Shown here piece by piece: positions 1 to 64,000 of a DNA stretch of 64,000 nt. Numbering within the stretch: position 1 is the first letter of the stretch; the number at the start of each line of letters is the position of its first letter. The DNA lies in contig NZ_CP117466.1 of the NCBI RefSeq assembly GCF_028621715.1, forward strand, positions 3,111,812 through 3,175,811, in the 5' to 3' direction. The stretch comes from Paracoccus marcusii. Lineage in GTDB: Bacteria > Pseudomonadota > Alphaproteobacteria > Rhodobacterales > Rhodobacteraceae. A program made the position numbers and the translations under genes. A model generated the notes under the pieces. The model was given only the letters and a program-made list of their open reading frames with translations, had not been told where the DNA came from and did not search any database.

Positions 1-1674
1 GCCCGCGTTCAGGGCCAACAGATTGGTCTGGAACGCGATGTCATCGATGACACCGATGATGCGGGTGATCTGGTCGGACGACGCCTCGATCCCGCGCATG
101 GCGGTCACGGCGTCGCGCACGACCTCGGCGCTGGTTTCGGCGATGTCGCGGTTCTGACGGCTGGCCTGCTCGGCATTGCGCGCGCGTTCGGCGGTCGAGG
201 TGACGCTGGCGTTCATCTGGTTCAGGGCCGCGGCGGACTGCTCCAGCGTGGCGGCCTGCGTCTCGGCTCGGGAGGCCAGGTCCTGCGCGGCCGAGGTGAT
301 CTCGCTTGCGCCACCCCGGACCTGATCGGCGACGTCGGTGATGCGGTTGATGGTGCCGGTCAGGTTCGACACGACGCTGTTGAACGCCTCTCTCAGCCCG
401 TCATAGCCGGCCGGGAACGGGTCCGACGGCGGGTTCGGGATCTGCTGTGTCAGGTCCCCCTGCGCCAGCCTGTCCAGCCCGGCACCGATGTCGCGCACGA
501 CCCGGGCCTGCTGGCGGGCCTCGATGTCGCGGGCGGCGGCAGCCTCGTTCTCAAGGCGGCGGGCCTCGTCGGCCATGGTGCGCGCCTCGACCGCGTTCTG
601 GCGAAAGATTGCCAGGGCCTGGGCCAGCTGTGCCAGCTCGTTGCGACCCTCGGTTCCGCGAATCTCGACGTCCAGATCGCCCCGCGCCAACCGGTTGGTC
701 TGGTCGACCGTCACCGCCAGGCGGCGCCCTAGATCACGCGAGATCCATGCGGCAATGACTGCGCCGATCACGATCGTGGCCGCGACCCCTGCCAGCAGTG
801 ACATCACCGTGGCATCCATCACCGCCGCTGCCTCCTCCTCCAGCCGGGCAAGGCTGGACATGGCGTCGTCGCGGATCCGTTCGACGGCGGCCAGGACCTC
901 GATCTCGGTCAGCGACAGCGTCGCCAGATGGTCGCGCACGACCAGCTCCAGCGTCCGGCTCTGCTGCGCCATCGACCAGTATTCGTCGATACCGGACAGC
1001 GTGGTTGCCAGCAGGGTACGCGCGTCATCGCCCATCACACGGGGCTGCAGATCGGACAAGGCCTGCCGTGACCTTTGGAAGGGCGCGGCCGCGTCGTCGA
1101 AATCCTTCACGGCGCTGCCTTCCAGAAAGCGGTCGATGCGCACACGCGCGACCAGGAATTCGTTGGCGGCCTGCAGGGCGGCATAAGCCGCATCGCGATC
1201 ACCACGCTGCTGGTACAGGGTCTGCAGCTGTTCCATGTTGCGACGGTGGGTGATGCCCAGCTCGCGCATCTGTGCCGTCAGCGCAGACAGCGGCTGGAAG
1301 CTGTCGAACAGCTGGTCGGCCTCGGTCACATGCCGCTCCTTCAGCGCGACCAAGGCCCCGGCATGCGGGCTGCCCAGGGCCTGCGCCTTTTCCGCCAGCA
1401 CCATGACCGAGGTCATGCCGTCCTGCACCCGCTGACGATCCGCATCCGAGGCCGAAACCATGAAATCGTCCAGCGCCAGCCCGGCCTGGGCCACGCCGAA
1501 ATTGATGTCCGCCGCCGCCAGCGCAAGCACCTCGGCATCATGGGCCTGGGCGTCGATGGCCTGCAACCGGTCCATCCGGTTCCAGGTAAAGCCGGCAAGC
1601 ACCGCCAGCATCAGCAGGATCAGGCCAAAGCCTGCCGCGATGCGCGTCGCGATGCGGGTATTCTTCATCATCAT
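1..1674 (-). CDS. Methyl-accepting chemotaxis protein, C-terminus cut by window edge
   Basis: Transmembrane chemoreceptor feeding the neighbouring CheA/CheW complex. The 558 visible residues begin MMMKNTRIATRI and have a first membrane segment at about residues 11-30. A long helical region follows, then a second membrane segment near 270-295, HAMP-like linker segments and the start of the coiled-coil signalling domain. The frame is still open at base 1 (ending LLALNAG), so the highly conserved hairpin tip and the tail are outside the window. A purine-rich site, GGAGAAAGAC, sits directly before the first of three consecutive ATG codons. It lies about 90 bases downstream of cheD in the same direction, so cheB-cheD-mcp is probably one operon. 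Ligand unknown: the sensory part is helical, with no PAS, Cache or other domain I recognise. Confidence 0.93.
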   Translation of the reverse strand, partial: MMMKNTRIATRIAAGFGLILLMLAVLAGFTWNRMDRLQAIDAQAHDAEVLALAAADINFGVAQAGLALDDFMVSASDADRQRVQDGMTSVMVLAEKAQALGSPHAGALVALKERHVTEADQLFDSFQPLSALTAQMRELGITHRRNMEQLQTLYQQRGDRDAAYAALQAANEFLVARVRIDRFLEGSAVKDFDDAAAPFQRSRQALSDLQPRVMGDDARTLLATTLSGIDEYWSMAQQSRTLELVVRDHLATLSLTEIEVLAAVERIRDDAMSSLARLEEEAAAVMDATVMSLLAGVAATIVIGAVIAAWISRDLGRRLAVTVDQTNRLARGDLDVEIRGTEGRNELAQLAQALAIFRQNAVEARTMADEARRLENEAAAARDIEARQQARVVRDIGAGLDRLAQGDLTQQIPNPPSDPFPAGYDGLREAFNSVVSNLTGTINRITDVADQVRGGASEITSAAQDLASRAETQAATLEQSAAALNQMNASVTSTAERARNAEQASRQNRDIAETSAEVVRDAVTAMRGIEASSDQITRIIGVIDDIAFQTNLLALNAG

Positions 1675-1764
1675 GTCTTTCTCCGGAACGGGGATGGCGA
1701 GGCGCCACGAGGGCGCATTGCGGGTCGATGTGTCAGTTGGGCCGCGGCTGTCGGCGGATGTTGG

Positions 1765-2286
1765 TCAGAAAAGTTCGACGTCGCCGCCACGCTGCGGCAT
1801 CGGCTGTTCGCGCACGGGTGCGCGGGCCTCGCCCAGCAGGTGCAGCTGCACCCGACCGATGACGGGCCAGAACCGGATGCGCCGCGCCTGCGTGCCGCAG
1901 AGGTCGCTGGCGATCAGCGGAATGCCCTCGTCCTGCAGGAAGCGGCGGGCGGCATCGGCATTGCGCTGGCCGATGTCGGGCAGGCCGGCCATCATCCGTG
2001 CGCCGCCGAACAGCTTGGCGCGCAGGCGGCTGCGCACGGCGCCGCGGCGCATCAGCCCGTTCACCAGAACTTCCATTGCGGCGGCGGCATAGCGGATGTC
2101 GGGGCCGCCCGGCCCCGCATCGGGCAGCAGAAAGTGATTCAGCCCGCCGATTTCCCGGTCCGCATCCATGATGCAGGCCGACACGCAGGACCCCAGGACG
2201 GTGGTCAGGATCGCGTCAGGATCGTCGCTGATGGCATGTTCGCCCTGAACGACATGGATGACGCGCGTCGCGGCATCGCGGATCAT
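1765..2286 (-). CDS. cheD: Chemoreceptor glutamine deamidase CheD
   Basis: Deamidates glutamines in the methylation helices of chemoreceptors so they become methylatable or active. The 173-residue protein carries the CheD signature TTVLGSCVSACI, with likely catalytic Cys34 and His51 (in GGLNHFLLP), and the GGARM segment further on. The ATG at 2286 is chosen because it overlaps the TGA of cheB (ATGA), giving translational coupling. A longer in-frame extension into cheB exists but has no family support. The pairing with CheB and an MCP makes the role clear. CheD often works with CheC, which is not visible here. Confidence 0.93.
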   Translation of the reverse strand: MIRDAATRVIHVVQGEHAISDDPDAILTTVLGSCVSACIMDADREIGGLNHFLLPDAGPGGPDIRYAAAAMEVLVNGLMRRGAVRSRLRAKLFGGARMMAGLPDIGQRNADAARRFLQDEGIPLIASDLCGTQARRIRFWPVIGRVQLHLLGEARAPVREQPMPQRGGDVELF

Positions 2287-3254
2287 GACAGCCTCCTCAG
2301 GCGGGCGGGTTCCCGCGTCAAAAGCGTCTGGCCGATGCGCGTGAGGGGCAGCACGTCGACCGCACCGCCCAGCTCCACCGCGACACGCGGCATGCCCCAG
2401 ACGACGGATGTGGCACGGTCCTGAGCTATCGTGTGCGCCCCTGCCCGACGCAGCGCGCACAGCCCCTGCGCGCCGTCGGCCCCCATCCCTGTCAGCAGCG
2501 CGGCACGGATGTCCAGACGATCGGCAATCGCCGCACCGTCGGAGAACAGCACGTCCACGGACGGACGGTGCCCGGATACGGGTGGGGTCGCGGACAGACG
2601 CGCGCGGGGTCCGCCCCGCAGGGTCACGCCCAGATGCCTGTCAGGCGCGGCGGCCAGATAGACGACGCCCCGCCGCAGGGGCATGTTGTCCTGCGCCGCG
2701 ACAACCTGCGGCGCAAGCAGTTGATCAAGCCGGCGGATCAGCCCTTCGGCAAAGCCCGGGCGAATATGCTGCACGATCATCGTCGGTGGACAGTCGGCGC
2801 GAAATCCGGCCAGCACGGCCTCCAACGCGGTGATTCCGCCGGTCGAGGCGCCCAGCAGGATCAGCCCGGCCGCCGCGTCCGTGGGTGGTACGGGGTCTGC
2901 GGCACGGATCGGTGCGGCGCGGGCGGGCTGAAGCCCACCGAACAGGCGCGACAGCATCTGTTCGGGGCTGGACATCACCGGATATCCGCCCGCCGGCACG
3001 CGCATCTGACCATAGATGACCACGCCCGCGTCGATCATCGTCAGGATGTCCGCCAATGCGTCGAATTCGATCGATTCGGCGAATTCGGCGGCCACGGCCA
3101 CGCGGCGCGGCAGGTGCAGTTCGATCAGCACATAGGCCTCGCCGGGCGTGGTGGCGCCCAGCACGGTCACACCGCCCTGTTCCTCGCATCGGCGCAGCAG
3201 GGCGGTCAGGCGGGCGGGGTTCGGTTCAACGATCAGCAGGACCGGATTCGACAC
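2283..3254 (-). CDS. cheB: CheB-type protein-glutamate methylesterase with degenerate receiver domain
   Basis: Removes methyl groups from chemoreceptor glutamates during adaptation. The 323-residue protein has a C-terminal methylesterase domain (about 128-315) with the expected Ser137 (GASTGG), His163 (IVQHIRPGF) and Asp260 (GMGADGAQG). The N-terminal 120 residues occupy the place of the usual phospho-receiver but lack the paired acidic residues (IVEPNPARL instead of VVDDS) and any clear aspartate plus MPxMDG block. Regulation by CheA phosphorylation is therefore doubtful. It is the first gene of the leftward arm and is divergent from the STAS-cheY-cheA arm. Its TGA overlaps the cheD start. 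Confidence 0.92.
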   Translation of the reverse strand: MSNPVLLIVEPNPARLTALLRRCEEQGGVTVLGATTPGEAYVLIELHLPRRVAVAAEFAESIEFDALADILTMIDAGVVIYGQMRVPAGGYPVMSSPEQMLSRLFGGLQPARAAPIRAADPVPPTDAAAGLILLGASTGGITALEAVLAGFRADCPPTMIVQHIRPGFAEGLIRRLDQLLAPQVVAAQDNMPLRRGVVYLAAAPDRHLGVTLRGGPRARLSATPPVSGHRPSVDVLFSDGAAIADRLDIRAALLTGMGADGAQGLCALRRAGAHTIAQDRATSVVWGMPRVAVELGGAVDVLPLTRIGQTLLTREPARLRRLS

Positions 3255-3416
3255 AGGGACACTCCTGGATGGGTCAGGGGACCATCGCCGGGAAAGATTA
3301 AAATATCGTTTCCTGTGAGAGACTTGCCGGACGGGAAATTAATCAGTGGCGGCAATGGTTCCTTAACTCATGGCTGTTAGCGATGGGGACGCCGACGACA
3401 ATACGAGGTAGTTGAG
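3255..3416. promoter_or_regulatory. Divergent promoter region of the two chemotaxis arms
   Basis: This 162-base spacer separates cheB (leftward) from the STAS-domain gene (rightward), so both operons must start here. It contains AT-richer patches around 3296-3311 (GATTAAAATATCG) and 3337-3345 that could hold promoter elements. I cannot assign a convincing -35/-10 pair or sigma-54 site. The call rests on gene orientation. Confidence 0.5.
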
Positions 3417-3692
3417 ATGCATGCCCTGCCCCTGCCCGAGACGTTCGACCGCAAGGCCGTCTCTGCCTTTGCCCGCACCCTGCTGGACCATCGGGGCGCG
3501 GATGCGGTCCTGGATGCGTCCGGGGTCGCGCGCATGGGCACCCTTGCGGTCGAGCTGCTGATCGCAGCGCGCAAGCAGTGGCAGGCCGACGGCAAGACGC
3601 TGTCGATCCGTGACGCCTCGGACCCGTTTCTGACCACGATCCAGGCTGTCGGCGCCTCGGTCCAGCTTCTTCAAACCGGGGGACCCGCATGA
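3417..3692 (+). CDS. STAS-domain protein at head of chemotaxis operon
   Basis: Small 91-residue protein covering one STAS (sulfate transporter/anti-sigma antagonist) fold. The block LDASGVARMGTLAVELLIAARKQW matches the usual beta-strand, loop and helix around the phosphorylatable position of anti-anti-sigma factors, but the position normally held by Ser/Thr is not obviously conserved. Such genes occur at the front of cheY-cheA-cheW operons in alphaproteobacteria. Whether it links chemotaxis to another regulator or tunes the array is unknown. Its last codons overlap the cheY ATG (ATGA at 3689), indicating coupling. Confidence 0.8.
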   Translation: MHALPLPETFDRKAVSAFARTLLDHRGADAVLDASGVARMGTLAVELLIAARKQWQADGKTLSIRDASDPFLTTIQAVGASVQLLQTGGPA

Positions 3693-4057
3693 CGACCCGT
3701 ATCCTGGCGGTCGACGATTCGCCGACAATCCGCGCGCTTGTGTCCAAGGCCCTGCGCAATGCGGGCTTTGACGTGTTCCTGGCCGTGGACGGCGTGGACG
3801 GCGTCGGCGCGCTGAGCGAGGCCGATCCGCATCTGATCATCACCGACATCAACATGCCGCGCATGGACGGCTTCGGCCTGATCGAGAACGTCCGCGCGAC
3901 CGGCGCCTATGCCGACGTGCCCATCCTGGTCCTGACCACCGAAAGCGGCGCCGACCTGAAGGCACGCGCCCGCAGCGCGGGGGCCACCGGCTGGATCGTG
4001 AAACCCTTCGAGGATGAGCGTCTGATCGCCGTCATCGACAAGGTCCTGGGGCGCTGA
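3689..4057 (+). CDS. cheY: Chemotaxis response regulator CheY (first copy)
   Basis: Single-domain phospho-receiver that carries the signal from CheA to the flagellar motor or acts as a phosphate sink. All expected residues are present in 122 amino acids: Asp9-Asp10 (AVDDSPT), phospho-acceptor Asp53 (IITDINMPRMDG), the switch Thr in VLTTES, and Lys in VKPF. It lies two bases before cheA and overlaps the STAS gene, so it is co-expressed with its kinase. A second CheY-like gene lies at the far end of the operon. Confidence 0.95.
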   Translation: MTTRILAVDDSPTIRALVSKALRNAGFDVFLAVDGVDGVGALSEADPHLIITDINMPRMDGFGLIENVRATGAYADVPILVLTTESGADLKARARSAGATGWIVKPFEDERLIAVIDKVLGR

Positions 4058-4059
4058 CG

Positions 4060-6141
4060 ATGGCTGACATGGACGAATTCCGCGACATGTTCTTCGTCGA
4101 ATGCGACGAGCTGCTGGAGGTGCTGGCCACCGGCCTGCGCCAGATCGAGCAGCCCGGCTTCGACGTGGAAACGGTGCATGCCGTGTTCCGCGCGGTGCAT
4201 TCGGTCAAGGGGGGCGCTGCCGCCTTCGGCCTGACCACGCTGGTCACCTTTGCCCACCGCTTCGAGACTGTCCTGGACCTGGTCCGGTCGGACCGGCTGG
4301 ACGTGACGCCCCAGATCATGGCGCTGCTGCACCGCTGTTCGGACTGCCTGACGGATCTGGTCGCCAGCGCCCGGTCGGGCCGCGATACCGATCAGGCCCA
4401 GGTCGACGGGCTGATGACCGAATTGGCTGCCCTGATCGACACGGAAACCCCCGAGGAGACCGCGTTCGAGTTCACACCGATCTCGCTGGACTTCGATGTG
4501 CCCCTGTCCTTCGATCCGATCCCGCCACCGGCGTCGGGCCTGCTGGTCCAGATGACGCCCACCTTTCAGCTGTACCGTTCGGGCAACGATCCGATGGCCC
4601 TGCTGAACGCCCTGCGCAAGCTGGGCGATGCGGACGTCCACCTGGACTGCGACGCGGTCGCTCTGCTGGAGGACTGGTCGCCCGAACAGCCCGCGCTGTC
4701 GTGGCAGGTCCGCCTGACCGGCGCGGCAAGCCAGCCCGATGTCATGTCCGTGTTCGAGTTCGTCGAGGATTGCTGCGCGCTGACGGTCCGCCCGCTGACC
4801 GAGGACGACCTGCCCGCGCCTACCCCCGAACCCGCAGCCGCGCCTGCAGACACCGCCCCCGTCGCCCAGATCGTCCGCGATGCCCCCACCACCGCTCCGC
4901 CGCGCGCGGTCCAGCAACAGGACAGCGCCCAGGCCGCACCGACCATCCGCGTGGCGCTGGACCGTGTCGATCGTCTGATGAACATGATCGGCGAACTGGT
5001 CATCAAGGAGGCGATGCTTTCCCAGGTGATCCAGACGGCGGGCCTGCACGAGCAGCCCGACGTCGTCGCCGGCCTGGATGCGATCCGGCAATTGGCAAGC
5101 GACATCCAGGAAAGCGTGATGGCGATCCGGGCGCAACCGCTGAAGCTGGTGTTCCAGCGCATGCACCGCATCCTGCGCGAGGCGGCCGACGCCACCGGCA
5201 AGCCCGTCCGCATGATCACCATCGGTGAGCAGACCGAGGTCGACAAGACCATGATCGAACGCCTGGTCGAACCGCTGACGCACATGATCCGCAACTCGGT
5301 CGATCACGGGCTGGAGGACAGCGTGACGCGCCAGCGTCGCGGCAAGCCCCAGGAAGGCACGATCACCCTGTCGGCCGCCCATCGGTCCGGTCGCGTCCAA
5401 ATCGAGGTGTCGGACGATGGCGGCGGCATCAACCGCGCCAAGGTGCGTCAGATCGCCGAGGATCGCGGCCTGATCGCGCCCGGCGCCAACCTGTCGCCCG
5501 CCGAGATCGATCAGCTGCTGTTCCTGCCAGGCTTCTCCTCCAAGGACGAGGTGTCGGCCCTGTCCGGTCGCGGCGTCGGCCTGGACGTGGTGCGCCGCGA
5601 GATCATGAACCTGGGCGGCCGCGTGATGATCCAGTCGACCGAGGGTCAGGGCACGACCTTCTCGATCGCGCTGCCGCTGACGCTGGCGGTCGTCGAGGGG
5701 ATGCTGATCCAGCTGGGCGACCAGACGATGGTCCTGCCGATCACCGCGGTCCAGGAAACGCTGCGCCCCGAGAACACGATGCTGCACGGCGTGGGCCACG
5801 GATCGCAGCTGCTGTCCAATCGCGGAGAGCTGATCCCGATCATCGACCTGTGCACCAGCTTCGGCGTCACCCGGCCCGCGGAGGGTCCCGACACCGGCGT
5901 GCTGATCGTGGTCGAGACCGACAGCCGCAGGCGCGCGGCCTTCCGGGTCGACGCGATCTTCGATCAGCGACAGGTTGTGATCAAAAGCCTGGAACAGAAC
6001 TACGGCCGCGTGCCGGGCGTGTCGGCCGCCACGATCCTGGGCGACGGAAAGATCGCCCTGATCATCGATCCCGAAGAAATCCTTCTTTCCATGTCCAACG
6101 ACCAGGGCCGCCGCATGGCCGCCATGGCATCGAACGGGTGA
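4060..6141 (+). CDS. cheA: Chemotaxis histidine kinase CheA
   Basis: Cytoplasmic kinase of the chemoreceptor array, which phosphorylates the CheY proteins. The 693 residues run HPt domain (phospho-His47 in RAVHSVKGGAAAFG), then a central Pro/Ala-rich linker (about 245-285). The dimerisation helices and the HATPase domain follow, with the N box HMIRNSVDHGLED and G boxes DDGGGI and GRGVGLDVV. A CheW-like regulatory domain closes the protein (about 545-680). The length is typical of CheA. The start is two bases after the cheY stop, and the stop is three bases before cheW. Confidence 0.97.
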   Translation: MADMDEFRDMFFVECDELLEVLATGLRQIEQPGFDVETVHAVFRAVHSVKGGAAAFGLTTLVTFAHRFETVLDLVRSDRLDVTPQIMALLHRCSDCLTDLVASARSGRDTDQAQVDGLMTELAALIDTETPEETAFEFTPISLDFDVPLSFDPIPPPASGLLVQMTPTFQLYRSGNDPMALLNALRKLGDADVHLDCDAVALLEDWSPEQPALSWQVRLTGAASQPDVMSVFEFVEDCCALTVRPLTEDDLPAPTPEPAAAPADTAPVAQIVRDAPTTAPPRAVQQQDSAQAAPTIRVALDRVDRLMNMIGELVIKEAMLSQVIQTAGLHEQPDVVAGLDAIRQLASDIQESVMAIRAQPLKLVFQRMHRILREAADATGKPVRMITIGEQTEVDKTMIERLVEPLTHMIRNSVDHGLEDSVTRQRRGKPQEGTITLSAAHRSGRVQIEVSDDGGGINRAKVRQIAEDRGLIAPGANLSPAEIDQLLFLPGFSSKDEVSALSGRGVGLDVVRREIMNLGGRVMIQSTEGQGTTFSIALPLTLAVVEGMLIQLGDQTMVLPITAVQETLRPENTMLHGVGHGSQLLSNRGELIPIIDLCTSFGVTRPAEGPDTGVLIVVETDSRRRAAFRVDAIFDQRQVVIKSLEQNYGRVPGVSAATILGDGKIALIIDPEEILLSMSNDQGRRMAAMASNG

Positions 6142-6144
6142 CGC

Positions 6145-6615
6145 ATGCTGCAATCCATCTCGCATAATTCCGTCGGCAAAAGCGACGTCGTGGCCTTCAA
6201 GCTGGCCGATCAGGACTTCTGCATCGACATCGGGCTGGTCCGCGAAATTCGTGGCTGGACCCCAACGACCATGCTGCCCCACGCGCCCGACTACGTCAAA
6301 GGCGTGATCAACCTGCGCGGATCGGTCGTGACGGTCGTCGACCTGTCGGCGCGGCTCGGCTTTGGCGCTGCGACGCCGTCCCACCGCCATGTCGTCATCA
6401 TCGCGATGCATGCCGGGCGGATCGTGGGGCTGCTGGCGGACCTGGTGTCCGACATCCTGCCCATCAACGACGATCACATCCAGGCGGTGCCCGACATCGC
6501 GTCGAACCCCGCGCGCGAGTTCATCGTCGGCATGATCACGCTGGAGGACGGACGCATCCTGCGCAAGATCGACCTGGCGCAGCTGCTGCCCGCGGCCCAC
6601 GGGGTCGACGCGTGA
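6145..6615 (+). CDS. cheW: Chemotaxis scaffold protein CheW
   Basis: Adaptor coupling chemoreceptors to CheA. The 156-residue single CheW domain shows the family blocks FKLADQDFCIDIGLVREI and HAPDYVKGVINLRGSVVTVVDL, plus a later VGLLADLVSDIL strand. It is immediately downstream of cheA and its TGA overlaps the GTG start of cheR, consistent with one transcriptional unit. Nothing is missing relative to the family. Confidence 0.96.
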   Translation: MLQSISHNSVGKSDVVAFKLADQDFCIDIGLVREIRGWTPTTMLPHAPDYVKGVINLRGSVVTVVDLSARLGFGAATPSHRHVVIIAMHAGRIVGLLADLVSDILPINDDHIQAVPDIASNPAREFIVGMITLEDGRILRKIDLAQLLPAAHGVDA

Positions 6616-7484
6616 GAACAGCACCCCTTTCGACCCCCACCCCCGCGGGGCCGGTCCTGACCGATGGACAATTCCGCAAGATCGCCGCGATCGTGCATCA
6701 GGACAGCGGCATCATCCTGTCGGAATCCAAGCGCAGCCTGCTGATGGCCCGCCTGAACCGCCGCCTGCGGGTCCTGACGCTGCCCGATTACGGCGCCTAT
6801 TGCGACCGTCTGGAAGGGCCTGACGGACCGCAGGAACGCCGCCACCTGCTGTCGGCCATCACGACGAACGTCACGGCCTTCTTCCGCGAGGGCCACCATT
6901 TCCAGGCCTTGGCGCAGGAGGTCCTGCCCCCGCTGATCGCCCAGGCCCGCGCCGGACGGCGGCTGCGGCTGTGGTCCGCGGCCTCCTCCTCGGGCGAGGA
7001 ACCCTATTCGATGGCCGTGACGCTGCTGGACGCGTTTCCCGATGCGGCGCAGCATGACGTTCTGATCCTGGCCACCGACATCGACCCCGAAATGGTGGAC
7101 CGCGCCCAGCAGGGCCGCTTTGCATCCGATGCGCTGGCCCCGGTCCCCCCCGCCCAGGTCAAGCGGTATTTCCAGCCCCATGCCGCGGGCTTCGAGGCCA
7201 AGCCAGAGGTCCGGCGCATCATGCGGTTCGGCGAACTGAACCTGCATGACGACTGGCCATTTTCCGGCAGGTTCGACGTGACCTTCTGCCGCAACACCGC
7301 GATCTATTTCGACAGTGCCGCGCGCCAGCGCCTGTGGCTGCGCTTCGGTGGCGCCCTGAACGAGGGCGGCGCGCTGTTCATCGGTCATTCGGAACGGCTG
7401 GACGGCCCGGCCGCGGGCCTATTCGCCGCAACAGGCACAACCCAATACCGGCGCAATGCGACGCCGGCCTCTGCCAGGACGTGA
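6612..7484 (+). CDS. cheR: Chemoreceptor methyltransferase CheR
   Basis: SAM-dependent methyltransferase that methylates receptor glutamates, opposing CheB. The 290 residues contain the N-terminal helical domain (SLLMARLNRRLR), ITTNVTAFFREGHHF, the SAM-binding block LWSAASSSGEEPYSMA, and the family strand FDVTFCRNTAIYFD. The start is a GTG at 6612 overlapping the cheW TGA. No later start gives a complete N-terminal domain. The residues usually read as CRNV(L/M)IYFD are CRNTAIYFD here, a mild variation. Confidence 0.95.
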   Translation: MRTAPLSTPTPAGPVLTDGQFRKIAAIVHQDSGIILSESKRSLLMARLNRRLRVLTLPDYGAYCDRLEGPDGPQERRHLLSAITTNVTAFFREGHHFQALAQEVLPPLIAQARAGRRLRLWSAASSSGEEPYSMAVTLLDAFPDAAQHDVLILATDIDPEMVDRAQQGRFASDALAPVPPAQVKRYFQPHAAGFEAKPEVRRIMRFGELNLHDDWPFSGRFDVTFCRNTAIYFDSAARQRLWLRFGGALNEGGALFIGHSERLDGPAAGLFAATGTTQYRRNATPASART

Positions 7485-7494
7485 AAGGGACAAC

Positions 7495-7884
7495 ATGGCA
7501 CTGAAATCGAACCTTCATGTAATGGTGGTGGACGACATGACCATCAGCCGCTCGCTGATCGAACAGGCGCTGGACTGGGCCGGCCTGGTCAACGTCCAAT
7601 ACGAGGCGAACGGAGAGACGGCGTTCCGCAGACTGGCCGCGGCTCCGGTTCATCTGGTCATCTCGGATTACAACATGCCCGGAATGGACGGCCTTGGCCT
7701 GCTGGAGGCGCTGCGTCAGAATCCCAGCACCCAGCGCATCGGCTTCATCCTGATCACCGGCACCGCCACGCGCGAGATGATCGAGCGGGGCCAGCGCGCC
7801 GGCATGAACAACTTCATCGCCAAGCCTTTCACCAAGGAGGCGTTGCTGCGCTGCATCGAATCGGTGACGGGCAAGCTGCAATGA
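7495..7884 (+). CDS. CheY-like response regulator (second copy)
   Basis: Single-domain receiver of 129 residues with Asp13-Asp14 (VVDDMTISRS), phospho-acceptor Asp58 (ISDYNMPGMDG), Thr in ITGTAT and Lys in IAKPF. The start at 7495 follows a good ribosome site (AAAGGGA) ten bases after the cheR stop; an upstream in-frame start within cheR lacks one. Two CheY proteins in one che locus usually means one drives the motor and the other drains phosphate, but the sequence does not tell which. The stop overlaps the next gene (ATGA). Confidence 0.93.
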   Translation: MALKSNLHVMVVDDMTISRSLIEQALDWAGLVNVQYEANGETAFRRLAAAPVHLVISDYNMPGMDGLGLLEALRQNPSTQRIGFILITGTATREMIERGQRAGMNNFIAKPFTKEALLRCIESVTGKLQ

Positions 7885-8219
7885 CGGCGACGCCCGATCC
7901 TTGTCTGAACGCGGCCCTGCATCGCGCCGCCGCCGAGGCGCATCGCATCGCCCAAGGCCTGGGGCGGATCGATGCCGCCCTGGGCGCGATGCTGCAGGTG
8001 ACCGATGCGGCGGCCCAGTCGCTGCAGGCCGCCGACCTGTTGCGTCAGGAGGTCGAGGGGCTGTCGCGGTTTCTGGGCGTGCTGGCGCAGCAGACCCCGC
8101 CGGGGCAGCCCTGCAACCCAGGCCAAGCCGCGGCTGGCCTGGATCTGCGGGCGCAGGCCGTTCGCCTTGGCGGGATGGCGCCGGCGGCCGACAGTACCCC
8201 GACAATCGACCTGTGGTAG
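7881..8219 (+). CDS. Small helical protein of the che operon, possible minimal CheZ-like phosphatase
   Basis: 112 residues with no family I can name confidently. Residues 10-75 are predicted helical and Ala/Leu-rich; the tail is Pro/Gly-rich. The segment QAADLLRQEVEGLSRFLGVL contains Asp52-x-x-x-Gln56. The spacing equals that of the catalytic Asp/Gln pair of CheZ (DLTGQ), the CheY-P phosphatase. Its ATG overlaps the stop of the second CheY (ATGA), so the two are made together. The gene is real by coupling, codon pattern and position. The CheZ-like role is my inference from a five-residue match and context. Confidence 0.72.
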   Translation: MTATPDPCLNAALHRAAAEAHRIAQGLGRIDAALGAMLQVTDAAAQSLQAADLLRQEVEGLSRFLGVLAQQTPPGQPCNPGQAAAGLDLRAQAVRLGGMAPAADSTPTIDLW

Positions 8220-8347
8220 CGGACGCGACAATACCTGCATGTTCATAGGATATACTTGACATAAATAATAAACAATAATAACCCACGCCTTGCCAGCATC
8301 TGCCAGCCTCGTGATCCCACGGCCCATGGCCGCACTCCGAGGCGCAG
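8220..8347 (+). promoter_or_regulatory. AT-rich upstream region of the siderophore operon
   Basis: Spacer between the che operon and asbA. Bases 8241-8282 are about four-fifths A/T in an otherwise very GC-rich neighbourhood. A TTGACA hexamer at 8256-8261 is a plausible -35 element. The sequence 17 bases on (TAACCC at 8279) is a poor -10, so the pair is tentative. Iron-responsive control by Fur, Irr or RirA would be expected for a siderophore operon, but I do not see a clean palindrome for any of them. Confidence 0.4.
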
Positions 8348-10048
8348 ATGACCTTTTCCGACCCGTGCCTGTTGGCTGTCCGACATCCTGACCAAGCAGG
8401 TCCGGGGGCCGGCACCCTGCCCGATCCTTGCCCTGCGTCTGACGCGCAGGGCATCGCCGATCTGGCCAGCCTGCGCGCGCTGCTGATCTGCGACAGACGC
8501 GAGCTGGGCGGCGGGTGCGATCTGGTCCCGGTCGCCGGCGGCTGGCTGGAGGTCGTGACCGATGCGCCGATGGCATCGGGCCTGCCGCGTATCCGCGGGC
8601 TGATCCGGCACGGGCCGGACGGATCGCGCCCCATCGACCCGGACCTGGCGCTGTCGTTGATCCTGGACCGACTGACAGGCGATCACGGACCTGCAGGCGC
8701 CGCCTTGGCCCGCCGCGTGCAGGCCAGCCGTCATCGGATCGCCACGATCTGCGGACAGCGCCTGGCGCGGCCGCACCCCGCACCCGACTGGTTGACCGCC
8801 GAACAGGCGGTGATCTTCGGCCACTGGATGCATCCCTGCCCCAAGGCGTTGTCCGGCATGTCCCTGCCCGAGGAACGCGCGATGACCCCCGACTGGTGCG
8901 GCGCGTTGCACCTTGTCGGCCTGTCGGTCCGCAAAGACCTGATCGCAGGCACCGACCCTGACCGTGCGCGCGATCTGCCGGGCATGGATCTGGACCCCGG
9001 TCCCGGACGCATCCTGCTGCCCGCGCATCCGCTGACCTGGGACCGCGCCCGCCGCGATCCGGCCATCGCCGCGCTGCTGTCGCAGGGCGCCATCCGCGAA
9101 CTTGGCCCGGTGGGACCGGCATGGTGGGCGACATCCTCGGTGCGGACGTTGTGGCGCGGCGACAGCCCGTGGCAGGTCAAGGTGTCGCTGCCGGTCACCA
9201 TCACCAACTCGCAGCGCGTGAACAAGCGTCACGAACTGCTGGCGGGCGCGGCGATGTCGGCCCGCATCGGCGCGCTGCAGGGGCGGTTCGGGCGGCTGCG
9301 GTTGATCGACGACCCGCATTGGCTGACCCTGGCCCTGCCCGGTCGCATCGAATCCGGGCTGGAGGTGATCCTGCGCCGCAACCCGTGGCGCGGGGGACGC
9401 GGGGGGCAGGTGATGCAGGTCGCGGGCCTGGTCGCCGAACCTCTGCCGGGACGGCCGTCGATGCTGGCGCAGGTCATGGCGGGGCACGACCCGGCCGCCT
9501 GGTTCGACGCCTATCTGGACTGCACCGTCGCCCCCCTGCTGCGCCTGTATGACGCCACCGGCATCGCGGTCGAGGCACATCAGCAGAACGCCCTGCTGGA
9601 CCTCTCCCAAGGTCTGCCGCGCCGCTGCGACATCCGCGACAACCAGGGCTTCTATGTGGCCGACGACATGGCCTGCGCCACGCTGCGCGCCATTCCCAAC
9701 CTGTTCTATCCGCGCGCCGAGGCAGAGGACGCCCTGACCTATTCGCTGATCGTGAACCAGGTGTTTGGCGTGATCCACCGCATGGCGCTGGACGGGATCT
9801 GGCCAGAGCGGCGGGCGCTATCCGCGCTGGCAGCCCATCTTGGCGGTCTGACCCGCCTGCCGGGTCATGGCGGCCCCTTGGCCCGCCGTTGGCTGACGCA
9901 GCCGCATCTGCCCGCCAAAGGCAATCTGCTGACCCAGTTGGGCGGTGTGGACGAACTGCTGATCCCCGGGGAACGCGCACCCATGATCCGCGTGCCAAAC
10001 CCCCTGCCCGCGCTGGCCCATGCCGGGATGCTGTCCGATGTCGCCTGA
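8348..10048 (+). CDS. asbA: AsbA-like NIS siderophore synthetase (IucA/IucC family)
   Basis: NRPS-independent siderophore synthetase. By analogy with petrobactin AsbA it should adenylate citrate and join it to spermidine. The 566 residues include GHWMHPCPK (158-166), the HP block LLPAHPLTWDRARRDP, the ATP/substrate segment VKVSLPVTITNSQRVNK, and the family hallmark EAHQQN (409-414), followed by RDNQGFYV. The C-terminal FhuF-like part is present. AsbA of Bacillus is about 600 residues, so this is slightly short but intact. The GHxxHPxPK form fits the AsbA side of the family better than the AsbB side. It is the first gene of a four-gene coupled operon; its stop overlaps the next start by 11 bases. 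Confidence 0.92.
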   Translation: MTFSDPCLLAVRHPDQAGPGAGTLPDPCPASDAQGIADLASLRALLICDRRELGGGCDLVPVAGGWLEVVTDAPMASGLPRIRGLIRHGPDGSRPIDPDLALSLILDRLTGDHGPAGAALARRVQASRHRIATICGQRLARPHPAPDWLTAEQAVIFGHWMHPCPKALSGMSLPEERAMTPDWCGALHLVGLSVRKDLIAGTDPDRARDLPGMDLDPGPGRILLPAHPLTWDRARRDPAIAALLSQGAIRELGPVGPAWWATSSVRTLWRGDSPWQVKVSLPVTITNSQRVNKRHELLAGAAMSARIGALQGRFGRLRLIDDPHWLTLALPGRIESGLEVILRRNPWRGGRGGQVMQVAGLVAEPLPGRPSMLAQVMAGHDPAAWFDAYLDCTVAPLLRLYDATGIAVEAHQQNALLDLSQGLPRRCDIRDNQGFYVADDMACATLRAIPNLFYPRAEAEDALTYSLIVNQVFGVIHRMALDGIWPERRALSALAAHLGGLTRLPGHGGPLARRWLTQPHLPAKGNLLTQLGGVDELLIPGERAPMIRVPNPLPALAHAGMLSDVA

Positions 10049-12755
10049 GACCCGCGCCCTGCGCCAGACGATAGAGGCTCTGGCGTTCGAACGCATCCTG
10101 CGCCCGGCGCAGGGCGGCTGGACAGTGGGCGGCCTGGCCATCCGGGCGCCATATCGCCTGCAGGCCAGCGGCCGTGTCAGGCTGTTGGACGACCCGCGCG
10201 ATGCCACCGGCGGATTGCTGAAACCGGACGACCTGGAACGCGCGCTGGCCAGGGCCGGCCACGATCCCGCGGCGCTGATGACCGCCATGCGGCGCAGCGC
10301 GCATTTCCTGCGCGCGGCGGGGCCGGTTCGCGACAACCGCCTGTCGCTGACCGGCCCGGCGCTGGAGGCGAGCCTGATCGAGGGGCATCCGTATCATCCC
10401 GGCTTCAAGTCCCGCGCCGGGTTTTCGGACACTGACAATGCCGCCTTCGGCCCCGAAGGCGGCAGGACCATCGTGCCGGTCTGGCTATCGGTCGACCCCG
10501 CAATCGTGACGCGTGCAGGAACGGACCCCGCGCAGGGCTGGGCGCCGCCGGGGGCCATCCCGGTCCACCCGTGGCAGTGGCGGCGCCTGCAACGTGACCC
10601 GGCGGTGCAGGCGCTGATGGCGCGCGGGGCCTTGAAGGTGCTGCCGGCGGAGGGGCCGCGGATGCAGGCCACGGCGTCGCTGCGGACATTGGCCGCCTGC
10701 GACGGGGGCGATCACCTGAAGCTGTCGCTTAGCGTGGGGGTGACCTCCTCGGTCCGCGACCTGATGCCGTGGTCGGTGGCGGTGGCGCCGGCCATATCGG
10801 ACTGGCTGGAACGCGTGGTGGCGTCCGATCGGCACCTGGCCGGGCTGACGATCCTCCCGGAACATGGCGCGGCCATCGTCGCACGCAAGCTGCTGGGCGG
10901 CAGGCTGGCTGCGATCCGGCGCAGCCCCCCGCCCCCAGGTGCCATGCCCCTGTCGGCCCTGTCGCTGACCCAGCCGGACGGGCGCGCACTGATCGCGCCC
11001 TGGCTGGCCGCGCATGGCACCCAGGCGTGGACCGCGCGGCTGCTGACGATCCTGCAGCCCGTCTGGCGCCTGATGACCCATCACGGGATCGCGCTGGAGG
11101 CGCATGGCCAGAACCTGCTGATCACCCATGACGGCGGCTGGCCGACCGGGCTGGTGGCCCGCGATTTCAGCGAAAGCCTGGAGTACCTGCCGGACCGGCT
11201 GAGCCTGGCCGCCCCCGACCTTGCGGCCATCGAACCGGCGATGGCGGGGGCACCGGACGGCACCTATCACCGCATGGGCCGGGCCACCGACCTGCGCGAT
11301 CTGGTCGCCGACTGTCTGGTTACCCACGTGCTGTCGGATCTGGCGGATCTGCTGCACCGCACCGGCCATCTGTCCGAAGCGATCTTCTGGCGGCTGGCCC
11401 GCGCCGCCCTGCCCCATGCCCCCAGCCTGCGCACCGACGCCGCGACGGTTCCGGCGGAGAGCTTGGCCGCGGGGCTGCTGGGCCGCACCGAAACCCACCC
11501 TGCGCCGAACCCGCTGAAGGAGCCCGCCATGACCCGCCTGTTCCACCTGAACGACACGCTGATCGATCCGTTCGGCCCGGACGCCCCCGACCTGCTGGCC
11601 GGCCGCGACCCCGAACGCACGCGCATCGCACTGTTGATGACTGACCGCGCGGCATGCCTGACGCAGATCCTGCGCCTGCGGGATGCGGGCGCGTCCTGTC
11701 ATCCGATCCACCCGGAAACGCCCCCCGATCAGGCGCACGATCTGGCAAGGCGGGCGGGCTGCGACCTGATGATGACCGATGCGGGTCTGCAGGGGTTGGG
11801 ACAGGATGCGCCGCATGCGCCGGGTGGGGTGCTGATCCAGACCAGTTCGGGCACCACCGGCGCACCCAAGATCATCGCCCGCAGTTGGGCCGCCATCCAG
11901 ACCGAGATCGACGCCTATCTGCAGGCCTTTTCGCAGGCGGTCGGGATGACGCCGGTCATCGCAGCCCCGATCACCCATTCCTATGGACTGATCGCCGGTG
12001 TGCTTGTCGGACAGGCTCGGGGACATGCTCCGGTGGTGCTGAACCACGCCAACCCGCGCGCCATCCTGCGCCAGCTGGCCCGGATCCGCGATCCGCTGAT
12101 CTATGCCGCACCGCCGCTGCTGCATGTGCTGGCGCGGTTGGCCGGGGCGCAGGGGCTGCACGCGGTGATGTCGTCGGGGACTGTGCTGCCGCAGCCGTGG
12201 TTTGACGCGATCCGCTGCGCGGCGCGCCACTTGTTCCAGCAGTACGGCTGTTCCGAGGCGGGATGCCTGGCCATCGCGCAGAACCCCGACCGGCCCGAGG
12301 ATATGGGCCTGCCCCTGCCGCATGTCCGCCTGCAGGCCGGACGGGACGCACCCGGCCCCGTCTCCGTCCATGCCGCAGGCGCGACGGTGCAGACCGGCGA
12401 TCTGGGCGTGATCGACGCCCGCGGCCACCTGATCTTTGCCGGGCGCCAGGCCGAGGTGATCGATGTCGCGGGCCTGAACGTCTATCCCGCCCATATCGAG
12501 GCCGCGGCCCTGAGCCTGCCGGGCATCATCGACGCGGTGGCATTCGCCGTCCCGGACCCCGTCGCGCATCAGCGCCCCGCGCTTGCCTATGCCGGCGACA
12601 TCGCCGAGGCGCCGCTGGACGCCCATCTGGCGGCGCTGCTGTCGCCACGCCAGCGGCCGGTGCGTCTGGTCCGCCTGCCCGCCCTGCCGCGTGGTGCGAA
12701 CGGCAAGATCGCCCGCCGCGCCCTTGCCGAAACCCTGTCGGAGGCCCCCGCATGA
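10038..12755 (+). CDS. asbB-asbC: AsbB-AsbC fusion: NIS synthetase joined to a 3,4-dihydroxybenzoate-AMP ligase
   Basis: One 905-residue frame combining two petrobactin enzymes. Residues 1-497 are a second IucA/IucC synthetase with GHPYHPGFK (116-124), IPVHPWQWRRL, LKLSLSVGVTSSVRD and EAHGQN (354-359). It ends in NPL, as many free NIS enzymes do. Residues 498-905 are an adenylating ligase with the P-loop TSSGTTGAPK (602-611), QYGCSEAG, TGDLGVID and a C-terminal ANGKIARR lysine. They match AsbC, which loads the catecholate acid onto the AsbD carrier. At the joint, an AAGGAG (11517-11522) and an in-frame ATG (11529) form an excellent ribosome site, so free AsbC may also be made. The start at 10038 overlaps asbA; an ATG at 10020 is also possible. 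Confidence 0.9.
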   Translation: MSPETRALRQTIEALAFERILRPAQGGWTVGGLAIRAPYRLQASGRVRLLDDPRDATGGLLKPDDLERALARAGHDPAALMTAMRRSAHFLRAAGPVRDNRLSLTGPALEASLIEGHPYHPGFKSRAGFSDTDNAAFGPEGGRTIVPVWLSVDPAIVTRAGTDPAQGWAPPGAIPVHPWQWRRLQRDPAVQALMARGALKVLPAEGPRMQATASLRTLAACDGGDHLKLSLSVGVTSSVRDLMPWSVAVAPAISDWLERVVASDRHLAGLTILPEHGAAIVARKLLGGRLAAIRRSPPPPGAMPLSALSLTQPDGRALIAPWLAAHGTQAWTARLLTILQPVWRLMTHHGIALEAHGQNLLITHDGGWPTGLVARDFSESLEYLPDRLSLAAPDLAAIEPAMAGAPDGTYHRMGRATDLRDLVADCLVTHVLSDLADLLHRTGHLSEAIFWRLARAALPHAPSLRTDAATVPAESLAAGLLGRTETHPAPNPLKEPAMTRLFHLNDTLIDPFGPDAPDLLAGRDPERTRIALLMTDRAACLTQILRLRDAGASCHPIHPETPPDQAHDLARRAGCDLMMTDAGLQGLGQDAPHAPGGVLIQTSSGTTGAPKIIARSWAAIQTEIDAYLQAFSQAVGMTPVIAAPITHSYGLIAGVLVGQARGHAPVVLNHANPRAILRQLARIRDPLIYAAPPLLHVLARLAGAQGLHAVMSSGTVLPQPWFDAIRCAARHLFQQYGCSEAGCLAIAQNPDRPEDMGLPLPHVRLQAGRDAPGPVSVHAAGATVQTGDLGVIDARGHLIFAGRQAEVIDVAGLNVYPAHIEAAALSLPGIIDAVAFAVPDPVAHQRPALAYAGDIAEAPLDAHLAALLSPRQRPVRLVRLPALPRGANGKIARRALAETLSEAPA
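11517..11531 (+). promoter_or_regulatory. Internal ribosome-binding site and start codon at the AsbB/AsbC junction
   Basis: AAGGAG followed six bases later by ATG lies inside the continuous asbBC frame, exactly where the ligase domain begins (MTRLFHLNDT). Translation from this ATG would give a 408-residue protein, close to the length of stand-alone AsbC. It is either a relic of the separate gene or an active second start. Confidence 0.7.
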
Positions 12756-13984
12756 CCGACCCCCACCCCATCCCCGCCCCACAGGACATGCAGGACCGCA
12801 TCCGCGCGATCCTGGCCGGTCCGATGGCCTGCCCGCGCATGGCGGCCTTTGGTCCCGACGCGCGTCTTGGCCATGACCTGGGCTTGGATTCGGTCGCCCT
12901 GATGACGCTGATGCTGCACCTGGACGAGGCGGGCATCACCATGGCCGAGGATACGTTCGACCGCGCCCCCGGAATGACCGTGCAGGCGCTGTCGATGGCG
13001 CTGGCGGGCGTGACCCCCGCACCCGATGAACCTGTCGACATCAAGGTCCATTGCGTCGTCAGCTGCCTGTGCCAGGCGCTGAAGGACCGCGGCGGGATCG
13101 ACCACCGCCCGCTGTATCTGGGCCTGTGGGACGGGCAGGTGATCGTCGACGACAGGATGCGCCTGTCCTATCACGCGCCGGGGATCGATCACGGCTTCTA
13201 TCTGCATTGGGCTGGTCGCCTGTTCGGCCTGCAGGTGACGCGTTGGCATGAGGATGCCGCGCCGGGCGCGCGGAACCTGGACCACCTGCACGCGCTGCTG
13301 GCCGATTGGCGGCCCGGCCGCTACGTCATGCCGATGGTCGACATGGCGCTGCTGCCGCAACGCGACAACAAGTTCGCCCAGGCCAGCTTTCCCCACTATG
13401 CCCTGCTGGAGCCCACGGCGGACCCCGACACCTGGCTGATGCGCGACCCGGATTTCCGGTGGGAGGGGCCGCTGCCTGCCCGCGACCTGCGGGCGGCATT
13501 CCTGGCACCCACCGTGGCCGGGGGCTTCGCCTTCGACAATGCGGGCGCGCATCCCGCGGACGACGCGACCATCGCCGCGATGCACCACGCGACCTTCGAC
13601 GCGCAGGCCGTGCCGCTGATCGACGCGATCCGCCGCATCGTGCAGGCCCATGTCGCCGACCTGCCGCGCGCCGATCTGGAACCCGCGCTGCGCGAACTGC
13701 CGGTCATCGCGATCCGCAAATACGCCTATGAGCACGCGCTGGCGATCTTCGGCGACATCGAGGGCGCCGATCACGATGCGTTCGAGGAATGCTGCGACCG
13801 GATCGCGGCGCTGCATGGCGGGCTGAACGCGGCCCATCTGCGCGCGGTGGCCTTTGCCCGCGGCGGTGACTGCGACGATCTGCTGCAGGTGCTGGCCGAT
13901 CTGGACCGGCTGACCCTGCTGGAACGGGGCATCAAGGCCACCGTGGGCCAGTGGTTCGACCGCTGGCAGAGGGCGCGCGCATGA
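12752..13984 (+). CDS. asbD-asbE: AsbD-AsbE fusion: aryl carrier domain joined to a petrobactin acyltransferase
   Basis: 410-residue protein. Residues 14-87 are an acyl carrier domain with the phosphopantetheine site LGLDSVAL (Ser47) and family helices, matching AsbD. Residues 95-410 match AsbE (the DUF6005 type, as I recall), the enzyme that moves 3,4-dihydroxybenzoate from the carrier to spermidine. The conserved-looking block HCVVSCLC (100-107) could supply the active-site Cys. No start codon or ribosome site lies at the joint, unlike in the previous gene, so this is an obligate fusion. Its ATG overlaps the asbBC stop (ATGA), and its own TGA overlaps asbF. In Bacillus the two are separate proteins of roughly 90 and 330 residues. 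Confidence 0.87.
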   Translation: MTDPHPIPAPQDMQDRIRAILAGPMACPRMAAFGPDARLGHDLGLDSVALMTLMLHLDEAGITMAEDTFDRAPGMTVQALSMALAGVTPAPDEPVDIKVHCVVSCLCQALKDRGGIDHRPLYLGLWDGQVIVDDRMRLSYHAPGIDHGFYLHWAGRLFGLQVTRWHEDAAPGARNLDHLHALLADWRPGRYVMPMVDMALLPQRDNKFAQASFPHYALLEPTADPDTWLMRDPDFRWEGPLPARDLRAAFLAPTVAGGFAFDNAGAHPADDATIAAMHHATFDAQAVPLIDAIRRIVQAHVADLPRADLEPALRELPVIAIRKYAYEHALAIFGDIEGADHDAFEECCDRIAALHGGLNAAHLRAVAFARGGDCDDLLQVLADLDRLTLLERGIKATVGQWFDRWQRARA

Positions 13985-14781
13985 GGATCAATGCCTGTTC
14001 CGTGGCCTTCCGCCACCTGGACGTGACCGCCCGCGACCTCGCCCGCTATGTCGCCCGCGAGGGGTTCGACGGGCTGGAGGTCTGGGCCGCGCATGCCCGC
14101 GCGCTGGCCGTCGAATGGCGTGATCTGCCGCAGCGTCCCCCGGTGCCGATGCTGGCGGGCTATCTGCCCCTGGGCACTGCCGGTTTCAGCCGCGCCGACG
14201 CGGCCGACCTGCTGGACCTGACCCGGACCTGGGGCGCGCCACGGCTGCGGCTGTTCGCGGGGGGCGTGGGGCGCGATCAGGCGGGGGCGGACCAGCGCCG
14301 CGCGATCCTGCGCGACCTGGGCACGACGGCCGACATGGCCCATGACCGCGGCCTGCGCATCGCGGTCGAGACGCATCCGCAGACCCTGGCCGACAGCCTG
14401 CCCGCGACCTTGGACCTGCTGGATGCGCTGGACCATCCCGCGGTCGGCGTGAACTTCGACGTGCTGCATGTGTGGGAGTCGGGCGACGACCCCGTATCTG
14501 CAGTCGCCGCACTGCGCGAACATATCGAGCACCTGCACCTGAAATCCGTGACCGCGCGCGACCGCCTGTCGGTCTTTCACCCGGACAACGTCCACGATCC
14601 GCGCGGCAGCCGTGACGGCATGTGCCCGCTGCTGACGGGTGTCGTCGATTATGCGGCGTTCCTGCGCGCGGTGCCGGCGGGGATGGGTGCGTCGCTGGAA
14701 TGGTTCGGCCCAAAGCCCGCGGCGACCATGGCGGCCGATCTGCGCGCGTTGCGGCGGGACCTGCTGGACCGCGCGGCGTGA
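13981..14781 (+). CDS. asbF: AsbF-like 3-dehydroshikimate dehydratase
   Basis: TIM-barrel metalloenzyme of the sugar-phosphate isomerase superfamily. AsbF converts 3-dehydroshikimate to 3,4-dihydroxybenzoate, the catechol of petrobactin. The 266 residues keep the four expected metal ligands: Glu130 (AVETHPQTL), Asp160 (VNFDVLHVW), His186 (LHLKSV) and Glu240 (SLEWFGPK). The length is close to Bacillus AsbF (about 280). The start at 13981 overlaps the preceding TGA. As the last gene of the operon it completes a full six-function petrobactin set. A general xylose-isomerase-like role is the alternative, but context makes AsbF much more likely. Confidence 0.9.
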   Translation: MRINACSVAFRHLDVTARDLARYVAREGFDGLEVWAAHARALAVEWRDLPQRPPVPMLAGYLPLGTAGFSRADAADLLDLTRTWGAPRLRLFAGGVGRDQAGADQRRAILRDLGTTADMAHDRGLRIAVETHPQTLADSLPATLDLLDALDHPAVGVNFDVLHVWESGDDPVSAVAALREHIEHLHLKSVTARDRLSVFHPDNVHDPRGSRDGMCPLLTGVVDYAAFLRAVPAGMGASLEWFGPKPAATMAADLRALRRDLLDRAA

Positions 14782-14813
14782 GGGGACGCGGAATCCACCT
14801 CCGCCCCCCTTTT
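14782..14813 (+). terminator. Probable rho-independent terminator after the siderophore operon
   Basis: A GC-rich hairpin (GGGGACGCGG at 14782-14791 against CCGCCCCCC at 14801-14809, with one small internal mismatch) is followed by TTTT. It sits directly after the asbF stop and before sspB. Confidence 0.45.
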
Positions 14814-14865
14814 CATCCCCGGTCATATCCCTATGCTTGCCGGCAAGAAAAGGTAGGGTGACGTC

Positions 14866-15351
14866 ATGGCGCGATCGGGACTGGATTACGGCGGAATGAT
14901 GCATCGCGCGATGCAGGGGCTGATCGCCGAGGTGCTGCGCCAGGTCGCCCGCGACGGTCTGCCCGGAGAGCATCATTTCTTCATCACCTTTGACACGCGC
15001 GACGACGGTGTCGAGATGGCGGACTGGCTGCGCGAACGCTATCCCGAGGAGATGACCATCGTCATCCAGCACTGGTTCGACAACCTGACGATCCAGCCCG
15101 ACCATTTCACCATCACGCTGAACTTCGGCAACCAGCCGGAGCCGCTGAAGATCCCGTTCGATGCGCTGCGCACCTTCGTGGACCCGTCCGTCGAATTCGG
15201 CCTGCGCTTCGAGACGCAGGACAGCGACGACGACGAGGATGAGGACGCCGAGGCCGACGCCGAATACCAGCTGGACGCCGAGGATGACGGCGACGACACG
15301 CCCCCGTCGGGCGGCGCCGATGTCGTGCGCCTGGACCGCTGGCGGAAATAG
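14866..15351 (+). CDS. sspB: ClpXP adaptor SspB (alphaproteobacterial type)
   Basis: Delivers ssrA-tagged and other substrates to the ClpXP protease in the cytoplasm. The 161 residues contain the folded substrate-binding domain (about 5-115; HFFITFDTR, YPEEMTIVIQHWFDNL, FTITLNFG). A long acidic linker (about 125-150, runs of Asp/Glu) follows, then a C-terminal VVRLDRWRK, equivalent to the ClpX-binding tail of SspB. A ribosome site AAAAGGTAGGGTG precedes the ATG. It is not obviously linked in function to the siderophore operon upstream. Confidence 0.93.
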   Translation: MARSGLDYGGMMHRAMQGLIAEVLRQVARDGLPGEHHFFITFDTRDDGVEMADWLRERYPEEMTIVIQHWFDNLTIQPDHFTITLNFGNQPEPLKIPFDALRTFVDPSVEFGLRFETQDSDDDEDEDAEADAEYQLDAEDDGDDTPPSGGADVVRLDRWRK

Positions 15352-15355
15352 CGCC

Positions 15356-16243
15356 ATGACCATGCGCGGCCTGTCGGCCTTTCCGATCACGCCGACCGAC
15401 GCCGCGGGCCACCCCCTGCCCGCCGACCTGCGCCGCCTGATCCTGCGCCTTGCGCGGGCGGGCGTGGACAGCATCGGCGTGCTGGGATCGACGGGCGGCT
15501 ATGCGTATCTGGAGGCCGACCAGCGCCGGGAGGTGCTGGAGACCGCGCTTGACGCCGCCGGCGGCAGGGTGCCGGTGATCGCGGGCGTGGGCGCGCTGCG
15601 CAGCGACACCTCGGCCGCGCTGGCGCGTCATGCGGCGGATGCGGGGGCGACGGGCCTGCTGTTGGCGCCGATGTCCTACACCCCCCTGACCGAGGCTGAG
15701 GTCTTTGGGCATTTCGAAACCGTCGCAGGGGCGTCGGACCTGCCGATCTGCATCTACAACAATCCATCGACCACGCATTTCACCTTTTCGCCCGCGCTGA
15801 TCGCCCGGCTGGCGTCGCTGCCGACCGTCACGGCGGTCAAGATGCCGCTGCCCGCAGGCGGGGACTTCGCAGGCCAGATCGCGGCCCTGCGCGCCGATCT
15901 GCCGCCCGATTTCGCCATCGGCTACAGCGGCGACTGGGGCTGTCCCGACGCGCTTTTGAACCATGCCGACGGCTGGTTCAGCGTGGCGGCGGGCCTGTGG
16001 CCCGACCAGACGCTGACCCTGGCCTGTGCCGCCCGTGCGGGCGACCGGCCCGAAACGGCCCGCTGGCAGGCCCGGTTCCAGCCGATGTGGGACCTGTTCC
16101 AGGCCCATGGCAGCCTGCGGGTCGTTCATGCCTGCGCCCGGCTGATGGACCTGACCGACGCGCAGCCGCCCCGACCGATCCTGCCCCTGCCCGACGCATT
16201 GACCCCGCGCCTGCGCGCGGCGATGCATGCGCTGGACGACTGA
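15356..16243 (+). CDS. DapA/NanA-family class I aldolase or dehydratase
   Basis: 295-residue TIM-barrel protein of the dihydrodipicolinate synthase / N-acetylneuraminate lyase superfamily. Key residues visible are the Schiff-base lysine Lys162 (VTAVKMPLP) and Tyr134 (ICIYNNP). The usual GTTGE substrate loop is changed to GSTGGYAYL (44-52), which argues against a true DapA. The substrate cannot be deduced: members act on 2-oxo acids made from sugars, hydroxyproline or sialic acid. It starts five bases after the sspB stop, so it is probably co-transcribed, but no sugar catabolic genes are adjacent. Confidence 0.85.
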   Translation: MTMRGLSAFPITPTDAAGHPLPADLRRLILRLARAGVDSIGVLGSTGGYAYLEADQRREVLETALDAAGGRVPVIAGVGALRSDTSAALARHAADAGATGLLLAPMSYTPLTEAEVFGHFETVAGASDLPICIYNNPSTTHFTFSPALIARLASLPTVTAVKMPLPAGGDFAGQIAALRADLPPDFAIGYSGDWGCPDALLNHADGWFSVAAGLWPDQTLTLACAARAGDRPETARWQARFQPMWDLFQAHGSLRVVHACARLMDLTDAQPPRPILPLPDALTPRLRAAMHALDD

Positions 16244-16279
16244 GGGCGCTGTTTGCGCCAGCATACCGTTGCATACGAA

Positions 16280-16308
16280 TTGCGCCCGATGACCCGGACG
16301 GCTACAAC
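16280..16308 (+). promoter_or_regulatory. Candidate promoter of fumC
   Basis: TTGCGC (16280-16285), a 17-base spacer, then TACAAC (16303-16308), placed 30 bases before the fumC ATG. Both hexamers are imperfect but spacing is ideal. Based only on visual match. Confidence 0.3.
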
Positions 16309-16337
16309 CCGCCACGAAACCGTGAGGGAGCGACCCG

Positions 16338-17732
16338 ATGACCAAGACCCGCACCGAAACCGACAGCTTCGGCCCGCTGGAGGTTGACGCCTCGAAATAC
16401 TGGGGCGCGCAGACGCAGCGTTCGATCATCAACTTCCCGATTGGCTGGGAACGCCAGCCGGTGCCCATCATCCGCGCCCTGGGCGCGATCAAGCTGGCCG
16501 CCGCGCGGGTGAACCGCGCCACGGGCGACCTGCCTGCCGATCTGGCCGATGCGATGGAGCAGGCCGCGACCGAGGTGTTCCAGGGCAAGTTCGACGACAA
16601 CTTCCCGCTGGTCGTCTGGCAGACCGGGTCCGGCACCCAGTCGAACATGAACGCCAACGAGGTGATCAGCAACCGCGCGATCGAGATCATGGGCGGAGAG
16701 ATGGGGTCCAAGAAACCCGTCCACCCGAACGATCACTGCAACATGGGCCAGTCGTCGAACGACACCTTCCCGACCGCGATGCATGTGGGCATCGCCATGC
16801 TGGCGCGCGACACGCTGCTGCCGGGTCTGGAGAAGCTAGCCGCCGCGCTGGAGGCAAAGTCGGCCGAGTTCAAGGACATCATCAAGATCGGTCGCACCCA
16901 CACCCAGGATGCGACGCCCCTGACCTTGGGTCAGGAATTCGGTGGCTATGCCCATCAGGTCCGCAAGGGGATCGAGCGGGTCAAGGCCTGCCTGCCCGAC
17001 ATCTATGAGTTGGCCCAGGGCGGCACGGCGGTCGGCACCGGCCTGAACACCAAGAAGGGCTGGGACACCGCCATCGCCGCGGAAATCGCCAAGATCACCG
17101 ACCTGCCCTTCGTCACCGCGCCGAACAAGTTCGAGGCGCTGGCCGCCCATGACGCGATGGTTATGTTCTCGGGCGCGCTGAAGACGGTGGCCGGATCGCT
17201 GTTCAAGATCGCCAACGACATGCGCCTGCTGGGGTCGGGGCCGCGTTCGGGTCTGGGCGAACTGATCCTGCCCGAGAACGAGCCGGGATCGTCGATCATG
17301 CCAGGCAAGGTGAACCCGACCCAGGCCGAGGCGCTGACCATGGTCTGCGCGCATGTGATGGGCAACGACGCCGCCGTGGGCTTTGCCGGGTCGCAGGGGC
17401 ATTTCGAGCTGAACGTCTACAACCCGATGATGTCCTACAACGTGCTGCAATCCATGCAGCTTCTGGGCGATGCGGCCTCCAGCTTCACCGACAACATGGT
17501 CGTGGGCACTCAGGCCAACGTAAAGCGCATCGACCAGCTGATGCGCGAATCGCTGATGCTGGTGACGGCGCTGGCGCCCACCATCGGCTATGACAATGCT
17601 ACCAAGGTCGCCAAGACCGCGCACAAGAACGGCACGACGCTGCGCGAGGAGGCCATCGCCCTGGGCTTCGTCGACGGAGAGACCTTCGACCGCGTCGTCC
17701 GCCCCGAGGACATGATCAGCCCCAAGGGCTGA
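16338..17732 (+). CDS. fumC: Class II fumarate hydratase
   Basis: Iron-independent, homotetrameric TCA-cycle enzyme interconverting fumarate and malate. The 464 residues show the family blocks [47 protein letters not shown], and the mobile catalytic loop [16 protein letters not shown]. The length matches FumC, and GTGAGGGAG precedes the ATG. Aspartase and argininosuccinate lyase share the fold, but the [11 protein letters not shown] and TGLN blocks favour fumarase. A strong hairpin follows the stop. Confidence 0.97.
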
Positions 17733-17751
17733 CCTCTTGACCCAAGGCCGG

Positions 17752-17776
17752 AGGGCGCGCCACAGTGGCGCGCCCT
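17752..17776 (+). terminator. Hairpin terminator after fumC
   Basis: An 11-bp perfect stem (AGGGCGCGCCA / TGGCGCGCCCT) with loop CAG lies 20 bases after the fumC stop and is followed by TTCGTCGTTT. The T tract is interrupted, so termination may be partial and let the next two small genes be expressed. Confidence 0.6.
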
Positions 17777-17796
17777 TCGTCGTTTCACGGACCGCC

Positions 17797-17982
17797 ATGA
17801 CCCGCATCATCAACCTGCGCCAGGCCCGCAAGGCCCGCGACCGCGACGCCAAGCGCGCCGAGGGCGACGCGAACGCCGCCCTGCACGGAGAGGCCAAGCC
17901 GCTGCGCGACGCGCGCCAGGCCGAACGCGACCGCGCGGCCCGCGTGCTGGACGCGCATCGGCGCGACACGCCCGACGAATGA
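17797..17982 (+). CDS. Small basic protein, DUF4169-like
   Basis: 61-residue, highly charged helical protein beginning MTRIINLRQARKARDRDAKRAEGDANAALHG. This opening (xIxNLRQARKxxxR...NAxxHG) is what I recall for the DUF4169 family of alphaproteobacteria, function unknown. An upstream in-frame start would reach into the fumC terminator and is less likely. The stop overlaps the following ribbon-helix-helix gene (ATGA), so the two are coupled. Confidence 0.75.
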   Translation: MTRIINLRQARKARDRDAKRAEGDANAALHGEAKPLRDARQAERDRAARVLDAHRRDTPDE

Positions 17983-18218
17983 TCGACCTGCCCGCCATGA
18001 CGCCGCCGCTGAAGCGGTCGGTGACCATAGACGGGCACCGAACGTCGGTGTCGCTGGAAGATGCGTTCTGGAAGGCGTTGGCGACCCAGGCCGCGGCGCG
18101 CGACCTGACCCGCGCCGCGCTGATCGGACAGATCGACCATGCCCGGCCGCCGCAGATCGGACTGGCCACGGCCCTGCGCCTTTATGTGCTGTCCACCCTG
18201 CAGGCGCAGGATCCCTGA
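17979..18218 (+). CDS. Ribbon-helix-helix domain protein
   Basis: 79-residue protein. Residues 13-70 read KRSVTIDGHRTSVSLEDAFWKALATQAAARDLTRAALIGQID, a beta-strand followed by two helices typical of the RHH_4 family of small DNA-binding-like proteins. The target is unknown. Coupled by ATGA overlap to the DUF4169-like gene and downstream of fumC, an arrangement I recall from other Rhodobacteraceae. No toxin partner is present, so an antitoxin role is not supported. Confidence 0.78.
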   Translation: MIDLPAMTPPLKRSVTIDGHRTSVSLEDAFWKALATQAAARDLTRAALIGQIDHARPPQIGLATALRLYVLSTLQAQDP

Positions 18219-18230
18219 CCCGCCATTGGG

Positions 18231-19874
18231 TCAGTCAGCCGCCTGGCCCCGCAAATCGGGCAGGACGTGGTCGCGGAACTGCTCCCGCAGGGTCAGCTTG
18301 CTGATCTTGCCGGTCGCGGTCAGGGGCATCTCGTCGACATAGACGACGTCGTCAGGCAGCTGCCAGCTGGCCAGATGCGCGCCCAGATGGGACCGCATCT
18401 CCTCCAGCCCAGGTCGGGCGGCCCCCTTGGGCTTGATCACCAGCAGCGGGCGTTCATCCCATTTCGGATGGGGCAACGCGATGACCGCGCATTGCGCCAC
18501 GTCCGGATGGGCGACTGCCAGGTTCTCGACGTCGATCGAACTGATCCATTCGCCACCCGACTTGATCAGGTCCTTGGCCCGGTCGCGAAGCGTCAGGATG
18601 CCGTCGGCGCTGATCGAGGCGATGTCGCCTGTCCCGAACCAGCCGTCGGCGTCGATGGCGCGCGCCGTCGCACCGGCATTGTCGTGATAACCGGCGGCCA
18701 CGGTGTTGCCGCGCACGAACAGCTCTCCCATGGCTTGGCCGTCATGGGGCTGGCGCGTGCCCGCGTCGTCCACGATCTTCATCTCGACACCGAACACCCG
18801 CCGCCCCTGCGCCTGCTTCAGCGCCATGCGCCGGTCGAACGGCAGATCGCGCTGCGCCGGCGTCAGCGACCCCTGGCTGCCCAGCGGAGAGGTCTCGGTC
18901 ATGCCCCAGGCGTGGTTCACGTCGATACCCAGACGTTCAAAGCCCTCGGTCAGGCTGCGGGGCATCGCGCTGCCGCCGACGACGATGTGGCGCAGGTTTG
19001 CGGGCTTGGCCCCGCGGGACTGGATCTCGGCGAACAGCCCCTGCCAGATGGTGGGCACGCCCCAGGCGCTTTCGACGCCCTCGGCCTGGCACAGGTCCCA
19101 CAGGCTGGCTCCGTCCAGCGCCGGGCCGGGCATGATCAGGCTGGCCCCGATCAGCGGGGCCGTGAAGGGCAGACCCCAGGCGTTGACGTGAAACAGCGGC
19201 ACCACCGGCAGGATGCGCGGCTGCGGTCCCAGGTCCGGGCCCAGCACCGCCGCCGTGGCCAGCGCGTGCAGCATGTTCGATCGGTGCGAATACAGGACGC
19301 CCTTGGGATCACCCGTCGTACCGGACGTATAGCACAGGCCCGATGCGGTCGTTTCCGGAAGATCCGGCCAGACCCGGTCGGTCGGCTGCCCCGCCAGCAG
19401 GTCCTCATAGCACAGCGCATCCAGCGTCGTCTGCGGCATGTGCGCCGCGTCGGTCATGACGACATAGCGCATGGGCGGCAGGCGGTCCTGCAGCTTTTCC
19501 AGCAGCGGCACGAAGCTCAGGTCGGTGAACAGCAGCCGGTCGCCCGCGTGATGCGCGATGAAGACCATCTGGTCGGCCGACAGCCGCGGGTTGATCGTGT
19601 GGCAGACCGCTCCGATGGACGGCACGGCGTGATAGATTTCCAGATGGCGGTGCCCGTTCCAGGCCAGCGTCGCGACCCGGTCGCCGGGCGCCACGCCCCA
19701 ACCCTCCAGCGCGAAGGACAGCTGGACCGCGCGGGCACGGGTCTGGGCCCAGCTCTGTCGGTGCAGGTCTCCCTCGACCCGGCGCGACACGATCCGCGCT
19801 TCGGGAAAGCTCTCGGCGGCGAAATCCAGAAGCCCGCTTTGCAGCAGCGGGCGGTGCATCATCAGACCGTCCAT
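18231..19874 (-). CDS. Acyl-CoA ligase of the long/medium-chain fatty acid type
   Basis: 547-residue AMP-forming ligase that activates a carboxylic acid to its CoA thioester. Motifs: P-loop YTSGTTGDPKGVLYSHRS, WGMTETSPLGS, GWFGTGDIASI, and the C-terminal lysine in TATGKISKLTLR. The organisation resembles FadD/AlkK-type enzymes. The start at 19874 is supported by GGAGGAGACG just upstream; longer forms include no family residues. It lies in a leftward group with a thioesterase and a 3-hydroxyisobutyrate-dehydrogenase-like gene, which suggests organic or branched acid metabolism, but the substrate is not readable. Confidence 0.9.
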   Translation of the reverse strand: MDGLMMHRPLLQSGLLDFAAESFPEARIVSRRVEGDLHRQSWAQTRARAVQLSFALEGWGVAPGDRVATLAWNGHRHLEIYHAVPSIGAVCHTINPRLSADQMVFIAHHAGDRLLFTDLSFVPLLEKLQDRLPPMRYVVMTDAAHMPQTTLDALCYEDLLAGQPTDRVWPDLPETTASGLCYTSGTTGDPKGVLYSHRSNMLHALATAAVLGPDLGPQPRILPVVPLFHVNAWGLPFTAPLIGASLIMPGPALDGASLWDLCQAEGVESAWGVPTIWQGLFAEIQSRGAKPANLRHIVVGGSAMPRSLTEGFERLGIDVNHAWGMTETSPLGSQGSLTPAQRDLPFDRRMALKQAQGRRVFGVEMKIVDDAGTRQPHDGQAMGELFVRGNTVAAGYHDNAGATARAIDADGWFGTGDIASISADGILTLRDRAKDLIKSGGEWISSIDVENLAVAHPDVAQCAVIALPHPKWDERPLLVIKPKGAARPGLEEMRSHLGAHLASWQLPDDVVYVDEMPLTATGKISKLTLREQFRDHVLPDLRGQAAD

Positions 19875-19952
19875 GACGTCTCCTCCATCATGGCGCCATG
19901 ATGACGCGATTGCCGGGCGTTTCAACCCGCCCGGCGCGATGGTGCCGCAGGG

Positions 19953-20336
19953 TCAGCGGGCACTGACATGGGTCGAGGTCAGGTCCAGCAGCACCGCCCC
20001 GTCCGCATCGGTGACCTGCGTGCGCACGGTCGAGATGCGACGCCCGCGCCGCATCCAGGATGCCAGCGCGGTCAGAACCCCGTCGCGGCGGTTGGTCAGC
20101 AGCTGGGCGTTCAGCGTGATGGCCACGGGAAAGTTGTCCATGCCCTCCTGCGGCTGCTCTCCGCCCAGGACCAGGTTCGTCGCGACCACGTCCGCGAACC
20201 AGACCAGCGCGCCCGCATGGATGGTTCCGAACGGGTTCAGGATGCCCGCGGTCACGGTCATCTCTCCGGTGGCTTCCTGCTCGTTTACGCCGGTGATCTC
20301 GAACTCGATCTGTCCGGCGAGGCTGTGATCCGCCAT
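19953..20336 (-). CDS. PaaI-type hotdog thioesterase
   Basis: 127-residue hotdog-fold protein with the family block NPFGTIHAGALVWFADVVATNL and a following helix and strand pattern. Members hydrolyse acyl- or aryl-CoA thioesters. The ATG at 20336 is preceded by GAAGGGACTTGGGG; a TTG two codons upstream is an alternative start. Placed between the ligase and the dehydrogenase genes in the same direction, so likely the same pathway. Confidence 0.85.
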   Translation of the reverse strand: MADHSLAGQIEFEITGVNEQEATGEMTVTAGILNPFGTIHAGALVWFADVVATNLVLGGEQPQEGMDNFPVAITLNAQLLTNRRDGVLTALASWMRRGRRISTVRTQVTDADGAVLLDLTSTHVSAR

Positions 20337-20389
20337 CCCCAAGTCCCTTCGTTAGAGGCGGGCATCCCGCCTTTTGTCGTTCCCCGTCC

Positions 20390-21256
20390 CTAGCGGGTCA
20401 GCCGCGCGATCAGGGACGAGGTGTCCCACCGGCCGCCGCCCATCGCCTGCACATCCTTGTAGAACTGGTCGACCAGTGCCGTGACCGGCAGCGCCGCACC
20501 CAGCTGGTCCCCTGCCTGCAGGCAGATCGCCAGATCCTTCCGCATCCAGTCGACGGCGAATCCGTGTTGGAATTCGCCACGATGCATGGTCGCATGACGA
20601 TTGACCATCTGCCAACTGCCGGCCGCACCCTGACTGATCACCTCGACGACATCGGCCACGTCCAGCCCCGCCTTCTGCGCGAATGCCAGCGATTCCGACA
20701 GCGCCTGAACCAACCCCGCGATCGCGATCTGGTTGCACATCTTGGTCATCTGTCCCGCGCCCACATCGCCCATCCGGCGACAGATCTTGGCATAGGCATC
20801 GATGACCGGCGCGGCGCGATCGAAATCCGCGACCGTGCCCCCGCACATGATCGACAGCTGGCCGTTTTCGGCCCCCGCCTGACCGCCGGATACGGGTGCA
20901 TCGACATAGCCGATGCCCGCCTCTGCCGCCGCCTGCGCCAGCTCCTCCGTCACCTTGGCCGACACCGTGGTGTGATCGACGAAGACCGCACCCTGCGCCA
21001 TGCCCGCGAATGCCCCGTCGGGCCCCAGGCACACCTGGCGCAGGTCGTCGTCATTGCCCACGCAGCACATCACCAGATCCGCGCCATGCGCCGCCTCGCG
21101 CGGGGTCGCCGCAGAGGCGCCGGCGTGCCGGCCGACCCAGGCCTCGGCCTTGGCCGGGCTGCGGTTGAACACCGTCACCTGATGTCCCGCCGCGGCCAGA
21201 TGCCCGGCCATCGGAAAGCCCATCACGCCCAGTCCCAGAAACGCCGTCTTGGCCAT
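20390..21256 (-). CDS. 3-hydroxyisobutyrate dehydrogenase-like NAD(P)-dependent oxidoreductase
   Basis: 288-residue beta-hydroxyacid dehydrogenase. It has the Rossmann start FLGLGVMGFPMAGHLAAAGH, the substrate-binding APVSGGQAGAENG (around Ser123) and the catalytic Lys172 in GAGQMTKMCNQ. The family includes 3-hydroxyisobutyrate, tartronate semialdehyde and related reductases. Specificity is not readable. GAGGGAGAT lies upstream of the ATG. It heads the leftward trio with the thioesterase and acyl-CoA ligase. Confidence 0.9.
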   Translation of the reverse strand: MAKTAFLGLGVMGFPMAGHLAAAGHQVTVFNRSPAKAEAWVGRHAGASAATPREAAHGADLVMCCVGNDDDLRQVCLGPDGAFAGMAQGAVFVDHTTVSAKVTEELAQAAAEAGIGYVDAPVSGGQAGAENGQLSIMCGGTVADFDRAAPVIDAYAKICRRMGDVGAGQMTKMCNQIAIAGLVQALSESLAFAQKAGLDVADVVEVISQGAAGSWQMVNRHATMHRGEFQHGFAVDWMRKDLAICLQAGDQLGAALPVTALVDQFYKDVQAMGGGRWDTSSLIARLTR

Positions 21257-21393
21257 GCAAATCTCCCTCGGGTCGCTGCCCGTGGCGCGGGGGTGCGTTG
21301 AAATGCCCGCGCGCCTGTCCTATGCAACACACCACCATCCATGCGCGGCAGGGTCAACCCGTGCCGCGCCCCCGGCCAAGGACCTGCCCGCAC

Positions 21394-23811
21394 ATGCTGA
21401 CCTTGTTTCGCTGGCTTCTGCGGCTGACCATCGCGCTGATCGTCCTGGCGGTTCTGTCCGCCGTGCTGGTCTGGTATTTCGCCGTGCGGTCCCTGCCCGA
21501 CTATACCGCCAGCTATCCGGTGACGGGCATCACCGCCCCGGTCGAGATCGTGCGCTCGACCGAGAATGTGCCGCACATCTTCGGCAAGACCGACGCGGAC
21601 GTGTTCTTTGCCCTGGGCCTGGCCCACGCGCAGGACCGGCTGTTCCAGATGACCCTGCTGCGCCGCGCGGCGCAGGGCCGGCTGGCCGAGGTCCATGGCC
21701 CTCGCGCCCTGCCCGCCGACGACCTGATCCGCAGGCTGGGCCTGCAGCGCGCGGCCCAGGCTTCGCTGGAGGTGCAGGACGACGACACGCTTGCGGCGCT
21801 GCAGGCCTATGCCGACGGGGTGAACCAGTGGATCCGCATCGTCAACGACGGTGCGATGGGGCGCGGCGCGCCCGAATTCTTCCTGTTCCCGGATGTCATC
21901 ACCTTCTGGCAGCCCGCCGATTCGCTGGCGATCCTGAAGCTGATGGCGGCGGCCGGCACCGATTCCGCGGGAGAGGAGATCCTGCGCGCCCGGCTAGCCC
22001 TGGCCTGGCCCGAACGCGGCATGCAGATCGTCGACCGGGCCGGCATACCTGCTGCCCTGCCCGACTATGCGGGGCTGTTTCCCGGTGCCCGCCTTGGTGC
22101 GCCCGAACGGCGCCTGGACCCGCAGGCGGATTACGACCCGCTTGGCTTCCTGCGCCCCGAACAGGCGCTTGGCGGCAATGCCTTCGGCGCCGAGGCACAG
22201 CGGACGGCCGCGGGGGCCGCGCTGCTGGCCAACGACCTGCATGCCGGGCTGACGGTGCCGTCGCTGTACTATCTGGCGCGGTTGGAGCTGGAAGGCGGCG
22301 GGGTGATCGGAGCCACGGTGCCCGGCATGCCGCTGGTCCTGTCGGGGCGCAACCCGACGCTGTCTTGGGCGCTGACGCCGCTGGACCTGGACGTGGCCGA
22401 CATCGCCATCGAGGAGGTCCAGCCCGGCAACACCGACCGCTATCGCGGCACGCAGGGCTGGACGGAGTTCCAGACCCGGACCGAGGTGATCCGCGTGCTG
22501 GACGCGCGCCCCCAGACCATCACCCTGCGGGAGACGCAGAACGGTCCCGTCGTCCCCGGCCTGGACCCGGGGCTGCGCGACGTGACGCCCATCGGGCATG
22601 TTCCGTCGCTGCGCTGGACGGGGCTGTCGCAGCGCGACCGCACGATGTCCGCGCTGATGGCGCTGATGCGGGCCGGCGACGCCGATCAGGCGACCCGCGC
22701 CCTGGCCGACGTGGTCGCCCCGGCGCTGGACGTGACCCTGGCGCAGGGAGAGACCGTCACCCGGCTGGCCGCAGGCGCGGCACCCCAGCGGGCCGACGAC
22801 CATCCGACCAAGGGCGCGTTGCCCTCGCCCGGCTGGCTGACCGAAACCGCATGGCAGGGCACCGTGTCGCTGGCGACCCAGGCGCGTCGCCCGCAGGACG
22901 GGCTTGCCCTCGCGACGGAGGAGCCGGAGGCCGACGGGCTACGCCATGACCGGCTGTCCGGGCTGCTGGGCGGGCGCGAGGTGCATTCCCGCGACAGCTT
23001 CATCGCCGCACAGCTGGACGTCGTCAGCCCTGCGGCCCGCGCCCTGCTGCCGCTGGTGGGGGCGAATCTTTGGTTCACCGGCGATCCGGCGGCGCCCGGC
23101 ACCCCGGAACGCCAGCGTCAGGACGCCCTGACCCTGCTGGCCGAATGGGACGGCGCCATGAACGAGCACCTGCCTGAACCCCTGATCTATGCCGCCTGGA
23201 TGGGTGCGCTGCAGGACCGCCTGGTCCGGGACGAGCTGGGGCCGCTGGCCGACGACCTGATCCGCCTGCAACCGCATTTCATCGACGCGGTGTTCCGCGA
23301 TCGCGACGGCGCCGCCGCCTGGTGCGACGTGGTCCAAAGCGCCGCGACCGAGGATTGCGCGACCATCGCCCGCCAGTCGCTGGACCGCGCCATCCTGGAC
23401 CTGACGGCCGAATACGGTCCCGACGTGACCAGCTGGCGGTGGGGCGACGCGCATCAGGCGCGTCACGTGCATCCGGGCCTGGGCGCGCTGCCCGCACTTG
23501 GCTGGATCATGAACATCACCCAGTCGATTTCGGGCGGAGAGTTCACCGTGGCCCGCACCGGCATGATCGGCACCGGCGACGACCCCTATCAGGCGATCGG
23601 CGGGGCCGGCTATCGCAGCGTGATCGACCTGGCGGACCCGGACAGTTCGGTGTTCATCACCTCGACCGGACAGTCGGGTCATCCGCTGTCGCGCCATTAC
23701 GACGACCTGGCAGGCCTGTGGCGGCGAGGCGAATACATCGGCATGTCGCTGGACCCCGACCTGGCCCGTGCCGCGGCCGCGGGCATCACCACGCTGACAC
23801 CGGCCGACTGA
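21394..23811 (+). CDS. Penicillin acylase family protein, apparently lacking the Ser nucleophile
   Basis: 805-residue Ntn-hydrolase-fold protein. Residues 8-28 form an N-terminal membrane anchor or uncleaved signal (FRWLLRLTIALIVLAVLSAVLVW), placing the body in the periplasm. The early block RSTENVPHIFGKTDADVFFALGLAHAQDRLFQM is diagnostic of the family. At the expected autoprocessing point, where active members read SNxW, this protein reads LGGNAFGAEA. Gly261 (GGC) therefore takes the place of the nucleophilic Ser, followed by the normal LLANDLHAGL. The enzyme may be inactive or changed in chemistry. The start at 21394 is chosen for the anchor and the AAGGA upstream; a longer frame opens at 21298. 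Confidence 0.88.
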   Translation: MLTLFRWLLRLTIALIVLAVLSAVLVWYFAVRSLPDYTASYPVTGITAPVEIVRSTENVPHIFGKTDADVFFALGLAHAQDRLFQMTLLRRAAQGRLAEVHGPRALPADDLIRRLGLQRAAQASLEVQDDDTLAALQAYADGVNQWIRIVNDGAMGRGAPEFFLFPDVITFWQPADSLAILKLMAAAGTDSAGEEILRARLALAWPERGMQIVDRAGIPAALPDYAGLFPGARLGAPERRLDPQADYDPLGFLRPEQALGGNAFGAEAQRTAAGAALLANDLHAGLTVPSLYYLARLELEGGGVIGATVPGMPLVLSGRNPTLSWALTPLDLDVADIAIEEVQPGNTDRYRGTQGWTEFQTRTEVIRVLDARPQTITLRETQNGPVVPGLDPGLRDVTPIGHVPSLRWTGLSQRDRTMSALMALMRAGDADQATRALADVVAPALDVTLAQGETVTRLAAGAAPQRADDHPTKGALPSPGWLTETAWQGTVSLATQARRPQDGLALATEEPEADGLRHDRLSGLLGGREVHSRDSFIAAQLDVVSPAARALLPLVGANLWFTGDPAAPGTPERQRQDALTLLAEWDGAMNEHLPEPLIYAAWMGALQDRLVRDELGPLADDLIRLQPHFIDAVFRDRDGAAAWCDVVQSAATEDCATIARQSLDRAILDLTAEYGPDVTSWRWGDAHQARHVHPGLGALPALGWIMNITQSISGGEFTVARTGMIGTGDDPYQAIGGAGYRSVIDLADPDSSVFITSTGQSGHPLSRHYDDLAGLWRRGEYIGMSLDPDLARAAAAGITTLTPAD

Positions 23812-23813
23812 CG

Positions 23814-23843
23814 AAAAAAAAGGGGGGCAAAACCGCCCCCCTT
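23814..23843 (-). terminator. Rho-independent terminator of lpd
   Basis: A perfect 9-bp stem (AAGGGGGGC / GCCCCCCTT) with a six-base loop. Read leftward it is followed by eight T residues. It lies 22 bases after the lpd stop and also sits between two convergent genes. Confidence 0.85.
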
Positions 23844-23865
23844 CGTTCCCGTGTTCCAGTAGTAA

Positions 23866-25257
23866 TCAAAAGTGGATGGCCCGCCCGTATGCGTCCAGCA
23901 CGGATTCGTGCATCATTTCCGACAGTGTAGGATGCGGGAAGACCGTCTCCATCAGGTCCTGTTCGGTCGTCTCAAGCTGGCGCCCGATGACATAGCCCTG
24001 AATCAGTTCGGTCACCTCGGCGCCGACCATGTGTGCGCCTAGCAGCTCGCCCGTCTTGGCGTCGAAGATGGTCTTGATCATGCCTTCCGGTTCCCCAAGC
24101 GCGATGGCCTTGCCGTTGCCGACGAAGGGGAAGCGGCCGACCTTGATGTCCAGCCCCTGCTCCTTGGCCTTGGCCTCGGTCAGGCCCACCGATGCGACCT
24201 GGGGGTGGCAATAGGTGCAGCCCGCGATGCTGCCCGGCTTGATCGCATGGGGGTGCTTGCCCGCGATCAGCTCGGCCACCATCACGCCTTCATGGCTGGC
24301 CTTGTGCGCCAGCCAGGGCGCGCCGGCCAGATCGCCGATGGCATAGACGCCCTCGACGCCGGTGCGGCAGTATTCGTCCGTGATGACATGGGTGCGATCG
24401 ACCTTGATCCCCGCCTCCTCCAGGCCCAGCCCCTCGGTATTGCCGACGATGCCCACGGCCGAGATGACGGTGTCGAACTCCTGCGTCTCGACCTTGCCGC
24501 CGACCTCGATATGGGCGGTGACGGTCGAGCCCTTGCGGTCCAGCTTCTTGACCGCGGCCTTTTCCATGATCGTCATGCCCTGCTTGACGAACTGCTTCTT
24601 CGCAAAGGCGCTGATCTCGGCATCCTCGACGGGCAGGACGCGGTCCATGACCTCGACCACGGTGGTCTTGGCGCCCAGCGTGTTGAAGAAGCTGGCGAAT
24701 TCGATGCCGATGGCGCCCGACCCGATGACCAGCAGCTTCTTGGGCATGTGCGGCGGGACCAGCGCGTGCTTGTAGTTCCAGACCAGCTTGCCGTCCGGCT
24801 CCAGCCCCGGCAGCTCGCGCGCCCGCGCGCCGGTGGCCAGCACGATGGATTTCGCGGTCACCTCCTCGGTGCCCTTGTCGGTCTTGACGGTGACCTTCCC
24901 CTTGCCGGCCAGCTTGGCCTCGCCCATGATCACCGTCACCTTGTTCTTCTTGAACAGGTGTCCGATGCCGCCGGACAGCTGCTTGGCAACGCCGCGAGAC
25001 CGCTTCACGACCGCGTCCAGGTCATAGCTCAGCCCCTCGGCCTTCAGCCCGAATTCCTTGGCCCGGTGCATCAGGTGATAGACCTCTGCGGAGCGCAGCA
25101 TGGCCTTGGTCGGGATGCAGCCCCAGTTCAGGCAGATGCCGCCCAGATGCTCGCGTTCGATGCAGGCCACCTTCAGGCCCAGCTGCGCGCCCCGGATCGC
25201 GGCCACATAGCCGCCCGGCCCTGCGCCGATCACCACCAAGTCGAAATTCTGGGCCAT
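23866..25257 (-). CDS. lpd: Dihydrolipoyl dehydrogenase (E3)
   Basis: FAD-dependent disulfide oxidoreductase that reoxidises lipoyl groups of 2-oxoacid dehydrogenase complexes or the glycine cleavage system. The 463 residues have FAD-binding VVIGAGPGGYVAAIRGAQLG, redox-active Cys42 and Cys47 (GGICLNWGCIPTKAM), NAD-binding LLVIGSGAIGIEFASFF, and the C-terminal FPHPTLSEMMHE carrying the catalytic His. No sucA, sucB or pdh genes are adjacent in this window, so which complex it serves is not shown. A strong terminator follows. Confidence 0.97.
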   Translation of the reverse strand: MAQNFDLVVIGAGPGGYVAAIRGAQLGLKVACIEREHLGGICLNWGCIPTKAMLRSAEVYHLMHRAKEFGLKAEGLSYDLDAVVKRSRGVAKQLSGGIGHLFKKNKVTVIMGEAKLAGKGKVTVKTDKGTEEVTAKSIVLATGARARELPGLEPDGKLVWNYKHALVPPHMPKKLLVIGSGAIGIEFASFFNTLGAKTTVVEVMDRVLPVEDAEISAFAKKQFVKQGMTIMEKAAVKKLDRKGSTVTAHIEVGGKVETQEFDTVISAVGIVGNTEGLGLEEAGIKVDRTHVITDEYCRTGVEGVYAIGDLAGAPWLAHKASHEGVMVAELIAGKHPHAIKPGSIAGCTYCHPQVASVGLTEAKAKEQGLDIKVGRFPFVGNGKAIALGEPEGMIKTIFDAKTGELLGAHMVGAEVTELIQGYVIGRQLETTEQDLMETVFPHPTLSEMMHESVLDAYGRAIHF

Positions 25258-25323
25258 CGGATCCCCCGCTGATGAATTATAGTTCAGCGTTAAACCATTT
25301 GCCCCAAGGCGGCAAGCGGGCGG

Positions 25324-26580
25324 TCAGGTCGCAGGCTGGGGCGACGGGTCGTCCGACTGCGCCTCCTCCAGCACTGCGTCGACCGCCAGGGGGGTGGCGT
25401 TGGGCGTGATGACCGCAAAGCTGCCCTGTTCGTCCGGGGTCAGGGCGCGACGCTGCGTGGTGCGCCATCCCGCATAGGCCGTCAGCAGCGCCAGCAGGAC
25501 GCCCATGTAGACCCAGTACCCGTCGGGCCCGATGATCCCCATCATCCAACCGGTGATGATCGGCCCGCCCATGCTGCCGATGCCATAGATGAACAGAAGG
25601 CCCGCCGATGCCGACGCCATGTCGGACTGATCCAGATAGTCGTTGGTATAGGCCAAGAGCAGCGCATAGACCGGGTTCGCGACCCCGCCCATGATCGCCC
25701 CAGCGATGACCAGGCCAAGGGTTCCGGGCTGTGCCGCGACGGTCACCAGGCCGCACAGCCCGCCGATGGCGGACATGCCCAGGACCAACTTGCGCCGGTC
25801 ATAGCGGTCCGAAATCCAGCCGATCGGATATTGCAGGACCAGGCCCCCCGCATAGATCGCGGCCACGAACAGGCTGATCTGCGCCACCGACAGCCCGATC
25901 TGGGCGCCCCAGACCGACGACATGCCCGACAGGACCGAGAACACGCCCCCGATCAGGAAGATCCCCACGCAGCCCAGCGGCGATGCCTTGTACAGCTTTG
26001 CAAAGGACATCCGCTTGATCGTCTGGAACTGCGGCGCGGGCTGGGCCGACAGCAGGATCGGCGTGAAGGCCAGCGACACCAGCACCGACGGGATGATGAA
26101 CAACAGATAACCCGCCGGGCTGCTGACGTTCAGCAGGGCCTGCGCGATCACGATGCCCAGCAACTGCACGATCATGTAGAGCGACAGCGCCTGGCCGCGG
26201 TTCTCGTTCGTGGAGCCGGCGTTCAGCCAGCTTTCCGCCGTGACATAGACCCCGCAGAAGCAGAACCCGATCAGGAACCGCAGGACCGTCCAGCTGATCC
26301 AGTGCGGCTCGACCGCGAACAGGACCAGCACGGCGCTGATCAGCGACCCCAGGGCGGCAAAGACGCGGACATGGCCGACGTTCTTGATCAGGTCGGGCAC
26401 GGTCAGGCTGCCCAGCAGGAACCCGCCGTAATAGCTGGCCATGACGATGGACATCTGGAAGGTCGGGATGCCCTCGATCCCGCCGCGGATGCCCAGCAGG
26501 GTGCCCTGCATGCCGTTGCCGACCATCAGCAGAAGGATGCCGAGCAGCAGCGGCCATGTGGTGCGCAACACCGAAATCAT
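25324..26580 (-). CDS. MFS transporter, YcaD-like
   Basis: 418-residue inner-membrane carrier with about 12 hydrophobic segments and the MFS inter-domain motif WISDRYDRRK in the middle loop. It also has a hydrophilic C-terminal tail of about 50 residues. The N-terminal TTWPLLLGILLLMVGNGMQGTLLGIRG resembles the YcaD group of uncharacterised carriers. The substrate is unknown. It lies between queA and lpd in the same direction, with 66 bases to lpd. Confidence 0.87.
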   Translation of the reverse strand: MISVLRTTWPLLLGILLLMVGNGMQGTLLGIRGGIEGIPTFQMSIVMASYYGGFLLGSLTVPDLIKNVGHVRVFAALGSLISAVLVLFAVEPHWISWTVLRFLIGFCFCGVYVTAESWLNAGSTNENRGQALSLYMIVQLLGIVIAQALLNVSSPAGYLLFIIPSVLVSLAFTPILLSAQPAPQFQTIKRMSFAKLYKASPLGCVGIFLIGGVFSVLSGMSSVWGAQIGLSVAQISLFVAAIYAGGLVLQYPIGWISDRYDRRKLVLGMSAIGGLCGLVTVAAQPGTLGLVIAGAIMGGVANPVYALLLAYTNDYLDQSDMASASAGLLFIYGIGSMGGPIITGWMMGIIGPDGYWVYMGVLLALLTAYAGWRTTQRRALTPDEQGSFAVITPNATPLAVDAVLEEAQSDDPSPQPAT

Positions 26581-26665
26581 CGCGGGTCTCGTCTTGTTCA
26601 GGGGCGTGGGGGCGGAATGCCCGACCTATGCCCGACGGGGCCCCGATGCCAGCAGGAAACCGACC

Positions 26666-27712
26666 TCAGGGGATCAGCAGCGACGCGTCGCCATAGCTGA
26701 AGAAACGATAGCCCCGTTCGACCGCATGTCCATAGATTTCCCGGATTTTCTCGGACCCCATCAGGGCCGAAACCAGCATCAGCAGCGTGGATTTGGGCAG
26801 GTGAAAGTTCGTCATCAGCCCGTCGGTCACCCGGAATTGATAACCGGGATAGATGAAGATGTCGGTCGTGCCCCGGAACGGCGCGATCCGCCCGACCTGG
26901 GGGGCGGCCGATTCGATCAGGCGCAGGGCGGTGGTGCCCACCGGGATCACCCGGCGGCCCTCGGCCTTGGCGCGGTTGATCGCCTCGGCGGCCTCGGGGG
27001 ACACCTCTCCCCATTCCGCGTGCATCCGGTGGGTGGTGACGTCGTCGACCTTGACCGGAAGGAACGTCCCCGCCCCCACGTGCAGGGTCACATGCACGAA
27101 CTGGACTCCCTGCGCCGCCAGCGTCTCCAGCAGGGGGGCGTCGAAATGCAGGCTTGCCGTGGGGGCCGCGACCGCGCCCTGCCGCGCGGCCCAGACCGTC
27201 TGATAGTCGTCGCGGTCCTGGTCGTCCGGCGCCCGCAGCGCCGCGATATAGGGCGGCAAGGGCATCGCCCCCACCTGCTGCAGCGCCGCGTCGAACGCAT
27301 CACCCGTAGCGTCGAAGACCAGGCGCAGGCCGGTCGCGGTCATCTCCGCCACGCTGGCGGACAGGGCGTCGCCGAACCGGATCACCTCGCCCACGCGCAG
27401 CTTGCGCAGCGGCTTGGCCAGCGCCTGCCAGCCTTCGGCGGCGGGTTCCAGCAGCGTGACCTCGATCCGCGCCACGGCCTCGCCCTGCGGGGTCTGGCGG
27501 GCGCGGGTGCCGGTCAGGCGGGCGGGAATGACCTTGGTGTCGTTCAGCACCAGCAGGTCGCCGGGGCGCAGGATCTGCGGCAGATCGCCCACATGCCGAT
27601 CGGCGATGGCCCCGCCTTCCGCCAGCAGCAGGCGTGCGGAACTGCGCGGCTTGGCGGGCCGCGTGGCGATCAGGTCGGCGGGCAGGTCGAAATCGAAATC
27701 GGACAGCTTCAT
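26666..27712 (-). CDS. queA: tRNA preQ1-34 S-adenosylmethionine ribosyltransferase-isomerase
   Basis: Makes epoxyqueuosine at tRNA position 34, using SAM as ribosyl donor. The 348 residues begin [20 protein letters not shown] and contain SRLLL-like [37 protein letters not shown], and [32 protein letters not shown], all classic for QueA. Full family length. No tgt or other queuosine gene lies next to it here. Confidence 0.97.
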
Positions 27713-27830
27713 GGCACGGGGTTTTGCGGCCCGCCCGCGCCCGCGTCAAGCAGCCGTGATGCCAAAGCGAAAACGTCGGACTTTACAAGCCCGACAGAAT
27801 TGGTAAGTCTCCGCCCGACAGGAGCCCGCC

Positions 27831-28124
27831 ATGATCGTCTGCCACTGCGCCATGATCTCGGATCACGACATCCGCGCCGCCATCGACTGGATGCGCGCGG
27901 CGGATGCCCAGACCATCATCACGCCAGGCAAGATCTATCACGCCCTGGGCAAGCGCGCCGATTGCGGGGGGTGCATGCCGCTGTTTCTGGACACCATGCG
28001 CGCGTGCGATAAGCTGGGCGTCGCACCGCCGATTTTGCGGGCCAGAACCGACAGCAAGAAGGATGCCACCCATGAAGGGCGACGCCAAGGTCATCGAGTA
28101 TCTCAACGCCGCACTGCGCTCTGA
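27831..28124 (+). CDS. bfd: Bacterioferritin-associated ferredoxin (Bfd-like)
   Basis: 97-residue [2Fe-2S] protein with the Cys-x-Cys near the start (IVCHCAM) and Cys-x-x-Cys later (ADCGGCMP), separated as in Bfd, which reduces bacterioferritin to release stored iron. AGGAGCCCGCC precedes the ATG. It is directly upstream of bfr and its 3' end overlaps that gene by 53 bases, so the last 15 or so residues are out-of-frame extension with little family character. Low-iron induction would be expected; no operator is clearly visible. Confidence 0.88.
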
Positions 28125-28557
28125 GCTGACGGCGGTCAGCCAGTACTGGCTGCATTACCGTCTGCAGGAGGATTGGGGCTTCGGCAAGATCGCCGCCAAG
28201 TCGCGCGCCGAATCCATCGAGGAGATGAACCACGCCGACAAGCTGATCCAGCGGATCATCTTTCTGGAGGGTCATCCCAACCTGCAGCGGCTGGACCCGC
28301 TGCGAATCGGACAGAACCTGCGCGAGACGCTGGACAGCGATCTGGCCGCGGAACATGACGCGCGCACGCTGTACATCGAGGCGCGCGACCATTGCGATGC
28401 CGTTGGCGACTATCCCAGCAAGATGCTGTTCGAGGAGCTGATCCAGGACGAGGAAGGCCATATCGACTTCTTGGAGACGCAGATCCACCTTTTCGAGACG
28501 ATCGGCGCCCAAAACTATGGCCAGCTGAACGCCAAGTCCGCCGACGAGGCCGAATAG
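28072..28557 (+). CDS. bfr: Bacterioferritin
   Basis: Iron-storage cage protein, 161 residues. It starts [31 protein letters not shown] and contains the ferroxidase-site helices (Glu18 region, [43 protein letters not shown]) and the heme-ligand Met52. AAGGA lies upstream within bfd. The pairing with bfd, in overlapping arrangement, fits coordinated storage and release of iron. Confidence 0.96.
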
Positions 28558-28561
28558 GCCC

Positions 28562-29236
28562 TCAGCCCAGCCAGTCGCGGGCAATGGCGGGCAGCTGGTC
28601 GAAATGCGCCAGCAAAACCTCGGGCGCCAGGCGAGAGATCGCCTCGCCCTCGGGACCGAAGCTGACCAGTGCGACGCGCACCCCGGCAGCCGCGGCCGTC
28701 TTGCGGTCGGTCTCGGTATCGCCCACCAGGAAGGACTGCGCGACGGTGCCGCCCGCGCCCTCGACGGCGGCCTGATAGGGGCGCGGGTCGGGCTTGCGCA
28801 CCGGCAGCGTGTCCGCGCCGATCATGGCGCCGAACCGGTCGCGGATGCCCAGTTCGCGCAGCAGCGTCTCGGCCAGGGCCTCGGGCTTGTTGGTGCAGAC
28901 GGCCAGGCGGTGCCCGTCGGCGGCCAGACGGTCCAGCGCCGCCTCGACCCCCGGATACAGTCGCGTGTGCACGGCGATCGCCGCACCGTAATGGGACAGC
29001 AGGCTGTCGAAATCCTCTTCCTCGGCACCAGGCGGCAGCAGCGTATCATCCGACATCCGGCCATAGCCCGCCCGTAGCATCGCCCGTCCGCCATGAAACG
29101 CGATCAGCGCATCCGCGACCGGGTCCAGCAGGTCGCCCAGGCCCCGCGCGCGAAAGCACGCATTCGCCGCCGCGACCAGATCGCCTGACGTATCCGCCAG
29201 CGTTCCGTCCAGATCGAAGACCACCGTACCCGCCAT
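28562..29236 (-). CDS. gph: HAD-family phosphatase, phosphoglycolate phosphatase-like
   Basis: 224-residue haloacid dehalogenase hydrolase with motif I VFDLDGTLADTSGDL (Asp8 and Asp10), motif II VCTNKP, and motifs III/IV with Lys in RKPDPRPY and VGDTETDRKTAAAAG. The cap and spacing match Gph/CbbZ, which removes 2-phosphoglycolate, but other phosphate esters are possible. The ATG at 29236 follows GGGGGA. Divergent from glmU; convergent with bfr, with a four-base gap. Confidence 0.86.
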   Translation of the reverse strand: MAGTVVFDLDGTLADTSGDLVAAANACFRARGLGDLLDPVADALIAFHGGRAMLRAGYGRMSDDTLLPPGAEEEDFDSLLSHYGAAIAVHTRLYPGVEAALDRLAADGHRLAVCTNKPEALAETLLRELGIRDRFGAMIGADTLPVRKPDPRPYQAAVEGAGGTVAQSFLVGDTETDRKTAAAAGVRVALVSFGPEGEAISRLAPEVLLAHFDQLPAIARDWLG

Positions 29237-29341
29237 GCGCCATCCCCCGTGGAAATGTTCGGAAAACAAAGGTGACCGCGCCGGGCCTTTCCAGCGCGTC
29301 CCGCCCCGATTAGAACGCCATGAAGAAAAAGCAAACAGGCG

Positions 29342-30697
29342 ATGGGGGCGGTGATGTCGGAAGCTGGATTGGCGGTCGTGGTTCTGGCGGCGGGACAGGG
29401 CAGCCGGATGCAATCGGACCTGCCCAAGGTCCTGCACCGTCTTGGCGGGGTGCCGCTGGTCGGGCATGCGCTGCGCGCGGCGCGCAACCTGCAGCCGGAA
29501 CAGATCGTGGTCGTGACGGGCCACGGCGCGGACGCCGTCGCCCGGGCGGTGGCCAAGCTGGACCCCGAGGCCGCGACCGTGCTGCAGGCCGAACAGCTGG
29601 GCACCGGGCACGCCGTGCGCCAGGCACTGCCCAGCCTGGAAGGATTTGAGGGACGGGTGATCATCCTTTATGGTGACACCCCCTTCATCGCCCAGGAGAC
29701 GCTGGACGAACTGGCAGCCCACCCCGCAGATCTGGTCGTTCTGGGCTTCGAGGCGGACGATCCCGGCCGCTATGGGCGGCTGGTCGTCACCGACCGCGGG
29801 CTGGAGCGTATCGTCGAGTACAAGGACGCCGACGCCGCGACCCGCGAGATCGTGCTGTGCAATTCCGGCGTCATGGCGCTGCAGGCCGATCTGTTGCGCC
29901 GCCTGATCGTGGGCCTGGGCAACGACAATGCCGCGGGCGAGTACTATCTGACCGACCTGGTGGCCCTGGCCCGCGCCGAAGGGCGTCGCGCCGACGTGGT
30001 GATCTGCGACGAGGCCGAGACGCTTGGCATCAACACCCGCGCCGAACTGGCCGCAGCCGAGGCCGCCTTCCAGGCCCGTGCCCGTGCGGCGCTGATGGAA
30101 GACGGGGTGACCCTGACCGATCCGGGCAGCGTCTTTTTGGCGCTGGACACGGTCATCGGGCGCGACGCCGTGATCGGGCCCAACGTCGTCTTCGGCCCCG
30201 GCGTGACGGTGGAATCGGGCGCCGAGATCCTGCCCTTTTGCCATCTGGAGGGTTGCCATGTCAGTGAAGGGGCCACCGTCGGACCCTTCGCCCGTCTGCG
30301 CCCCGGCGCCGAACTGGGCACGGATGTCCATGTCGGCAACTTCGTCGAGATCAAGAACGCCGTCCTGGACGAGGGCGTCAAGGTCGGCCACCTGACCTAT
30401 CTGGGCGACGCCCATGTGGGCGAGCACACGAATATCGGCGCTGGTACCATCACCTGCAATTACGACGGCGTCTCCAAGCATCGGACCACGATCGGCCCGC
30501 GCGCCTTCATCGGCAGCGACACGATGCTGGTGGCCCCCGTCCATGTCGGTGCGGATGCCATGACCGGATCGGGCAGCACCATCACCGAGGACATCCCCGA
30601 CGGCGCCCTGGCCATCGGCCGGGCCCGCCAGGTCACGAAACCGGGCCTGGCGACCCGCCTGATGGCGGCGCTGCGGCTGAAGAAGGAGGCGCGCTGA
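29342..30697 (+). CDS. glmU: Bifunctional UDP-GlcNAc pyrophosphorylase / GlcN-1-P acetyltransferase
   Basis: Last two steps to UDP-GlcNAc for peptidoglycan and LPS. The 451 residues have an N-terminal uridylyltransferase (LAAGQGSRMQSDLPKVLH, EQLGTGHAV, LYGDTP) and a C-terminal left-handed beta-helix acetyltransferase with hexapeptide repeats (from about 245; RPGAELG, VGNFVEIKN, GAGTITCNYDG). Start either at 29342 or at the ATG four codons later (29354). The stop overlaps the glmS start (TGATG), linking both glucosamine genes. Confidence 0.96.
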   Translation: MGAVMSEAGLAVVVLAAGQGSRMQSDLPKVLHRLGGVPLVGHALRAARNLQPEQIVVVTGHGADAVARAVAKLDPEAATVLQAEQLGTGHAVRQALPSLEGFEGRVIILYGDTPFIAQETLDELAAHPADLVVLGFEADDPGRYGRLVVTDRGLERIVEYKDADAATREIVLCNSGVMALQADLLRRLIVGLGNDNAAGEYYLTDLVALARAEGRRADVVICDEAETLGINTRAELAAAEAAFQARARAALMEDGVTLTDPGSVFLALDTVIGRDAVIGPNVVFGPGVTVESGAEILPFCHLEGCHVSEGATVGPFARLRPGAELGTDVHVGNFVEIKNAVLDEGVKVGHLTYLGDAHVGEHTNIGAGTITCNYDGVSKHRTTIGPRAFIGSDTMLVAPVHVGADAMTGSGSTITEDIPDGALAIGRARQVTKPGLATRLMAALRLKKEAR

Positions 30698-32514
30698 TGT
30701 GCGGCATCATCGGAATCCTGGGCAACCACGAGGTTTCCCCGCAGCTGGTCGATGCGCTGAAGCGGCTGGAATACCGCGGCTATGACAGCGCCGGCGTGGC
30801 GACCGTGGACGGGACCGGACAGCTGTCGCGCCGGCGCGCGGTGGGCAAGCTGGTCAACCTGTCGGACCTGCTGGTCCATCGACCGCTGACGGGGCATGCG
30901 GGTATCGGACACACGCGATGGGCCACCCATGGCGCCGCGACCGAGGTCAACGCCCATCCTCATCAGTCCGGCCCCGTCGCCGTCGTCCATAACGGCATCA
31001 TCGAGAACTTTCGCGAACTGCGCGCCGAACTGGCCGATCGGGGCATTATGCCAGAATCGCAGACGGACACCGAAACCGTTGCGCTGCTGACCGCGCATCA
31101 CCTGGATCAGGGCCTGTCGCCGGTGGAGGCCGCCCGTGCCACGCTGGCCCGCCTGCAGGGGGCCTTTGCGCTGGCCTTCCTGTTCCAGGATCAGCCCGAC
31201 CTGCTGATCGCGGCCCGCAAGGGCAGCCCGCTGGCCGTGGGCCATGGCGACAAGGAGATGTATCTTGGTTCGGACGCGGTGGCGTTGGCGCCCTTCACGG
31301 ACCGCATCACCTATCTGGAGGATGGCGACCATGCCGTTCTGACACGCGCGGGCGTGCAGATCTGGGACGCGGAGGGCTACCAGGTCCACCGCGCCACCGC
31401 CCGCATCGATGTCGGCGCGACCGTCATCGACCGTGCCGGGCACCGTCACTTTATGGCCAAGGAAATCGCCGAACAGCCGGTGGTGATCGGCGACGTGCTG
31501 AACCATTACGTCAAGGGCGACCGCATCGTCCTGCCGGACGGCCTGGATTTCGCGGACCTGGACCGGGTGACCCTGGTCGGCTGCGGCACCGCACATCTGG
31601 CGGGGCATGTGGCGAAATACTGGTTCGAACAGCTGGCGGGCCTGCCCTGCGACATCGATGTCGCCTCCGAATTCCGCTATCGCGAACCGCCCTTGTCGGA
31701 TCGCAGCCTGTTCATCGCCGTCAGCCAGTCCGGAGAGACGGCGGATACGCTGGCCGCCCTGCATTATGCCCGCGGCAAGGTCGCGCGGACCGTGGGGCTG
31801 GTGAACGTGGGCACGTCGGCCATCGCGCGCGACGCCGACATGGCGTTGCCAACCCTGGCGGGGATCGAGGTCAGCGTGGCATCGTCCAAGGCCTTCACCT
31901 GCCAGCTGGCCGTGCTGGCCGTGCTGGCGCTGAAGGCGGCGCATGACCGTGGTCGGCTCGACGATGCCGCCCTGACGGCCCATCTGCGCGACCTGCGCGC
32001 CATCCCCGCGCTGCTGGCGCAGGCGCTGGCCCTGTCGGACGACTGCCGGATGCAGGCCGACTGGCTGGCGCAGGCCCGCGACGTCCTTTATCTGGGCCGG
32101 GGCGCATTGTACCCCGTCGCGCTGGAAGGCGCGCTCAAGCTCAAGGAGCTGAGCTACATCCACGCCGAGGGCTATGCCTCCGGAGAGCTGAAGCACGGCC
32201 CCATCGCGTTGATCGACGGCGACGTGCCGGTGGTGGTGCTGGCGCCGCATGACGCGCTGTTCGACAAGACCATCTCGAACATGCAGGAGGTGATGGCCCG
32301 TCACGGCCAGGTGCTGCTGATTTCGGACGCGGCGGGGATTGCGGCGGCGGGCGACGGCATCACGGCCAGCCTGGCCCTGCCCACCGGCGGCGGAGTGTTC
32401 CAGCCGATCCTCTATGCCGTGCCGATGCAGTACCTTGCCTATCACACGGCGGTCGCCAAGGGCACCGATGTCGATCAACCCCGCAACCTGGCAAAATCCG
32501 TCACCGTGGAATGA
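30697..32514 (+). CDS. glmS: Glutamine-fructose-6-phosphate aminotransferase (isomerizing)
   Basis: Makes glucosamine-6-phosphate from fructose-6-phosphate and glutamine, the first step to UDP-GlcNAc. The 605 residues start MCGIIGILGNHEV with the nucleophilic Cys exposed after Met removal, followed by HTRWATHG and the glutaminase domain. Two SIS sugar-isomerase domains follow (CGTAHLAG, SQSGETADT, SYIHAEGYASGELKHGP) and a C-terminal AKSVTVE. Coupled to glmU. No glmS riboswitch or sRNA target is apparent in the overlapping junction. A strong bidirectional terminator follows. Confidence 0.97.
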   Translation: MCGIIGILGNHEVSPQLVDALKRLEYRGYDSAGVATVDGTGQLSRRRAVGKLVNLSDLLVHRPLTGHAGIGHTRWATHGAATEVNAHPHQSGPVAVVHNGIIENFRELRAELADRGIMPESQTDTETVALLTAHHLDQGLSPVEAARATLARLQGAFALAFLFQDQPDLLIAARKGSPLAVGHGDKEMYLGSDAVALAPFTDRITYLEDGDHAVLTRAGVQIWDAEGYQVHRATARIDVGATVIDRAGHRHFMAKEIAEQPVVIGDVLNHYVKGDRIVLPDGLDFADLDRVTLVGCGTAHLAGHVAKYWFEQLAGLPCDIDVASEFRYREPPLSDRSLFIAVSQSGETADTLAALHYARGKVARTVGLVNVGTSAIARDADMALPTLAGIEVSVASSKAFTCQLAVLAVLALKAAHDRGRLDDAALTAHLRDLRAIPALLAQALALSDDCRMQADWLAQARDVLYLGRGALYPVALEGALKLKELSYIHAEGYASGELKHGPIALIDGDVPVVVLAPHDALFDKTISNMQEVMARHGQVLLISDAAGIAAAGDGITASLALPTGGGVFQPILYAVPMQYLAYHTAVAKGTDVDQPRNLAKSVTVE

Positions 32515-32541
32515 AAAAGGCCCGCTTCGGCGGGCCTTTCC
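32515..32541. terminator. Bidirectional terminator between glmS and trmB
   Basis: A perfect 10-bp stem, AAAGGCCCGC / GCGGGCCTTT, with a TTCG tetraloop, immediately after the glmS stop and three bases from the trmB stop. A- and T-runs on both sides allow it to serve both convergent genes. Confidence 0.9.
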
Positions 32542-33255
32542 TTACAGACGGCGAAAGGTCACGTAATGGGGCGGACGCCCCTCGCGCAGGGCCTTCTGCT
32601 CGTAACGGGTGCTGATCCAGTCGTCCCATGCGACAGCGGTGTCGTCGAGCGTCTCGAACCCGGCGGGCGGTACCTCCTCGCGGGTCTGACGGATATAGTC
32701 CGGGATGTCGCTGGCGACGCGAAAGATCCCGCCGGGGCGCATCACGCGGGCCAGGGGGCGCAGGTGTTCGGGCGTTACGAACCGCCGCCGATGGTGGCGC
32801 GCCTTGGGCCAGGGATCCGGATACATCAGGAAGGCGCGCTCGACGCTGGCATCGGGCAGCACATCCATCAGATCGCGCGCGTCGCCCGGATGGACGCTGA
32901 CATTCGTCACGCCCGCCGCCCGGATCTTTCCCAGCAGCATCGCGACGCCGTTGATGAACGGCTCGCACCCGATGATGTTGATGTCGGGATAAGTGGCGGC
33001 CATGTGGACCATGTGCTCGCCACCGCCAAAGCCAACCTCAAGCCAGACGGGGCGGTCGTTGCCGAAGATCGCGGCAGGATCGACCGGCGTTCGTTCCGGG
33101 TTGTCCTGCAGGGTGATGCCGCGGGGCCGCAGCTCGCCCAGGTCCTCGGACAGATAGCCCTTCTGGCTTTGCCGCAGGGTCTTGCCGTGCCGCCGTCCAT
33201 AGAAGTTGCGGCGGGGCGGGTTCGGATCAAAGCCGGATTCGGATGTGTCGCTCAT
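32542..33255 (-). CDS. trmB: tRNA (guanine-N7-)-methyltransferase
   Basis: Methylates G46 of tRNAs using SAM. The 237 residues show NFYGRRHGKTLRQSQ near the start, SAM-binding WLEVGFGGGEHMVHMA, IIGCEPFINGVAMLL, and the TrmB signature FLMYPDPWPKARHHRRRFV. Start at 33255 (MSDTSESG) or four codons earlier at 33267; neither has a strong ribosome site. Convergent with glmS. Confidence 0.95.
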   Translation of the reverse strand: MSDTSESGFDPNPPRRNFYGRRHGKTLRQSQKGYLSEDLGELRPRGITLQDNPERTPVDPAAIFGNDRPVWLEVGFGGGEHMVHMAATYPDINIIGCEPFINGVAMLLGKIRAAGVTNVSVHPGDARDLMDVLPDASVERAFLMYPDPWPKARHHRRRFVTPEHLRPLARVMRPGGIFRVASDIPDYIRQTREEVPPAGFETLDDTAVAWDDWISTRYEQKALREGRPPHYVTFRRL

Positions 33256-33307
33256 GATGCCGGGCATTGCCGCAAGCGCGGCGCGGTTTCAAGCCCCCTG
33301 TGCGCCT

Positions 33308-33437
33308 TTGCGTCCCGCGGTGGCCGGGGGGCTTCGCACCCCCCGGACCCCCTGCGGGATGATCAAGCCTTCGCCTCCGCTCCGTGGGACATCGGGGGGT
33401 CCGGGGGGCTGGCCCCCCGGCCCATCGCGGGACGCAA
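33308..33437. repeat. Large imperfect inverted repeat (REP/BIME-like element)
   Basis: Two arms of about 46 bases, 33308-33353 and 33391-33437, are near-complementary. The left arm begins TTGCGTCCCGCGGTGGCC and the right arm ends GGCCCATCGCGGGACGCAA. Each arm also contains its own smaller hairpin (GGGGGGCTTCGCACCCCCC and GGGGGGCTGGCCCCCC). A 37-base centre separates them. It fills the gap between trmB and rnj, with no coding potential. It looks like an extragenic palindromic element that could be present in many copies, or a strong folding barrier to transcription. Confidence 0.8.
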
Positions 33438-33453
33438 GCAAGCCTGGTTCCGG

Positions 33454-35130
33454 TCAGTCGGCCATCAGGCGGCTGATGCTGACGGTGACCTCGGGCTTCT
33501 TGCCGATCTCCTCCATCGCGACCTGGCGGGTGATCTTGCGGATCGCCTCGTCCATCTTGCCGTCGTCGCGCACGGTGCGGGCATCGGCACGCTCCAGGAA
33601 CTCGGACAGCTCGGCCTCGATCTGGCGGGCCAGGTCGCCGCCCGAACGGGTCCGCTCGGACAGGCCCATCAGTTCGACCCAAGCATCGGGCAGGACATTG
33701 TCGTCCTCGTCCACGATCACGCTGACCATCGCGTGCCCGTTCAGCGCCATGCGGATGCGGTCGCGTACGACCCCGTCCATCGCGCCGATCAGCAAGTTGC
33801 CGTCGAGATAGAGACGCCCCGTTTCGACCTGATCACAGACCTTGGGGCGATCGCCCGTCAGGTCCAGCATCGTGCCGTTGGTCACGATCTCGGCGGTCAT
33901 GCCCTTGGCACGGGCCAGCATCACGTGTTCGCGCAGGTGCAGGTGCTCGCCATGCATGGGGATCACGACCTTGGGCCGCAGCAGGTCGTGCATCGCCTCG
34001 ATGTCGGGCCGGTTCGCGTGACCCGAGACGTGGTAGAGCCCGTCATCGGCGTCCCAGACCTCGACTCCGGCCTCGCTCAGCGCATTCATGATGCGGCCGA
34101 CCGACTTCTCGTTGCCAGGGATGGTCTTGGAGCTGAAGAGGAAGCTGTCCCCCTCCTTCAGCGACAGGCCCAGATAGCGGCCGCGCGACAGTTGCGCGCT
34201 GGCGGCGCGACGCTCTCCCTGGCTGCCGGTGACCAGCAGCAGGACCTTGTTGCGGGGCAGCTTGGCGGCCTCCTCGGGCCCGATCGTCTCGGGGAAATCC
34301 TTCAGGATGCCGCTGTCGAAGCCCACGCTGACCATGCGCCGCATCGCGCGGCCCAACAGGCAAACCTTGCGCCCCGAGGCGCGGGCCGCATCGGCCAGCG
34401 TCTTCAGACGCGCAATGTTGCTGGCAAAGGTGGTGGCCACGACCATGTTCTGCTGCGCCATGACCCATTCCAGGATCGGGGTCGCCAGAACCGCCTCGGA
34501 CCGGCCGGGATGGGTCGAAAAGATGTTCGTGCTGTCGCAGGCTAGGACCTTGACGCCCTTACCTTCTGCCGCGATCTGCGACAGGCCGACCGGGTCGAAG
34601 GCGTCGCCCACGACCGGGGTCACGTCCATCTTGAAGTCGCCCGTATGCACGACCCGACCCGCAGGCGTATCGATGATCAGCGCGCTGCTTTCCGGGATCG
34701 AGTGGCTGATCGGCACGAACTGCACGCCAAAGGGGCCGACATTGGTCACGGCAGGGCGCGCTTCGGTGATGTTGACCACCTCGGACGGCAGGCCGTGCTC
34801 TTCCATCTTCAGGCGCACCAGCGTCCCGGTGAAGCGGCGCGCATAGATCGGCACGTCCAGCCGCTTCCACAGATGCGCGATGGCACCGATATGGTCCTCG
34901 TGGCCGTGGGTGACGAAGATCGCCTCCAGCCGGTGGCGATTCTTCTCCAGCCAGGTCAGGTCGGGCATGATCAGGTCGATCCCCGGGCTGCCCTCCATGT
35001 CGCCGAAGGTTACGCCCAGGTCCACCAGGATCAGCCGCTCCTTGCCGGGCAGGCCGTATCCATAGACATAGGCGTTCATGCCAATTTCGCCCGCTCCGCC
35101 GAGCGGCAGATAGATCAGGCGTTCAGCCAT
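33454..35130 (-). CDS. rnj: Ribonuclease J
   Basis: Metallo-beta-lactamase/beta-CASP nuclease (5'-exo and endo) for RNA maturation and decay. The 558 residues carry the metal-binding motif THGHEDHIGAI (His75, His77, Asp79, His80), VHTGDFKMD, the beta-CASP core, and SGHANRPD further on, then a C-terminal domain. Many alphaproteobacteria carry one RNase J. It is the last gene of the long leftward nuo-birA-coaX run and overlaps coaX by eight bases. Confidence 0.94.
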   Translation of the reverse strand: MAERLIYLPLGGAGEIGMNAYVYGYGLPGKERLILVDLGVTFGDMEGSPGIDLIMPDLTWLEKNRHRLEAIFVTHGHEDHIGAIAHLWKRLDVPIYARRFTGTLVRLKMEEHGLPSEVVNITEARPAVTNVGPFGVQFVPISHSIPESSALIIDTPAGRVVHTGDFKMDVTPVVGDAFDPVGLSQIAAEGKGVKVLACDSTNIFSTHPGRSEAVLATPILEWVMAQQNMVVATTFASNIARLKTLADAARASGRKVCLLGRAMRRMVSVGFDSGILKDFPETIGPEEAAKLPRNKVLLLVTGSQGERRAASAQLSRGRYLGLSLKEGDSFLFSSKTIPGNEKSVGRIMNALSEAGVEVWDADDGLYHVSGHANRPDIEAMHDLLRPKVVIPMHGEHLHLREHVMLARAKGMTAEIVTNGTMLDLTGDRPKVCDQVETGRLYLDGNLLIGAMDGVVRDRIRMALNGHAMVSVIVDEDDNVLPDAWVELMGLSERTRSGGDLARQIEAELSEFLERADARTVRDDGKMDEAIRKITRQVAMEEIGKKPEVTVSISRLMAD

Positions 35131-35902
35131 TTCCCATCTCCTTGTTAAAGTCGTGAATGAGCCGAAGCCCGTGCATCGTCAAATCGTCTTCAATCGCATC
35201 GAACAGGTCGAACCCCTGATCGAACAATGGCGCAAGCCCGCCAGTGGCTATCACTTTCATGGGTCGGTCGCGCTCGGCGCGGATCTTGTCCACGATACCG
35301 TCGACCAGCCCCACATATCCCCAGAACACGCCTGACTGGATACATGCAACCGTATTCGTGCCGATCACCGTCGCGGGCATCGTCACATCGACATGCGGCA
35401 GGGACGCCGCCCCCATGTGCAGCGCCTCCAGCGACAGGTTCACGCCCGGCGCGATGACGCCCCCGATATAGGCGCCGTCGATGTCGACCACGTCGAATGT
35501 GGTGGCCGTGCCGAAATCGACCACGATCAGGTCCGGGCCGTGCCGGTCATAGGCGCCGACCGTGTTCACCAGCCGGTCGGGCCCCACGGTCGTCCCCGCA
35601 TCGACCCGCGGCGGCACCGGCAGCAGGCAGTCGGGCTTGCCCACCACCAGGGGCCGCGTGTCGAAATAGCGGTTGCACAGCACCCGCAGATTGAAGACCA
35701 CCCGCGGCGCCGTGGCGCTGATGATGCAGGCGTCGATCTGCAGCTCGAACCGCTGCACCGCGATCAGCGTGGACAGCCAGACATAGTATTCGTCCGCCGT
35801 CCGCCGATGATCCGTGCGGATCCGCCAGTGGGACAGGAACCGCGTCCCGTCCCAGATCGAGAAGACAGTGTTCGTGTTGCCGGTATCGATGCACAGCAGC
35901 AT
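35123..35902 (-). CDS. coaX: Type III pantothenate kinase
   Basis: First step of CoA synthesis from pantothenate, an ATP- and monovalent-cation-dependent kinase. The 259 residues show MLLCIDTGNTNTVFSIWDG (phosphate loop), TVGPDRLVNTVGAYDRHG, IVVDFGTATTFDVVDIDGAYIGGVIAPG and the later IATGGLAPLF. Together with panB and panC elsewhere in this window it indicates local clustering of CoA-related genes. Starts four bases downstream of the birA stop and overlaps rnj. Confidence 0.96.
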   Translation of the reverse strand: MLLCIDTGNTNTVFSIWDGTRFLSHWRIRTDHRRTADEYYVWLSTLIAVQRFELQIDACIISATAPRVVFNLRVLCNRYFDTRPLVVGKPDCLLPVPPRVDAGTTVGPDRLVNTVGAYDRHGPDLIVVDFGTATTFDVVDIDGAYIGGVIAPGVNLSLEALHMGAASLPHVDVTMPATVIGTNTVACIQSGVFWGYVGLVDGIVDKIRAERDRPMKVIATGGLAPLFDQGFDLFDAIEDDLTMHGLRLIHDFNKEMGNG

Positions 35903-35906
35903 GGAT

Positions 35907-36674
35907 CTAGCCCCCGAAATGGATGTCTGCGGCGGAAATCGCCTGGCGGCCGCGCGGACCCGTCAGGATCAGGGCGCCGGTTTCGTCGATACCGTCGAAG
36001 CGCCCGGTGATCTCGGCGGTGCCGGTGCGGGCGGTGATCGTCTCTCCCAGCCTTGCGGCGCGGGCCAGCCAGGCTGCGCGGATCGGCGCAAAGCCATAGG
36101 CCGACATCTTCCGCATGCCTTCGTCGAAACGGACGGCCAGCGCGTCCAGCAGATCGTCGGGCGTCACGGTCAGGCCGGTCTCTCCGGCCAGGCTGACCGG
36201 ACGCAGCGCACCGGCCTCGACCTCGGACGGCTCCGGGGCCTGCGCCAGATTGACGCCGATGCCGATCGCCAACACCGCGACCTGTCCCCCTGCCCCGCTG
36301 CTCTCCAGCAGGATGCCCGACAGCTTGCCGCCGTTCAGCAGGACGTCGTTGGGCCATTTCAGGGACAGGTTCAGCGCTGGACCGCAGAGGTCGCGCAGCG
36401 CGTCATGCACGGCCAGCGCCGCGACGAAAGACAACCTCGCCGCATCGGCCGCAACCCCCTGCGGGCGCAGGACCAGCGTAGCGGCAAAGTTTCCGGGCGG
36501 ATCGGTCCAGGCGCGGCCGCGGCGGCCACGGCCGGCCTGCTGTTCGCGCGCCATGATCCAGGCCGGCCCACCAAGCGTCGGGGCCAGCCTGAAGGCTTCG
36601 GCGTTGGTGCTGTCCACACGGTCCAGGACATGGCGTGCCACGCCCTGGGGCCATGTGGCGGGCGGGTTATTCAC
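35907..36674 (-). CDS. birA: Biotin-[acetyl-CoA-carboxylase] ligase
   Basis: Attaches biotin to the carboxyl carrier protein. It lacks the N-terminal DNA-binding domain of the E. coli bifunctional BirA, as usual in alphaproteobacteria. Motifs in about 255 residues: [63 protein letters not shown], and [11 protein letters not shown]. The start is uncertain: GTG at 36674 (preferred here) or TTG at 36680, both inside the end of nuoN. I recall URF6 of the Paracoccus nqo cluster being a birA homologue. Confidence 0.93.
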
Positions 36675-38127
36675 CCGCAACCGTGGCTTGACCGACCAGC
36701 GATTGCGCGGCCAGCGCCGCGGAATCGTCGATGCCCAGCAGGGTGATCGAACCCAGCAGCAGCGCGAAGGCCGGCACCAGCAGGGCGGCGTACTGCACGC
36801 TGCCCATGCGGCTGGTCACGCCCTCGGTCTCGGCGCCGAAATACATGTAGTACACGATGCGCAGGTAATAGAATGCGCCGATGACAGATGCGATCACGCC
36901 GGCGACAGCCAGCCATGCCATGCCACCATCGACCGCTGCCGACAGCACGCCGTACTTGGCCCAGAAACCGACCAGCGGCGGCACGCCCGCAAGGCTGAAC
37001 ATCAGCAGCAGGACCGCCATCGCCTTCAGCGGCTCGGCGCTGGCAAAGCGGTTCAGGCTCTCCAGGTCGGTGATCGGGCGGCCATCGCGTTCCAGCGACA
37101 GGATGAAGGCAAAGCTGCCCACGTTCATGACCGCATAGATGGCCATGTAGATCAGCATGGCCTGCACCCCGTAGGCGGTGCCCGCAGCCAGGCCGACCAG
37201 TGCAAAGCCCATATGCGCGATCGAGGAATAGGCCATCAGACGCTTGATGTTGCGTTGACCGATGCCCGCGATCGAGCCCAGGAACATCGACAGCAGCGCC
37301 AGCACCGCGATGATCTGACCCCAATCGGCCGGCACGTTCCCGAAGGCGTCGAACATCAGCCGCGCAATCAGCGCCATCGCCGCGACCTTGGGCGCAGTGG
37401 CCAGGAACGCGGTCACCGGCGAGGGCGAACCTTCGTAGACGTCCGGCGTCCACATGTGGAACGGCACGGCGGACACCTTGAAGGCCAGGCCGACCAGCAG
37501 GAACACCAGACCGAACAGCAGGCCCAGAGGCAGGCTTCCGGCCTGAACGGCCTGCATGATGCCGGCGAATTGCGTGGTGCCGGCAAAGCCGTAGACCAGC
37601 GACGCACCATAGAGCAGCAGGCCAGAGCTGAGCGCGCCCAGCACGAAATACTTCAACCCGGCCTCGGACGACTTGACGCTTTCGCGGCGCATGGCGGCGA
37701 CGACGTACAGCGCCAGCGACTGCAGCTCCAGGCCCATGTACAATGACAGCAGGTCGCCGGCCGACACCATCACCATCATGCCGACGGTCGCCAGCACGAT
37801 CAGGATGGGGTATTCAAACCGCATCAGGCGATGCCGTTCCATGTACTCGGCGCTCATCGCGAGCACCGCGGCGCCGGACAGCAGGATCGTGACCTTGGCG
37901 AAACGGCCGAAGGCGTCGTCCATGAACATCCCGAAGAACGCGCTCTGCTGCGGGCGGTCGGCCATGCCCACCACCATCGCCGCCGCCAGAAGCGCCGCCA
38001 CGCTGGCCCACAGGATCTGCCGTGCGATCCGGTCCTTGCCCAGATAGGCCCCCGCCAGCAGCGCGGCCAGCGCATAGATCGCCAGCAGCAGCTCGGGCAG
38101 AATGGTGGAGATATCCAAACCGGTCAT
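36667..38127 (-). CDS. nuoN: NADH-quinone oxidoreductase subunit N
   Basis: Antiporter-like membrane subunit of complex I, 486 residues with about 14 membrane segments. It has the conserved proton-channel elements ([55 protein letters not shown]). The start at 38127 (MTGLDIST) follows GAGGAACGCACG; longer forms have a non-family N-terminus. Ends inside the start of birA. Confidence 0.96.
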
Positions 38128-38137
38128 CGTGCGTTCC

Positions 38138-39691
38138 TCAATGGCTGGCGGTGGCCGAGGCCAGGTCGCCCGTCGCCGCATCAGCAGGCAGCGCGTCGTT
38201 GTAATTCACCAGCAGCGCCTGGACCGAGGGGCCGGTGATGTCGGTGACCAGGCGCGGATAGACGCCCAGGATCAGGGTCATGGCGATCAGCGGCGCAAAG
38301 ATCCAGCGTTCGCGCGGGGTCATGTCGGTGATCGTGCGCAGGCTTTCCTTGATCAGCGCGCCCATGGTGACGCGGCGGTAAAGCCACAGCGCATAGGCCG
38401 CCGACAGGATCACGCCGGTCGCTGCGACGAAGGCCACCCAGGTGTTGGCATGGAACGTCCCCATCAGGGTCAGGAACTCGCCCACGAAGCCCGATGTGCC
38501 GGGCAGGCCCACGTTGGCCATGGTGAAGAACATGAAGACCAGCGCATAGACCGGCATCCGGTTCACCAGACCGCCATAGGCGTCGATCTCGCGCGTGTGC
38601 ATGCGGTCGTAGATGACGCCCACGCAGAGGAACAAAGCGCCCGAGATGAAGCCGTGCGACAGCATCTGGAAGATCGCCCCGTCCAGACCCTGCTGGTTGG
38701 CGGCAAAGATGCCCATGGTCACATAGCCCATGTGGGCGACCGACGAATAGGCGATCAGCTTTTTCATGTCCGACTGTGCCAGTGCCACCAGCGAGGTGTA
38801 GACGATCGCGATGGCGGACATCCACAGGACGATGCCCTGCAGCAGGTCGGACGCCACCGGGAACATCGGCAGGCTGAAGCGCAGGAAGCCGTAGCCACCC
38901 ATTTTCAGCAGAACCGCCGCCAGGACCACGGACCCCGCAGTCGGCGCCTGCACGTGCGCGTCGGGCAGCCAGGTGTGGACCGGCCACATCGGCATCTTGA
39001 CCGCGAAGCTGGCGAAGAAGGCCAGGAACAGCAGCGTCTGCATGCCACCGACGATGCTGAAGCCCATGAACGCCATCGTCTCGGACGGGAAGTCGAAGGC
39101 CAGCAGCTGGGCGATGTCGGTGGTGCCCGCAGTGCGTGCCATCGCGATCATCGCGACCAGCATCAGCACGGAGCCGATGAACGTATAGAGGAAGAACTTG
39201 AACGAGGCATAGATGCGGTTCTTACCGCCCCAGATGCCGATGATCAGGAACATCGGGATCAGCCCAGCCTCGAAGAACAGATAGAACAGGATCAGGTCCA
39301 GCGCCGCGAAGACGCCGATCATCAGCCCTTCCAGCACCAGGAAGGCGATCATGTATTCCTTGACCCGCATCTTGACGTCCCAGCAGGACAGGATGGTCAG
39401 CGGCATCAGGAAGGTGGTCAGCATGATGAACAGGACGGAGATCCCGTCGACGCCCATCTTGTAGCGCAGGCCCATGATCCAGGCGTGATCCTCGACGAAC
39501 TGGAAGCCCGTGTTCGCAGGCTCGAAGCCCGACAGCAGGAACAGCGACACCAGGAAGGTCGCGCTGGTCGCGATCAGGGCCAGCCACTTGGCGTTCTTCT
39601 GCGATGCGGCGTCGTCGCCGCGCAGGAACAGGGCCAGGATGCCCGCCGCCACGATCGGCAGGAAGGTGATGATGGAAAGAAGGTTCGTCAT
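38138..39691 (-). CDS. nuoM: NADH-quinone oxidoreductase subunit M
   Basis: Membrane proton-pumping subunit of complex I, 517 residues. Blocks include [68 protein letters not shown] and [19 protein letters not shown] single base separates it from the nuoL stop. Ten bases separate its stop from nuoN. Confidence 0.97.
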
Positions 39692-39692
39692 G

Positions 39693-41831
39693 TCAGTGCG
39701 CGCCCCGCATCATCACCCAGATCAGCAAGCCCACGATGCCCAGAACCATCGCGAAGGCGTAGTGGAACAGATAGCCCGACTGCACCCGTCCGGCGAACCG
39801 GGTCAGGCGCGGGATGATTCCCAAGGCTAGCCCGTTGATGGCGCCGTCGATAACGGCTCCGTCACCGGCCGTCCACAGCTTGCGGCCGATCCAGCGCGCG
39901 GGACGCACGAAGATCGCGTCATAGGCCTGGTCGAAGTACCACTTGTTCAGCAGGAACTGGTACAGGCCCCGCTGTTGTGCCGCCAGCTGGCCGGGCAGTT
40001 CGGGACGGCGGATGTACATCAGCCACGCCAGACCGAACCCGATCAGCATCGCGATGAACGGCGACACCTTGACCCAGGCGGGGACATAGTGGGCGTCATG
40101 CATCACGTGGTTGTCCGGCCGCATGTAGATCGCACCGGGCGTCACGGCATAGCTGGCGATGTCGGCCGGATCCTCGGCCGCGCCTGCGGCGGCGTGGGTT
40201 GCGGCACCCTCGGGCTCCGCTGCGGGGGCCTCGGCCACGCTGCCTTCCAGGGCCGTGCCGGTGCCCGCGACGGCGGCGCCTTCGGCATGTCCGGCCTCCT
40301 CGTGGTGGACGGCGGCCTCGATCCCGAAGAAGCCGGCAACGCCCTCCTCCTCGAAGAAGCTGTTGTACCAGATCATGCCTGCGAAGATCGAGCCGAAGGC
40401 CAGCACGACCAGCGGCGCGGTCATCACGCGCGGGCTCTCATGCGCGTGGTCATGCGCATGATGATCGCCGCGCGGCGTGCCGAAGAACGTCATGAACATC
40501 AGTCGCCAGGAATAGAAGCTGGTCATCAGCGCGGCGATCACCAGCATCCAGAAGGCATAGGTGCTGCCGACGAAGGCGCTCTCGATCACGGCATCCTTGG
40601 ACAGGAAGCCCGCGAAGCCGATATGGGTCAGCGGGATGCCCACGCCCGTGATGGCCAGCGTGCCGATCATCATTGCCGCGAAGGTCAGCGGGATCTTCTT
40701 GCGCAGCCCCCCATAGTTTCGCATGTCCTGCTCGTGATGCATCGCGTGGATCACCGAACCCGCGCCCAGGAACAGCATGGCCTTGAAGAAGGCATGCGTG
40801 AATAGGTGGAACATGGCGACCGAATAGACGCCGACGCCTGCTGCTACGAACATGTAGCCCAGCTGCGAACAGGTCGAATAGGCGATGACGCGCTTGATGT
40901 CGTTCTGGACCAGACCGACAGTCGCCGCGAAGAAGGCGGTGGTCGCGCCGATATAGACGATGAACATCTTGGCTTCGGGCGCGAATTCGTAAAGCGGCGA
41001 CATCCGGCAGACCAGGAACACGCCCGCGGTGACCATGGTCGCCGCGTGGATCAGGGCCGACACCGGGGTCGGGCCCTCCATCGCGTCGGGCAGCCAGGTG
41101 TGCAGGAACAGCTGCGCCGACTTGCCCATTGCGCCGATGAAAAGCAGGATCGCCAGCACGTTGGCGGCGTTCCAGTCACGCCACAGGAAGGTCATCTCGG
41201 TCTGGGCCAGCATCGGGACCTGGGCGAAGATCTCGTCGAACTGGATCGACCCGGTCATCCACCAAAGGCCGAAGATGCCCAGCAGGAAGCCGAAGTCACC
41301 AACGCGGTTGACGATGAACGCCTTCATCGCGGCGGCGCCCGCCGACTGCTTCTTGAAGTAGAAGCCGATCAGCAGATACGAGGCGACGCCCACGCCTTCC
41401 CAACCGAAGAACATCTGCAGCAGGTTGTCGGAGGTCACCAGCATCAGCATCGAGAAGGTGAAGAACGACAGATAGGCGAAGAAACGCGCGCGGTAGGGCT
41501 CGTCGTCGCCGAAATTCTCGTCATGCGCCATGTAGCCGAAGCTGTAGAGGTGCACGAGCGCCGAGACCGAATTGATCACGATCAGCATGATCGCGGTCAG
41601 GCGGTCCAGTCGGATCGCCCATTCGGAGGTGAAGTCGCCCGAGACGATCCAGTCCATGACGGGGATGCTCTGCGGCTCGCCCAGGGTCAGGAAGACCACC
41701 CACGACAGGGCCGCGGCGGCAAACAGTATGGTGGTCGTCAGGATCTGCGCGCCGCGCTCTCCGATCAGGCGCCATCCGAAGCCCGCGATCAGCGCACCCA
41801 GCAGGGGCGCGAAAAGAATGAACTGAGCCAT
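39693..41831 (-). CDS. nuoL: NADH-quinone oxidoreductase subunit L
   Basis: Largest antiporter-like complex I subunit with the long lateral helix, 712 residues. Signature blocks: [52 protein letters not shown], and [19 protein letters not shown] Glu/Ala/His-rich loop at about 485-555 (with many HE and EG/EA repeats) is a species-variable insertion before the last helices. It lies four bases after nuoK. Confidence 0.97.
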
Positions 41832-41835
41832 GACC

Positions 41836-42798
<963 letters not shown>

Positions 42799-42802
<4 letters not shown>

Positions 42803-43212
42803 GACTGGGGGCTCCCCTCGGATTCGGTAAAGACGCCCTGGGCGATCTCCAGCGCCTTCTGCATCGCCGGCAGGCCGCCGAACATGCCCATCTGATAGAT
42901 CACCTCGGCGATCTCGCGCGGGGTGGCGCCTGCCTCGATGGCGTGGCGGATGGTCATGCGCATCTGCGGTTCGGCCAGCGCGCCCTGCACGGTCATCGCC
43001 GCAATGGTCACCAGCAGGCGGGTGCGCGCATCCAGGCCGTCGCGGTTGAAGGTCTTGCCGAACCACATCTCCAGCATGTCCGCGGGCATGGTCGGGAACA
43101 TCTTCTCGAACGCCTTGACGTCGAAATGCTCCAGCGCCGGATTGAAGGTCCGCGCCATCTCCTGTCCCTGGCTCAGCATCTGCTGGAACATCTTGGTGAA
43201 GGGATCGGTCAT
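42799..43212 (-). CDS. AhpD-like / carboxymuconolactone decarboxylase-family protein in the nuo operon
   Basis: 137-residue helical protein. Residues 55-130 ([59 protein letters not shown]) match the carboxymuconolactone decarboxylase fold. The CxxC/His redox pair of true AhpD is absent: MTVQGA stands where AhpD has Cys residues, so a peroxidase role is unlikely. It is coupled on both sides, by ATGA with nuoI and with nuoJ. It takes the place of the accessory frame URF5 I recall between nqo9 and nqo10 in Paracoccus. Function in complex I is unknown. Confidence 0.85.
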
Positions 43213-43700
43213 CTGTAGGGCGCGTCCATCGCCAGGTTGCGCGCGATCTCGGATTCCCAACGAGCGCCGTTATCCAGCAGCTTGTCCTTGTTGTAGAACA
43301 ACTCCTCGCGGGTCTCAGTGGCGAATTCAAAGTTCGGCCCTTCGACGATCGCATCGACCGGGCAGGCCTCCTGGCAGAAGCCGCAATAGATGCACTTGGT
43401 CATGTCGATGTCATAGCGCGTCGTGCGGCGCGAGCCATCGTCGCGCGGTTCGGCATCGATGGTGATCGCCTGCGCAGGGCAGATCGCTTCGCACAGCTTG
43501 CAGGCGATGCAGCGCTCCTCGCCGTTGGGATAGCGGCGCAGGGCGTGCTCGCCGCGGAAGCGCGGCGACAGCGGACCCTTTTCGTGGGGATAGTTGATGG
43601 TCGCCTTGGGCGCGAAGAAATAGCGCATGCCCAGGCCGAACCCTTTGATGAAATCCACCATCAGGAAGTACTTGGTGGCGCGGACGACGTCGAAAGCCAT
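43209..43700 (-). CDS. nuoI: NADH-quinone oxidoreductase subunit I
   Basis: 163-residue ferredoxin-like subunit holding clusters N6a and N6b. It has two CxxCxxCxxxCP motifs: Cys64, 67, 70, 74 ([12 protein letters not shown]) and Cys103, 106, 109, 113 ([12 protein letters not shown]). The N-terminal amphipathic helix is present. The stop overlaps the AhpD-like gene start. Confidence 0.97.
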
Positions 43701-43703
43701 CTT

Positions 43704-44735
43704 TTACACTCCTGCCCAACGGGCCCAGAAGGTCCCGAAGACTTCGAATTTCGCAAGGAAAGCCACGATCACGACCCAGCCCAGGGACAGCGGCAGGAAC
43801 ACCTTCCAGCCGATCCGCATCAACTGGTCATAGCGGTACCGCGGCACGATGGCCTTCACCATCGCGAACATGAAGAACCAGATGACCATCTTGAGGAACA
43901 TCCAGATCGCGCCGTCCGGCAGGCCGGGGATGGGCGACAGCCAGCCACCGAAAAACAGCAGGCTGATCAGCGCGCACATCAGCCACATGGCGATGTATTC
44001 GCCGGCCATGAACAGCAGATAGGGGGTCGAGGAATATTCGGTCATGAAGCCCGCGACCAGTTCGGATTCCGCTTCCGGCAGGTCGAAGGGCGGGCGGTTG
44101 GTCTCGGCCAGGGCCGACACGAAGAACAGGACGACCATCGGCAGGTGCGGCAGCCAGAACCAGGACAGCAGTCCCGCCCCGCGCTGCGCTTCGACGATGG
44201 CCGTCAGGTTCATCGAGCCTGCCGAGATGATCACGCCGATGATGATCAGGCCCAGGCTGACCTCATAGCTGATCATCTGTGCGGCCGACCGCAGCGAGCC
44301 CAGGAACGGGAACTTGGAGTTGGACGCCCAGCCCCCCATGATCACCCCATAGACCTCCAGCGAGGAGACCGCGAAGATGAACAGGATGCCCACGTTGATG
44401 TCTGCCATGACCCAGCCCGGCGCGAAGGGAATCGCCACGAAGGCCAGCAGCGCCAGCATCATCGACAGGAACGGCGCCAGGAAGAACACGAACTTGTCCG
44501 CGCCCGCGGGCACGACGATTTCCTTGACCACGAATTTCAGCGCGTCGGCGAATGTCTGAAGGACGCCCCAGGGCCCGACCACGTTGGGTCCGCGGCGCAT
44601 CTGCACCGCCGCCCAGATCTTGCGGTCGCCATAGACCATGTAGACCAGCGACAGCATCACGAAGACGATCAGCGCCAGGCCCTGCGCCAGCAGGATCAGC
44701 GCGATGCCCCAGGAGGATGCCCAAAATTCAGCCAT
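43704..44735 (-). CDS. nuoH: NADH-quinone oxidoreductase subunit H
   Basis: 343-residue membrane subunit forming much of the quinone channel. Blocks: [43 protein letters not shown] sequence read here as [27 protein letters not shown], and [17 protein letters not shown]. It follows the lipoprotein gene and precedes nuoI by three bases. Confidence 0.97.
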
Positions 44736-44753
44736 GATGCCAGTCCCTTTGCC

Positions 44754-45500
44754 TTACGCCGTTGGAATGCCGCGTGCGTCGCATTCGCGCAAGGTCTCTT
44801 CCGTTTCCATCACCCGCAATCCCATCGGCTTGCTGTCCGACAGCAGGAACGCCGATCCGATCAGCAGCTTGCCGTTCCGTTCGGCCTGAAGCGTGCGGAC
44901 ATGCCGACCATAGGGGTTGCCGTTGTCGCGGGCCCAACCGGCCAATGCGCAGGTGGCATACGAGAACGCGATATCCGCGTCCACCCCCTGCTGCAGATTG
45001 GCCGTCACCTCGACCAGATCGGCCCCCGCGCCGCGGTTCAGCGGCACCACCTGCACGGCGATGAAGGATTCGGGCGCGATCTCGGTCCCCTCGGCCAGCA
45101 CCGGCAGCGCGGGCTGGGTCCGGGCGGCGAACGCTTCCAGCGCCTTCTGCTGCGCGGTCTTCTCCCGCGGGCGGTTGGGCGCGACGAGGCCTGCGAAATC
45201 CAGATCCAGGTTCTGGTTCAGCGCCTCGAGGTCGGCCTCGGTCACCGCAAAGGCGTCGCGGCCTCCGGGGCTGTCCAGATCCATCGTCGTGACGCTGCCG
45301 TCCTCCTCCAGGATCAGGATCTCTCCCGACTGGCTGGACACGCGGGCGCGGCCAAGCCTGTCGCCCCCCGCCACCGAGGCCGCCACCGGAGGACGCGCCT
45401 CCGCCCCCCCACCGGTCGAGGTCTGCATGCAGCCCGACAGGGCCAAGACGGCCCCGATCAGGGCCGTCACCGAAGCGCTTGTCCGAACAGTGGGGGTCAT
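44754..45500 (-). CDS. Predicted lipoprotein encoded between nuoG and nuoH
   Basis: 248-residue protein with a lipoprotein signal peptide: basic start, hydrophobic ALIGAVLALSGC and lipobox cysteine Cys24. The mature part is soluble, with a charged central helix (EKTAQQKALEAFAAR) and a C-terminal domain with Cys residues (CALAGWARDNGNPYGRHVRTLQAERNGKLLIGSAF). I do not recognise the family. It corresponds in position to URF4 of the Paracoccus nqo cluster. A membrane-attached periplasmic protein made with complex I could aid assembly, but no function is shown. Confidence 0.82.
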   Translation of the reverse strand: MTPTVRTSASVTALIGAVLALSGCMQTSTGGGAEARPPVAASVAGGDRLGRARVSSQSGEILILEEDGSVTTMDLDSPGGRDAFAVTEADLEALNQNLDLDFAGLVAPNRPREKTAQQKALEAFAARTQPALPVLAEGTEIAPESFIAVQVVPLNRGAGADLVEVTANLQQGVDADIAFSYATCALAGWARDNGNPYGRHVRTLQAERNGKLLIGSAFLLSDSKPMGLRVMETEETLRECDARGIPTA

Positions 45501-45505
45501 CCTTG

Positions 45506-47518
45506 TTACTCCGCAGCCAACGCGGGCATATGGCGCGCCGCAGCCATGCGCGACAACTCTCCCATCAGCGGAGAGCTGCGTGCGATCGGGTTCGTCAGAT
45601 AGAAATCACGGATCGGGTTCACGAAGGCCGCCTGGCCCAGGTCCCGCATCGGCAGGGGCTGCCAGTCGCTCTCGACGACCTGATCGACCTGGCCCAGATG
45701 CGGCACGGCCTCGACCAGCGCACGACGCAGCTGCGCCAGGCTGTCCCACGGCAGGGTCTGGCCCAGCTCGGCCGACAGGGCGCGCAGGATGGCCCAGTTC
45801 TCCTTGGCCTCGCCCGGCGCGAAATTGGCGCGCATGGCCAGCTGGGGACGGCCCTCGGTGTTCACGAACAGGCCCATCTCTTCGGTATAGCAGGCGGCGG
45901 GCAGGATGATGTCGGCGCGATGCGCGCCCCGGTCGCCATGGCTGCCCTGATAGATGACTACAGGACCCGCGGCGATCTCGACCTCATCGGCGCCCAGGTT
46001 GAAGATCACCTGCGCCCCGTCGATCGCGGCGGACATCCCGCCCTCGGTCACGGCACCCACGTCCATCGCACCCACGCGGCCCGCTGCGGTGTGCAGGACC
46101 AGCAGGCGCGCACCGGTGGTCTGGGCCAAGGCCTGGGCGGCGGCCAGCACGGCCTCGCCGTCGGCCTCGCGCAGGGCGCCCTGCCCGATGATGATGATGC
46201 CCGCGTCCTCGGACTGTTCGGCCTTGTCCAGCAAGGCGGACAGCGCCGCGCGATCGGTGCCCGCATGGTCATAATCGAAGGTCAAATCGACCGCCGGACC
46301 GACGACCGTGACCTGCGCGCCGCGTGCCCAGGCCCGGCGCAGGCGGGCGTTCAGCACGGCCGCCTCGTCGCGCGGGTTGGTCCCGATCAGCAGGATGGAC
46401 GCAGCGGTGTCGATATCCTCGATCACCGCATTGCCGACATAGCCCGACCGGTTGCCCGCGGGAAGGCGCGCGCCGTCGGTGCGGCATTCCACTGAACCGC
46501 CCAGCCCCTCGACCAGCGTCTTGAGGCTGAAGGCCGCCTCGACCGAGGCCAGGTCGCCGACCAGGCCCGCGACCTTTCCGCCCTGCATCGCGCGGGCGGC
46601 GGCGGTCAGCACCTCGGGCCAAGTGGCCGGGCGCAGGCGACCGTTCTCGCGCAGATAGGGGGTGTCCAGACGCTGGCGACGCAGACCGTCCCAAACAAAG
46701 CGGGTCTTGTCGCTGATCCACTCCTCGTTCACCGCATCATGGTTGCGCGGCAGGATGCGCATCACTTCGCGACCCTTGGTGTCCACGCGGATCGCGCTGC
46801 CAAGCGCGTCCATGACGTCGATCGTCTCGGTCTTGGTCAGCTCCCACGGGCGGGCGGTGAAGGCATAGGGCTTCGACACCAGCGCGCCCACCGGGCACAG
46901 GTCGATGATGTTGCCCTGCAGGTTCGATTCCAGCGTCTGGTTCAGATAGCTGGTGATCTCGCTGTCCTCGCCGCGACCGGTCTGGCCCATCTGGGTGATT
47001 CCCGCGACCTCGCTGGTGAAGCGCACGCAGCGGGTGCAGCTGATGCAGCGCGTCATGTGGGTCTCGACCAGCGGCCCCAGGTTCAGCTCCTCGGAGGCAC
47101 GCTTGGGCTCGCGATAGCGGCTGAAATCGACGCCGTATGCCATCGCCTGGTCCTGCAGGTCGCATTCGCCGCCCTGGTCGCAGATCGGACAATCCAGCGG
47201 ATGGTTGATCAGCAGGAACTCCATCACGCCTTCGCGGGCCTTCTTGACCATCGGACTGTTGGTGCGGATCTCAGACGGCGCGCCGTCGGGACCGGGGCGC
47301 ATGTCCTTGACCTGCATCGCGCAGGAGGCGGCGGGCTTGGGCGGGCCGCCTACGACCTCGACCAGGCACATCCGGCAGTTGCCCGCGATGGACAGCCGCT
47401 CGTGATAGCAGAAACGCGGGATCTCGATCCCGGCCTGCTCGCAGGCCTGGATCAAGGTCAGGTTCGGATCGACCTGGATCTCGATGCCGTCGATCTTGAT
47501 TGTCCGCAATTCGGCCAT
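45506..47518 (-). CDS. nuoG: NADH-quinone oxidoreductase subunit G
   Basis: 670-residue iron-sulfur subunit of the peripheral arm. The N-terminal [2Fe-2S] ferredoxin domain ([19 protein letters not shown]) is followed by the His/Cys [4Fe-4S] site ([18 protein letters not shown]) and a second [10 protein letters not shown]...CPVGAL site. The remainder is a molybdopterin-oxidoreductase-like domain without cofactor. The start at 47518 ([11 protein letters not shown]) is the family start. Confidence 0.97.
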
Positions 47519-47528
47519 GATGACTTCC

Positions 47529-47930
47529 TTATCTGGCACTCAGCAGCGATCCTGCGACCGTCTGCCGTGCGATTTCGTCCCGCCCGAGGCGGCAAAAGGT
47601 TTCCGGCTGTCCGTTCACGACACCGTTCTGGACCATATAGCGGTCTGCCTCGGCATAGATGCGTCGGCGATCCTCGCGGCTGTCCAGAAAGGTCTCGATC
47701 TCGGTCTCGGAATAGCCCTGATCCAGGGCATAGCGTTTCAGCGCGCGCGCCTCGCTGAAGGCACGGATCATCCGCGCGCTGATGTCGGGGCATCCCCGGC
47801 GCAGCATGTCGGCCACACGGGCCTGGACCAGCCGGTCGTTGATATAGGTCTCCTGGCTCAGCGGCACCTGCGCGGCGGCAGGAAGGGCCAGGAACGCCAG
47901 GGCGATGGCGGCAAGCATGGGTCGTTTCAT
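47529..47930 (-). CDS. Exported small protein of the nuo operon, DUF5333-like
   Basis: 133-residue protein with a cleavable signal peptide ([21 protein letters not shown]) and a helical mature part ([57 protein letters not shown]). I recall this as DUF5333, found in Rhodobacteraceae nuo operons between nuoF and nuoG; function unknown. The start at 47930 has AAAGGATG upstream. The same frame stays open upstream to an ATG at 48035 that overlaps the nuoF stop. Confidence 0.82.
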
Positions 47931-48031
47931 CACGGCATCCTTTCGGTAATCACGTGCCTCCACGTAATCACCGGCCGGGCGCATTGCCCGACACGACCCC
48001 GTGCGGGGATCGTGATATGCCGCCTTCATGC

Positions 48032-49339
<1,308 letters not shown>

Positions 49340-49351
49340 TTATTCCCGGCG

Positions 49352-49561
49352 TCACGCATTCCTGCGCCGCCAGATACGCCAGGTCACGATCAGCGACCAG
49401 ACAAAAGCGCCGATGGCGGCAAGGTCGGCCAGAAAGGCCCACCGCGCCGCCCAGTCATAGTGCTGCCCGATCGCCTGGATGGCGAGCCAGATCAGCATGG
49501 TCGTCGCGATCACGATCGCGACCAGCCGCATCTGGCGGGCGTCCTGCGCGGGGTCCGCCAT
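49352..49561 (-). CDS. Small two-helix membrane protein of the nuo operon, DUF5337-like
   Basis: 69-residue protein with two hydrophobic segments (about 13-31 and 40-60) and a basic tail WRIWRRRNA, so cytoplasmic C-terminus. I recall such a protein as DUF5337 in Rhodobacteraceae nuo clusters. It is coupled by ATGA overlap with the upstream helix-hairpin-helix gene and is followed by nuoF. A possible assembly or stability factor, by inference only. Confidence 0.8.
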   Translation of the reverse strand: MADPAQDARQMRLVAIVIATTMLIWLAIQAIGQHYDWAARWAFLADLAAIGAFVWSLIVTWRIWRRRNA

Positions 49562-50115
49562 CACCCCGCCTCCTGCCTGCGTGCGGCCAGCGCGCGCGCC
49601 TGCCCCACCCAGTCGTCATTGCGGATGCGCGACGCGGCGCGGCCGATCCCGGCCGCCATGCGATCCACGTCGGCGTCGTCCCAGGCCGCGATCTGCGAGA
49701 ACCGCGTCACGCCCGCCTGTTCCAGCGCCTGCTGGACCTTCGGCCCGATGCCCTTTATGGCCCGCAGGTCGTCCGGCCCGCCGGCATAGATGCTGCGCGC
49801 GGCGTCCGGCGTCTCGCGCGGGGCGGCCGGAGGAATGGCATCACCCGACGGCGCAATCTCGGGCGCAGCCGCAGGCGCCGGTGCCTGCCGGACGGGCGCG
49901 GCCGCCTGCGGCGGCAGCGGCATCGCGTCCCAGTCCGGCTCGTCCATTCGGACCCCGCGGGGATCGCCGAGCCAAGCCACCATCAGGGCCAGCAGGCCAC
50001 CCGCGATCAGCGCCAGCACCAAGGCCGCCAGCCAGCCCATCTGCCCGAACAGGCCGATGCCCAGAAAGACCAGCAGCGCCGTGACGGCTCCGGTGGTTCT
50101 GCTGGCGGGTGTCAT
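49561..50115 (-). CDS. Membrane-anchored helix-hairpin-helix protein of the nuo operon
   Basis: 184 residues. Two closely spaced membrane helices (about 9-24 and 27-49) are followed by a Pro/Ala-rich linker (60-105) and a C-terminal domain (115-175) reading DDLRAIKGIGPKVQQALEQAGVTRFSQIAAWDDADV...RIRNDDWVGQAR. This domain is the kind I recall as the C-terminal extension of NuoE in rhizobia and roseobacters (GVGPK...DDWVKQA). Here it is a separate, membrane-tethered protein next to nuoE. It probably does not bind DNA. Role in complex I unknown. Confidence 0.83.
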   Translation of the reverse strand: MTPASRTTGAVTALLVFLGIGLFGQMGWLAALVLALIAGGLLALMVAWLGDPRGVRMDEPDWDAMPLPPQAAAPVRQAPAPAAAPEIAPSGDAIPPAAPRETPDAARSIYAGGPDDLRAIKGIGPKVQQALEQAGVTRFSQIAAWDDADVDRMAAGIGRAASRIRNDDWVGQARALAARRQEAG

Positions 50116-50150
50116 GGCTGGCGTCCTTTCTGCGGGTCGTCGGGCTGCGG

Positions 50151-51044
50151 TCAGTCGCGGTCCTTGTCATCCTTGCGCACATCGGCCGGTTCGCGCGCCG
50201 AAACCGGGCGCGCGGCCGAACTGGCCTGCGCCTCCTGCTCGGTCACGCCGGTCGAATCGACCGGTGCCCCGTCCGACGGGCGCGGTTCGCGTTCCGGCGC
50301 GGTGTCCACGCCGGTCTGGTCGTCCGCCGCGGCATCGGGCTTGCGGCGCCATTTCGTCAGGATCGGAACCTCGGTCCCGTCGATCCGCTTCAGCGTCTCG
50401 CCCAGGTCAGAGGCCAGTTGCACGCTGGCGTTGTGACCCTCCTGCCCCTTCAGATCGGCCAAGCTGGTCAGCCCGCTGACGGGTTCGGACGCAAAGCGAC
50501 CGGTCTGCGATCCGGGCACCGGAACCTCTCCGGCCGACATGCGGTCGATCAGCGCCTCGAGGCTCTCGGGCGTCAGATCCTCATAGTAGTCCTTGCCGAT
50601 CTGGGCCATCGGGGCGTTGGCGCAGGCGCCAAGGCACTCGACCTCCTCCCAGCTGAACTTGCCGTCGGCCGACAGGGTATGCGGCGTGGGCGCGATCTTG
50701 CGCTTGCAGACCGCGACCAGGTCCTCGGCTCCGCAGATCATGCAGGTCGTGGTGCCGCAGATCTGAATGTTCGCAACAGTCCCAACGGGTTGCAGCTGGA
50801 ACATGAAGTAGAACGTCGCCACTTCCAGCGCCCGGATATAGGCCATGCCCAACAGTTCGGCGCAATATTCGATGGCGGGACGCGACAGCCAGCCTTCCTG
50901 TTCCTGGGCACGCCACAGGACAGGAATGATCGCCGATTGCTGACGACCTTCGGGGTATTTGGTGATCTGTGCCTGCGCCCATTCCAGGTTCGCAGGCGTG
51001 AATTCGAAACTGTCCGGCTGGACGGGGTGCAGGCGGCGCAGCAT
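50151..51044 (-). CDS. nuoE: NADH-quinone oxidoreductase subunit E with long variable tail
   Basis: Carries cluster N1a. Of 297 residues, about 1-170 are the conserved thioredoxin-like subunit with Cys96, Cys101, Cys137 and Cys141 (CGTTTC, ECLGAC). The remaining 125 residues are low-complexity and charged ([14 protein letters not shown]... to the end KDDKDRD), with no domain seen. The typical short NuoE is about 170 residues. The next gene encodes the helix-hairpin-helix domain that is joined to NuoE in some relatives. Start overlaps the nuoD stop (ATGA). Confidence 0.95.
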
Positions 51045-52285
51045 CAGCGGTCAACCTCTCCGAAGACGATATCCTGGGTGGCGATCAGGGCCGGGACGTC
51101 GGCCAGCAGATGGCCCTTGGACATCCAGTCCATGGATTGAAGGTGCAGGAACCCCGGCGCGCGAAGTTTCGCACGATAGGGACGGTTGGTGCCGTCGCTG
51201 ACCAGATAGACGCCGAACTCGCCCTTGGGGGCCTCGACGGCGGCATAGACCTCTCCGGCGGGAACGCGGAAGCCCTCGGTGTACAGCTTGAAGTGATGGA
51301 TCAGGCTTTCCATGTCCCGCTTCATGTCGCCCCGCTTGGGCGGGGTCAGCTTGCCGCGGGCCAGAACCTCGCCCGGCCCTTCGGCCCGCAGCTTGGCGAT
51401 CGCCTGCTTCATGATCAGCGTCGATTCACGCATTTCCTGCATCCGGCACAGGAAACGGTCATAGCAGTCGCCGTTCGTACCGACCGGGATCTTGAAGTCG
51501 AACTCGTCATAGCATTCGTAAGGCTGGCTGCGACGCAGGTCCCAGGCCATGCCCGATCCGCGCACCATCACGCCCGAGAAACCCCAATCCAGCGCATCCT
51601 GTTCGGACACGATGCCGATGTCGACCAGCCGCTGCTTGAAGATGCGGTTTTCGGTCAGCAGCGTGTCCAGATCGTCCAGAACCTTGGGGAAACGCTCGCA
51701 CCACGCCTCCATGTCGTCCAGCAGGTCGGGGGTCAGGTCCTGATGGACGCCGCCCGGCCGGAAATAGGCTGCATGCAGACGCGCGCCCGATGCGCGTTCA
51801 TAGAAGATCATCAGATCCTCGCGCGCCTCGAAACCCCATAGCGGCGGGGTCAGGGCGCCGACGTCCAGCGCGCCGGTCGTCAGGCCCAGAAGGTGGTTCA
51901 GGATACGCCCCACCTCGCAGAACAGCACCCGGATCAGGCTGGCGCGGCGCGGCACGACCGTCCCGGTCAGACGTTCGATCGCCAGGCACCAGGCGTGTTC
52001 CTGGTTCATCGGCGACACGTAATCCAGCCGGTCGAAATACGGCAGGTTCTGAAGATAGGTCCGGCTTTCCATCAGCTTCTCGGTGCCGCGGTGCAGCAGG
52101 CCGATATGCGGGTCGGCGCGTTCCACGACCTCGCCGTCCAGCTCCAGCACCATGCGCAGCACACCATGCGCGGCAGGGTGTTGCGGACCGAAGTTGATGT
52201 TGAAGTTGCGAATGCGCTGTTCGCCGGTCACCAGGTCGTGGCTGCCGTCGTCATAGCTGTTCGCGCGGATGTCGCCGTCCATCAT
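51044..52285 (-). CDS. nuoD: NADH-quinone oxidoreductase subunit D
   Basis: 49-kDa-type subunit lining the quinone site, 413 residues. Blocks: [77 protein letters not shown], and the C-terminal DIVFGEVDR. Two adjacent ATG codons (52285 and 52282) are possible starts, both overlapping the nuoC stop. Confidence 0.97.
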
Positions 52286-52902
52286 TTCGCGGCCCCCTTT
52301 TCGTCGCCGGGCAGGGCGTATTGCACGCCTTCCCAGGGCGACAGGAAATCGAACTGCCGGTATTCCTGCACCAGCGACACGGGCTCATAGATCACGCGCT
52401 TTTCGGCGTCGTCATATCGAACCTCGACATAACCGGTGGTCGGAAAGTCCTTGCGCAGCGGATGGCCGGAAAAGCCATAGTCGGTCAGGATGCGGCGCAG
52501 GTCCGGATGACCGGTGAACAGGATCCCGAACATGTCGAAGATCTCGCGCTCGAACCAGTTTGCGGCGGGATAGATCGCGGTCAGCGTCGGCAGCATCTCA
52601 TCCTCGCGGATGGCGACCTTCACGCGGACGCGGTGGTTCTGGTACATCGACAGGAAGTGCCAGACGACGTCGAACCGCTGCTGGCGCGACGGGTAATCGA
52701 CGGCGGTGATGTCGACCAGCGTGGAGAACCGGCAGCTGCTGTCGCTGCGCAGGAAATCCAGCAGATCCAGGATGCCGCTGGCCGTGGCCGTCACGGTCAG
52801 CTCGCCAAAGGCCACGTCGGTGCCGATGACCTCGTTCGGGCGGCGCAGCTTGATGTGCTCGGCCAGCTGGTCCAGCGCGTCGGGATCGGTATAGGTCGCC
52901 AT
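52282..52902 (-). CDS. nuoC: NADH-quinone oxidoreductase subunit C
   Basis: 30-kDa-type subunit, 206 residues, separate from NuoD as in most alphaproteobacteria. It contains [26 protein letters not shown], the signature [44 protein letters not shown], and EYRQFDF near the end. The ATG at 52902 is two bases after the nuoB stop. Confidence 0.97.
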
Positions 52903-52904
52903 GA

Positions 52905-53794
<890 letters not shown>

Positions 53795-53936
53795 GGGTGA
53801 CGATCCCCTTGTCGGTCGCGGGGATCACGGCTGACCCCGCGACGGGTTGGCTGAGTGCGGTTTAGACCCGTGACCGTCCGGGGTCAACGGGCGCAGGGGA
53901 TCGAAAGCGCGGCGAATTGTTGCAATGCGGCGCGGA
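53795..53936 (-). promoter_or_regulatory. Leader and promoter region of the nuo operon, with overlapping inverted repeats
   Basis: The 142 bases between the SH3-protein gene and nuoA. Two short palindromes share a GGGG core: GATCCCC/GGGGATC (53802-53808 with 53820-53826) and CGCGGGG/CCCCGCG (53817-53823 with 53835-53841). Only one can form at a time in RNA. No confident -35/-10 pair is visible. Confidence 0.4.
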
Positions 53937-54488
53937 TCAGTCGCGGATTTCGCCCGCGTCCACGCCCCAGATCGCCGTCTTGGGCACCCAGCCCCGCTGG
54001 CCGCCGCCCGACACGCGGCACCATTCGGGCTCGCATTCGTTCAGCCGCAGGATGGCCCCGGCCTCGGCCCGCGCCACGATGTCGGAATCGCGATGCGGTC
54101 GGGCGCGCAGTTCCAGCATGTCCTGGGTGACCAGTGCTGTGCGGACCCCCGACAGTAGCGCATAGTGGATCCAGCCCCCTGCCCCATCCTTGTCCTCGAC
54201 CCGGCGCCAATGACCGAATTCGGCCACCACCCGCAGCGGCATCCCCGCATGGCGGAACACCCAGTCGATGCGGTGAGACAGGCTGGGCCCGCGCCGGGCG
54301 TTGCCTTCGTTGCCCTTCAGGCTGACATAGCGGGGCAGCGGCAGGTTGGTCACCGGACCCCGCTGTTCGGTCGCACCCTGGCTTTGTTGCGGTTCGCTTT
54401 GGGCCATCGCCTGCGGGGCGGCAGCCCCCATCATCGCCACAAGCGCAAGTGCCACCCTTGCGCCCGTCCTGCCTGGCCGTGCCGTCAT
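53937..54488 (-). CDS. Exported SH3-domain protein
   Basis: 183-residue protein with a signal peptide (about 1-29, ending AMAQ) and two bacterial SH3-like repeats: about 50-110 (YVSLKGNEGNARRGPSLSHRIDWVFRHAGMPLRVVAEFGHWRRVEDKDGAGGWIHYALLSG) and 115-175 (ELRARPHRDSDIVARAEAGAILRLNECEPEWCRVSGGGQRGWVPKTAIWG). Such proteins probably bind cell-wall components. Same direction as nuo but separated from nuoA by 142 bases. Divergent from the hydroxyacid dehydrogenase gene. Confidence 0.85.
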   Translation of the reverse strand: MTARPGRTGARVALALVAMMGAAAPQAMAQSEPQQSQGATEQRGPVTNLPLPRYVSLKGNEGNARRGPSLSHRIDWVFRHAGMPLRVVAEFGHWRRVEDKDGAGGWIHYALLSGVRTALVTQDMLELRARPHRDSDIVARAEAGAILRLNECEPEWCRVSGGGQRGWVPKTAIWGVDAGEIRD

Positions 54489-54640
54489 GCGTTGTCCGTT
54501 CCTGTCCTGTGCGGGGCGCGGACGCCCCTTCTGGGGTCTTGTGCCTGCCCCTCAACGCGGGCAGTTTGCCAAAAGCGTCCGCCGATGGGAAGGGCGTGCC
54601 TGCAGGCGACCGATCAAGGCTCTGACACAGTGAGGTGACC

Positions 54641-55645
54641 ATGCCCGCCACCCCCGCAGCCCCCCGCAGCAGACTGCGCGTCGCCGTGACGCGCCGCCTG
54701 CCCGAGGCGGTCGAGACCCGCATGTCCGAACTGTTCGACGTGGCCCTGCGCGACGACGACCGCAAGATGTCGTCCGATCAGCTGGTATCGCTGATGCAGG
54801 ACGCGGACGTCCTGGTGCCGACCGTGACCGACCAGATCACCGCCGCCATGCTGGCCCGCGCGGGCGAGCGGCTGAAGCTGATCGCGAATTTCGGCGCGGG
54901 CATCGACCATATCGACGTGATGTCCGCCCGCCAGCGCGGCGTTCTGGTCAGCAACACCCCCGGCGTCGTGACCGAGGACACCGCCGACATGACGCTGGCG
55001 CTGATCTTGGCCGTGACCCGCAAGATCCCCGAGGGCCTGGCCGAGATGCAGGCCGGACGCTGGCAGGGCTGGTCGCCCACCGCCCATCTGGGCGGGCGCG
55101 TCGGCGGGCGGCGTCTTGGCATCCTGGGCATGGGCCGCATCGGCCAGGCGGTCGCGCGCCGCGCCGCCGCCTTCGGCATGCAGGTCCACTATCACAACCG
55201 CCGCCGCCTGCGCCCCGAGATCGAGGAGGCCCTGGGCGCGACCTGGTGGGAGAGCCTGGACCAGATGCTGGCGCGCATGGACATCGTCAGCGTGAACGCG
55301 CCGCACACGCCCTCGACCTTCCACCTTCTGAACGCGCGTCGGCTGAAGCTGATGAAGCCGACCGCCGTGATCGTGAACACCTCGCGCGGCGAGGTCATCG
55401 ACGAGAACGCCCTGACCCGCATGCTGCGCGCCGGAGAGATCGCGGGCGCGGGCCTGGACGTCTTCGAGCATGGCCACGAGATCAACCCCCGCCTGCGCGA
55501 GCTGCCCAACGTCGTCCTGCTGCCGCATATGGGCAGCGCGACCGTCGAGGGCCGCGCCGAGATGGGCGAGAAGGTGATCATCAACATCAAGACCTTTTCC
55601 GACGGGCACCGCCCGCCCGACCTGGTCGTGCCGTCGATGCTGTGA
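54641..55645 (+). CDS. D-2-hydroxyacid dehydrogenase (D-glycerate dehydrogenase-like)
   Basis: 334-residue NAD(P)-dependent reductase of the D-isomer 2-hydroxyacid family. It has the Rossmann motif LGILGMGRIGQAVARR, Arg249 in NTSRGEVID and His296 in LLPHMGSAT. The third member of the usual Arg-Glu-His triad sits in DVFEHEP in most relatives; here it reads DVFEHGHE, with Gly278 in that position. Substrates may be glyoxylate or hydroxypyruvate. The ATG at 54641 follows GAGGTGACC; a GTG two codons earlier is possible. Its stop overlaps the following MFS gene. Confidence 0.88.
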   Translation: MPATPAAPRSRLRVAVTRRLPEAVETRMSELFDVALRDDDRKMSSDQLVSLMQDADVLVPTVTDQITAAMLARAGERLKLIANFGAGIDHIDVMSARQRGVLVSNTPGVVTEDTADMTLALILAVTRKIPEGLAEMQAGRWQGWSPTAHLGGRVGGRRLGILGMGRIGQAVARRAAAFGMQVHYHNRRRLRPEIEEALGATWWESLDQMLARMDIVSVNAPHTPSTFHLLNARRLKLMKPTAVIVNTSRGEVIDENALTRMLRAGEIAGAGLDVFEHGHEINPRLRELPNVVLLPHMGSATVEGRAEMGEKVIINIKTFSDGHRPPDLVVPSML

Positions 55646-56787
55646 TGACGATGCGTTGGGCCGTGTCGGTCCTGTTTTTCGTGAACGGCCTGCTGGTGGG
55701 CAGCTGGGCGCCGAAAATTCCCGTCCTGATGGAAAGGCTTGGCATCACCGAGGCCAGCGCCGGGGTGATCGTGCTGGGGCTGGGCCTGGGCTCGATCTGC
55801 GTGATGCCGCTGTTCGGGGCGATGGTCGCACGGGCCGGATCGGCCAGCGCCGTGAGGCTGGCCGCGTGGCTGGCCGCGCCGTCGATGATCTGGATCTCTC
55901 TGGCGCCGACCTATTGGACGGTGGCGGCGACCGTGGTGCTGTTCGGCGGCATGGTCGGCGGCATGGACGTGGCGATGAATGCCAACGCGGTTGCGGTGGA
56001 ACGCGCGCGTGGCCGGGCGATCATGTCGTCCTGCCACGGATTCTGGAGCCTGGGCGCCTTTGCCGGCGCCGCCGCGGGCGGCTGGCTGATCCAGCGATTC
56101 GGGGAACTGGCCCATGCCGCCGTCATCACCGCAGTCTTTGCGCTGGTGCTGCTGTGGGCGCTGCCGCGGCTGCTGCAGGACGCCCCCGATGCGGGCGCGC
56201 CCAAGGCGCCGCTGCGCCTGCCGCGCAGCCCCCTGCCCTGGCTGATCGGGCTGATGGCCCTGGCCGCGATGATTCCCGAGGGCGCGATCCTGGATTGGGC
56301 CGCCGTCTATCTGCAGCGCGAGATGGGCGCGTCGCTGTCCGTCGCGGGCCTGGGCTTTGCCGCCTGCGCGGGCACGATGGCGGCGATGCGCTTTGCGGGC
56401 GACGGACTGCGCCGGCGCTTTGGCGCGGTCACCACCCTGCGCGCCAGTTCGGCCGTGGCGATGGCGGGCCTGGTCCTGGCCGGGCTGTCCAGCAGCCCCG
56501 CCCCGGCGATCGCGGGGTTCGCGTTGGCGGGCATCGGCATCGCGAACATGGTGCCCATCGCCTTTTCCGCGGCCGGGAACGTGCCGGGGCTTGCCGCAGG
56601 CATGGGCCTGTCGGTGGTCACGATGATGGGCTATTCCGGCATCCTGCTGGCGCCGGGCAGCATCGGTTTCCTGGCCGAACACCTCAGCCTTGGCACCATC
56701 TATCTGGGACTTGCCGCCCTGCTGCTGATCCCGCTGCTGCTGTCCCGCCTGGCCGCCACCGCCGATTTCGAACCGCGCGACGACTGA
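55645..56787 (+). CDS. MFS transporter
   Basis: 380-residue membrane protein with about 12 hydrophobic segments. N-terminal VSVLFFVNGLLVGSWAPKIPVLMERLGITEASAGVIVLGLGLG, then GGMDVAMNANAVAVERARGRAIMSSCHGFWSLGAFAG, as in the small-sugar or uncharacterised YbjJ-like carriers. Translationally coupled (TGATG) to the 2-hydroxyacid dehydrogenase, so it may carry that enzyme's substrate or product; this is inference. Convergent with panB, eight bases apart. Confidence 0.88.
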   Translation: MTMRWAVSVLFFVNGLLVGSWAPKIPVLMERLGITEASAGVIVLGLGLGSICVMPLFGAMVARAGSASAVRLAAWLAAPSMIWISLAPTYWTVAATVVLFGGMVGGMDVAMNANAVAVERARGRAIMSSCHGFWSLGAFAGAAAGGWLIQRFGELAHAAVITAVFALVLLWALPRLLQDAPDAGAPKAPLRLPRSPLPWLIGLMALAAMIPEGAILDWAAVYLQREMGASLSVAGLGFAACAGTMAAMRFAGDGLRRRFGAVTTLRASSAVAMAGLVLAGLSSSPAPAIAGFALAGIGIANMVPIAFSAAGNVPGLAAGMGLSVVTMMGYSGILLAPGSIGFLAEHLSLGTIYLGLAALLLIPLLLSRLAATADFEPRDD

Positions 56788-56795
56788 GCGCCGCC

Positions 56796-57605
56796 TTAGC
56801 GGTACAGTTCGGCCGCGGCAGGAAAGCTGCGGTCACGGACCGCGGCCGCATAGGCGGCGATGGCCTGGTCGGCCTCTTTGCCCAATTCCCCGAAACGGCG
56901 GACAAAGCGCGGCACGCGACCCGACAGGCCCAGCATGTCGTCCAGCACCAGGATCTGCCCGTCGCAGCGCGCGCTGGCGCCGATGCCGATGGTCGGCACG
57001 GCGATGGCATCGGTGATCTGATCGGCCAAGGCCTCCATCACCCCCTCGACCACGACGCTGAACGCGCCCGCATCGGCGACCGCGCGGGCATCCGCGACGA
57101 AGGCGGGCCAAGTGGCTGGATCGCGGCCCTGCGTCTTGAAGCCGCCCATCGTGTTCGTGGCCTGCGGCGTCAGGCCGACATGGGCCATGACCGGGATGCC
57201 GCGGTCGACCAGAAAGCGGATGGTGGGGGCCATGCGGGCGCCCCCCTCCAGCTTGACGGCGCCGGCGCCGGTCTGGGCCATCACGCGGGCGGCGTTGCGG
57301 AACGCCTGTTCCGGCGATTCCTCATAACTTCCGAAGGGCATGTCGATGACGACCATGGCGCGGTCGGACCCGCGCATGACGGCTTGGCCGTGCAGGATCA
57401 TCATCTCCAGCGTGACCCCGATCGTCGAAGGCAGGCCGTGGACCACCATGCCCAGGCTGTCGCCCACCAAAATCACGTCGGCATGGGCATCGACCATTGC
57501 CGCCATCGGCGCGGTATAGGCGGTCAGCGCAACGATGGGGGTCGAACCCTTGCAGTCGGCGATCTGGGGCGCGGTGACGCGGCGGACGGGGGCTTGCGCG
57601 GACAT
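56796..57605 (-). CDS. panB: 3-methyl-2-oxobutanoate hydroxymethyltransferase
   Basis: Makes ketopantoate from 2-oxoisovalerate and methylene-THF, the first committed step of pantothenate. The 269 residues hold [33 protein letters not shown] (metal-binding Asp), [23 protein letters not shown], and [22 protein letters not shown] start at 57605 gives family length. Downstream of panC in the same direction, with 38 bases between. Confidence 0.96.
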
Positions 57606-57643
57606 GGGTCGGCCTTTCAAGGGGATGCGCGGGGCCGCGCGGG

Positions 57644-58489
57644 TCAGGGATGGGCGGTGCGCTGGTCGATCAGCAGCACGTCGCCGAAACGGATCGCCAG
57701 CAGGATCGCCACCGGACCGCCCACGACGGCGATGCGTGACAGGTCGCGCGCGTCGCGGATGTCGATCGAGCGGATGTCGGCCCGCGGTTCCGTGGACAGG
57801 ATGGCGCGGATCTGGCGGCGCAACAGGCTGACGGGCGTGCCCATCGCGACCGATTCCGCCGCATGGTCCAGCGCACGGGCCAGCACCGGGGCGGCGGCGC
57901 GATCCTCGGCCGTCAGGCGCTGGTTGCGCGAGGACATGGCCAGCCCGTCGGGTTCGCGCACGGTCGGCACGGGCAGGATGGTCACGGGAATGTCCAGGTC
58001 CTCGACCATGCGGGTGATCAGGGTCAGCTGCTGATAGTCCTTTTCGCCGAAGGCCGCGGCCTGGGGCTGGACGATGTTGAACAGCTTGGTGACCACAGTC
58101 GCCACGCCGCGGAAATGGCCAGGGCGCAGGCGGCCCATCAGGATGCCGCCCAACTGCGTCACCTGCACATGGGTCTGCGCACCGGGGCGCCAGATGTCGG
58201 ACACCTGCGGCAGGAACACCGCGTCGCAACCGGCCTTGCGCAGCAGGTCCAGGTCCTGCGCCTCCTGCCGAGGATACTTGTCCAGATCCTCGTTCGGGCC
58301 GAACTGCGCGGGGTTCACGAAGATCGAGGTCACCACCCGGCCGCCGCCCTGCCGATCCAGCCAGTCGCGGGCCCGCGCGACCAGGGTCAAGTGGCCCTGA
58401 TGCAGCGCGCCCATCGTCGGCACCAGGGCTGTGCGGCCCGCGTCCCGGCGCCAGGCGCGCATGGCGTCGGTGCTGCGGCAGATGTCCAT
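57644..58489 (-). CDS. panC: Pantothenate synthetase (pantoate-beta-alanine ligase)
   Basis: ATP-dependent joining of pantoate and beta-alanine. The 281 residues have the nucleotide-binding [18 protein letters not shown] (HIGH-like), [48 protein letters not shown] and MSSRNQRLT (KMSKS-like). First gene of panC-panB. With coaX at 35123-35902 it provides most of the path from branched-chain ketoacid to phosphopantothenate. Confidence 0.97.
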
Positions 58490-58641
58490 GGTGCCCCCTT
58501 GTTGGCGTGGGCCGCAACCTAGCGACGGGGGCGGGTCTGGGCAAGGCCATGTCGTTTTTCGCCCGCAGATGTCGGGCGCCTTTGACGCGGCGTTTCACCG
58601 ATGGGGCATCACAGGCGAAACGGTTCCAACAGGAGAGCGCG

Positions 58642-61134
58642 ATGACGTCGCATGTGAAGGTTCTGGTCGTGGGCGGGGGCGCGGTCGGATGCGGCATCGC
58701 GCTGCATCTGGCGCGCGCGGGCTGGGACACGCTGCTGGTCGAACGCGACGAGCTGACCGCCGGATCGACCTGGCACGCGGCGGGGCTGCTGCCCCTGTTC
58801 AACATGGGCTATGCGACCAGCCATATCCACGATTACTCGGTCAAGCTCTATGCCGGGCTGGAGGCCGAGACGGGGCTGAACGCGGGCTTCACCCGCTGCG
58901 GCAACCTGCGCATGGCGCAGACGGATGGGCGGATGGACGAATACATGCTGTATTCCGCCACCGCCGAGACGATCGGGATCGAGCATCAGTTCCTGACCCC
59001 CGCCCAGATCAAGGAGCGCTGGCCGCTGGTCCGCACCGAGGACCTGAAGGGCGCGCTGTTCCACCCGACCGACGGATACATCAACCCCGCCGACGTGACC
59101 CAGGCCATGGCCAAGGGCGCGCGGATGGCGGGCTGCCGGATCGAGCGCAAGATCCAGGTGAACGCCTATCGCTGGACCGGCAGCGAATGGGTCGTGACGG
59201 TGGAAAAGATGGTCGATCGCGGCGGCAACCTGATCCCGTCCGGAGAGGTCTATGACATCCACGCCGAACATGTGGTGACCGCGACCGGCAACCACGCACA
59301 GCGCACGGCCAAGCTGCTGGGCATCAAGATCCCCGCCATCCCGGTCGAACACCAGTTCATCGTAACCGAGCCAGACCCCGCGCTGATGCGCTGGCGCGCC
59401 GAAGGCAACCCCGAGCATCCGGTCCTGCGCGATGCCGATGCCAAGTGGTATGTCCGCGAGGAGCGCGGCGGCTGGATCCTGGGTCCCTATGAAAAAGGCG
59501 CACCCGCGCGGTTCGAATACGGCGTGCCGGACAGCTTCCGCGCCGACCTGTTCCCCCTGGACCTGGAGCGGATCGAGGAGGAGTACATGGCGATGATCCA
59601 TCGCATTCCGACCTCGGAGACGGTGGGTCTGAAGGACGACTTCAACGGCCCGATCTGCTATACCCCCGACGGCAACCCGCTGGTCGGACCCGCGCCGGGC
59701 CTGCGCAACATGTGGCTGGCCGAGGGGTTCAGCTTTGGCATCACCGCAGCCGGGGGCGTGGGCCATTACCTGGCGCAGATGATGACCGAGGGCGAGGCCG
59801 AGATCGACATGGCCTCGCTGGACCCCCGCCGGTTCGGGTCCTGGATGACCACGGAATACGCCGCCCGCAAGAACGAGGAGGCCTATGACCACGTCTTCAT
59901 CCTGCACCATCCCGACGAGGAGCGGCCCGCCTGCCGCCCGCTGCGTACCTCGCCTGCCTATGACCGGCAGGCGGCGCATGGCGCGCAGTTCGGGCATGTG
60001 AACGGGTGGGAACGCCCGAACTACTACGCGCCCGAGGGCTTTGACGACCATGACAGCCGCAGCTTCCGTCGCGGCGGATGGTGGCAATACGCCAAGGCCG
60101 AGGCCGAGGCCGTGCGCCAGACGGCGGGCCTGGTCGATGCGACGGCGTTTGCCAAGCACACCGTCACCGGGCCCGGGGCGACCGCCTTCCTGGACTGGTT
60201 GACCACCAACAAGCTTCCCAAGGTGGGGCGGATCAACCTGACCTATGCGCTGACCGATGCCGGGACGGTGCGGACCGAATACACGATCGTGCGGCGCGGA
60301 GAGCAGGATTACTACCTGGTCAGCGCCGGGGCCTGGACGGATTACGACCGCGACAACCTGCTGAAATTGGCGCAGGATTTCATGGCCGCTGGGGGCGAAT
60401 ACGTCCATGTGCAGGACGTGACCACGCAATGGGGCGTCTTTGCCCTGGCAGGGCCTGAGAGCCGGAACATCCTGGCCCGGATGATCCGTGACGCGGAACC
60501 TGCGACCGCCCTGTCGAACAAGCGCTTTCCCTGGCTGTCGATGCGCAACATCGAGCTGGGCATGGTCCCGGTCATGGCCATCCGCGTCGCCTATACCGGC
60601 GAGCTGGGATGGGAGCTGCACCACCCGATCGAGATGCAGAACCACCTGTTCGACAAGCTGATCGCCGCCGGAGAGCCGTCTGGCATGAAGCTGGTCGGCG
60701 CTCGGGCTCAGAACTGGCTGCGCCAGGAGAAGTCGTACCGCGCCTTCGGCACCGAACTGGGCCGGGATGCGACGCCGCTGGAGGCGGGGTTGGACCGGTT
60801 CGTGGACCTGGGCAAGGAGTTCCGCGGCAAGGCCGCGATGCAGGCCAAGGGGATCCGGTCCACCTGTGTCACGCTGCTGATCGACGGGCCGGCGGATGCG
60901 GACCCCTGGGGCCGCGAGGCGCTGTTCCTGGACGGGGAAAAGATCGGGCGCCTGACCTCGGGTGGCTATTCGGCGGCCTTCGGCAAGCAGATCGGCATGG
61001 GCTATGTCCGCCCCGACCTGGCGACGCCCGGCACCAAGCTTCAGGTGCGGATGTTCCGCGAGCTGTATGACGCGGTGGTGACCGAGGACAGCCCGCACGA
61101 CCCGCAGAACGCCCGCATTCGCGTCGACGGCTGA
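58642..61134 (+). CDS. Dimethylglycine/sarcosine dehydrogenase-like FAD enzyme with folate-binding GCV_T domain
   Basis: 830 residues. The N-terminal FAD-dependent oxidase domain ([51 protein letters not shown]; about 1-395) is followed by a short linking domain. A glycine-cleavage T-type folate-binding region comes next (about 430-720; [38 protein letters not shown]) and a GCV_T C-terminal barrel (about 730-825; [20 protein letters not shown]). This order is that of dimethylglycine or sarcosine dehydrogenase, which demethylate N-methyl glycines and pass one-carbon units to THF. GGAGAGCGCG precedes the ATG. The exact substrate is not readable; no glycine betaine genes are adjacent. Confidence 0.93.
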
Positions 61135-61395
61135 CAAGGTTGCGCAGGCGGTCCCCCCGCGATCGCCTGCGCACGGACGCCAAGGGTACCGATGGTTGGA
61201 TCGGCCTATGTCGTCACCGATTGACCGGCGTACGGGGCAGCGGGACTGACCATGGTCGCCGCATCCGGCGGATCATCCTCCGCGTGCCAACAAAAGCTGT
61301 TTGTGCACCCGGAATCACCCAGACCATCGTCGCAGGCAATCACGATGGAATTCGGGCTATTGCCGCCTGACGCCAAGCCGCAGGCCACAAATGAC
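61135..61395. other. Longest gene-free stretch; contains a hairpin, no gene recognised
   Basis: A perfect 10-bp inverted repeat (TGCGCAGGCG at 61141-61150 with CGCCTGCGCA at 61164-61173) lies seven bases after the dehydrogenase stop. It has no T tract, so it is only a possible terminator. The remaining bases (61185-61395) have open frames of 60-75 codons on both strands, but none with a ribosome site, codon bias or recognisable sequence. The A/T content rises towards 61300-61395. Confidence 0.5.
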
Positions 61396-61430
61396 AAAGG
61401 CCAGACCCGAGGGTCTGGCCTTTTGTTTTT
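61396..61430. terminator. Strong hairpin terminator between the flavoenzyme region and tRNA-Gly
   Basis: A perfect 12-bp stem (AAAGGCCAGACC / GGTCTGGCCTTT) with loop CGAG, followed on the + strand by TTTTGTTTTT. On the - strand it lies just after the tRNA gene and ends in TTTG, so it may serve both directions. Confidence 0.8.
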
Positions 61431-61504
61431 GGAGCGGGCGAGGCGATTCGAACGCCCGACCCTAACCTTGGCAAGGTTATGCTCTACCCCTGAGCTACGC
61501 CCGC
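61430..61504 (-). tRNA. tRNA-Gly (anticodon GCC)
   Basis: Read on the - strand: acceptor GCGGGCG, D-arm GCTCAGGGGTAGAGC, anticodon arm TAACC-TTGCCAA-GGTTA with GCC, T-arm GGGCG-TTCGAAT-CGCCT, acceptor CGCCCGC, discriminator T and encoded CCA. 75 bases; all stems pair. It decodes GGC and GGT. Confidence 0.96.
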
Positions 61505-61574
61505 ACTCCAGTTCCTCTTGCGATCCGTTTCACCGTCTCGCCTTCGGTGAGCGGGTATTTACGAAAGCCCGCCG

Positions 61575-61625
61575 GGGGGTGCAAGAGGAAAAAACGCACC
61601 ATCGGCGATTTTCTTTTGCACCCCC
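61575..61625 (-). terminator. Long hairpin downstream of uvrA
   Basis: Arms 61575-61591 and 61609-61625 pair over 17 bp, including two G-T wobbles (GGGGGTGCAA with TTGCACCCCC at the base), with a 17-base loop. It begins four bases after the uvrA stop. There is no clean T tract beyond the stem, so it could be a terminator or a 3'-end stabiliser. Confidence 0.45.
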
Positions 61626-61629
61626 TGCC

Positions 61630-64000
61630 CTACTCCGCAGCGCGGCTACGGGCCGGGTTCAGCATGGGTCCAAGATAGCGCCCGGTATGGCTGGCCTCGA
61701 CCTGCGCGACGTCCTCCGGCGTGCCTGCCGCCACGATCACGCCGCCGCCATCGCCGCCCTCGGGGCCGATGTCGATGATCCAGTCCGCCGTCTTGATGAC
61801 GTCCAGGTTATGCTCGATCACGATGACCGAATTGCCCTGATCGACCAGTTCGTGCAGCACCTCCAGCAGCTTGCGGACATCCTCGAAATGCAGACCCGTC
61901 GTCGGCTCGTCCAGGATATACAGCGTGCGGCCAGTGGACCGACGAGACAGCTCCTTGGACAGCTTGACGCGCTGCGCCTCGCCACCCGACAGGGTCGTCG
62001 CCTGCTGGCCCACCTTGATGTAGCCGAGGCCCACCTGCATCAGCGCGTCCATCTTCTCGCGGATCGAGGGGACGGCGCTGAAGAATTCCTGCGCGTCCTC
62101 CACAGTCATGTCCAGCACATCGGCGATGGACTTGCCCTTGAACTGCACCTCCAGCGTCTCGCGGTTATAGCGCTTGCCCTTGCAGGTCTCGCACTCGACA
62201 TAGACGTCGGGCAAGAAGTGCATCTCGATCTTGATGACACCGTCGCCCTGGCAGGCCTCGCAGCGCCCGCCCTTGACGTTGAAGCTGAACCGGCCCGGCT
62301 TGTAGCCACGCGCCTTGGCCTCAGGCAGGCCCGCGAACCAGTCGCGGATGGGCGTAAAGGCGCCGGTATAGGTCGCCGGGTTGGACCGCGGCGTGCGCCC
62401 GATGGGGCGCTGGTCGATGTCGATGACTTTGTCCAGATGCTCCAGCCCACGGATCGTCTCGCAGGGCGCGGGGGTCTGGCGGGCGCCGTTCAGGCGCAGG
62501 GATGCGGTCTTGAACAGCGTCTCGATGGTCAGGGTGGACTTGCCGCCCCCCGACACGCCCGACACGCAGACGAAGCGGCCCAGCGGGAATTCGGCGGTGA
62601 CATCCTTGAGGTTGTTGCCGGTCGCCTTGACCACGGTGACCTTCTTGCCGTTGCCCTTGCGGCGGGTCTCGGGGACCTCGATCGCGCGCTTGCCGGACAG
62701 ATACTGGCCAGTCAGGCTGTCGGGATCGGCGGCAATCTCGGCAGGCGTGCCCTTGCTGACCACGCTGCCGCCATGCACCCCCGCCCCCGGCCCCATGTCA
62801 AAGACATAGTCGGCATGGCGGATCGCATCCTCGTCATGCTCGACCACCAACACCGAGTTGCCCTGGTCGCGCAGGTTCATCAGCGTGGTCAGCAACCGGT
62901 CGTTGTCGCGCTGGTGCAGGCCGATGGACGGCTCGTCCAGAACGTACAGCACGCCCGTCAGGCCCGACCCGATCTGGCTGGCCAAGCGAATGCGCTGGCT
63001 TTCGCCGCCCGACAGCGTGCCTGCCGCGCGCGACAGGGTCAGATAGTTCAGGCCCACATTGACCAGGAATCCCAGCCGCTCGCGGATCTCCTTGAGGATT
63101 GCGGCGGCGATCTCGGCCTTCTGCTTGGACAGGTGGTTCGGCGCGTCGGTTATCCAGTCCAGCGCCTCCTGGATCGACAGCTGCACGACCTCGCCCACGT
63201 GGTTGCCGGCGATCTTGACCGCCAGCGCCTCGGGCTTCAGGCGATAGCCTCCGCAGGCGCCGCAGGGGCGGTTGTTCTGATAACGCTCGAACTCCTCGCG
63301 CACCCAGGCGCTGTCGGTCTCGCGCAGGCGGCGTTCCATGTTGGGAATCACGCCCTCGAAGACGCGGCTGATCTCATAGACACGGCCGGCGTCGTCAAAG
63401 CGGAACTTGATCTCGTCCTTGCCCGACCCGCGCAGGAACATCTGCTGGACGCTGTCGGGCAGATCCTTCCACGGGGTCTTCTTGTCAAAACCGTAATGCT
63501 TCGCCAGCGCGTTGATGGTCTGGGTCAGGTAGGCCGACTTGGTCTTGGCCCAAGGCACGATCGCGCCCTTGTCCACCGACAGGGCCGCGTCGGGCACGAC
63601 CAGGCGGTCGTCGAAGAACAGCTCGACCCCCAGACCGTCACAGACCGGGCAGGCGCCGAACGGCGCGTTGAACGAAAACAGCCGCGGCTCGATCTCGGGG
63701 ATGGTGAAGCCGCTGACGGGGCATGCGAACTTCTCGGAAAAGGTCAGGCGCTCGGGTTCGCCCTCGGCCCCCTCCTCCTGCGCCAGCTCCAGATGGGCGA
63801 TGCCGTCGGCCAGGTTCAGCGCGGTGCGCAGACTGTCTGCCAGCCGCGTCTCCAGCCCCTCGCGCACGACGATGCGGTCGACCACGATATCGATGTTGTG
63901 GCGGAACTTCTTGTCCAGGGTCGGCGCGTCGTCCAGGTCGTGGAAGGTGCCGTTGATCTTAACCCGCTGAAAGCCCTGGCGGCGCAGTTCGGCCAGCTCC
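61630..64000 (-). CDS. uvrA: Excinuclease ABC subunit A, N-terminus beyond window edge
   Basis: DNA-damage recognition ATPase of nucleotide excision repair. About 790 C-terminal residues of the usual 950 are visible; the frame is open at base 64000. Seen in order: the end of the first ATPase half ([17 protein letters not shown] zinc module, [19 protein letters not shown]), ABC signature [22 protein letters not shown] and Walker [17 protein letters not shown]. The second half follows, with Walker [13 protein letters not shown], zinc finger [27 protein letters not shown], and [16 protein letters not shown] with [10 protein letters not shown]. Ends in ARSRAAE. Confidence 0.97.

Follow-up and report, generated by a model that had tools for sequence, protein, structure and literature searches.

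The window, by which we mean the whole analysed stretch of 64,000 nucleotides, carries at 8348-14781 four genes of Paracoccus marcusii that code for AsbA, an AsbB-AsbC fusion, an AsbD-AsbE fusion and AsbF. They are arranged in this order and in overlapping frames. The features are as follows.

8292..8308, + strand: direct repeat GCCAGCATCTGCCAGCC in the asbA leader; conserved in 14 of 17 Paracoccaceae-type leaders
8348..10048, + strand: asbA-like NIS synthetase gene; 566 aa; Pfam IucA_IucC 9e-38, FhuF 5e-30
10020..12755, + strand: asbBC fusion; 911 aa; both domains in a single open frame
10020..11528, + strand: AsbB half (NIS synthetase); PDB AsbB 3TO3 2e-42; alternative start ATG 10038
11517..11531, + strand: candidate internal ribosome-binding site and start; AAGGAG, 6 bases, ATG at 11529; putative function
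11529..12752, + strand: AsbC half (predicted aryl-AMP ligase); 408 aa; AMP-binding 9e-19
12752..13984, + strand: asbDE fusion; 410 aa; starts with ATG 12752
12752..13021, + strand: AsbD part (predicted aryl carrier); 90 aa; LGLDS motif by eye
13022..13984, + strand: AsbE part (DUF6005); Pfam 6.5e-114
13981..14781, + strand: asbF-like 3-dehydroshikimate dehydratase gene; 266 aa; ATG 13981; PDB AsbF 3DX5 1e-47

The start sites of asbDE and asbF form ATGA overlaps with the preceding stop codon. The starts given in the open reading frame listing (12263 for DE, 13951 for F) were set aside, as 12752 and 13981 fit the overlaps and the homologues better. The four overlapping frames described in an earlier note on this DNA were thus found as 8348-10048, 10020-12755, 12752-13984 and 13981-14781. 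A chemotaxis operon is located upstream of the cluster, and sspB-, dapA- and fumC-like genes follow downstream (names by eye); the sspB-like protein is without an NCBIfam match. Genes resembling ectA, ectB and ectC, again named by eye, are found about 12-16 kb upstream of asbA.

Identity and intactness of the asb genes

The earlier note had assigned all six functions of a petrobactin-type pathway in the order A to F, and this is borne out by domains, PDB matches and the clusters of relatives. Both NIS synthetases, one of AsbA type and one of AsbB type, are recognized by Pfam and PDB sequence matches: IucA_IucC and FhuF domains are present in A and also in the B half (3e-44 and 2e-20), the latter matching 3TO3. 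In the P. marcusii genome, which is one contig of 3.18 Mb, A and B are the only two places with an IucA_IucC domain. The A protein matches that of P. marcusii CGMCC 1.8602 (L044) at 97%.

The C half has an AMP-binding domain, scores below the cut-off of NCBIfam PRK08308 (378 of 513 bits) and sits among the C genes of asb loci in the tree; we predict it to be the aryl-AMP ligase AsbC, as had been proposed. The AsbD part scores below the cut-offs of both Pfam PP-binding (9e-4) and NCBIfam AsbD (28 of 100 bits); its position and length are as expected, an LGLDS motif is visible by eye and it is 58-98% identical to its relatives. The AsbE-like transferase is recognized by its DUF6005 domain. AsbF aligns with 3DX5 such that four E/D/H/E positions, which we take to be the metal ligands of AsbF, are identical, and the dehydratase with four ligand positions therefore stands. 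The best matches of the AsbC, AsbE and AsbF parts did not fall outside petrobactin loci.

Across the six domains, dN/dS against four relatives is 0.11-0.49, and the asb genes of the window are under purifying selection. These values, together with unbroken frames in both the window and CGMCC 1.8602, argue against decay or disuse of the locus in the P. marcusii group, which we consider highly improbable. Decay might be read from a receptor that is unlinked from the cluster (see below), from frame breaks in Paracoccus sp. PAMC 22219 and P. beibuensis, and from P. aestuarii, where asbA is in two pieces and asbF was not found, but these breaks belong to draft genomes or to other species. The P. 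marcusii locus is a real and intact four-gene representative of the petrobactin-type family, of a kind that is known and partly in print.

On the P. aestuarii plasmid NZ_CP067170.1 (L012 10706-16221), asbA is annotated as two overlapping CDS and nadC occupies the place of asbF, which is absent beside the cluster and was not found in the genome (G679). In P. beibuensis (L055 6799-8501), a gap between the matched pieces takes in the 3' part of asbA and the 5' part of asbB, and looks like a deletion or an assembly error. Paracoccus sp. PAMC 22219 (L050 209-4962) shows frame changes inside B, F and the neighbouring dapA-like gene; this is a draft contig and sequencing errors are possible. Three queries at 1e-3 gave no asbF match in the fetched stretches of L061, L104, L112, L119 and L127.

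Comparison with described clusters

An A-BC-DE-F layout has been described before as mllA-mllBC-mllDE-mllF of Methylorubrum extorquens, and the consulted parts of PMC11317620 and PMC13251462 indicate the identical four genes with B-C and D-E fused. The B-C fusion of the window differs from that of mll in being of separate origin, judged by Methylobacterium sp. Leaf108 as a stand-in. The condensed architecture had been called unusual by the earlier note. This does not apply to the layout as such, which equals that published for mll and includes a common D-E fusion, but it does apply to the B-C fusion, which is rare (17 of the best 80 loci).

The cluster also resembles the roseobactin-type locus of Phaeobacter inhibens (pPGA1_78, L014), where A to F occur in order and D-E are fused, and the nearest well-supported relatives of the C half in the tree belong to this type. 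In P. inhibens, however, B and C are separate and a receptor and an ABC importer are adjacent. That this is the roseobactin locus we infer from the accessible text of PMC11317620 and not from its record. The same six functions in the same order are found in Bacillus asbABCDEF, there as six separate genes. Among the open-licence papers found on petrobactin and Paracoccus or on fused asbB/asbC, we saw no mention of B-C or D-E fusions in Paracoccus.

antiSMASH adds 5 kb on either side of the core genes. For asbA and asbBC (4.4 kb), 5 kb on each side result in 14.4 kb with about 14 genes in the window. The siderophore cluster of P. marcusii CP157 is given as 14.4 kb with 14 loci beside an ectoine cluster (PMC8273931, in the sections consulted). 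Same species, matching cluster size and the ectoine neighbour make it very probable that the reported asbABEF genes represent the same locus. The report, as far as its available text goes, states that neither antiSMASH nor a direct BLAST search detected asbCD, and suggests the acyl-carrier protein gene CP157_00999 as a stand-in (PMC8273931). In contrast, asbC and asbD are present in the window as halves of BC and DE, and they would have escaped detection in CP157 because they are hidden as halves of two fusions; CP157_00999 is probably the DE gene. In this way, the gap in print, with P. marcusii said to be without asbC and asbD, is filled and newly explained. Siderophore production by CP157 is cited there as a private communication (PMC8273931), and a hybrid ectoine/NI-siderophore cluster is mentioned for two other P. 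marcusii strains in the part of PMC13036509 consulted.

Occurrence and origin of the asbB-asbC fusion

DUF6005 (AsbE) occurs in 2 of 295 genomes sampled from the family, 3 of 385 sampled from the class and 16 of 125 of the genus, with the genome of the window included each time. An AsbE relative is encoded on 299 stretches, of which the best 80 loci were retained and counted. B and C are in one open frame in 17 of these 80: in all 16 Paracoccaceae-type loci (L049-L064), from Paracoccus, Pararhodobacter, Cereibacter, a Rhodobacter and a Gemmobacter MAG, and in Methylobacterium sp. Leaf108 (L073). In two of the 16 (L050, L055), B is disrupted further upstream. L052 (P. sediminilitoris), a candidate for an unfused case, was counted as fused since the stop precedes the likely start of B. 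L082 (Chenggangzhangella) was not counted: the end of B and C share a frame there, but B itself is frame-broken. D and E are fused in every alphaproteobacterial locus listed and are separate in the listed Bacillota loci.

Within the genus set, B and C share a frame in 15 of 16 clusters, that of the window included; the exception, G707 (L041), is of a divergent unfused type. The L041 cluster is 38-47% identical to the parts of the window.

In the trees of C (47 rows) and B (39 rows), the Paracoccaceae-type rows form one fully supported clade. It is nested in a larger clade with unfused Roseobacter-type genes (support 100/99 for C and 92/99 for B, the latter falling below the starred support level). 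L073 groups with Methylobacterium and other Hyphomicrobiales. In AU tests, which were performed after the first tree had been seen, a single clade of Paracoccaceae and L073 is rejected (p 1.6e-8 for C, 4.1e-4 for B). A clade of L082 and L073 is likewise rejected (p 0.0021), as is, with weaker rejection, one of L082 and Paracoccaceae (p 0.0115). The trees comprise 47, 41 and 39 rows out of 88 loci with most Bacillota excluded; L058 and L127 (stop in the stretch taken) are left out of the C trees and L050, L052, L055 and L082, among others, of the B tree. With L073 representing Methylobacteriaceae as a stand-in for M. extorquens mllBC, the fusion of B and C has two separate origins, one in Paracoccaceae and one in Methylobacteriaceae, which looks new.

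In the unfused relatives L065, L066 and L070, B and C occupy the same frame and a stop stands two codons ahead of the ATG of C, so that loss of such a stop would yield the fusion. We place the origin of the fusion in the ancestor of this Paracoccaceae gene family, where the stop separating the two adjacent genes was probably lost.

A start codon at the B-C junction

In 18 Paracoccaceae-type sequences, a short stretch of variable sequence separates the B tail (NPL or NPI) from a start codon, which is kept in 18 of 18 genes (16 ATG, 2 GTG). In 14 of the 18, this codon has a Shine-Dalgarno-like match of 4 bases or more in front of it; among the other start-type codons in frame within these genes, 0-15% have such a match. 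In the window, AAGGAG six bases before the junction ATG is, by eye, the best motif among the starts of the operon. At the D-E junction (18 rows), there is no common start codon, with 7 of 18 rows lacking any in the 18 codons scanned.

The Shine-Dalgarno sum over the 18 rows, which are related and in six of which the junction start was placed manually with an offset of one to three codons, is 76 as compared to 55.1 (sd 4.3) in synonymous redraws, and none of 5000 draws is as high. For 13 thinned rows, the sum is 54 versus 35.4, again with 0 of 5000 as high. The excess rests on seven rows (L052, L053, L054, L056, L057, L060, L061), with single-row P of 0.001-0.052. As a control, 29 alignment columns with at least 8 start-type codons, i.e. 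the junction and 28 others, were compared in 15 sequences (L050, L052 and L055 excluded): the junction has z 4.9, with at least 4 bases matched in 11 of 15, and the next-best column has 2.4.

These data may be explained in two ways. One is that the start codon and the motif are unused leftovers of an unfused ancestor, with BC made only as one polypeptide. To this account, which has a slightly better than even chance, belong a strong motif at the same place in unfused relatives, the 11 of 18 rows, the window's included, in which the amino acids alone account for the strength of the motif, and the relatedness of the rows with their six hand-chosen offsets. The sums that no redraw reached and the z of the junction column, however, speak against this account. 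They would fit the other explanation, that asbBC of Paracoccaceae is a nested gene that gives the fusion and, from a kept internal ribosome-binding site, a free AsbC; we put this forward tentatively, at somewhat less than even odds. In a structure model of BC (14 sequences, mean pLDDT 73.7, pTM 0.60), residues 497-507 around Met504 are without helix or strand, from which it would follow that a free C half could fold. The putative kept internal start would be new, and is the boldest and least proven of our new points.

The repeat in the asbA leader

The leader repeat follows the pattern GCCAGC-N4(5)-GCCAGC with one base free to vary, for which about 0.02 occurrences are expected per 320 bases. 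It was found in none of 12 other loci (11 unfused loci and L073). By eye, it lies after an AT-rich, promoter-like TTGAC stretch. Genome-wide, the repeat occurs at five places; of the four others, the one inspected, at 1039917, looks coding. No regulon emerged from this search. A wider-spaced GCCAGC..GCCAGCC is seen by eye before the unlinked receptor gene of P. marcusii and P. beibuensis.

Uptake genes and the likely product

A receptor like that of the Phaeobacter locus is found beside asbF in 7 of 15 fused-type Paracoccus clusters. In the genome of the window, a homologous receptor, sharing 72% identity with its P. beibuensis counterpart, is encoded at 151-153 kb. In G721, G748, G727 and G708, the homologue (68-76%) is on a different contig from the cluster, with one in-frame stop in the match of G708; in G679 (P. 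aestuarii), it was not found in the genome. Among NCBIfam models, those for heme-receptor subfamilies give the unlinked receptor its highest score (159 of 324 bits, below cut-off; siderophore model 71 of 224), a point against its assignment to the siderophore. The sole other Plug-domain receptor in the genome resembles CirA/IreA, also below the NCBIfam cut-off.

At 611 kb, the genome codes for a FatB-like binding protein that shares 53%, 48% and 41% identity with the asb-adjacent ones of Neorhizobium, Phaeobacter and Aureimonas, respectively; two FecCD permeases and an ABC ATPase come next (importer at 611-615 kb). This importer converges with tonB-exbD-exbB (611-618 kb; L147 5478-12170), placing the inner-membrane uptake and energy modules together. 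On a circular chromosome, its distance to the asb cluster would be about 0.67 Mb.

The genome also codes for nspC (412.9 bits, cut-off 409.05) with an adjoining Sacchrp_dh_C gene at 556-559 kb. The two genes suggest a carboxyspermidine route, and hint at spermidine arms rather than acetylated homospermidine. PF16653 presumably also covers homospermidine synthase, which counts against fixing the polyamine as spermidine.

By analogy to known asb enzymology, from which the polyamine, the transport roles and any control by iron are likewise deduced, AsbF would convert dehydroshikimate to 3,4-dihydroxybenzoate. The AsbC half of BC would activate it and load the AsbD part of DE, and the AsbE part would transfer it to the polyamine. 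AsbA and the AsbB half would then attach two such arms to citrate. Petrobactin itself consists of two 3,4-DHB, two spermidines and one citrate. The product would be exported and taken up again by the unlinked TonB receptor and the FatB-like ABC importer. Given the unlinked receptor, the importer, TonB-ExbB-ExbD and the likely carboxyspermidine route, we consider it likely (about 80%) that the pathway is a complete petrobactin-type one with petrobactin or a close spermidine analogue as product. The rhodopetrobactin B that M. extorquens PA1 forms with this gene layout, and the siderophore production cited for CP157, also speak for it.

A rhodopetrobactin- or methylolanthanin-like product, having acetylated homospermidine arms with 3,4-DHB or 4-HB and perhaps also binding lanthanides, is unlikely. 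The four-gene layout does match mll, and the rhodopetrobactin B of M. extorquens PA1 contains two 3,4-DHB (methylolanthanin is not reported from it in the consulted part of PMC13251462). However, the B-C fusions are of separate origin, and nspC with its neighbouring dehydrogenase points to spermidine. In addition, the mll locus has receptor, sigma/anti-sigma (FecR) and DUF2218 genes next to it, and Phaeobacter and Azospirillum queries for such genes gave no tblastn match at 1e-8 in window positions 1-30000.

With petrobactin or a close analogue as the likeliest product, the genes for siderophore synthesis, receptor and importer would be at three places of one chromosome. Gene-by-gene mining can overlook pathway parts inside fusions. 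That B and C were fused a second time, in Methylobacteriaceae, suggests an advantage in linking them. If the nested gene is true, one lost stop codon gave a two-product gene. For biosynthetic fusion genes that seemingly keep an internal start, asbBC provides a testable example.
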